From a virus: DNA of 25,246 nt. Both the position numbers and the translations under genes were made by a program. Location of the stretch: the IMG/VR virus record IMGVR_UViG_3300026518_000363, positions 1 to 25,246 of that record; one strand, given 5' to 3'. This document shows, in pieces, positions 1 to 25,246 of this stretch. A model generated the notes under the pieces. That model saw nothing but the letters and a program-made list of their open reading frames with translations. It did not search any database and was not told the origin of the DNA. Within the stretch, counting starts at the first letter, position 1; each line of letters opens with the position of its first letter.

Positions 1-2
1 AA

Positions 3-227
3 TGGCAGAAGCTGCGGGAGAGGAACGAGGCGCTGGACGCCCGCGTCTACGCCCGGGCGGCGGCGTGGATCGCCGGGGCGGATCGGTGGTCCGAGGCGCA
101 GTGGGCGGAGCTGGAGCGGCAGGTGGCCATGGAAACCGGCGAGCCTGGAACGGCCGGCACACCGAAACGCTTGAGCCGCCCGGCACCGCGCCGGCGACGA
201 ACCCTGCGCTCGAATTACATGGGCTGA
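3..227 (+). CDS. Phage terminase large subunit, C-terminal end (5' partial)
   Basis: The window opens inside this gene; the reading frame is open from base 3 and ends at TGA 225-227. The visible 74 residues include WQKLRERNEALDARVYARAA, which matches the conserved C-terminal end of lambda gpA-family (GpA) terminases, followed by a tryptophan-rich helix and a basic tail (RRRR). The enzyme is the packaging ATPase/nuclease that cuts concatemeric DNA and pumps it into proheads. The ATPase and most of the nuclease domain lie outside the window, so catalytic residues cannot be checked. The position directly before a gpW-like connector and a lambda-type portal supports the call. The long frame at 2-937 that overlaps it is an out-of-frame artefact of high GC. 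Confidence 0.8.
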   Translation, partial: WQKLRERNEALDARVYARAAAWIAGADRWSEAQWAELERQVAMETGEPGTAGTPKRLSRPAPRRRRTLRSNYMG

Positions 228-230
228 TCG

Positions 231-446
231 ATGGCCACATTGGCAGATCTGCAGACCCGCCGCGAGGCACTGCTGGCCTCGCGCGCCTCGGGCGTGGCGC
301 GGGTGAGCTACGAGGGCAAAACGGTGGAATACCGCAGCCTTGCCGAGATCGACCGGGCCATCGAGGCGCTGGAGCGCGAGATCGCCGCGGCCGAGGGGCG
401 GCGGGTGATCCGGCATCTGCGGGTGACCACGGACAAGGGGCTGTGA
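231..446 (+). CDS. gpW-like head-tail connector protein
   Basis: A 71-residue, mostly helical, charged protein starts at ATG 231, four bases after the terminase stop. It contains the pattern of gpW-family proteins: an N-terminal helix (LADLQTRREALLASRAS), a short beta hairpin (RVSYEGKTVEYRS), and a second helix (EIDRAIEALEREIAAAE). In lambda gpW (68 aa) sits below the portal in the filled head and is required before the tail can join. The length and the place between terminase and portal are exactly as in lambda (A-W-B). Alternative: an unrelated small head protein, but fold pattern and synteny agree. Confidence 0.82.
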   Translation: MATLADLQTRREALLASRASGVARVSYEGKTVEYRSLAEIDRAIEALEREIAAAEGRRVIRHLRVTTDKGL

Positions 447-449
447 GGC

Positions 450-1919
450 ATGGGCCTGTTCGATGCCTTGCGCCGCCGGGGGCCCGGTGGCGCCCAGGGG
501 GTGCGCGCCCGCCTCGAGGGCGCCATGGCAAGGCGCCGGTTGCGCGGCTGGCAGCCGCCCCTGGAGAACATCAACTCACTTGTCTCGGCCGGCGGCCCGC
601 GTCTGCTGGCTCGCTCGCGCGAGCTGGTGGTCACCAACGGCTATGCCGCCAATGCCTGCGAGGCCTGGGCGGCCAATCTGGTCGGCGACGGGATCAAGCC
701 ATCGTCCTTGCTGGAAGACGGCGAACTTCGGGACCGCGTCCAGCGCCTGTGGCTCGCCTGGACCGACGAGGCCGATGCCGATGGTCTGACGGATTTCTAC
801 GGGCTGCAGGCGATGGTCGCCCGCGAGATGTTCGTGGCCGGCGAATGCTTCGTGCGGCTGCGCCCCCGTCGGCCGGAGGACGGCCTGCGGGTACCCCTGC
901 AATGCCAGTTGCTGCAATCGGAGATGCTGCCGTTTGACAAGACGGAAACCGCGCCGAACGGCAACGCGATCCGCTGCGGCATCGAGTTCGACAAGATCGG
1001 GCGGCGAGTCGCCTATCACTTCCGCCGTCGCCACCCCGGCGACAGTACGGACAGGGGAGACGTCCTGCCTGAAACGACCCGCGTTCCGGCGGCCGACGTG
1101 CTGCACATCTACCGCCCGCTGGATGCGGGCCAGATCCGCGGCCTGCCGCATGTGGCGCCGGCCATGGTGCGGCTGTTTCTCTTGGACCAGTACGACGATG
1201 CCGAGCTTGATCGCAAAAAGACCGCGGCGATGTTCGCGGGCTTCATCACCAAGGCCGCGCCCGAAGAACAGCTGATGGGCGCGGTCGAGGATGGGGAGGA
1301 CGGCACCGGGATCGCAAGCCTCGAGCCCGGCACGCTGCAGGTGCTGCTGCCGGGCGAAGACGTGACCTTCTCGAACCCCGCCGATGTGGGCGGCGGTTAC
1401 GAAGCCTTCCAGTATCGCACGCTTCTGGCGATCTCGGCCTCGCTGGGGCTACCCTATCACCTGGTCACCGGGGATGTACGCCAGGCCAACTACTCGAGCC
1501 TGCGCGCCGAGCTGGTCGAGTTCCGCCGCCGCTTCAGCCAGCTGCAGCACGGGGTGATCGCGCATCAGCTCTGCCGTCCCATCTGGGAGCGCTGGCTGGA
1601 GACGGCGGTGCTGGCCGGGGCGCTGGAGCTGCCCGACATGGGTGCGGCCCGGGCCGTGCACTGGATCCCGCCGCGCTGGGACTGGGTGGATCCCCTGAAG
1701 GACATCCAGGCGCAGCTTCTGGCGATCGAGGCGGGGCTGATGTCGCGCCGGAAGGCCGTCGAGGCCACCGGCTACGACATCGAGGAGATCGACCGCGAGA
1801 ACGCCGCCGATGCGGCCCGCGCCGCCGAGCTGGGGCTCTCCTACGGCAAGGGCTCAAGCCAGAGGCAGGGGGCACGGGCGACGCCTCCAAAAGAAACCAC
1901 CCCCAACAAGGGAAACTGA
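450..1919 (+). CDS. Phage portal protein, lambda gpB family
   Basis: A 489-residue protein whose ATG at 450 follows the gpW-like stop by three bases. It forms the dodecameric DNA gate at one head vertex. Features of the lambda family are visible: an early arginine-rich segment, RSRELVVTNGYAANACEAWA near residue 50, a central segment with ADVLHIYRPLDAGQIRGLPH (about 212-231), the stem/clip part with LDRKKTAAMFAGF, and ISASLGLPYHLVTGDVRQAN (about 329-348), the typical YSSLR-containing region just after. The C-terminal 30 residues are low-complexity and polar. Length is in the usual range for the family (about 480-530). It is followed after three bases by the head protease gene, so translation is probably coupled. 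Confidence 0.93.
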   Translation: MGLFDALRRRGPGGAQGVRARLEGAMARRRLRGWQPPLENINSLVSAGGPRLLARSRELVVTNGYAANACEAWAANLVGDGIKPSSLLEDGELRDRVQRLWLAWTDEADADGLTDFYGLQAMVAREMFVAGECFVRLRPRRPEDGLRVPLQCQLLQSEMLPFDKTETAPNGNAIRCGIEFDKIGRRVAYHFRRRHPGDSTDRGDVLPETTRVPAADVLHIYRPLDAGQIRGLPHVAPAMVRLFLLDQYDDAELDRKKTAAMFAGFITKAAPEEQLMGAVEDGEDGTGIASLEPGTLQVLLPGEDVTFSNPADVGGGYEAFQYRTLLAISASLGLPYHLVTGDVRQANYSSLRAELVEFRRRFSQLQHGVIAHQLCRPIWERWLETAVLAGALELPDMGAARAVHWIPPRWDWVDPLKDIQAQLLAIEAGLMSRRKAVEATGYDIEEIDRENAADAARAAELGLSYGKGSSQRQGARATPPKETTPNKGN

Positions 1920-1922
1920 TCC

Positions 1923-2870
1923 ATGAACAGCTGGTACAATATCCGCGCCACCGCCGAAGGCGCGGAACTGTCGATCCATGACGAGATCGGCGCTTATGGC
2001 GTCAGCGCCAAGGACTTCATCAATGAACTCGGGCAACTGCCAGGCGATGCGGCGCTCACCCTGCGGCTCAACAGCCCCGGCGGCTCGGTCTTCGATGCGG
2101 TGGCCATCTACAACGCGCTGAAGCGCCACGCGGGCAATGTCACCGTGACCATCGACGGCATTGCCGCCTCTGCCGCCTCCTACATCGCCATGGCAGGCGA
2201 TGAGATCATCATGCCGGAAAACGCCTTCCTGATGATCCATGACCCGTCCGGTCTGGTGATGGGCACCGCCGCCGACATGCGGGCCATGGCCGAGGCGCTC
2301 GACAAGATCGCTGGCGCGCTCGTCAAGGGATACGCAGCGAAGTCGGGCAAGGCGGAGGAAGAGGTGGCTGCGCTGATGGCGGCGGAGACCTGGTTCACGG
2401 CAGCCGAGGCGGTGGAAGCGGGCTTTGCGGACGCCCTCGCGGAGCCAGTGAAGATCGCCGCCAGCTTCGATGTCACGCGCTTCCGCAATGCGCCGCCCGG
2501 GGTGGTCGAGGCTCTGGCATCGAGGTCCTCGCCCGAGGTCGAAACCGGCAGGAACGAGGAAAACGCGAAAGGGGACGGCGAAAGCCCCGCTGACACGACG
2601 CCGGAAGTGCCTGACCCCTCAACCGCCCACACCGAGGCCATGGATTACGCCCGCGCGGTGGTCGATCTCTGCCGCCTTGCCGGCCAGCCGCGGATGGCCG
2701 CAGGCTTCCTCGAGCGCGAGGCCAGCCTCGAGGAGGTGCGCGCGGCGCTGCTGACCGCCCGCGCCGAGGCCGATCCCGAGATCACCGCCCATCATCCGCA
2801 ACCCGGTCCGGGCCCCTCGGCGCGCCCCTGGGCCGACATCATCAACCGCACCTTCAAGCGCAAGGGATAA
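1923..2870 (+). CDS. ClpP-type prohead maturation protease
   Basis: A 315-residue serine protease of the ClpP/S14 type that lambda-like phages use to trim scaffold and head proteins inside the prohead. The N-terminal 190 residues are ClpP-like: LRLNSPGGSVFDAVAIYNAL (about residues 47-66), the nucleophile Ser83 in GIAASAASYIA and the general-base His106 in LMIHDPSG. A variable linker rich in acidic residues and proline follows (about 200-240), and the C-terminal part (about 240-315) is helical. In lambda gpC the end of the protease gene also encodes the scaffold (Nu3), and this C-terminal part could act as an internal or fused scaffold; no separate scaffold gene is visible. That last point is inference. 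Confidence 0.9.
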   Translation: MNSWYNIRATAEGAELSIHDEIGAYGVSAKDFINELGQLPGDAALTLRLNSPGGSVFDAVAIYNALKRHAGNVTVTIDGIAASAASYIAMAGDEIIMPENAFLMIHDPSGLVMGTAADMRAMAEALDKIAGALVKGYAAKSGKAEEEVAALMAAETWFTAAEAVEAGFADALAEPVKIAASFDVTRFRNAPPGVVEALASRSSPEVETGRNEENAKGDGESPADTTPEVPDPSTAHTEAMDYARAVVDLCRLAGQPRMAAGFLEREASLEEVRAALLTARAEADPEITAHHPQPGPGPSARPWADIINRTFKRKG

Positions 2871-2876
2871 CAGACC

Positions 2877-3254
2877 ATGCCCGTTCTTTCCGAGACCACC
2901 CACCCCGGCGGCTTCCTCGTCTGGGAGGCCTTCCGCGATTACACCCGCGAGGTCGTCACCATCGCAACCGGCACCCCGAACCCGGTCCTGCGGCCCGGCA
3001 CCGTGCTGGGCAAGATCACCGCAACCGGCAAATACGCCGCCCACGACCCGGCGGCCACCGACGGCACCGAGACCGCCGTCGCCGTGCTCTGGGGCAAGGC
3101 CGATGCCACGGCGGCCGACGTGAACGCCGTCGCGCTCCTGCGCGGGCCCGCCATCGTCAACGGCAAGGATCTGGTCTTTGCCGGCACCCTGACGCAGCCC
3201 GAGATCGATGCGGCGCACGCAGCACTGGCCGCCGCCGGCATCCTGGTGCGCTGA
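2877..3254 (+). CDS. Head decoration protein (lambda gpD family)
   Basis: A 125-residue protein starting at ATG 2877, six bases after the protease stop. It begins MPVLSETTHPGGFLVWEA, a form typical of the gpD-like decoration family. The rest is short beta strands with small residues (TATGKYAAHDPAATDGTETA, then VALLRGPAIVNGKDLVFAG). In lambda the trimeric gpD clamps the expanded capsid after packaging. Its length is close to the family norm (about 110-130). Synteny protease - decoration - major capsid is exactly lambda C-D-E. Confidence 0.9.
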   Translation: MPVLSETTHPGGFLVWEAFRDYTREVVTIATGTPNPVLRPGTVLGKITATGKYAAHDPAATDGTETAVAVLWGKADATAADVNAVALLRGPAIVNGKDLVFAGTLTQPEIDAAHAALAAAGILVR

Positions 3255-3282
3255 TCCCCCCCAACACTGAAAGGAACACGCG

Positions 3283-4296
3283 ATGCCCACCCTGGACATC
3301 TTCGACACCGATGCCTTCTCGGTGATCGAGCTCACCCGCGCGCTGGAAAACATCCCCTACAAGCCGGCCACCCTCACCGGTTCCGGCCTGTTCGCAGACC
3401 GCGGCGTGCGAAGCCGCACCGTCGTGATCGAGAGCCGCGACGGCACGCTGTCGCTGATCCCGTTCTCCGAACGCGGCTCGGCCTATGAGCAGCAGATTCC
3501 TGAACGGCGCGACGTGCGCGCCTTTGTCTGCCGCCAGTTCAAGAAACAGGACGTGCTCTGGGCCTCGGAAATCCAGGGCATCCGCGCCTTTGGCACCGAG
3601 AGCGAGACCCAGCAGGTTCAGCAGGAGGTGGCAAGGCGGCTCAAGCGCCTGCGCACCGATGCCGAGGCCACCTTCGAGTATCACCTGCTGAACGGCATCC
3701 AGGGCAAGGTGCTGGATCCGAAGGACGGCGCCGTCGTCATCGACTACTTCGCCGAGTTCGCCATCACGCCGGCCACGGAGGTGAACTTCGATCTGGCCAA
3801 CACAAACCCCGCCTCGGGGGCCCTGCGCAAGAAGTGCCAGGCGCTGATCGAGAGCGTCGAAGGCGATCTGGGAGGTCTTTCGACCGGCGCCGTGCAGCTC
3901 AGGGCCGAATGCGGCTCGGCCTTCTTCTCGGACCTCGTGGCCCACAAGGAGGTGCGCGAGACCTACCTCAACACCGCCGCCGCGGCCGATCTGCGGTCGC
4001 GGGTGGCCGACGAGGTCAGCTTCGGCGGCATCACCTTCCGCCGCTACCGGGGCAATGCCGCCTTCGGCGTTCCACCCGACAAGGCCTTCTTCTATCCCGA
4101 AGGCGTCGAGGGCCTGTTCGAGATCTACTACGCCCCGGCCGACACCTTCGAGACGGTCAACACCCTCGGCCTGCCGCTCTATGCCCGCTCGATCCCCGAC
4201 CGCGACCGCGACGAGTGGGTGCGGCTCGAAATCGAGAGCAACCCGTTGCCGATATGCACCCGCCCGCAGGTGCTCAGGAGCGGACGGCGGGCGTGA
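3283..4296 (+). CDS. Major capsid protein, lambda gpE family
   Basis: A 337-residue protein preceded by a good ribosome binding site (GAAAGGAA at about 3269-3276). It matches the phage major capsid E family in length (lambda gpE 341 aa) and in hallmarks: MPTLDIFDTDAFSVIELTRA at the start, VVIESRDGTLSLIPFSERGS (about 47-66), the helix with RDVRAFVCRQFKKQD, and the C-terminal stretch with PLYARSIPDRDRDEWVRLEI followed by ESNPLPICTRPQVL. It is the structural shell protein of HK97 fold. The stop overlaps the next start in TGATG (4294-4298). Confidence 0.95.
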   Translation: MPTLDIFDTDAFSVIELTRALENIPYKPATLTGSGLFADRGVRSRTVVIESRDGTLSLIPFSERGSAYEQQIPERRDVRAFVCRQFKKQDVLWASEIQGIRAFGTESETQQVQQEVARRLKRLRTDAEATFEYHLLNGIQGKVLDPKDGAVVIDYFAEFAITPATEVNFDLANTNPASGALRKKCQALIESVEGDLGGLSTGAVQLRAECGSAFFSDLVAHKEVRETYLNTAAAADLRSRVADEVSFGGITFRRYRGNAAFGVPPDKAFFYPEGVEGLFEIYYAPADTFETVNTLGLPLYARSIPDRDRDEWVRLEIESNPLPICTRPQVLRSGRRA

Positions 4297-4607
4297 TGAA
4301 TGCCTTCGCGGTGTCCATCGATGCTCTGTTTGCCGACGTGAACCTTGGCCTTGATGCCACCTGGTATCCGGCGGGTGGTGCGCCCGTGCCCGTCCGGGTG
4401 ATCCGCAAGGCGCCGGATGAGGTCACAGCATTCGGCGCGGCGCAGATCCTGTCGGAGACCACACTGGTCGATGTGCGGACATCCGAGATGGCTAATCCGA
4501 AGCCGGGGGATGGCGTTACCATCGGCGCCGAGGACTTCACTATCCAGGGCGAGCCGAAGCGGGACCGGGATCGGTTACTCTGGACCCTGGAACTGGTGCC
4601 GGCGTGA
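4296..4607 (+). CDS. Head-tail joining protein, FII-like
   Basis: A 103-residue protein beginning at ATG 4296 that shares one base with the capsid stop. It is beta-rich and has a KPGDGVTIGAEDFTIQGEP segment, like the head-tail joining proteins related to lambda FII and its relatives (PF05354-like) that complete the portal vertex and form the docking site for the tail. The order capsid - this gene - DUF6441-like gene recurs in Rhodobacterales prophages, as far as I recall. Function is inferred from position, size and the beta-barrel-like pattern; no catalytic motif is expected. Confidence 0.65.
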   Translation: MNAFAVSIDALFADVNLGLDATWYPAGGAPVPVRVIRKAPDEVTAFGAAQILSETTLVDVRTSEMANPKPGDGVTIGAEDFTIQGEPKRDRDRLLWTLELVPA

Positions 4608-5236
4608 AGCTGAAGATCGACTTCGAGCCTGATCTGGTGGCCATGCTGCAGGAAGAGGTCAGGGCCGGCGAGCGGGCCGTGAAGGCGGCGATGACCGAGG
4701 CCGGAGGGGACCTGAAACAGGCCTGGCGCCGGCAGATCGCACAAGCCGGTCTCGGCCACCGCCTGCCGCGCACCATCCGCAACCGCACCTATCCGCAGCA
4801 TACCGACAGCCTCGATGCCGCAGCGTTTGTCTGGTCGAACGCCCCCGAGATCATCTCGGCCCATGACCAAGGCGTGCTGATCCGCTCGAAAACGGGCTTC
4901 TGGCTGGCAATCCCGCTGCCCGCCGCCGGCAAGGGCCGTGGTGGGGCGCGGCTGACCCCGGGCGAGTGGGAAAAACGTCGCGGCATGCGCCTGCGCTTCG
5001 TCTACCGCCGGCGCGGGCCCAGCCTGCTGGTCGCAGACGGGCGGCTCAGCAGCCGTGGCCTCGGCGTGACATCGCGCTCAAAAACCGGCCGGGGCCGTGC
5101 CACGGTGCCGATCTTTCTGCTGGTCCCGCAGGTCAGGCTGCGCAAGCGGCTCGATCTGGCGCGGGATGTTGAGCGGGTGGTCGGCAAGGTGCCGCGGTTA
5201 ATCGTTGCGAATTGGGTGGAGGGACGGTTGGGATAA
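4604..5236 (+). CDS. DUF6441-like tail/head-tail completion protein
   Basis: A 210-residue protein using a GTG start that overlaps the previous stop (GTGA at 4604-4607), so the two are translationally coupled. The N-terminal helix, the AWRRQIAQAGLGHRLPRTIR segment (about 41-60) and the C-terminal RLDLARDVERVVGKVPRLIV (about 180-199) resemble the DUF6441 proteins found between head-tail joining and tail terminator genes in alphaproteobacterial prophages. The protein is strongly basic. A gp10/gpZ-like (tail completion) role is inferred from position. Its normal downstream partner, the tail terminator at 8466, is 3.2 kb away because the cargo island is inserted right after it. Confidence 0.6.
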   Translation: MKLKIDFEPDLVAMLQEEVRAGERAVKAAMTEAGGDLKQAWRRQIAQAGLGHRLPRTIRNRTYPQHTDSLDAAAFVWSNAPEIISAHDQGVLIRSKTGFWLAIPLPAAGKGRGGARLTPGEWEKRRGMRLRFVYRRRGPSLLVADGRLSSRGLGVTSRSKTGRGRATVPIFLLVPQVRLRKRLDLARDVERVVGKVPRLIVANWVEGRLG

Positions 5237-5291
5237 AACCAGCGACAGTGGACCAAACCGTTGTTCGCTGAGTTCGCTAACTTTCGTGCCT

Positions 5292-5320
5292 TTGTCTTCG
5301 CGCTTGTCGAAGTCTACATT
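5292..5320 (+). promoter_or_regulatory. Candidate sigma70-type promoter for the cargo operon
   Basis: In the only sizeable gap before the cassette, TTGTCT (5292-5297) and TACATT (5315-5320) are separated by 17 bases; each matches four of six consensus positions. A weaker alternative lies at 5344 (TTGAAA, 17-base spacer, AAAATG). The promoter would allow expression from the prophage independently of the late phage transcript. This is pattern matching only, in an organism whose consensus may differ. Confidence 0.3.
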
Positions 5321-5389
5321 TATGGCTTGCAACAACAGAATAATTGAAAGACCATTACGGGAACACAAAATGCTGATTTGAGGGATGGT

Positions 5390-5773
5390 ATGGGTAGCAC
5401 TGGCTCTGGAAGCTTCTCGGACTACCCCGGTTCGCGCCCGAAAGAGGGGGGCGAGGGAACCGGGGGTGGCGGCGCAAGTGGGGAAGATCGCTGCGCCCGC
5501 GCATTCTCTTGCGCCCTCGAAGAGGTTGAGCAGTGTGACTACTTTTCCGCGAATGGAGGCGTTCCTCCGACCAACACCGCGTTAACAATCGAGCAGCGTG
5601 GCCGGCTGTTCGCCGTCGACGCGAGCGGCCAAACCGTTGGGGCGCTGCCCACCAGATTCAACTATCTCGCAGACTGCATGGTTGCAGGCTTCACCTATGA
5701 GGGGCGCGTCATTTCATCGGCATCGGCTCCGGTTGCATCGGTCAACGTGGACTTTGCGCCGCGGACGCCATGA
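5390..5773 (+). CDS. Small Met-Gly protein with Gly/Ser-rich N-terminal tail (unknown family)
   Basis: The chosen start is ATG 5390 because GAGGGA at 5380-5385 is a ribosome binding site; an earlier in-frame TTG (5378) lies on top of it. The 127-residue product opens MGSTGSGSFSDYPG and stays Gly/Ser/Glu-rich and presumably disordered to about residue 33. A compact domain follows with CARAFSCALEEVEQCDYF (35-52), four cysteines (35, 41, 49, 96) and beta strands to the end. Met before Gly should be removed by methionine aminopeptidase, exposing an N-terminal glycine on a flexible arm. The stop overlaps the next start (ATGA 5770-5773), so it is co-produced with the kinase/transferase fusion. I do not recognise a named family. 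As I recall, QatB proteins of the QueC-containing Qat defence system also begin Met-Gly with a Gly/Ser-rich tail. A substrate or effector role for the QueC-like enzyme is inference. Confidence 0.75.
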   Translation: MGSTGSGSFSDYPGSRPKEGGEGTGGGGASGEDRCARAFSCALEEVEQCDYFSANGGVPPTNTALTIEQRGRLFAVDASGQTVGALPTRFNYLADCMVAGFTYEGRVISSASAPVASVNVDFAPRTP

Positions 5774-7101
5774 GTACTAGGCAAGACCTTCTGCTGGTCG
5801 GCGAGGTCTATGTAGATTTCACCCTTCCAAATGCAGGTGCTGAAAGTAAACTACGACTCGGCGGCATCGTTCACGCGGCCCGCGGGCTATGGGCAATTAA
5901 CGCGAAATTCTCCGTGGCCGCTGTATGCCCCGGCTATCTGGTCGCTCAGGCGCAAGCCTACCTCGAACTCTTGGGATGCAGCGAATTCATCTGGCTGGCA
6001 GAGATCAAGGGCGCACCCAACGTCATGGCGATTGGCGATCCAACCGAACTCGCGGACCAAGCCTATCAAGATATCCTGAGGGACGAAAAATCCGTCGAAT
6101 ACCGCAATGAAGTTGACGCACTTAAGACATTCAAAACTTGTCTGATTTTCCCTGGAAAGTACGACCTCACGGTCTTGAGATCCCTACTTGCCGAGGAAAT
6201 TCAGGCAAGCTTCGATATCGCCTATGATCTTCCGGACCTTCAATCGCTCTCATCGTTTAAGGGCAATATTGCCGCCATAATGACTTCTACATCGTCTCCA
6301 TTGTTCTTAGATAAAGCAGCAGAGGACTTGTCGGGCTTGTTGTCTGAATTGCGGGATCTGTCGCCGCAAGCCATTCTTCTGAAGGAAAATCGAGGCGGCA
6401 GCCGTGTGTTCGATCTTCGCGGTGACAAAGTCGACGAGATCCCGGCGCTCCTCGGCGAAACCGTCAACTCGGTCGGTGTCGGTGACGTTTATTCAGCGGT
6501 TTTCGTGTCCATGCTGGGTTCAGGCGTTATTGATGCCGGATGGAAGGCAGCGCGCGCTGCAACGTGCTATGCCCACACGACCTACCCGGACGACTTCAAG
6601 AGAGATGTCCAGCGCAGCCTCGCGCTCTCCGTCGACCAAATGCGCGGCCTAGGCGGAACAGTTCTGCCCTGGCATGAACGGCCTGCCTTCCAGATATATT
6701 TCGCCGCTCCCGATTTTTCTTACGTCGACCGCACGCAGATCGATGAAGCACTTCAAGCGCTTGCCTATCATAATTTTCGGCTTCGCCGCCCGATACAAGA
6801 GAACGGAGAGCTATCCCCACAAAGCTCGATGCATGAAATGCGAGCCGCATATCTGGGTGACTTGGGACTTTTCGAGGAGTGTGATCTTGTGTTTGCACTG
6901 CCACTGGAGCGCGATCCTGGCACTCTCGTTGAAATTGGCCTGGCTCTTGCGCTTAAGAAGCCTGTGATCACATTTGATCCGCTCAGAGAGAATACCAACA
7001 CCATGGTGATAGCGGGTAGCACCGTCTATTCGGACAAGCTCGATACCTGCCTGAACGGACTCTTCGAAGTTATGTCTAGACTAAGGGCGACATGCTCATG
7101 A
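5770..7101 (+). CDS. PfkB-like sugar/nucleoside kinase fused to nucleoside 2-deoxyribosyltransferase-like domain
   Basis: A 443-residue two-domain protein. Residues 1 to about 290 look like a PfkB/ribokinase fold: a first strand DLLLVGEVYVDFTLP, the substrate-side GG motif (RLGGIVHAARG, 29-39) and the anion-hole/catalytic motif in variant form GVGDVYSAVF (236-245, usual GAGD; Asp239 is the likely base). Residues about 305-443 match nucleoside 2-deoxyribosyltransferases: FQIYFAAPDF (307-316), CDLVFALP (371-378) and DPGTLVEIGLALA (382-394) with Glu388 where the family keeps its nucleophile. Such enzymes exchange or hydrolyse bases on (deoxy)ribosides; kinases of this fold phosphorylate sugars or nucleosides. 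The combination suggests the cassette makes or handles a modified nucleoside. It overlaps both neighbours by four bases. Both activities are inferred from motifs; the true substrate is unknown. Confidence 0.75.
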   Translation: MSTRQDLLLVGEVYVDFTLPNAGAESKLRLGGIVHAARGLWAINAKFSVAAVCPGYLVAQAQAYLELLGCSEFIWLAEIKGAPNVMAIGDPTELADQAYQDILRDEKSVEYRNEVDALKTFKTCLIFPGKYDLTVLRSLLAEEIQASFDIAYDLPDLQSLSSFKGNIAAIMTSTSSPLFLDKAAEDLSGLLSELRDLSPQAILLKENRGGSRVFDLRGDKVDEIPALLGETVNSVGVGDVYSAVFVSMLGSGVIDAGWKAARAATCYAHTTYPDDFKRDVQRSLALSVDQMRGLGGTVLPWHERPAFQIYFAAPDFSYVDRTQIDEALQALAYHNFRLRRPIQENGELSPQSSMHEMRAAYLGDLGLFEECDLVFALPLERDPGTLVEIGLALALKKPVITFDPLRENTNTMVIAGSTVYSDKLDTCLNGLFEVMSRLRATCS

Positions 7102-7718
7102 AACAGGCTGTAGTCATGGTCTCTGGCGGACTCGATTCTACGACGGTCTGCTATCTGCTGGTCAGCGAGGGGACGGAAGTTCATCCCATCTTCTTCGACT
7201 ACGGGCAACACTGTGCCGAGACAGAATGGGCGAAGGTGCAGGAAGTCCTCCCGCAGGAGGCGATGCCCCCGGAGCGACTGAATATCTCGGACATCTTCAA
7301 GGGCTCGCGATCACGGATGATCTTGGAAGCAGATCTTTGGAAGGAAGCCGTCTCTGATGATGACTTGTACCTTCCGTACCGGACGATGCTGTTCTTCGCT
7401 GTGGCCGCAGCACGTGCCCAGACGCTTCGAATCCTCAACGTCTATTCAGGTTTCATCAACAGCAATCATGCCAAGGAAATAGATTGCAGCACCGAGTTCA
7501 TGAACGGTCTTGAAGAGCTTTCCCATGGCGTTGGCGCCGTGCGCTTCCATGCGCCTTTCCGCGAGAAGACGAAGACCGACGTCGTTCGACAAGCTCTGGC
7601 GCTTGGGGTGCCTATCGGCCGAACATTCTCCTGCCAGGTGTCAAGTTCGTTTCCATGCGGGGCCTGCCCCAACTGCGTAGAGAGGCTGAATGCCTTGGCA
7701 GACGCTGGCATAGCGTAA
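7098..7718 (+). CDS. QueC-like PP-loop ATPase (7-cyano-7-deazaguanine synthase family)
   Basis: A 206-residue protein from ATG 7098, which overlaps the preceding stop as ATGA and has TAAGGG (7082-7087) at a normal distance; ATG 7092 is possible and adds two residues. It has the PP-loop VMVSGGLDSTTV (SGGLDS at 9-14), DYGQHCAETEW, and the C-terminal zinc site with Cys179, Cys187, Cys190, Cys193 (CGACPNC), as in QueC. Housekeeping QueC turns carboxy-deazaguanine into preQ0 using ammonia and ATP. There are no queD, queE or folE genes here, and the neighbours are defence-like, so a specialised role is more likely. QueC-like proteins are accessory enzymes in type IV CBASS (Cap9) and Qat (QatC); from memory, Cap9 attaches a deazaguanine to the N-terminus of the CD-NTase. 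Loss of the last step (amide to nitrile) cannot be judged from sequence alone. Confidence 0.88.
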   Translation: MKQAVVMVSGGLDSTTVCYLLVSEGTEVHPIFFDYGQHCAETEWAKVQEVLPQEAMPPERLNISDIFKGSRSRMILEADLWKEAVSDDDLYLPYRTMLFFAVAAARAQTLRILNVYSGFINSNHAKEIDCSTEFMNGLEELSHGVGAVRFHAPFREKTKTDVVRQALALGVPIGRTFSCQVSSSFPCGACPNCVERLNALADAGIA

Positions 7719-7733
7719 ATAGGAATAATTGAA

Positions 7734-8393
7734 GTGACAAGAAACCTGAACAATTCAGACGTTCTGTATGCCGCCCGGCGTATTGCCGACCATGCTGTTC
7801 GAACCGGTGTTCTGGGATCGCGCGTCGCTTTCAGACCCGTCTATAGGCACATGGGCGCCGTACTTGCTGACTCGGTCCTACAAGCCGGACTGAACTATGC
7901 GAAAGTTGTGAAGCCCCGCATTGCCTCCATTCTTAAAACCTACCCACGCGCCACAACCATGAACATCTTGATGGGGGTGATCGAGCAAGAGGGAAGCCCG
8001 AAGTTCCTGCAATGGCAGCATCGGGAGAAGGTTTCACGCTTTGACAATTTGGTCGCCTTTATGGTCGAGGCGGAAATTGATAGCACATCCGATCTGGGCA
8101 GAGCGCTACAGGACAAAAGCTTTCGGAGGGATATCCGGCATGTGAGAGGGGTCGGCCCAAAAACCGTTGATTACATGGCCTGCCTGGTGGGTATGGATTG
8201 CATCGCTGTAGATCGTCACATCCGTGGCTTTGCTGAGCTCGCCGGATTGGAGGACGGCAGTTACGATTTTCTCCGTGAAGTGTTCAGCTTTGCTGCGGAC
8301 TTACTATCAATCTCTCGACGTGAATTGGATGCGAGTATCTGGCGCTATCAGTCAGAACAAACAGCGCGACAACTATCTCTTGAGTTCATTTAG
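7734..8393 (+). CDS. Helix-hairpin-helix DNA glycosylase/lyase-fold protein (OGG-like)
   Basis: A 219-residue protein from GTG 7734 with AGGA at 7721-7724; it follows QueC by 15 bases. The middle of the protein carries an HhH-GPD signature: IRHVRGVGPKTVDYMACLVG (134-153) followed by AVDRHIRGF (158-166). Lys143 and Asp160 sit where OGG/EndoIII-type glycosylases keep their Schiff-base lysine and catalytic aspartate, 17 residues apart. There is no iron-sulfur cysteine cluster, unlike EndoIII. The family removes damaged bases from DNA and nicks the backbone. In type IV CBASS an OGG-like gene (Cap11) accompanies the QueC-like gene, which makes this pairing suggestive. It could act on modified nucleobases, on invading DNA, or be a non-catalytic partner. 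It is the last gene of the cassette. Confidence 0.72.
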   Translation: MTRNLNNSDVLYAARRIADHAVRTGVLGSRVAFRPVYRHMGAVLADSVLQAGLNYAKVVKPRIASILKTYPRATTMNILMGVIEQEGSPKFLQWQHREKVSRFDNLVAFMVEAEIDSTSDLGRALQDKSFRRDIRHVRGVGPKTVDYMACLVGMDCIAVDRHIRGFAELAGLEDGSYDFLREVFSFAADLLSISRRELDASIWRYQSEQTARQLSLEFI

Positions 8394-8465
8394 TAGCACG
8401 TGGTGTCTTCGCCTGCCTAAACGTGTTGTTGGGATCAAGCCGCCTCTCAACCTTCGGAATTCCAA

Positions 8466-8885
8466 ATGCCCACCCCCCGCGAAACCATCCTGCAGGCTCT
8501 GCTTGCGGCCTTGCAAACCGTGCCCGCGTCCATCCTGCGCGGAGAGGTGCTGCCCGAGCGCGTGCCGGCCGGTGGCCTCTTGATCCTGCGCGACGGCGAG
8601 CCGGCGGAGCCGGAGGTGACGCTGTCGCCGCTCGCCTACCACTACCAGCACCGCGCCGAGATCGAGGCGGTGGTTCAAGGCACCGACCGTGACGTCGCAT
8701 TCGACACGCTGACCGCCAGCATCGGCGCAGCGCTCGCCGCCGACCGGACGCTGGGCGGTTTGTGCGACTGGGTCGAGGCGGAGGCGCCCCGGCCCGTTGA
8801 TCTGCCCGTGGAAGGCGCTGTGAGCCTGAAGGCCGCCGTCATTCCGGTGATCCTGCACTACACCACGGCCGATCCGCTCGGCTGA
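8466..8885 (+). CDS. Tail terminator / minor tail protein (lambda gpU-like position)
   Basis: A 139-residue acidic protein starting at ATG 8466, right after the cargo island, with high-GC codon use again. It begins with a helix (PRETILQALLAALQTVPA) and contains VTLSPLAYHYQHRAEIEAVV (about 51-70), then FDTLTASIGAALAADRTLGG. This resembles the small proteins encoded just before the tail tube in Rhodobacterales prophages and GTA-like modules, which cap the tail end and join it to the head. Assignment is by position and size; sequence similarity to lambda gpU itself is not evident. Confidence 0.6.
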   Translation: MPTPRETILQALLAALQTVPASILRGEVLPERVPAGGLLILRDGEPAEPEVTLSPLAYHYQHRAEIEAVVQGTDRDVAFDTLTASIGAALAADRTLGGLCDWVEAEAPRPVDLPVEGAVSLKAAVIPVILHYTTADPLG

Positions 8886-8907
8886 TCACACATCATAGGA
8901 GAACACG

Positions 8908-9846
8908 ATGGCACGCGCCCAAGGCGCGCGGTCGCAGCTGGCGGCCGCGTTTGAAACCACCTATGGAACCGCACCGGCGTCCGGCTTCATGCAGATGCCC
9001 TTCGCCAGCGCTTCGCTGGGGGCTGAACAGCCGCTGTTGGCCTCCGAGCTTCTGGGCTATGGCCGCGATCCGCTGGCCCCGATCAAGGATGCGGTGACGG
9101 TTGATGGTGATATCAAGGTGCCGCTTGATGCCGAGGCCTTCGGCTTCTGGCTGAAGGCCGCGTTCGGCAATCCCACCACCACCGGCACCACCAACAAGAC
9201 GCACACCTTCAAGTCGGGCTCCTGGAACCTGCCCAGCATGGCGATCGAGGTGGCGATGCCGGAGATCCCGCGCTTCGCAATGTACACCGGCTGTGTGCTG
9301 GACCAACTGAGCCTGCAGATGCAGCGCTCGGGGCTGCTGACGGCGGACGTCAAGCTGGTGGCGCAGGGCGAGAATGTCGCAACCACCACGGCCGCCGGCA
9401 CGCCCACGGGCTACGCCCTGCAGCGGTTCGGGCATTTCAACGGCGCAATCAAGCGCAATGGCACCGCTCTGGGCAACATCGTCTCGGCGGACCTCACCTA
9501 TGCCAACAATGTCGAGCGGATCGAGATCATCCGCAACGATGGGCGCATCGACGGGGCCGACCCGTCCATCGCCGCGCTCACCGGCAAGATCGACGTGCGC
9601 TTCGCCGACACGACGCTGATGGACCAGGCGCTGAATGGCAGTTCGGCGTCGCTGGAATTCTCCTGGGTAATTTCGGCCAATGTCAGTCTGACCATCACCG
9701 CCCATGCCGTCTACCTGCCGCGACCGCGGGTGGAAATCCAGGGACCGCAGGGCATCCAGGCCAGCTTCGACTGGCAGGCGGCCTATGACTCCGTGGCCGG
9801 GCAGATGTGCACGGTCGTTCTCAAGAACCAGGTGGCGAGCTACTGA
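8908..9846 (+). CDS. Major tail tube protein
   Basis: A 312-residue protein with a strong ribosome binding site (AGGAGA at 8898-8903). It is rich in beta strands with Thr, Gly and Ala, contains the segment GYGRDPLAPIKDAVTVDGDI (about 50-69), a central part like SADLTYANNVERIEIIRNDG and ends with VVLKNQVASY. The pattern and the place before a G/GT-type chaperone pair and tape measure fit a tail tube subunit of siphophages. At 312 residues it is longer than lambda gpV (246), in keeping with an added domain. Two bases separate its stop from the chaperone start. Confidence 0.75.
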   Translation: MARAQGARSQLAAAFETTYGTAPASGFMQMPFASASLGAEQPLLASELLGYGRDPLAPIKDAVTVDGDIKVPLDAEAFGFWLKAAFGNPTTTGTTNKTHTFKSGSWNLPSMAIEVAMPEIPRFAMYTGCVLDQLSLQMQRSGLLTADVKLVAQGENVATTTAAGTPTGYALQRFGHFNGAIKRNGTALGNIVSADLTYANNVERIEIIRNDGRIDGADPSIAALTGKIDVRFADTTLMDQALNGSSASLEFSWVISANVSLTITAHAVYLPRPRVEIQGPQGIQASFDWQAAYDSVAGQMCTVVLKNQVASY

Positions 9847-9847
9847 C

Positions 9848-10285
9848 ATGCTGAAACTCGATCTTTCCAATGAACCCGCGTGGCTGGACCTCGGTCATGG
9901 CGTGCGGGTGTTTCTTACCCCGCTGACCACGGCAATGATGGTGGCGGCGCGGGGTGACCCGGCCGTGCAGGCCTTGTCCGAGGACGCCACCGACGAGGAA
10001 AACGCGCTGGCCTTTGCCAGGGCGCTGGCCAGGGTGGCAATCCTCGACTGGGAGGGTGTTGGCGATGCCGACGGCAACCCCATCCCCGTCAGCCCCGAGG
10101 CCATCGGCGCCCTTCTCGATCTCTGGCCGCTCTTCGAGGCCTTCCAGACCGGCTATGTGGCGAAGGGCCTCCTGCTGGAGCAGGAAAAAAACGCCTCATC
10201 GCCCTTGCCGACTGGGTCTTCGGCGGGGGCGATGGGTACTGCGACGCCTGCCCGCAAACCTGCCCCAACTGCCCGCAAGTCCTGA
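9848..10285 (+). CDS. Tail assembly chaperone, short form (lambda gpG-like)
   Basis: The 145-residue zero-frame product starts at ATG 9848. Residues 1 to about 114 form a plausible globular helical domain (for example AMMVAARGDPAVQALSED and AIGALLDLWPLFEAFQTGYV). After the A7 run the frame goes into a low-complexity Ala/Pro/Ser/Thr tail (SSPLPTGSSAGAMG, then ARKPAPTARKS), which looks like translation of another gene's frame. This is the layout expected for gpG, made alone most of the time and as a gpG-T fusion when ribosomes slip by -1. Such chaperones bind the tape measure and recruit tail tube subunits. Confidence 0.7.
   Translation: MLKLDLSNEPAWLDLGHGVRVFLTPLTTAMMVAARGDPAVQALSEDATDEENALAFARALARVAILDWEGVGDADGNPIPVSPEAIGALLDLWPLFEAFQTGYVAKGLLLEQEKNASSPLPTGSSAGAMGTATPARKPAPTARKS
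10186..10192 (+). promoter_or_regulatory. Probable -1 ribosomal frameshift site (A AAA AAC)
   Basis: The heptamer A-AAA-AAC lies in the correct phase (GAA-AAA-AAC codons at 10184-10192) for simultaneous -1 slippage, the canonical X-XXY-YYZ form. The -1 frame is open from here to TGA 10528-10530 and encodes a sensible protein, whereas the zero frame becomes low-complexity. Lambda-like phages use such a site between G and T just before the tape measure. A stimulatory stem-loop downstream was not identified by eye. Confidence 0.75.
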
Positions 10286-10530
10286 ATGCGCCGCAGACGT
10301 ATGAGGGCGTGCAGGTCTGGGACCTGGTGGGGCGCCTCGGAGGTCAGCTGCGCGTGGCCCCCTCGGGCGGGATCATTGGCTGGGACATGAGCGCTGCACT
10401 GGCATTGACCGGGGCGCTGGGTGTGCCGGGCGTTGCGGTGGCGGAACTGCTGCCCGCGATCGAGGCGGTGATGGTCGTGAAGCTCAATGAGCGGATCACT
10501 GATGCTGCCGGGGATGACGTCAGCCCCTGA
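10192..10530 (+). CDS. gpT-like C-terminal extension of the tail assembly chaperone (frameshift product)
   Basis: Read in the -1 frame after the slippery heptamer, this segment adds 112 residues to the first 115 of the upstream frame, giving a fusion of about 227. It opens RLIALADWVFGGGDG, then a four-cysteine cluster CDACPQTCPNC that looks like a small metal-binding knuckle, then YEGVQVWDLVGRLGGQLRVA and helices ending in DAAGDDVSP. The only internal ATG (10387) comes far too late to make the whole segment alone, which supports frameshift expression. In lambda the T domain of gpGT contacts the tail tube protein. Its last 11 bases overlap the 3' end of the opposite-strand vapC. Confidence 0.7.
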   Translation, partial: RLIALADWVFGGGDGYCDACPQTCPNCPQVLNAPQTYEGVQVWDLVGRLGGQLRVAPSGGIIGWDMSAALALTGALGVPGVAVAELLPAIEAVMVVKLNERITDAAGDDVSP

Positions 10531-10900
10531 CCTTCTCGATCAGGGTTACGCCGGGCAGGCCATCGAAATGCGCATCACAGGTCACCAACCCGGCGCCGTG
10601 GGCGCGGGCCGTGGCGAAGATGATCGCATCTGCCGTGGCCAGCCTGTGTTCGCGGCAGGCATCCGCTGCCGCCAGCGCGATCTCGGTGTCGAGCGGCACG
10701 ACATGGCAGACCTGGGTGAAGGCAATGACCTGATCGGCCTTGTCCTCGCCCACCTCGCGGGTCAGCCACTTGGCAAGCTCGAGCTGGACCATGGTCGGCA
10801 CCAGCCAGTCGGCTTGCTCGGGCAGATGCGCCTCGACCTTGTCGCCGGTGGGCGAGCCGATCAGCCATTCGATCCAGGCCGAGCTGTCGACGAGCACCAT
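10520..10900 (-). CDS. vapC: VapC-type PIN-domain toxin RNase
   Basis: A 126-residue PIN-domain protein on the - strand. The acidic metal-binding residues are present: Asp5 (MVLVDSSAWIEW), Glu41 (VQLELAKWL), Asp91 (ATADAIIFATA) and Asp109 (LVTCDAHFDGLPGV). VapC toxins cleave RNA, often initiator tRNA or rRNA loops, when freed from their antitoxin. Its start shares a base with the vapB stop (TGATG on the - strand), the usual coupling. It sits in reverse orientation between the chaperone and tape measure genes, so it is a moron gene unit not belonging to the late operon. It may stabilise the prophage or act in phage exclusion. Confidence 0.92.
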   Translation of the reverse strand: MVLVDSSAWIEWLIGSPTGDKVEAHLPEQADWLVPTMVQLELAKWLTREVGEDKADQVIAFTQVCHVVPLDTEIALAAADACREHRLATADAIIFATARAHGAGLVTCDAHFDGLPGVTLIEKVRG

Positions 10901-11112
10901 CAGAAGCGATCCGCGTGATCGCGGTAATCCTCAGGGTTGGCGCCCTTTGCCAGTCCCTTGAGGTCGTCCTTGTCCGGCACGGGCACCAGCAGCACGCCGG
11001 TCCCCTTGGGGATGAAGGCGAATGTCAGTCCGGCCTCCCAATGCTGGGCGCTGCGGATCGCCTTGGGGATCGAGATCTGGAACTTGGAAGACAGTCGGGC
11101 GGTTTCGGGCAT
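10900..11112 (-). CDS. vapB: VapB/AbrB-type antitoxin
   Basis: A 70-residue antitoxin. The start at 11112 is chosen because it gives the classical swapped-hairpin AbrB/MazE N-terminus MPETARLSSKFQISIPKAIR, with AGGT upstream; a longer version beginning at 11163 would run through the promoter region. Residues 1-45 form the DNA-binding dimer domain, and the C-terminal part (LKGLAKGANPEDYRDHADRF) is the tail that occupies the toxin active site. The protein normally represses its own operon with VapC. An inverted repeat directly upstream is the candidate operator. Confidence 0.88.
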   Translation of the reverse strand: MPETARLSSKFQISIPKAIRSAQHWEAGLTFAFIPKGTGVLLVPVPDKDDLKGLAKGANPEDYRDHADRF

Positions 11113-11113
11113 T

Positions 11114-11151
11114 GTCTTACCTGCGGTTGATCGTTGCCCATAACGTAAGAC
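11114..11151. promoter_or_regulatory. Inverted repeat, candidate VapBC operator
   Basis: Perfect 7-base arms GTCTTAC (11114-11120) and GTAAGAC (11145-11151) are separated by 24 bases, just upstream of the vapB start on the - strand. The arm spacing (31 bases centre to centre, about three helical turns) suits two AbrB-type dimers on one DNA face. The outer arm overlaps the proposed -10 region, as expected for autorepression. Confidence 0.5.
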
Positions 11152-11170
11152 GAATAGCCCCACATTTCAA
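11142..11170 (-). promoter_or_regulatory. Candidate vapBC promoter
   Basis: On the - strand TTGAAA (11170 to 11165) and TACGTT (11147 to 11142) are spaced by 17 bases, matching five and three of six consensus positions. It lies about 30 bases before the vapB start and overlaps the inverted repeat arm. The -10 match is weak, so this is tentative. Confidence 0.35.
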
Positions 11171-11182
11171 GGAAGCCGAACA

Positions 11183-13330
11183 ATGGCAGAAAAACGCGTC
11201 TCCGTCCGCCTGGCGGCGGTGGGTGGCAAGCAGGTGCGGGCCGAGCTGGAAGGCATCGGTGACGCTGGCAAGCGCGGCTTCGGCAAGGCCTCGCGCGAGA
11301 TGGAGATCGCCAACGCCAGGCTCGCGAAGTTTGCCCGGCGCGCAAAGATCGCCGCCGGCATCATGGCCGCCGCTGCCGTCTCGGCCGGTGTTGCCATGGT
11401 GCGTTCCGGCCTGCAGGTGATCGACGAACAGGCCAAGCTGGCCGCCAGCCTCGGCACCACGACAGAAAGCCTGCAGGTGCTGGCGCGCGCGGCCGAACTG
11501 GCGGGCGTCTCGCAGGGCGAGGTCGAGCAGGCGACGATCATGATGACGAAAAGCCTGTCTCAAGCCGCCCAGGGCACCGGGCCGGCGGTGAAGGCGCTCG
11601 AGCAACTGCACCTGTCGGCCAGCGATCTTGCCAAGCTGCCGATCGACGAGAAGCTGACGGTGATCCAGGACGCCATCCAGCGTTACATCCCCGCCGCCGA
11701 GCGCGCCGCCGTCGCCTCGCAGATCTTCGGGGCGCGGGCCGGGTTGATCTTTTCGCGCATCGACAGCGCCACCTTGCGCCAGGCGACGCAGGACGTGAAG
11801 GATTTCGGTGTCGCGGTCTCGGAACAGGACGCGGCGCAGATCCAGCGCACCAACGATGCGCTCTCGCGCATGGGGCTGCTGTGGCGCGGCATCGCCAACC
11901 AGCTGGCCGTGGCGGCCGCCCCGGCGCTCGAGGCGATGGCGGATGCCTTTGCCACGGTGGCCAAGACCACCGGCCCGCTGGGGCGCGCGATCAGGGGGCT
12001 GTTCGATCATATCGGAGAACTCACCACCATCGCCGCTACCTTCGCCGGGGTTCTCGGCGTGCGCCTTGTTGCCTCGCTGACCGCCGCGGCGTTGGGCGTC
12101 GGCAAGCTGGCGCTGTCGATGAAGGTCCTGCGCGCGGCCATTATTCGCACCGGGCTCGGTGCGTTGATCGTCGGCGCGGGCGAACTGATCTACTGGTTCG
12201 GCCGGCTGGTGAAGGGCGCCGGCGGGTTCGGGAAGGCGCTCGGGCTTCTCAAGGACGTGGCTGCCGAGGTCTGGACCCGCATTGGCGATGGCGCCTGGAG
12301 CATCGTTCTGCGCATGCGCGCCGTCGGCAATCGCCTCAAGGCCACCTGGTTCGACGCGCTCGCCACCATGCAGGACAAGTGGGCACGGTTCCTCAAGACC
12401 ATCTCCGGCGCGCTGTTCAGGATCCCCGGCATGGACGGGTTGGCGATGGATATCGGGTTCGATGCCGCCTTCGCCGGTCAGGCCGTCGATCAGCTGCGCA
12501 AGACGGCGGACGAATTCCGTTTCTACGCCGGCAATCTCGGCGACCAGGCGGATATCCTGGCCGGTAACATCTCCCGGCCGCTCAAGTCCATGACCGCCCT
12601 GCGAGACGCGATGAAGGGGGCGGGCGAGGATGGCGCGGACGCGCTCGCGCGCACCAGCGATGCCGCTTCCCGGCTGGCCACGAGTGTCGCCAACGCTGGC
12701 GGCGCGGCTGCGCGGACGGCCGAGGTGGCGAAGTCCGCCTGGGAAACGGCGGCCACATCACTGAAGGATTACGCGACAAAGGCGATGGAGCTCGGCAAGG
12801 GGCTGGGCGACACGCTGGTGAGCGCATTCTCGAGCGCCGAACAGGCCATTGGGGAGTTCGTCCGCACGGGCAAGCTGGACTTCCGGTCGCTGGTCACCTC
12901 GATCCTGGCCGACATGGCGAAGCTGTCGGCGCGCCGTTTCATACTCGGGCCGCTGGCCAATTTGCTGTCCGGCGCGATGGGTTCTTTGGGGGGCATCTTC
13001 GCGCCGGTGCTGCATTCCGGTGGCATTGCCGGAGGCGCGGCGCCCACCCGAATGGTTCCCGCTGCGGCCTTTGCCGGAGCACCGCGCATGCATTCGGGCG
13101 GCGCTGTGGGCGCTCCCACCTGGGCGGGTCTGCGACCGGACGAGGTGCCTGCGATCCTGCAGCGGGGTGAACGGGTGCTGAGCCGCCGCGAGGTAGCCGC
13201 AGGTGTCGGCGGCACACCGAACATCACCGTCAACATCAACACCCGGGACGCCGAGAGCTTCCGCCAGTCCCGCGCCCAGGTCGCAGCCGACATTGCCCGC
13301 GCGGTGTCGCTGGGCCGCAGGGGGCTCTGA
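11183..13330 (+). CDS. Tail tape measure protein
   Basis: A 715-residue protein, the longest in the core tail module after the tail tip. It begins MAEKRVSVRLAAVGGKQVRA, typical of the tape measure family of GTA-like and Rhodobacterales phages, then has an amphipathic helical region, a hydrophobic stretch (IAAGIMAAAAVSAGVAMV, about 56-73) and a long hydrophobic central zone (about 280-345). The middle and late parts are helical with heptad-like patterns and many Ala. The C-terminal 120 residues are Gly/Ala-rich with MHSGG-type turns, then VNINTRDAESFRQSRAQVAA. It sets tail length and is injected ahead of the DNA. At 715 residues, with about 1.5 angstrom per residue, the tail would be roughly 100 nm. 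It lies 71 bases from the divergent vapB. Confidence 0.88.
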   Translation: MAEKRVSVRLAAVGGKQVRAELEGIGDAGKRGFGKASREMEIANARLAKFARRAKIAAGIMAAAAVSAGVAMVRSGLQVIDEQAKLAASLGTTTESLQVLARAAELAGVSQGEVEQATIMMTKSLSQAAQGTGPAVKALEQLHLSASDLAKLPIDEKLTVIQDAIQRYIPAAERAAVASQIFGARAGLIFSRIDSATLRQATQDVKDFGVAVSEQDAAQIQRTNDALSRMGLLWRGIANQLAVAAAPALEAMADAFATVAKTTGPLGRAIRGLFDHIGELTTIAATFAGVLGVRLVASLTAAALGVGKLALSMKVLRAAIIRTGLGALIVGAGELIYWFGRLVKGAGGFGKALGLLKDVAAEVWTRIGDGAWSIVLRMRAVGNRLKATWFDALATMQDKWARFLKTISGALFRIPGMDGLAMDIGFDAAFAGQAVDQLRKTADEFRFYAGNLGDQADILAGNISRPLKSMTALRDAMKGAGEDGADALARTSDAASRLATSVANAGGAAARTAEVAKSAWETAATSLKDYATKAMELGKGLGDTLVSAFSSAEQAIGEFVRTGKLDFRSLVTSILADMAKLSARRFILGPLANLLSGAMGSLGGIFAPVLHSGGIAGGAAPTRMVPAAAFAGAPRMHSGGAVGAPTWAGLRPDEVPAILQRGERVLSRREVAAGVGGTPNITVNINTRDAESFRQSRAQVAADIARAVSLGRRGL

Positions 13331-13956
13331 TGGCCTTCCACGAAGTCCGCTTCCCCGACGATATCAGCCGTGGTGCACGCGGCGGGCCAGAGCGGCGCAC
13401 TCAGATCGTCGAGCTCGCCTCTGGCGACGAGGAGAGGAACGCCAGCTGGGCCAACAGCCGCCGACGTTACGATGTCGCCTATGGCATCCGCCGTGCGGAC
13501 GATCTGGCGGCGGTGGTCGCCTTCTTCGAGGCCCGCAACGGGCGGCTTAACGGTTTCCGGTTCAAGGACTGGGCCGACTGGAAGTCCTGCCTGCCGTCCG
13601 GGACGCCCGCCGCGACGGATCAGGGCATCGGCACCGGGGACGGCGCCACGACCGACTTCCAGCTGGTGAAGACCTACGCGTCCGGTTCGCAAACCTGGAC
13701 CCGGGCTATCACCAAACCGGTCGACGGGACGGTCAAGGTGGCCATCGACGGCGTTGAGCAGACTTCGGGCTGGTCGGTCGACACCACCACAGGCATCGTC
13801 AGCTTCACCACGGCTCCGGCCGCAGGTGCTGCGATCACCGCCGGGTTCGCGTTCGACGTACCGGTGCGGTTCGACACGGACACGCTCGACGTGACGCTCG
13901 ACATCGAGCGGCTGGGTTCGATCACCTCCATCCCGCTCCTGGAGATCCGGCGATGA
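13330..13956 (+). CDS. DUF2460 distal tail protein (GTA gp12-like)
   Basis: A 208-residue protein whose ATG overlaps the tape measure stop (TGATG). It begins MAFHEVRFPDDISRGARGGP and contains NASWANSRRRYDVAYGIRRA and GRLNGFRFKDWADWKSC, all hallmarks of DUF2460. In the Rhodobacter gene transfer agent the equivalent protein forms the distal tail ring joining the tail tube to the baseplate hub. The C-terminal half (VDGTVKVAIDGVEQTSGWSV and on) is a beta domain. It is followed here by lysis genes rather than directly by DUF2163 as in GTA. Confidence 0.9.
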   Translation: MAFHEVRFPDDISRGARGGPERRTQIVELASGDEERNASWANSRRRYDVAYGIRRADDLAAVVAFFEARNGRLNGFRFKDWADWKSCLPSGTPAATDQGIGTGDGATTDFQLVKTYASGSQTWTRAITKPVDGTVKVAIDGVEQTSGWSVDTTTGIVSFTTAPAAGAAITAGFAFDVPVRFDTDTLDVTLDIERLGSITSIPLLEIRR

Positions 13957-14300
13957 ACGACAATTCCGGTTTCGTCGCGACGGTGCTGCGCGACCTCGCG
14001 GCATCGACGGCGGTGATCCTCGCGGCCTGGGGCGCGCTCGGCGGGGCGACCAATGCGCTGACCACGAAGATGCGTCTGCGCGATGCTCTGCGTCACATCC
14101 TGCTGGGCGGGCTGATCGCCGCCGGGATGGGCAGCCTCTCCATGGCGGTGATCACCCGCTGGCTCGGCCTGCCGCCACAGGCGATCCCCGCAGGCGGTGC
14201 TGCCGGTTCCGCCGCCTATCTCGTCGGCGTCTTCGGACCGGCGGTGATCGAACTGGTGCTGGCCCGGCTGCGCCAGGCGCGAGGAGGTCACGATGACTGA
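13953..14300 (+). CDS. Holin-like membrane protein
   Basis: A 115-residue protein with three likely membrane segments: STAVILAAWGALGGATNAL (about 19-37), HILLGGLIAAGMGSLSMAV (about 48-66) and an Ala/Gly-rich helix after PQAIPAGGAAGS (about 76-103), and a charged C-terminus (RLRQARGGHDD). Size, topology and position just before a small membrane protein and the lysozyme support a holin of the LydA type, which makes the lethal inner-membrane hole. It overlaps DUF2460 by four bases (ATGA). The family assignment is by general pattern. Confidence 0.65.
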   Translation: MNDNSGFVATVLRDLAASTAVILAAWGALGGATNALTTKMRLRDALRHILLGGLIAAGMGSLSMAVITRWLGLPPQAIPAGGAAGSAAYLVGVFGPAVIELVLARLRQARGGHDD

Positions 14301-14424
14301 ACTCGTCCGTGTCCTGCGCAGCCTGCGGCGCCTGACCGACGACCCACGCGATGCCTTCGCCCACCGTCTGCGCGTCGGCCTCGCCATCGCCGCGCTGATC
14401 CTGTTTCTCTCGCTTCTGAGGTAA
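14293..14424 (+). CDS. Small single-span membrane protein in the lysis block
   Basis: A 43-residue product from ATG 14293 with a strong ribosome binding site GAGGAGG (14280-14286) inside the end of the holin-like gene, which it overlaps by eight bases. It has a basic amphipathic N-terminal half (VRVLRSLRRL) and a C-terminal membrane helix (VGLAIAALILFLSLL). The position between holin and lysozyme suggests an antiholin or second holin component, though this is not established. Confidence 0.6.
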   Translation: MTELVRVLRSLRRLTDDPRDAFAHRLRVGLAIAALILFLSLLR

Positions 14425-14428
14425 CCCC

Positions 14429-15088
14429 ATGCACATGACAGACCGGGGCCTCCTGGCCCTCGCCCGGCACGAGGGGATCGTGCCCGGGCCCTATCGCGAT
14501 TCCACCGGCACCTGGACCTTCGGCATCGGCCACACGGTGGCCGCGGGTCCGCCCGATCCCATGGAGATGCCGCGTGGGTTGCCGGCTGACCTGGATGCCG
14601 GGATCCGTGAGGCGTTCCGGGTTTTCCGTGCCGACCTTGCGCGATACGAGACCGAAGTGCTGCGAGCCGTGACCGTGCCTCTGGCGCCGCACGAGTTCGA
14701 TGCGCTGGTCTCGTTCCACTACAACACCGGCGGCATTGCCCGTGCCGCGCTGACCCGGCACCTGAACGCAGGCGACCGGGAAGCTGCGGCGCGGGCCTTC
14801 CTGAACTGGCGCCGGCCCGCTTCCATTATCCCGCGCCGCGAGGCCGAGCGCGACCTGTTCCGGTATGGCCGCTATCCCCGCGGGACGATCCCGGTCTGGG
14901 CCGTTGACCGTGCGGGCCGGGTGGACTTCTCGCGGTCGATCCGTCGCCTGACCGAGACGCAAGCGCTGGCCCTGCAGCGTTCCGCGCAAGCACCCATCGT
15001 TACCCGCTTGCAGCCGACACCCACGGCCCAGACCAGCTGGGTCTCCCGGCTCTTCGCCATTTTCACTCGCCTACTCAGAAGGACCTGA
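14429..15088 (+). CDS. Endolysin, T4-type lysozyme (glycoside hydrolase family 24-like)
   Basis: A 219-residue muramidase. Glu15 (LARHEGIVPGPYRDSTG), Asp24 and Thr30 (TGTWTFGIGHT) have exactly the spacing of the T4 lysozyme triad (11, 20, 26). Further family motifs are FDALVSFHYNTGG (about 91-103) and FLNWRRPASIIPRREAERDL (about 130-149). The enzyme cuts the MurNAc-GlcNAc bond at lysis. No signal peptide is seen, so it should depend on the holin for release. The C-terminal 60 residues (after about 160) form an extra basic, Trp-containing tail that could be amphipathic (SWVSRLFAIFTRLLRR). GAGG at 14418-14421 is the ribosome binding site. Confidence 0.92.
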   Translation: MHMTDRGLLALARHEGIVPGPYRDSTGTWTFGIGHTVAAGPPDPMEMPRGLPADLDAGIREAFRVFRADLARYETEVLRAVTVPLAPHEFDALVSFHYNTGGIARAALTRHLNAGDREAAARAFLNWRRPASIIPRREAERDLFRYGRYPRGTIPVWAVDRAGRVDFSRSIRRLTETQALALQRSAQAPIVTRLQPTPTAQTSWVSRLFAIFTRLLRRT

Positions 15089-15093
15089 TCCCC

Positions 15094-15324
15094 ATGCGCT
15101 ACATCCGACCGACTTCGCTCACATGGTGGGTGGGGTGCCTCGCCATGCTCACCGGCATTGCGTCGCTCGCGCTGCCCGCCACCGGGCCGCTCGGAGAACT
15201 CTCCCGCCTCGTTGCGCTGCTGGCTGGCTCCGGCGATGCCTCGCCCGCCGGCCTCATGTTCCTCGGTCTCGGCCTGATCGGGCTGCGCGACCGGATCGAG
15301 CGGGGGTTCCGGGGCGATGACTGA
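15094..15324 (+). CDS. Small membrane protein with two predicted spans
   Basis: A 76-residue protein with hydrophobic segments WWVGCLAMLTGIASLALP (about 11-28) and GLMFLGLGLIGLRDRI (about 53-68), linked by a polar loop, and a charged C-terminus (RDRIERGFRGDD). Similar short proteins occur between endolysin and spanins in alphaproteobacterial prophages. It may be a second holin or an antiholin. Only topology and position support this. Confidence 0.65.
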   Translation: MRYIRPTSLTWWVGCLAMLTGIASLALPATGPLGELSRLVALLAGSGDASPAGLMFLGLGLIGLRDRIERGFRGDD

Positions 15325-15418
15325 GTTTCTGGCGGGGCTCGCACTGGGCGGCTGTACCGGCGTCTTCATCGTCGCCCTCTGTGTGGCCGCCGGGCGCGGG
15401 GAGCGGGACGATGGCTGA
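15317..15418 (+). CDS. Very small membrane protein (33 aa)
   Basis: ATG 15317 overlaps the preceding gene by eight bases and the stop overlaps the next start. The product is MTEFLAGLALGGCTGVFIVA followed by a short charged end (AGRGERDDG): one membrane span, N-terminal. The chain of short overlaps with neighbours suggests translation, but nothing else shows function; it could be a chance frame within a densely coded region. Confidence 0.45.
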   Translation: MTEFLAGLALGGCTGVFIVALCVAAGRGERDDG

Positions 15419-15641
15419 TTTTCTGGTCTGGCTGGTGGCCGCTCTGGGCGCGGTCGGGGGCGTCGTCCTCGGCCGGGTCTGGGGCCAGGTAGAAGGCCAA
15501 CGCGCAGGCAAACGGGAGGCGGAACGCGATGCATTGGAAGAGACGATCGGGAAGGTTGAACGAGGGCGCCATGCGCTTCGTGACAGCCGCGGCGCTGGCG
15601 ATCCTGCTCAGCGGCTGCGCCGCAACGATGGTGACTGGTGA
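15411..15641 (+). CDS. Rz-like inner-membrane spanin subunit
   Basis: A 76-residue protein from ATG 15411. It has one N-terminal membrane segment (FLVWLVAALGAVGGVVLG, 4-21) then a charged helical, coiled-coil-like region (GKREAERDALEETIGKVERG) facing the periplasm. This is the plan of i-spanin Rz, which with the outer-membrane lipoprotein Rz1 fuses the two membranes at the end of lysis. The Rz1-like gene starts inside it in another frame, as in lambda. The protein is half the length of lambda Rz (153), so the match is by architecture only. Confidence 0.65.
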   Translation: MADFLVWLVAALGAVGGVVLGRVWGQVEGQRAGKREAERDALEETIGKVERGRHALRDSRGAGDPAQRLRRNDGDW

Positions 15642-15771
15642 TGCGGGCTGCATTTCCTACGCCGAGGCGCGGCTCACCCGACCACCTGCGGCGACTGTCG
15701 CTGAGGTGCCGCGCCCTTGGGCAGCATGGATCGCCGATCTCGATGACCGCATGACGGGGACCTGCCGATGA
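15571..15771 (+). CDS. Rz1-like outer-membrane lipoprotein spanin subunit
   Basis: Starting at ATG 15571 in the +1 frame inside the Rz-like gene, a 66-residue product has a signal peptide MRFVTAAALAILLSGC with lipobox LLSGC, so Cys16 becomes the acylated first residue of a mature 51-residue lipoprotein. The mature part contains a Pro-rich stretch (TRPPAATVAEVPRPW). The nested overlap with an i-spanin-like gene is the Rz/Rz1 arrangement, and lambda Rz1 is also short and Pro-rich. Its stop overlaps the DUF2163 start (ATGA 15768-15771). Confidence 0.72.
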   Translation: MRFVTAAALAILLSGCAATMVTGDAGCISYAEARLTRPPAATVAEVPRPWAAWIADLDDRMTGTCR

Positions 15772-16655
15772 AAACCCTCTCGCCAACCCTGCAATTCCAT
15801 CTCGACGAGGGCACCACGACGCTGGCCTGGTGCTGGTGGATCACCCGCGCCGATGGCCAGGTGTTCGGCTTCACCGACCATGATCGGACGCTCACCTTCG
15901 ATGGTACCAGCTTCGAGCCCGAGAGCGGCTTTGCGGCCTCGGAGCTTCGCGCGGGCTCCGATCTCGCGGTCGATGCGCAGGATGCGGAAGGGGTGCTACG
16001 CTCGGGCGTCATCACCGAAGCCGACATCGCCGCTGGGCTCTGGGATGGGGCGGCGGTCGAGGTCTGGCGGGTGAACTGGCAGGATGCCAGCCAGCGGGTG
16101 CTGATGCGGCGCGGTGCCATCGGTGAGATCCGGCGCGGGCGGGTGGCCTTCACTGCCGAGATGCGCTCGCTCGCCCATGTGCTCGATCAACCCGTGGGGC
16201 GGAGCTTTCAGGCCGGGTGCGATGCGGTGCTGGGCGACGGTCGCTGCGGGATCGACCTGGAGGATCCGGCCTGGAAGGGCACAGGCACCGTCGCGGTTTT
16301 GCTGCGCGACCGTGCGTTCTCGGCGGCGGGGCTCTCGGGCTCCGCCGCCGGGCTCTTCAGCTTCGGCACGCTGACCTGGGACACGGGCGCTAATGCCGGC
16401 CAGCGCGTGGAGGTGGAGCGCCACGAACTCGCCACCACCGGCGAGGCGGAGATCACGCTGCTGGAGCCGCCCGGCAGTCCCATCGCCGCGAACGACGCCT
16501 TCACCATCCGCGCCGGGTGCGACAAGGCCTTCGCCACCTGCCACGACCGCTTCGCCAACACGGCCAATTTCCGGGGCTTTCCGCATATCCCGGGCAATGA
16601 CACCGTGTTGCGCTACGCCTCCCAGGGCCGGGCCAATGAGGGGAGCGTTCTGTAG
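15768..16655 (+). CDS. DUF2163 baseplate hub protein (GTA gp13-like)
   Basis: A 295-residue protein beginning MKTLSPTLQFHLDEGTTTLA, with DGQVFGFTDHDRTLTFDG (about 27-44) and the C-terminal signature GCDKAFATCHDRFANTANFR (about 247-266) with two cysteines, followed by FPHIPGND. These are the DUF2163 family hallmarks; the gene transfer agent homologue forms part of the baseplate hub and cysteines at the C-terminus recur in the family. It is preceded by spanin genes and followed at one-base overlap by the NlpC/P60 peptidase gene, as in GTA. Confidence 0.92.
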   Translation: MKTLSPTLQFHLDEGTTTLAWCWWITRADGQVFGFTDHDRTLTFDGTSFEPESGFAASELRAGSDLAVDAQDAEGVLRSGVITEADIAAGLWDGAAVEVWRVNWQDASQRVLMRRGAIGEIRRGRVAFTAEMRSLAHVLDQPVGRSFQAGCDAVLGDGRCGIDLEDPAWKGTGTVAVLLRDRAFSAAGLSGSAAGLFSFGTLTWDTGANAGQRVEVERHELATTGEAEITLLEPPGSPIAANDAFTIRAGCDKAFATCHDRFANTANFRGFPHIPGNDTVLRYASQGRANEGSVL

Positions 16656-17113
16656 TGTCGGCCATCATCCATCGTCCCGTGGCGCGGGCGAAGGTGATCG
16701 CTGCGGCGCGGTCCTGGCTCGAAACTCCCTATCACGACCAGCAGAGCGTCAGGGGCGTGGGCTGCGACTGCCTCGGGCTCGCCCGTGGCGTCTGGCGCGA
16801 AGTCGTGGGGGCGGAGCCGTTCCCGATCCCGCCCTATTCCCGCGACTGGGGCGAGGCCGGACCGGTCGAAGTGCTGGCCGAGGGCGCCAGTAGCTGCATG
16901 ATCGAGGTGGCGCCGGCCGAAGCGCCACCCGGCGCGCTCCTGATGTTTCGCATGCGCGAGCGGGCCATTGCCAAGCATGTCGGCATCCTCACGGGCACCG
17001 GCACCCTCATCCACGCCCGCGAACGGCTCGGCGTGATCGAGGAACCCTTCACCCGTTCCTGGCGGCGGCGTCTGGCCTTCGCCTTTCTCTACCCGCAACC
17101 CCGGAGGCGCTGA
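16655..17113 (+). CDS. NlpC/P60 tail-associated peptidoglycan peptidase (GTA gp14-like)
   Basis: A 152-residue protein with a GTG start overlapping the preceding TAG by one base (TAGTG). It has the NlpC/P60 catalytic Cys39 in GVGCDCLGLARG, His108 in AKHVGILTG and the third polar residue His120 in TLIHARERLG. It begins with ARAKVIAAARSWLETPYHDQ, the usual N-terminal helix. The enzyme opens the peptidoglycan during DNA injection. It is encoded directly before the large tail tip protein, as in gene transfer agents. Confidence 0.93.
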   Translation: MSAIIHRPVARAKVIAAARSWLETPYHDQQSVRGVGCDCLGLARGVWREVVGAEPFPIPPYSRDWGEAGPVEVLAEGASSCMIEVAPAEAPPGALLMFRMRERAIAKHVGILTGTGTLIHARERLGVIEEPFTRSWRRRLAFAFLYPQPRRR

Positions 17114-20100
17114 TGGCGACCCTCGTGCTCGGTCTGGCCGGTCAGGCCATCGGCGCCTCGATCGGCAGCGGCATTCTGGGCATCTCGGCCGCCACCATCG
17201 GAGGGGCGATCGGGACCATGGCGGGCTCGGTCGTGGACAGCTGGATTGTCGGCTCCCTACAGCCCGATCAACGCTACGAGGGCGCAAGGCTCGACAGCCT
17301 GCGGGTGACCTCCGCCACCGAAGGCACCACAATCCCGCGCCTCTTCGGGCGCATGCGTCTGGGTGGCAACATCATCTGGGCCACCGACTTCACCGAGCAT
17401 GTGAGCACCACGACGCAAGGCGGCGGCAAGGGCGGTGGGCCCAAGGTCACGACGACAGAATATTCCTACACCGCCTCCTTCGCCGTCGCCTTGTGCGAGG
17501 GTCCGATCACCGGGATCGGCCGCATCTGGGCCGACGGCGAGCTTCTCGACACTGCCACCATCACCTGGCGCTGGTATCCCGGTGACGAGGCGCAAACAGC
17601 CGACCCCTACATCGCCGCGAAGATGGGGGCCGAGGCCGCGCCGGCCTATCGCGGCACCGCCTATGTGGTCTTCGAGGAACTCGATCTCACCCAATTCGGC
17701 AACCGCATTCCTCAGCTGAGCTTCGAGGTGTTCCGGCCCTTGGCCGATCCGGACACGGCGGAGGGGGCGATCCGTGCCGTCACGATGATCCCCGGCGCGG
17801 GCGAGTTCATTTATGCCACCGAGCCGGTGATGCGGACCGAGGGCGCAAAGACCACGCCTGAGAACGTGCATGCCGAGACCGACAGGGCCGACTTCCTGGT
17901 CTCGCTGGACCGGCTCGAGGCGCTGGCGCCGGGGGTGGAGAGCGTGTCGCTGGTGGTGAGTTGGTTCGGCAACGACCTGCGCGCCGGGGAGTGCGAGATC
18001 CGGCCCGGCGTCGAGACCGCCGCGAAGACCACAACACCGCAGGTCTGGCGGGTCAACGGGGTGGACCGGGCATCGGCGCATCTCGTCTCCACCGATGCCG
18101 AGGGCCGGCCGGTCTATGGCGGCACGCCGAGCGACGTAGCGGTAGTGCAGGCGATCCGGGAACTGAAGGCGCGGGGCTACCGCGTCACCTTCTATCCCTT
18201 CATCCTGATGGATGTGCCCGCAGGCAACGCGCTGCCGAACCCCTATTCCGACAACGCCGCCACGATCGGCCAGCCGGCGCTTCCCTGGCGTGGGCGGATC
18301 ACCTGTTCGCCGGCGGCGGGTTACGCGGGCACGGTGGACAAGACGGCAGGCGCGACCAGCCAGGTCGCGACCTTCTTTGGCAATGCGCAGGTGTCCGACT
18401 TCGCCGTCTCCGGCGAGACCGTAACCTGGACCGGCGGCACCGACTGGGGCTGGCGGCGGATGATCCTGCATTATGCGCATCTCTGCGCGGTGGCCGGTGG
18501 GGTCGATGCCTTCCTGATCGGCTCCGAGCTGCGCGGGCTCACCACCATCCGCGACGGCGCGACGAGCTATCCGGCGGTAGCGCAGCTTCAGAGCCTCGCG
18601 GCGGACGTGTGCGCGATCCTCGGCGCGGGCACCGCGATCAGCTACGCTGCCGACTGGTCGGAATACTTTGGCCATCAGCCCGCCGATGGCTCGGGCGACG
18701 TGTTCTTCCATCTCGACCAGCTCTGGGCGGACGGGAATGTCGATTTCATCGGCATCGACAACTACATGCCGCTGTCCGATTGGCGGGACGGGTTCGAACA
18801 CGCCGACGCGGCTCAAGGCTGGCCCGCCATTTACGACCGCGCCTACCTGCAATCGAACATCGCCGGCGGTGAGGGTTTCGACTGGTTCTATGCCTCGGAT
18901 GCCGACCGGGACGCGCAGAACAGGACGCCGATCACGGATGGCTTCTACCAGGAACCGTGGACGTTCCGCTTCAAGGATCTGGTGAACTGGTGGGCGACCC
19001 CGCATCATGACCGCCCCGGCGGCGTGCGAACCGGGTTCTTCGCCAATGCCGCCAACGTGGCGAGCTATGACCCGAACCCGTCCACCGTGGCGATCACGCC
19101 CACGACCGGCACGTTCGGGCCCTTCGGCGCGCCCGCCCGCATCGCGTCTGACGGCGCAACCTGGCACGGCGCCACGCCCGGATACCAGGCCCTTGCGGCC
19201 GGGGACCGGGTGCGAATCACCGCCTTCGTGGCGCCGGGCACGTCGGGCGATTTCGCGCTCTATTTCGCGCTTGGCACCGGTGCCGATCACGCCTCCTACT
19301 TCGGTGCCATTGGCGGCTGGGAGAACACCGCGCCCGGGGCGCACACGATCGAGGCCACCAGCCAGACCGAGGTTTCGCCGGGGCTGTGGAAGATCACGCT
19401 GGAGGTGACAGCGGGGATCTCCGGCTCGGCGGGTTTCCGGATCGGGCCGCGCTCGGCCACGGTGGGCGATGACATCGTGGTTTACGGCGTCGAGGTGTTG
19501 CCCGTCGGCCAGTCCACCACCGGATGGGTGCCAGAGTCCAAGCCTATCCGCTTCACCGAGTTCGGCTGCCCCGCCATCGACCGCGGCACCAACCAGCCTA
19601 ATGTCTTCTACGACCCGAAGTCCTCGGAAAGCGCGGCGCCGTATTTCTCGCGGGGCTGGCGCGACGACACCATCCAGCGCAGCTATCTCGAAGCCACCGC
19701 CCTCTATTGGGCCGATCCGGCGAACAACCCGGCCTCCAGCCTCACCGGCCTGCCGATGGTCGATACCTCGGAATGTGCCGCCTGGTCCTGGGACGCCCGC
19801 CCGCATCCGTTCTTCCCGGGGCTCACCGACGTCTGGTCGGATGGCGCCAACTGGCAGCTCGGCCACTGGCTGACGGGGCGGCTCGGTGCGGTGTCGCTCG
19901 CTGCCCTCGTGCGCCACCTCTGCCTCGCGGCTGGCATGGACGCAGCGCACATCGACGTCTCCGGCCTCTGGGGTGCGGTGGAGGGACTCGTGATCCCGGC
20001 CATCGAAAGCCCGCGCACCACGATCTCCATGCTGGCCAGGCATTTCGGCTTCGACGCGGTCGAGAGCGAGGGCGTGATCCGCTTCCGCATGCGCGGGACC

Positions 20101-21537
20101 GCTCCGGTGGTGATCATCACACCCGACGATCTCGTGGCCGGAAACGGCGAGGACATCGAGCGCAGCCGCGGTCAGGAAACCGAGCTGCCCCAGGTCCTGC
20201 GCTGGAGCGTGGCACGCGCCGACGAGGATTACGACGCGGCACTGGTCGAGGCCCGGCGCGTCACCACCGGCGCGGTGCGCGTGACCGCCGAAAGCTTCCC
20301 CGTCGCCGTCGCGCCCGAGGAGGCCGAACGACGCTGCCGCCGCACCCTGATGGAGACCTGGACCGCAAGGGAACGGGCGAGCTTCACCCTGCCACCCTCG
20401 CGCCTCGCGCTCGATCCGGGCGATGTGGTGACGTTCACCGACGGCGCCGCCACCGAGTTCCGCCTCACCCGCATTGCCGACGGGCTCTCCCGCCGCATCG
20501 AAGTGACCCGGCAGGATCGCGAGGTCTACGACCTGCCACCGGGAGCCCAGCGAGCCGCCGCCGTGGCCCGCTCCGTGCCCCTCGGCGCGCCGCAGGTGGC
20601 GATCCTCGACCTTCCACAGCTGACCAGCGCCCACACCCCGCCGCAGCCGCTCATCGCCGTCGATGCCGATCCCTGGCCGGGCACGGTTGCCGTCCTGCGC
20701 AGCCCCGAGACCTCGGGCTGGGCGAGCTTCGCCACGATCACCCGCCGCGCGCGGACCGGGACGCTGGTCAGCGATTTTCAAGCCGGACCCGCCTGGCGGT
20801 GGGATCGCGGCGCGGTTCTCGAGATCGACCTTCCCTGGGGCCAGCTCGAGAGCGTCACCGACCTGCAACTCTTCGCCGGCAGCAACGCCTTTGCCGTGGA
20901 GAGCGCACCGGAAACTTGGGAAATCCTGCAGGCCCGCGACGTGACGCTGGTCGCGCCCGGCCGCTATCGCCTGACCACGCTCCTGCGCGGCCAGCGCGGA
21001 ACCGAAGCTACCATCGGCTATCCGGCCCCGGCCGGTGCGCGGGTCGTGGTGCTGGATGGCGCAGTGGCAGAACTGCCCTTCACCGCAGGCGAGATCGGTC
21101 TGCCGTGGAACCTCGCCGTGGGACCGATCACGCGGCCCGTGTCGGACCCGAGTTACAAGACGCTGGCGCTCACGCCATCGGGCGCATCGCTCCGCCCCTT
21201 TGCGCCGGTGCATCTCGGAGCGAAGGCCGAGTCGTCGGGCGACATCATCCTTTCCTGGACCCGCCGCTCCCGCGACCCGGCCGCAGACAGCTGGGAGGCG
21301 ACCGAGGTGCCACTTCTGGACCAGCCGGAGGCTTGGGAGATCGACATTCTCGACGGCGGCACCGTCAAGCGCACGCTGACGGCGGGATCGACCAGCGTCA
21401 CCTACAGCACCGCCAACCAGATCGCCGACTGGGGCGCAACGCTCGCGCCGGGCGCCACGCTGACCATCCGCGTGGCCCAACTCTCGCCCTCGCTTGGTCG
21501 CGGCACGCCAGCCGAAACCACCGTCACCATCACATGA
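17113..21537 (+). CDS. Large tail-tip / host-specificity protein with TIM-barrel domain (GTA gp15 'megatron'-like)
   Basis: A 1474-residue protein. Residues 1 to about 215 contain a Gly/Ala-rich hydrophobic start (IGASIGSGILGISAATIGGA) then the hub domain (TEYSYTASFAVALCEGPITG). About 215-880 is a glycoside-hydrolase-like TIM barrel as in GTA_TIM proteins: WRRMILHYAHLCAVAGG, FLIGSELRGLT (Glu near 471) and RFTEFGCPAIDRGTNQPN (Glu near 815), then FYDPKSSESAAPYFSRGWRD. Between the two Glu motifs an extra domain of about 160 residues is inserted (642-804). About 880-1250 is the phage tail 3/hub-like part, and the end (1250-1474) is beta-rich, probably the receptor-facing domain. It tops the baseplate, pierces the envelope and perhaps recognises the surface polysaccharide. 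Its one-base-type coupling to the peptidase gene matches GTA. Confidence 0.93.
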   Translation: MATLVLGLAGQAIGASIGSGILGISAATIGGAIGTMAGSVVDSWIVGSLQPDQRYEGARLDSLRVTSATEGTTIPRLFGRMRLGGNIIWATDFTEHVSTTTQGGGKGGGPKVTTTEYSYTASFAVALCEGPITGIGRIWADGELLDTATITWRWYPGDEAQTADPYIAAKMGAEAAPAYRGTAYVVFEELDLTQFGNRIPQLSFEVFRPLADPDTAEGAIRAVTMIPGAGEFIYATEPVMRTEGAKTTPENVHAETDRADFLVSLDRLEALAPGVESVSLVVSWFGNDLRAGECEIRPGVETAAKTTTPQVWRVNGVDRASAHLVSTDAEGRPVYGGTPSDVAVVQAIRELKARGYRVTFYPFILMDVPAGNALPNPYSDNAATIGQPALPWRGRITCSPAAGYAGTVDKTAGATSQVATFFGNAQVSDFAVSGETVTWTGGTDWGWRRMILHYAHLCAVAGGVDAFLIGSELRGLTTIRDGATSYPAVAQLQSLAADVCAILGAGTAISYAADWSEYFGHQPADGSGDVFFHLDQLWADGNVDFIGIDNYMPLSDWRDGFEHADAAQGWPAIYDRAYLQSNIAGGEGFDWFYASDADRDAQNRTPITDGFYQEPWTFRFKDLVNWWATPHHDRPGGVRTGFFANAANVASYDPNPSTVAITPTTGTFGPFGAPARIASDGATWHGATPGYQALAAGDRVRITAFVAPGTSGDFALYFALGTGADHASYFGAIGGWENTAPGAHTIEATSQTEVSPGLWKITLEVTAGISGSAGFRIGPRSATVGDDIVVYGVEVLPVGQSTTGWVPESKPIRFTEFGCPAIDRGTNQPNVFYDPKSSESAAPYFSRGWRDDTIQRSYLEATALYWADPANNPASSLTGLPMVDTSECAAWSWDARPHPFFPGLTDVWSDGANWQLGHWLTGRLGAVSLAALVRHLCLAAGMDAAHIDVSGLWGAVEGLVIPAIESPRTTISMLARHFGFDAVESEGVIRFRMRGTAPVVIITPDDLVAGNGEDIERSRGQETELPQVLRWSVARADEDYDAALVEARRVTTGAVRVTAESFPVAVAPEEAERRCRRTLMETWTARERASFTLPPSRLALDPGDVVTFTDGAATEFRLTRIADGLSRRIEVTRQDREVYDLPPGAQRAAAVARSVPLGAPQVAILDLPQLTSAHTPPQPLIAVDADPWPGTVAVLRSPETSGWASFATITRRARTGTLVSDFQAGPAWRWDRGAVLEIDLPWGQLESVTDLQLFAGSNAFAVESAPETWEILQARDVTLVAPGRYRLTTLLRGQRGTEATIGYPAPAGARVVVLDGAVAELPFTAGEIGLPWNLAVGPITRPVSDPSYKTLALTPSGASLRPFAPVHLGAKAESSGDIILSWTRRSRDPAADSWEATEVPLLDQPEAWEIDILDGGTVKRTLTAGSTSVTYSTANQIADWGATLAPGATLTIRVAQLSPSLGRGTPAETTVTIT

Positions 21538-21544
21538 GGCATCC

Positions 21545-22615
21545 ATGACTACCCCGAACCTCTCGCTTCCCTACATCGCCGCCGCTCAGGCGCAGAAGCA
21601 TGTCACCCACAACGCAGCACTCGATCTGCTCGATGGCCTCGTCCAACTCTCCGCGAAGGACCGGGATCTCACCACACCACCCGCGAGTTCCGCCGAGGGC
21701 GACCGCTACATCGTCGCCACAGGTGCGACGGGCGCATGGGCTGGCTGGGACGGTGACGTGGCTCTGTTTTCTGCCGGGGCGTGGGTGCGGCTCATCCCGC
21801 AAACAGGCTGGCGAGTCTGGATCGAGGACGAGGCGGTTCTGCTGGTCTTCGACGGTACGTCCTGGATCGGCGTCACGCCGGACGCGCTGCAATATCTGAC
21901 CCGGCTGGGTCTCGGCACCACCGCCGATGCCGCCAATCCGTTTTCTGCCAAGCTGAACGGGGCGCTCTGGACCGCGCTTGCCGCCGCCGAAGGTGGCAAC
22001 GGCGATCTGCGCCTCACGCTCAACAAGGAAACCGCTGCTGGGGTTCTGTCCTTCCTGCTGCAGTCGGGGTTTTCCGGGCGGGCGGAACTCGGGCTCATCG
22101 GCTCCGACGATCTGACCCTGAAGTTGAGCCCCGACGGCACCGCCTGGCGCGACGCGCTCACCGTCGATCGTGCCACCGGCATCGTTGACCAGCCGCAGTT
22201 GCCGCGCTTCAAGGCTTACACCAACTACGACAACTACGTGGGTCTCACCACCTGGACCAAGATCGGCATCAACGCCGTCGAGACCAACGATCAGGGCGCG
22301 TTCGACCCCGCAATCAACCTCTTCATCGCGCCGGTTGCCGGCACCTACCTCTTCGGCGCGAGCCTGCTCTACAAGGTCAATGCCAGCACCTCGGCCCGGA
22401 TGCGCGGGCGGCTGGTCCTGAACGGAACCACCGAGATCCGGGGCTCCTTCGGCGAGGTCTCCAGCTCCCACAAGTCGCTCGCCACCGCGCTCTGGCTGCA
22501 GACCATGGTGCCGCTGAGCGCGGGCGATACTGTGGAACTGCAGGGGTATTTCCGGGCGGCGGACGGGTATTTCGCGGCGGATAAGACGACCTTCTGGGGT
22601 GCGAAGGTGGGGTGA
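21545..22615 (+). CDS. DUF2793 tail fibre protein with C1q-like C-terminal domain
   Basis: The start at ATG 21545 is preferred as the protein then begins MTTPNLSLPYIAAAQAQKHV, the start of DUF2793, with AALDLLDGLVQL next. The 356-residue product has the DUF2793 domain (1 to about 115: VWIEDEAVLLVFDGTSWIGV), a linker and beta region (about 130-215), and a C-terminal domain from about residue 220 with FIAPVAGTYLFGASLLYKVN and LSAGDTVELQGYFRA, ending TTFWGAKVG. This part resembles bacterial/phage C1q-TNF-like trimeric jelly rolls, which often form fibre tips. It likely binds a host surface receptor. It is encoded directly after the tail-tip protein (seven bases). Confidence 0.8.
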   Translation: MTTPNLSLPYIAAAQAQKHVTHNAALDLLDGLVQLSAKDRDLTTPPASSAEGDRYIVATGATGAWAGWDGDVALFSAGAWVRLIPQTGWRVWIEDEAVLLVFDGTSWIGVTPDALQYLTRLGLGTTADAANPFSAKLNGALWTALAAAEGGNGDLRLTLNKETAAGVLSFLLQSGFSGRAELGLIGSDDLTLKLSPDGTAWRDALTVDRATGIVDQPQLPRFKAYTNYDNYVGLTTWTKIGINAVETNDQGAFDPAINLFIAPVAGTYLFGASLLYKVNASTSARMRGRLVLNGTTEIRGSFGEVSSSHKSLATALWLQTMVPLSAGDTVELQGYFRAADGYFAADKTTFWGAKVG

Positions 22616-22627
22616 GGGAGGCACATC

Positions 22628-22888
22628 ATGGTGCCGCAACGGCCAGAGGACGGCTTCATCCATATGCCGGAGCACGAGTTCGAGGTGATCTTGATGCGCG
22701 CTATGCCCTGGTGGTGGTTGTCCTCGACAGTCTGCAAGCCGCGATTGCCATCCGAGACCTGCGCACGCTGCTTGCATTGTTACGCATGGTGCCATGCGAC
22801 TTGACCGACCGTCGTTCGGCTGATCACCACTGGCTTGCTGCTGGCCCTGATCGCTGGCGTGGCGGTGAAGCCGAAGGAATTTGGTTGA
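22628..22888 (+). pseudogene. Decayed small membrane-protein gene (DUF6127-like), frameshifted
   Basis: Conserved pieces lie in two frames. From ATG 22628, MVPQRPEDGFIHMPEHEFEV then ILMRA reads in one frame; after about 22705 the sense moves to the +1-related frame, where SLQAAIAIRDLRTLLALLRM reads; from about 22808 it returns to the first frame with TVVRLITTGLLLALIAGVAV and ends PKEFG-stop at 22888. Joined, these give the layout of small prophage proteins (DUF6127-like): charged N-terminal helix, IRDLR motif, C-terminal membrane span. The piece between MRA and the IRDLR motif also looks shortened. At least two indels are needed, so the gene is dead. The family name is from memory. Confidence 0.7.
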
Positions 22889-22915
22889 ATCCGGAAACAA
22901 GGGAAACGGGTTCAC

Positions 22916-23332
22916 CTGTCCCTTCCTGTCATCCAGCGCTATGATCGCGGGCTGAACGACGCCGACGAAAAACGCATTGCGGCCAATCTGGCCAAAACCC
23001 TGGCCATGCTCTGTGTGCGCAATACCAAGCTGGAAGATCTGCATGCGGGCATCACGCCAGTCAGCAGGACCGGGGATTACTCGGATATCGTTGTGATCGA
23101 TGCCGAAGGCCGGGAAATCCCGTGGACCGAGGTCTCGCATCTTGACGACGAGACCATGCGTGCGCTGATGCGCCAGATCGTCAATCGGTTGTATACCTTC
23201 CACCTGATGGCCGATGACCCGGGCCTGCGAGAGATGATCGACCGGTAGGCTGCGGCCGCCAGCGCCTGGGAAGACCCGGAAATCGATCAGGGGTTGCTGA
23301 GGGCGGACGAGAAGAAAGCGGGAGGCAGTTGA
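22916..23332 (+). pseudogene. Phage-end hypothetical gene interrupted by an in-frame TAG
   Basis: One frame encodes VIQRYDRGLNDADEKRIAAN, LAKTLAMLCVRNTKLEDLHA, YSDIVVIDAEGREIPWTEVS and IVNRLYTFHLMADDPGLREM, all protein-like and acidic/helical. TAG at 23246-23248 stops it, yet the same frame continues with AAAASAWEDPEIDQGLLRAD and EKKAGGS to TGA 23330-23332, the look of a natural C-terminus. The stop probably replaces TGG (Trp). No ATG exists upstream in frame between the previous stop (22886-22888) and ATG 23006; coding-like sequence begins by about 22919, so the native start seems lost too. A truncated 80-residue protein from 23006 remains possible. Function not recognised; such genes follow DUF2793 in related prophages. 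Confidence 0.6.
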
Positions 23333-23571
23333 AGCGCGATCTTCGCCTGTACGTTGCCGTTATCACGCATCATCGCCCATGAGATAGTCCCGGTTCACTC
23401 GGGCCCACCGATCCGGCAGTCTCTCGCATGAGATCCCATTCGGCGCCCGGTCGAAATGGGGGCGCGTCTGGGAGACAGATCCTACGAGTTTTGAATATTC
23501 TTGCGCTAAAACGGCTTGCATTCTCTCAACTATATTTACAGGCCATCGTTTCTCCTGTTTCGCTTCACGAC
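23333..23571. other. Intergenic debris at the prophage edge
   Basis: There is no credible complete gene. On the - strand, 23440 down to the stop at 23365-23363 reads ISCERLPDRWARVNRDYLMG and DDA, possibly the last 25 codons of a truncated gene. CATGAGAT occurs twice (23369-23376 and 23427-23434). GC falls sharply after about 23480. The first copy of the 17-base direct repeat lies here. Confidence 0.4.
23447..23463. repeat. 17-bp direct repeat, copy 1
   Basis: CCGGTCGAAATGGGGGC, identical to 23692-23708 and in the same orientation. Copy 2 sits just past the transposase fragment, where the end of an IS3-family element is expected, so this copy may mark the end of another deleted element. Confidence 0.7.
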
Positions 23572-23690
23572 ACCGTTCTCAAATTGATCGGAGGCTGGAT
23601 CAAGGACTATAATGAAAACCACCCGCACTCGGCCCTCAAGTGGCGCTCGCCCCGCGAGTTCCGAAAGGCTAATCCGAAACCGCTCAGATG
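23572..23690 (+). pseudogene. IS3-family transposase (OrfB) C-terminal remnant
   Basis: This frame encodes TVLKLIGGWIKDYNENHPHS followed by ALKWRSPREFRKA, the unmistakable end of the IS3-family integrase-core transposase (consensus WIxDYNxxHPHSALxxxSPREF). The catalytic DDE region and everything upstream are absent: the sequence before about 23566 in the same frame has no integrase features. The open frame runs from 23428 to 23841 but only this part is transposase. It is a non-functional scar showing that an insertion sequence took part in reshaping the prophage edge. Confidence 0.85.
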
Positions 23691-23691
23691 T

Positions 23692-23708
23692 CCGGTCGAA
23701 ATGGGGGC
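23692..23708. repeat. 17-bp direct repeat, copy 2 (probable IS end)
   Basis: CCGGTCGAAATGGGGGC lies right after the last conserved transposase codons and is followed by CGGTTTAG. The location fits the right terminal sequence of an IS3-family element. An inverted partner was not found in the window, as expected if the left end was deleted. Confidence 0.6.
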
Positions 23709-23716
23709 CGGTTTAG

Positions 23717-23782
23717 AATATTCCTTATCGCATAGAAGACGAACTGCCTGCTTGGAAATGCAAGAAGTGTGGAGAGATGTAA
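23717..23782 (+). pseudogene. C-terminal fragment of a small zinc-ribbon-like protein
   Basis: The frame reads NIPYRIEDELPAWKCKKCGE followed by Met and stop TAA 23780-23782. It begins against the proposed IS end, with TAG immediately upstream in the same frame. CKKCG is a half zinc-ribbon/rubredoxin-type knuckle near a C-terminus. It looks like the tail of a gene cut off by the insertion sequence. Only 21 codons support this, so it may be chance. Confidence 0.35.
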
Positions 23783-23798
23783 CCATTCGAAAGAATGG
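23783..23798. other. Perfect stem-loop after the fragment's stop codon
   Basis: CCATTC-GAAA-GAATGG: a six-base stem closed by a GAAA tetraloop starting at the base after the TAA. There is no following run of T, so it is not a standard terminator, though a weak 3'-end or stabilising role for the truncated gene's transcript is possible. Confidence 0.35.
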
Positions 23799-23915
23799 AT
23801 ATGAGGGAGCAGAATATATAGTGACCTCGCGCTCTTATTGAAAATAGCATGCCTCCATAACCATAGAACGCAGCGAGAAGATATTCGCGACATAATAGAG
23901 AAAAGGTTTAAACAA

Positions 23916-24908
23916 ATGTGTGGACTTATTGGCTTTTTCGTTGGTTGTGATTTGACTATAACATGCCCAAAGAAAAACTTGTCCAATTGCTCTCGTCGTT
24001 ATCGATCTTCCTTTCAAAATTGGGATTCACGAGCATCGGTTCGCAGCGCGCAGAGACGAACAGATCAGGTAAAATCAATGTTATTCCCGGAAAGATATGT
24101 ACCCATTTTGAGACATTCCATGATTGGGGCGCTTGACCAAAGTGCTCACGAATTGTTGCGAAAAGCAGCGCTCTACAGGTTTCTAAACTTTACACACAAG
24201 CTAGAAATTCTGGTCGTCAATACGGTTACTGCGAATATAGCCCTAGGGCGGTACAATGCGGATTTTTCGGAAAACCTTCGACTGGACGCGCACCGAATTT
24301 ACGTCGATGAAGCCTATCATGCATTGTTTTCCTTTGACCTAATGAAACGGATCAAAGCTAGCAATGTGACCTCTGACGCGTTCCACGAAGACATTCCAGA
24401 GTTTATCCGCGGCATCAATAAGCTCGTTGAAGCCCACAGCGCTAATGATCGCGCATTGCTTGAACTCACAGCTGTCATCGTTTCGGAAATGCTAATTACT
24501 AGTACCTTGCGCGAGGCCACGTTGGAGCCTGACATGGATCAGGGCGTTGCTTCGATGATTGAGGATCATGCTAGAGATGAAGCAAGGCATCATGCCTTCT
24601 ATAAACATGTTCTGCTAGATCTTTGGTCTCAACTGTCCGATCATCAGCGCAACCTCGTGCTTAGGCACATCCATCCCTTCTTGGTGGCCTATACGGCACC
24701 TGACGAACAGGCGCTTAGGACCGAATTGCGTTCTGTAGGATTGACCGAAGATCAAGCCCGTCTAGTTATTGCCGAGACCTATGATCCTCAAACCGTCTCT
24801 GAATATGCAAATGCGTGCGGCAAGGGAATTTTTGCCACGTTTGAGGAGTTGGCGGACCCACGGGACTTCGCACGCGTGTCCGAACACTTCTCTATGCTGC
24901 CCCGTTAG
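23916..24908 (+). CDS. AurF-type non-haem diiron oxygenase
   Basis: From ATG 23916 (AAAAGG at 23901-23906) the product is 330 residues. All seven ligands of the AurF diiron centre can be placed: Glu97 (KLEILVVNTV), Glu132 and His135 (VDEAYHALF), Glu191 (VSEMLITS), His218, Glu222 and His225 (DHARDEARHHAFY). Their spacings almost equal AurF (101, 136, 139, 196, 223, 227, 230). The segment YRSSFQNWDSRASVRSAQRR before them is also family-like. AurF oxidises an aryl amine to a nitro group; relatives act on other substrates, so the substrate here is open. The start is uncertain: residues 1-25 (MCGLIGFFVGCD...) do not look like the family, TTG 23838 also keeps the frame open, and an ATG in another frame (23963) gives MPKEKLVQLLSS, which could be the original start before a frameshift. 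Low GC sets it apart from the phage. Confidence 0.82.
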   Translation: MCGLIGFFVGCDLTITCPKKNLSNCSRRYRSSFQNWDSRASVRSAQRRTDQVKSMLFPERYVPILRHSMIGALDQSAHELLRKAALYRFLNFTHKLEILVVNTVTANIALGRYNADFSENLRLDAHRIYVDEAYHALFSFDLMKRIKASNVTSDAFHEDIPEFIRGINKLVEAHSANDRALLELTAVIVSEMLITSTLREATLEPDMDQGVASMIEDHARDEARHHAFYKHVLLDLWSQLSDHQRNLVLRHIHPFLVAYTAPDEQALRTELRSVGLTEDQARLVIAETYDPQTVSEYANACGKGIFATFEELADPRDFARVSEHFSMLPR

Positions 24909-24924
24909 GAAGGGATTTGTTGAT

Positions 24925-25246
24925 ATGACTGTTGCAGACAAAGAAAAGAGCACGGTAATCGATGCTGCAGGTGACGGTATCGAGGTCAAACCCGCCCGCT
25001 GGACTTTCGGGGGCAATGTGGCGGATAAGTTTAACGATCATGTATCCAAATCGGTCCCACTATACGAAAGTGGCCACGATCTTACAGTCAAGTTGTCGGA
25101 TTTCTTCATTAAACCGGATTCGACGGTTTACGAACTGGGCACCTCCACCGGTACGCTGCTGCGCAAGCTTGCAGACAGGCATAGCGATCAAAAGAACGTC
25201 CGTTTCTTTGGTCTAGAGGCCGAACCCGATATGGTCAACTACGCCA
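24925..25246 (+). CDS. SAM-dependent methyltransferase, CmoA-like (3' partial)
   Basis: From ATG 24925 with AGGAAGGG (24907-24914), 107 residues are visible before the window ends. The N-terminal part has WTFGGNVADKFNDHVSKSVP then LYESGHDLTVKLSDFF, and the SAM-binding motif I VYELGTSTGTLLRKLA (about 71-86), then FFGLEAEPDMVNYA. This is the plan of CmoA and related class I methyltransferases, in which FxxHVxxSxPxYxxGH precedes the Rossmann fold. CmoA makes carboxy-SAM for tRNA wobble uridine; relatives act in natural-product pathways. It follows the diiron oxygenase by 16 bases, so the two are probably co-transcribed. Whether it is a tRNA enzyme or pathway-specific cannot be told. Confidence 0.78.
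   Translation, partial: MTVADKEKSTVIDAAGDGIEVKPARWTFGGNVADKFNDHVSKSVPLYESGHDLTVKLSDFFIKPDSTVYELGTSTGTLLRKLADRHSDQKNVRFFGLEAEPDMVNYA

Follow-up and report, generated by a model that had tools for sequence, protein, structure and literature searches.

The window, a stretch of 25,246 nucleotides (positions 1 to 25,246 of IMG/VR record IMGVR_UViG_3300026518_000363), carries a four-gene cargo cassette at positions 5390-8393, inside the head-tail module of a tailed, probably temperate phage. All four genes lie on the plus strand. The first (5390..5773) starts with ATG and encodes a 127-aa partner protein, the probable substrate, in which a MGSTGSGSFSDYPG tail and a glycine-rich linker precede a HIRAN-like domain (about residues 32-127). 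The second (5770..7101) specifies a 443-aa fusion of a PfkB-like kinase, with Asp239 in its GxGD motif, to a nucleoside 2-deoxyribosyltransferase-like (NDT) domain with Glu388. The third (7098..7718) encodes a QueC-like PP-loop ligase of 206 aa with SGGLDS, YGQH and PYR motifs, KEIDC replacing YPDC, and four zinc cysteines; both junctions up to this point are ATGA overlaps. The last gene (7734..8393) has a GTG start after a 15-nt gap and encodes a 219-aa protein of the HhH glycosylase fold. The four genes lie where the original prediction placed them.

The cassette is flanked by phage gene phrog_6367 (4604..5236, plus strand; unknown function, head-tail region) and by the tail terminator phrog_4204 (8466..8885, plus strand), among head-tail genes that constitute a cargo hotspot. 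G+C content is 0.53-0.61 in the 1-kb blocks of 5001-9000 versus 0.63-0.72 in the other blocks to 23,000. Because the cassette shares its strand with the structural genes, its expression in a lysogen is only putative. A Shine-Dalgarno-like GAGGGA (5380..5385, plus strand) lies upstream of the ATG at 5390, and in relatives a Shine-Dalgarno-like 4-mer precedes 57/89 Met-Gly starts versus 13/103 internal in-frame ATGs. Further upstream, the element CTTGCAACA...GACCAT (5326..5355, plus strand) is partly kept in cassettes with PfkB-NDT at 67-68% identity and is a possible promoter or operator; a promoter/terminator scan gave no excess over shuffles and nothing above chance.

Recurrence of the cassette and its sister families

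The order small protein, PfkB-NDT, QueC, HhH glycosylase is common to 91 loci, which confirms that the four-gene arrangement is real and not a chance observation. The small protein is present in 90/91 of these loci, QueC in 89/91 and the glycosylase in 85/91; PfkB-NDT, the bait of the search for most loci, is in 91/91, and the loci were not dereplicated. The cassette occurs in Pseudomonadota, Bacteroidota, Bacillota, Planctomycetota and other taxa, with 80 loci in bacterial genome assemblies (prophage and chromosomal copies pooled) and others on viral contigs and plasmid records. Tblastn of the window PfkB-NDT against 50,697 phage records returned zero matches. The four proteins have correlated pairwise distances (r 0.78-0.96; 69 loci), and three Bacillaceae loci (L105, L107 and L108) encode a natural PfkB-NDT-QueC fusion. 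Across 50 genomes, no queD or queE match was found within 60 kb on the cassette contig, so the co-occurrence in unrelated genomes without these genes that the original prediction anticipated is borne out, and a canonical queuosine operon is rejected.

PADLOC families numbered 224 in 120 neighbor ORFs from 20 loci versus 28 in 111 control ORFs from 20 arbitrary regions, an enrichment that is only suggestive, as many models match one protein, 25 of the families are itemized, and 120 of the 240 extracted neighbor ORFs were scanned. A dGTPase lies in the fetched stretch of 13/94 loci of the window type (type A) and 3/21 of the sister type B, in total 16/115 loci versus 0/20 controls, an association that is indistinguishable from chance. 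These neighbors are not specific to Bacteroidota: of the 13 type A loci that have one, 1 is titled Bacteroidales. Six of the type A loci with a dGTPase (L047-L050, L074 and L079) are closely similar to one Rhizobium query.

Type B is a divergent sister family that reaches archaea. It has a small partner in 21/21 loci, which mostly starts with Met-Ser, not Met-Gly, and whose fold resembles that of HIRAN domains more weakly than in type A (lp_0118, Z 11.6; HLTF, Z 9.0 by VIA; best Foldseek value 9.6e-3, best HIRAN 1.3e-2). The zinc motif CH(x)5CxxCxGCxK was present in 6/8 type B QueC proteins read, the two haloarchaeal ones being without it, and TIR genes lie near two type B cassettes. Tblastn of a type B PfkB-NDT against the phage records matched 14 of them in the NDT part only, none at 80% query coverage or more. 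In type C, a Met-Gly TIR protein stands beside QueC, and this type has a TIR-TGT-like gene; QueC is kept, and the NDT half is without a Pfam match.

Conservation and identity of the four proteins

The third and fourth proteins matched the PADLOC models QueC (3.4e-27) and OGG (6e-5), respectively, which we take to be those of type IV CBASS; both matches support the original prediction. The ligase also matched PF06508 (9e-33), and a PDB profile search retrieved QueC 2pg3 (7.5e-24), Cap9 9nto (7.1e-21) and QueC 3bl5 (2.8e-19). It scores below the canonical QueC model TIGR00364 (102.4 bits; cut-off, 150.3), and type A ligases form a clade of their own (support 100/99) apart from canonical QueC. 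The motif K126-E127-x-D129-C130 is found in 87/87 ligases and YPDC in 11/11 canonical QueC proteins read. At position 127, Glu (87/87) takes the place of the base-stacking Tyr of YPDC in Cap9; with this 7-deazaguanine-stacking residue replaced, type A may use another base or another chemistry. A canonical QueC of preQ0 synthesis is rejected by the TIGR00364 cut-off, YPDC, queD/queE linkage and the canonical clade. The zinc motif of the window ligase is SCQVSSSFPCGACPNCVER, within the type A pattern CQ(x)6CxxCxNC.

Active-site residues are conserved in all three enzymes, among them those named in the original prediction. Ligase residues S9, G11, D13, S14 and Cys179/187/190/193 are each invariant (87/87; G10, 86/87), as are NDT Glu388 and PfkB Asp239 (87/87 each) and, in the HhH protein, Lys143 and Asp160 (84/84 each), the catalytic Lys and the Asp after the hairpin as in OGG-type enzymes. 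These counts left out the cut or broken cassettes L038, L058, L075, L078 and L082. The second protein matched PF05014 at 1.4e-13, its PfkB match reaching only 0.098. A Pfam scan of the window HhH protein gave no glycosylase match, and phmmer against the PDB returned nothing useful; PF22175 (Ogg-HhH) matched a type B relative at 5.7e-13 and a type C relative at 9.7e-25.

The small protein had no match in Pfam, PADLOC and NCBIfam scans, and its profile retrieved only S-layer and CNF matches from PDB sequences. Among 58 partner rows less than 80% identical, drawn from stop-to-stop frames, Gly2 and Tyr12 are invariant (58/58 each), and the M1 column reads M in 84/87 and V (GTG) in 3/87. The mean frequency of the commonest residue is 0.80 in residues 2-12, 0.43 in residues 13-31 and 0.51 in residues 32-127. 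The structure prediction gives low confidence to the tail and about 80-94 to residues 31-127, and the architecture is an invariant Met-Gly tail, a disordered or flexible linker and a HIRAN-like fold. This layout is shared with the N-terminally modified partners that QueC enzymes have in type IV CBASS and, by proposal, in Qat. Foldseek retrieved 4xzg at 9.4e-4, and VIA aligned the type A partner to HLTF HIRAN (Z 10.2, rmsd 1.8 over 84 residues), Rad5 HIRAN (Z 9.0) and HamB (Z 7.9 at rmsd 5.1). The Pfam HIRAN profile PF08797 had no match in the window partner and matched 2/59 members, at best at 0.14; the similarity is one of fold only and does not imply DNA binding. The Met-Gly start noted originally stands. 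The original prediction gave this protein no role; its invariant tail and HIRAN-like fold make it the probable substrate of the modification.

Proposed function and rival explanations

We favor, with moderate confidence, a mobile QueC-partner system that probably acts against phages and is itself cargo of a tailed, probably temperate phage; we infer its defense role and chemistry from the comparative analysis. After removal of the initiator Met, partner Gly2 would enter the QueC-like active site, where the ligase would activate a guanine-type base with ATP and attach it to the amine of Gly2, in the way that Cap9 modifies the CD-NTase; this is the most likely role of the ligase, whose Asp129, kept from Cap9, would read the Watson-Crick edge as it does there. 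The base would not necessarily be host CDG. PfkB-NDT may supply it from nucleosides or nucleotides through its kinase and glycosidase halves, the NDT domain possibly standing in for a TGT-like enzyme, and DNA attacked by the HhH glycosylase might be a further source. The HIRAN-like domain could then target the tail, once tagged, to stalled forks or the ends of DNA, and phage DNA would thereby be marked or blocked and the lysogen protected. Entry of Gly2 and its conjugation are the best supported of these steps, and delivery to DNA is the least.

The 7-deazaguanine-type base of the original prediction is not established, in view of Glu127 and of the 10 or 11 of 50 host genomes in which neither QueD, QueE nor canonical QueC was detected. 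With these hosts giving no sign of the CDG pathway, the system probably does not require CDG made by the host. TGT (PF01702) is present in 50/50 hosts, all of which may thus use 7-deazaguanines, but also in 14/14 control genomes. Taken as a whole, the earlier interpretation is partly supported.

Two alternatives concern the second enzyme. PfkB-NDT might be a toxic effector that destroys the nucleotide pool upon infection when released by a QueC-modified HIRAN-like sensor. NDT-like enzymes are effectors in some retron systems, a precedent that accords with the invariance of Glu388 and the PfkB Asp and with the nucleotide-depleting dGTPases at the 13 type A and 3 type B loci. However, the PfkB-NDT-QueC fusion suggests sequential chemistry on one substrate instead of a separate effector, and in type C the NDT half lacks its Pfam match while QueC persists; we consider this explanation unlikely. 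Alternatively, PfkB-NDT and the QueC-like enzyme could recycle a purine or 7-deazaguanine nucleobase, with the small protein as carrier or regulator. The pairing of kinase and glycosidase fits salvage logic, a Roseivivax type B locus has a VUT-family transporter downstream, and TGT, though no rarer in controls, occurs in every host. Yet salvage accounts neither for the partner, with its invariant Met-Gly tail and HIRAN-like fold, nor for the presence of an HhH glycosylase and for life on phages and plasmids. On the cassette contigs of the 50 genomes (short draft contigs), queD/queE are missing as described, and no TGT match comes within 50 kb of the ligase gene. This makes it quite improbable, even though the accessible text of Libby et al. 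2026 (PMC13329287) reads the PfkB-PF05014 neighbor of the sister QueC 'Cluster 4' as a likely purine-salvage enzyme.

Two further readings fare worse. The cassette is phage-borne, and it might place a deazapurine in the phage's own DNA as a modification or anti-restriction module. Some phages do carry QueC-derived 7-deazaguanines in their DNA, but a phage DNA modification module was rejected, given no queD match in the window and no transglycosylase among the four genes; with the cassette also present in the bacterial assemblies and plasmids, and an HhH enzyme expected to take bases out rather than insert them, we regard this as very improbable. The nitroreductase/SagB-like FMN protein in 10/21 type B loci (PF00881, 2.3e-8) would suit the biosynthesis of a peptide-nucleotide natural product of ribosomal origin, its core being the Met-Gly tail. 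Conservation of a folded domain together with the tail, and annotation tables in which no peptidase or exporter was noticed, render it barely credible.

A wider and distinctly tentative extension of the favored QueC-partner reading is that of a modular immune class in bacteria and archaea. A dedicated QueC-like ligase would load a base, which PfkB-NDT and HhH would recover from nucleosides or from phage DNA independently of host CDG, onto the free N-terminus of interchangeable Met-Gly or Met-Ser partners. These would be HIRAN-like proteins that read DNA ends in types A and B and TIR proteins in type C, and base release would be the infection signal. If the favored reading is true, protein-nucleobase conjugation would become a general immune chemistry, as this third family is phylogenetically broad and has a partner of the DNA-end type, and a QueC family at present assigned to purine salvage would get a new label. 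The cassette offers a compact module for testing, with a single partner, ligase and tail, and hosts without QueD/QueE make the identity of the base directly testable.

Relation to known systems

In literature searches, we recognized no paper on this four-gene system, and the accessible text of a 2023 review (PMC10952713) assigns QueC to no system other than Qat and type IV CBASS. The supposed novelty thus stands for the gene set and not for the QueC/PfkB-NDT pairing, which already appears for the sister family in the accessible text of PMC13329287. Type B fits the published 'Cluster 4', which shares the PfkB-NDT partner enzyme with the cassette, whereas the window ligase is without CH(x)5CxxCxGCxK and type A forms its separate clade; the accessible main text describes Cluster 4 without a small partner or HhH glycosylase. 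The fold of the partner's C-terminal domain is shared with the HIRAN domains of HLTF and Rad5 and the C-terminal domain of HamB in Hachiman, from which the partner differs in being only about 8-15% identical and in forming a small protein of its own, whose N-terminal tail is conserved.

Like qatABCD, the cassette combines a QueC-family enzyme with a non-CD-NTase partner whose N-terminus is a disordered tail and has a conserved glycine motif, and the YPDC tyrosine is missing in QatC as in the cassette ligase. However, QatC has about 400 aa with extensions versus 206 aa here, the window ligase scores 24 bits against NCBIfam QatC (cut-off, 280), and QatB is helical whereas the cassette partner is HIRAN-like. 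Among the cassette proteins, PADLOC matches were QueC and OGG only, with none to QatA or QatD; ligase length, QatC score and the lack of both genes rule Qat out.

Type IV CBASS proper, with Cap9 (QueC-like), Cap10 (TGT-like) and OGG, is also rejected, the cassette operon having neither a CD-NTase nor a TGT-like gene. The SMODS profile PF18144 had no match in the window, in agreement with the original prediction of no CD-NTase, and matched in 8/50 carrier genomes, once about 2 kb from the cassette QueC on the opposite strand (L091) and seven times on other contigs. PDLC00910, used to seek type IV CBASS in 274 genomes of one class, gave 4 matches, one being a type A genome (G015) and the other three short loci without a match to the cassette profiles. 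According to the accessible text of PMC13279940 and PMC11996544, Cap9 modifies the MGGS terminus of the CD-NTase, and Qat defense depends on QatB MGTS and G2. In the accessible papers, conjugation of a nucleobase to a protein has been demonstrated in type IV CBASS, and for Qat it is a proposal. Unlike type IV CBASS, the cassette has a HIRAN-like partner, an added PfkB-NDT and KEIDC for YPDC; it shares with that system the QueC-like ligase, the HhH/OGG-like protein and a partner whose glycine-rich Met-Gly terminus sits on a flexible tail.

Recurrence and genomic setting of the cassette

The four open reading frames originally predicted at 5390-8393 were recovered at those coordinates (small partner protein, 5390-5773; PfkB-NDT, 5770-7101; QueC-like enzyme, 7098-7718; HhH glycosylase-fold protein, 7734-8393). 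With the PfkB-NDT protein as bait, 84,980 species genomes yielded 87 confirmed carriers, 80 of which were kept, a lower bound owing to the pattern filter; viral contigs and plasmid records were also searched. Profile scanning of stop-to-stop frames in 91 loci, not dereplicated, found the small protein in 90, PfkB-NDT in 91 (largely by construction, as the bait), QueC in 89 and the HhH protein in 85. All stand on one strand in the fixed order small protein, PfkB-NDT, QueC, HhH protein, so the predicted co-occurrence in unrelated genomes holds. The small protein is missing where the contig begins within the cassette (L038), and QueC and the HhH protein at a contig end (L075) or where unrelated sequence breaks the PfkB-NDT frame (L078); L082 lacks the HhH protein and has a QueC cut short, and the HhH frame of L058 is split in two. 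Three Bacillaceae loci carry a natural PfkB-NDT-QueC fusion (L105:6983-8965, L107:6986-8956, L108:6983-8965) with the small partner upstream, and the profile search found no HhH protein there. From locus to locus the four proteins diverge in step (pairwise-distance r 0.78 to 0.96; 69 dereplicated loci), as expected for a unit inherited together. Carriers are titled Pseudomonadota, Bacteroidota, Lachnospiraceae, Bacillaceae, Planctomycetota, TM6 and Acidobacteriota-type MAGs, phylum placements that in part we presume.

In the 25,246-base virus record, from a tailed and probably temperate phage, PHROGs identifies portal, head maturation protease, major head protein, tail terminator and tape measure genes. 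The cassette, whose G+C falls below that of the other 1-kb blocks up to 23,000, is bounded by a phrog_6367 gene (4604-5236) on the left and the tail terminator (8466-8885) on the right. Related viral contigs have a cargo hotspot at this site. Among the best 80 of 381 contigs retrieved via the left flanking gene (L206-L285), 72 have both flanks, separated by 14 to 3,231 bp; two intervals hold almost nothing (14 and 20 bp), and one contig (L232, the same contig as L006) carries the cassette. L230 also carries it and stops short of the terminator gene, and the intervals of the previously known carriers L001, L006 and L007 span 3,231-3,242 bp. Further cargo at this site resembles, by eye, toxin-antitoxin, GNAT and P-loop NTPase genes.

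A conserved element upstream of the cassette (5326-5355) may be a promoter, but promoter scanning gave no excess over chance. The element occurs twice in L034 (4250-4474). Elsewhere in the window, an antisense pair amid the tail genes (10520-11163, minus strand) resembles by eye a PIN toxin and an AbrB antitoxin, its first gene being phrog_9972, of unknown function in PHROGs. The low-GC end (23428-24908), with an IS3-transposase-like fragment and an ORF like a diiron oxygenase, both by eye, is perhaps host or inserted DNA.

The partner protein and the enzymes

The Met-Gly small protein was correctly predicted but left without a placement; from its invariant tail and from fold searches, we read it as a predicted HIRAN-like body preceded by a tail whose N-terminal glycine is invariant. 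Across 58 rows less than 80% identical, excluding broken or cut cassettes (L058, L075, L078, L082), Gly2 and Tyr12 are conserved in 58/58, Ser3 in 56/58, Gly7 in 55/58 and Asp11 in 54/58. The alignment was built from stop-to-stop frames, so start choice could not create the motif; the columns immediately preceding Met1 show no conservation, and of all 87 rows, 84 have M in the Met1 column and 3 have V (GTG). The variant L054 has a GTG start not followed by the usual motif. The commonest residue has a mean frequency of 0.80 over residues 2-12, 0.43 over 13-31 and 0.51 over 32-127, and a Shine-Dalgarno-like 4-mer precedes 57/89 MG starts versus 13/103 internal ATGs. AlphaFold2 gives the tail low confidence and a pLDDT of ~80-94 from residue 31. 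HIRAN domains top the Foldseek results (4xzg, 9.4e-4), and VIA matches lp_0118 (Z 11.9), HLTF HIRAN (Z 10.2, rmsd 1.8 over 84) and Rad5 (Z 9.0). The PF08797 profile gave 0.14 in 2/59 members and no match for the window's protein.

Leaving out L038, L058, L075, L078 and L082, the proposed catalytic residues are invariant (HhH Lys143 and Asp160, 84/84 each; NDT Glu388, 87/87), as is PfkB Asp239 (87/87). QueC retains all four zinc cysteines and S9, G11, D13, S14, Y35, Q37, H38, E43, P93, R95, D129, C130 and K159 in 87/87. In the window's family (type A), KEIDC stands for the canonical YPDC, with Glu127 in 87/87. The account of Cap9, the QueC-like enzyme of type IV CBASS, in PMC13279940 has the Tyr stacking on the base and the Asp reading its Watson-Crick edge; type A QueC thus keeps the guanine-reading Asp but not the stacking Tyr. 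A 46-protein QueC tree, one canonical row having been dropped, groups type A, the divergent sister type B and canonical QueC apart (support 100/99, 100/100 and 93/83), with a long-branch warning on the joining of A with C, the arrangement with a Met-Gly TIR protein.

Source of the base

Cap9 uses CDG. Among 50 of the 80 carrier genomes surveyed, QueD (PF01242) is absent from 12, canonical-strength QueC (>180 bits) from 25 and a QueE match of at least 38 bits from 12. All three are absent from ten, and in an eleventh (G047) the sole sign is a doubtful 38-bit QueE match. By title, several of the ten are isolates and L101 is a complete genome; others are drafts or MAGs, and a single QueE model may miss divergent QueE. 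From these genomes we infer that the base is supplied by the cassette through PfkB-NDT or is a commoner purine. Salvaged 7-deazaguanines are a possible source since TGT occurs in 50/50 carriers, which is no enrichment because controls also have it in 14/14. Genes for dGTPase lie near type A (13/94) and type B (3/21) cassettes versus 0/20 control regions, which may fit a deoxyguanosine source or may reflect chance.

Sister arrangements and known systems

In all 21 type B loci read (13 from plasmid records, 8 from viral contigs), PfkB-NDT is directly flanked by a small protein upstream, its profile made from ten of these same loci, and QueC downstream; the fetched stretch includes an HhH 8-oxoguanine-glycosylase-like gene in 13/21 and a nitroreductase-like gene in 10/21. 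Among the hosts are Pseudomonas, Citrobacter, Synechocystis and haloarchaea. Profile comparison relates the type A and B small proteins (hhalign probability 95.2); the type B model shows a weaker HIRAN likeness (lp_0118 Z 11.6, HLTF 9.0; Foldseek best 9.6e-3), and its partners start mostly with MSG, few with MGG, one with MSS and one with MCG. L123:4642-8330 holds a tandem pair of type B small-protein/PfkB units. On a Roseivivax plasmid, a VUT-family transporter gene (L026:7991-8530; PF02592, 1e-9) annotated for queuosine salvage lies downstream of a type B cassette.

Two type C loci were read, on Rhizobium and Agrobacterium plasmids (L114:4995-9357, L115:4953-9364). Beside PfkB, Ogg-HhH (9.7e-25) and QueC (1.5e-38), they encode a TIR-TGT-like protein (TIR_2 4.8e-13; TGT 0.0014, short of the Pfam cut-off) and a small TIR protein (ThsB_TIR 9.4e-26) beginning MGGGSSGSW. 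This operon suggests a TIR protein modified at its N-terminus. Thus, besides CD-NTase and QatB, QueC enzymes adjoin Met-Gly/Met-Ser partners of two further folds, HIRAN-like and TIR.

The QueC/PfkB-NDT pairing is already published for the sister family. Of the type B QueC proteins read, 6/8 carry CH(x)5CxxCxGCxK, which marks Cluster 4 of Libby et al. (PMC13329287), and the main text of that paper names PfkB-PF05014 as a neighbour and proposes purine salvage. The literature searched held no recognised description of the small partner, its HIRAN-like fold, the HhH gene, the type A family or the TIR version.

The original separation from type IV CBASS and Qat stands, as defining features of both are lacking. 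Unlike type IV CBASS, the window and the cassette operon show no PF18144 match for a CD-NTase, as foreseen, and in 50 genomes no TGT match lies within 50 kb of the cassette on its contig; defining features of Qat are likewise lacking from the cassette proteins. A CD-NTase in L091 (near 10069-11253, minus strand; PF18144 7.9e-19), ~2 kb from the type A QueC on the opposite strand, does not start with Met-Gly and probably belongs to a neighbouring system. Defence-gene enrichment among cassette neighbours is only suggestive. Phage defence by base-removing glycosylases is described for Brig1-3 in PMC13160076. By its relatives and mobile context, the cassette would have a role in defence and probably works like the deazaguanylation systems.

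Follow-up and report, generated by a model that had tools for sequence, protein, structure and literature searches.

A probable programmed -1 ribosomal frameshift and a conserved cysteine cluster in the tail assembly chaperone gene of a phage of Rhodobacter-type bacteria

Comparison of sequences makes it almost certain that one gene of the phage described here yields two tail assembly chaperones by a programmed -1 ribosomal frameshift. The gene lies in a window of 25,246 nt, by which we mean the whole stretch of virus DNA that was analysed; its ORF list contains siphovirus head and tail genes, and the host of the phage is a Rhodobacter-type bacterium. The slippery site, its phase and conservation, the switch of the constrained frame at that site, the missing start of the second product and the selection on a downstream hairpin are established by sequence. 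The features on which the argument draws are the following.

8908 to 9846, + strand: major tail tube protein, directly upstream of G (Phage_tube_2, PF18906, E 1.6e-61)
9848 to 10285, + strand: G-like tail assembly chaperone, zero frame, 145 aa (phrog_313, E 1.1e-23)
10186 to 10192, + strand: slippery heptamer A AAA AAC in the X XXY YYZ phase
10192 to 10530, + strand: T part, -1 frame, 112 aa plus stop (DUF7697, PF24752, at residues 55-104, E 8.9e-22)
10193 to 10237, + strand: hairpin, proposed stimulator (conserved core 10200-10211 paired with 10220-10231; 7-nt spacer from the heptamer)
10193 to 10285, + strand: zero-frame C-terminal tail, 30 codons plus stop, overlapping the hairpin and, in the other frame, the Cys cluster
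10240 to 10272, + strand: Cys4 cluster C-x2-C-x3-C-x2-C, putative zinc knuckle (T residues 17, 20, 24 and 27)
11183 to 13330, + strand: lambda-like tape measure protein, downstream (phrog_8462, E 9.6e-136; Tape_meas_lam_C, PF09718)

Gene order and the slippery heptamer

The zero frame of G runs from the ATG at 9848 to the TGA at 10283-10285, and its product belongs by its phrog_313 match to a known family of tail assembly chaperones; a profile search matched G to no Pfam family. The gene is placed between the Phage_tube_2 gene upstream and the tape measure gene downstream, as G/GT pairs require. Near the 3' end of G the zero-frame codons read ...CAG GAA AAA AAC GCC..., and the A AAA AAC within them is correctly phased for tandem slippage by -1, as a preliminary description of this DNA had claimed. 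The heptamer start given there, 10184, is in fact where the GAA codon begins, the true start being 10186.

The occurrence of AAAAAAC is not rare in itself, with one copy observed in the window and 0.70 expected; what stands above chance is its place, its phase and its conservation. The junctions of 257 distinct relatives carry AAAAAAC in 245 cases, GGGAAAC in four, AAAAAAA in three and AAAAAAT in one, all in the same register, which confirms the conservation that the preliminary description had proposed to check. Among the remaining four of the 257, GGGAAAC lies one codon off the inferred register in two and the heptamer is absent in the other two. The sequences of the relatives have 67% GC, and AAA accounts for 33% of their Lys codons and GAA for 42% of their Glu codons, so that codon choice provides no explanation for the A run.

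Since a run of seven A residues exists, RNA polymerase might stutter on it and produce some mRNA with T in frame with G. We consider such transcriptional slippage very unlikely, because the relatives with GGGAAAC lack a long run and retain both the frame relation and the register; this replacement changes an amino acid and keeps the slip, a sign that slipping itself is under selection and an argument against a polymerase that stutters on the A run. In addition, the phase always suits tandem tRNA slippage, and the spaced downstream hairpin suits ribosomal shifting. That a sequencing or assembly artefact within the A run conceals a truly continuous gene has a negligible probability: homopolymers invite errors, and one relative (L010) is one A short, but T stands in this -1 relation to G in 108 of the 110 loci of the first set, which come from many metagenomes as well as isolate genomes, and the relatives thus refute this explanation. 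The base losses in L010 and in L074 were themselves judged to be likely sequence errors.

Prokaryotic shift heptamers predicted elsewhere include A_AAA_AAC (PMC3711429). According to a review, A_AAA_AAC shifts less readily in E. coli than A_AAA_AAG does (PMC5009743), and this lower shiftiness counts against the frameshift reading. An upstream Shine-Dalgarno-like stimulator, which is optional, showed no enrichment, the mean match being 3.45 observed and 3.29 expected.

A search of isolated phages at the DNA level found nothing, and the protein search returned 15 records; both parts are present in eleven Rhodobacter capsulatus phages, one Synechococcus phage and one Nostoc phage. Genomes of Rhodobacterales and Rhizobiales contain many relatives. 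For RcKemmy and RcOceanus, GenBank gives the second product as a two-piece joined CDS, annotated as a tail assembly chaperone, with GGGAAAC at the site. The Nostoc and Synechococcus phages (L110 and L111) have a tail module of the alphaproteobacterial type, in which gene layout and junction sequence are the same, and their cyanobacterial host labels may merit checking.

Several other features of the window were recorded. A VapBC-like toxin-antitoxin pair (10520-11163, - strand), with a PIN domain and an AbrB/MazE-like partner, separates T from the tape measure gene; its PIN gene and the end of T share 11 bases, and the pair is found close behind T in approximately 30 relatives with up to 88% identity. 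A cassette (5770-8393, + strand), flanked by the head-tail genes and by the tail terminator gene, encodes QueC, an OGG-like protein and a nucleoside 2-deoxyribosyltransferase that also shows weak similarity to PfkB, with matches to the PADLOC models QueC and OGG. It resembles type IV CBASS accessory genes, no nucleotidyltransferase was seen, and it recurs in one relative (L197) at 84-92% identity; it is possibly phage-borne defence or nucleotide-modification cargo. We dropped a tie between QueC (queuosine, tRNA-Asn wobble) and the heptamer's Asn codon, since among the loci then fetched only L197, besides the window, has QueC, and nearly all share the heptamer. After the tail genes (23428-25246), reading of the ORF list by eye revealed a fragment like the end of an IS3-type transposase and then ORFs that are not phage-like (23838-24908 and 24769 onward), which may be cargo or host flank.

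The T part and its cysteine cluster

From 10192 the -1 frame reads CGC CTC ATC... and continues to a stop at 10528-10530, so that the predicted fusion comprises G residues 1-115 followed by the 112 residues of T. The preliminary description had regarded this frame as a plausible domain of 112 residues containing CDACPQTCPNC, and the DUF7697 match supports it as a domain, with a profile score of 77.2 bits against a curated cut-off of 27. T also matches phrog_11212, which is labelled as of unknown function; a search of NCBIfam found no match. An AlphaFold2 model of T is confident (pLDDT 88.8), and the viral predictions nearest to it include enterobacterial phage tape measure chaperones (Foldseek E ~0.01); no convincing solved relative was found by sequence, and a Foldseek search with the model gave no significant match in the PDB. 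The gene pair suggests a function for DUF7697 and phrog_11212, namely that of the T half in a tail assembly chaperone.

The sequences also reveal where the constrained frame changes. Before the heptamer, most differences between the relatives and the window are at zero-frame position 3 (51-56%), whereas from +1 onward most are at zero-frame position 2, equivalent to position 3 of the T frame (51-53%). The most variable codon position therefore moves at the heptamer itself, indicating that the constrained frame changes there. The zero-frame tail after the slip is ASSPLPTGSSAGAMGTATPARKPAPTARKS, rich in A, P, S and K, in agreement with the low complexity noticed in the preliminary description. 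It is 30 codons long in 192 of the 257 relatives and has shrunk to one codon in a sister clade, and it is thus probably dispensable.

T might instead be a gene of its own, translated from a separate or re-initiating start, as in the records of Nostoc phage Nsp-JY21 and Synechococcus phage Sc-Yong805-1, which give T as a separate short CDS. Four observations make this extremely improbable: in the window no ATG, GTG or TTG occurs in the -1 frame ahead of the Cys cluster, the first being the GTG at 10309, past the cluster; 99 of 102 distant relatives have no start within -60 to +30 of the junction; conservation of the T frame begins at the heptamer; and an own start would leave the conserved heptamer unexplained. 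The preliminary description had named relatives free of the A run and with a separate T start as the finding that would speak against a frameshift. The relatives without the A run carry an in-phase GGGAAAC and have no T start beside the junction.

The phase, the conservation of the heptamer, the frame switch and the joined GenBank CDS consequently lead to a classical G/GT programmed -1 frameshift. The lambda-style G/GT logic proposed at the outset is thus upheld, with the gene order, phrog_313, DUF7697 and the lack of a T start all in accordance with it.

The cluster CDACPQTCPNC occupies T residues 17-27 in the window. Its four Cys residues are invariant in 72 of 72 aligned T parts, along with W8, G13, Y16 and P28, and the loop between the two CxxC motifs has three residues in 72 of 92 sequences, with a range of 3-15. 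At the level of sequence, an invariant CxxC...CxxC with a variable loop is the pattern expected when a zinc knuckle has a free loop. Distant T parts retain the four Cys residues with a longer second spacing, e.g. YCRGCREDGAPCARGQPGLSGERCP in L305, and the cluster is absent from L295 and L296, in which the T part is DUF1799. The earlier wording of a 'metal-knuckle-like element' therefore holds as far as the conserved Cys4 cluster is concerned; the metal is a prediction from this pattern, and the segment probably binds zinc.

The downstream hairpin

Folding of the region behind the heptamer, which the preliminary description had suggested as a check for a stimulatory structure, gave a stable hairpin. 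Its main stem starts 6-8 nt past the heptamer in most relatives, within the 5-9 nt expected of stimulators. We scored the hairpin against T frames recoded with synonymous codons at background usage, and obtained a mean z of -2.44 in 63 nonredundant relatives, with 84% at p <= 0.05, against 0.14 and -0.25 for control regions. The codons themselves are unusual: the middle Gly of the GGG motif is encoded by GGG in 221 of 229 cases, compared with 12% of Gly codons elsewhere, and the Leu5 codon is CTC or CTT, although the commonest Leu codon is CTG. The stem is thus stronger than synonymous recoding predicts, which at the sequence level is selection on the hairpin, and the hairpin would be expected to raise shifting.

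The alignment supports the same core. In a fixed register, the core pairs are standard in 92.5% of cells (59 sequences), compared with 44-59% in slid registers; a group with a 6-base insertion in the loop was left out of this alignment and folded separately. Changes on both sides of the stem amount to eight cells in four pairs, and true covariation is therefore modest. RNAalifold, run on alignment A4, did not choose the stem as the consensus and returned a weak, different structure instead, for which reason we relied on the fixed-register pair counts and on synonymous recoding. No Rfam family matched, and three relatives (L075, L378 and L354) are without a strong hairpin.

The hairpin signal could conceivably be a by-product of overlapping coding constraint, with the heptamer alone mattering for shifting, given that the zero-frame tail overlaps the stem and that the Ala-Leu-Ala and Gly-Gly-Gly motifs are partly complementary by themselves. 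We regard this as unlikely, because the signal was scored against synonymous recoding of the T frame, and because L322 and the L278/L301 group build the hairpin from different bases. As the zero frame overlaps the stem in the main clade, we also inspected the sister clade, in which the zero frame ends one codon past the slip, and the hairpin is still favoured there (mean z -1.7 in 17 sequences; controls 0.07 and -0.58).

Proposed mechanism and comparison with known systems

The scheme that we infer, including the shift itself, its rate, the zinc binding and the partner proteins, is as follows. Most ribosomes would finish G at its own stop and give a short chaperone, made in excess, which would coat or bind the tape measure protein, by analogy with lambda (PMC5009743). 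A minority of ribosomes, delayed by the hairpin 6-8 nt downstream, would slip on the heptamer from AAA-AAC to AAA-AAA and give the G-T fusion. The T part of this fusion, with its Cys4 knuckle, probably zinc-bound, and DUF7697, would recruit the tail tube protein, again by analogy with lambda (PMC5009743). We propose more tentatively, at slightly less than an even chance, that in this group of alphaproteobacterial phages the T zinc knuckle is essential and is the means by which the rare G-T fusion engages the protein of the tail tube or the tape measure, and that the conserved stimulatory hairpin directly ahead of the knuckle sets the G:GT ratio.

If this is true, neither the role of the zinc knuckle nor the ratio-setting hairpin would have been described before for the tail chaperone system; we found no description of the invariant Cys4 cluster or of the conserved hairpin in open-access papers. 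G/GT frameshifting itself is textbook knowledge, and homologues are already annotated. The hundreds of relatives, many of them Rhodobacterales or Rhizobiales prophages, constitute a large and clean data set of a recoding signal whose downstream hairpin is amenable to synonymous mutation tests. In addition, gene callers that start T at the internal GTG miss the Cys cluster.

Lambda G/GT, whose slip site is GGGAAAG, resembles the present gene in its position between the tail tube and tape measure genes, in its short G product and -1 G-T fusion and in having the heptamer near the end of G. It differs in that the gene described here has A AAA AAC, a 30-codon zero-frame tail and a conserved strong downstream hairpin, and a T part that, unlike lambda T, bears a Cys4 cluster and DUF7697. 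In lambda, G binds the tape measure protein and T the tail tube protein, and neither is found in the virion (PMC5009743).

RcKemmy gp15-16 and RcOceanus gp14-15 (MW677517 and MW677520) are homologous to the window over G (43-46% identity) and T (52-53%) and share its Cys4 cluster and hairpin, but have GGGAAAC in place of AAAAAAC. GGGAAAC is also found, in the same phase as the heptamer of the window, in L295 and L296, which unlike the window have no Cys4 cluster; there a zero-frame TGA immediately follows GGGAAAC, and the DUF1799 T part is entered at that point. The DUF1799 (PF08809) T parts, as in these two and in HK639-like phages, have a weak profile overlap with DUF7697, which suggests that both may belong to one superfamily of T domains. 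The -1 element of E. coli dnaX, an A-rich heptamer and then a spaced hairpin, is similar in both respects, but differs in that no upstream Shine-Dalgarno-like element is enriched here. The heptamer, which the preliminary description had called different, does differ from that of lambda but is not new, as A_AAA_AAC is already known from the g-t site of HCTV-2, a haloarchaeal tailed virus that shares the heptamer with the window (PMC5009743).
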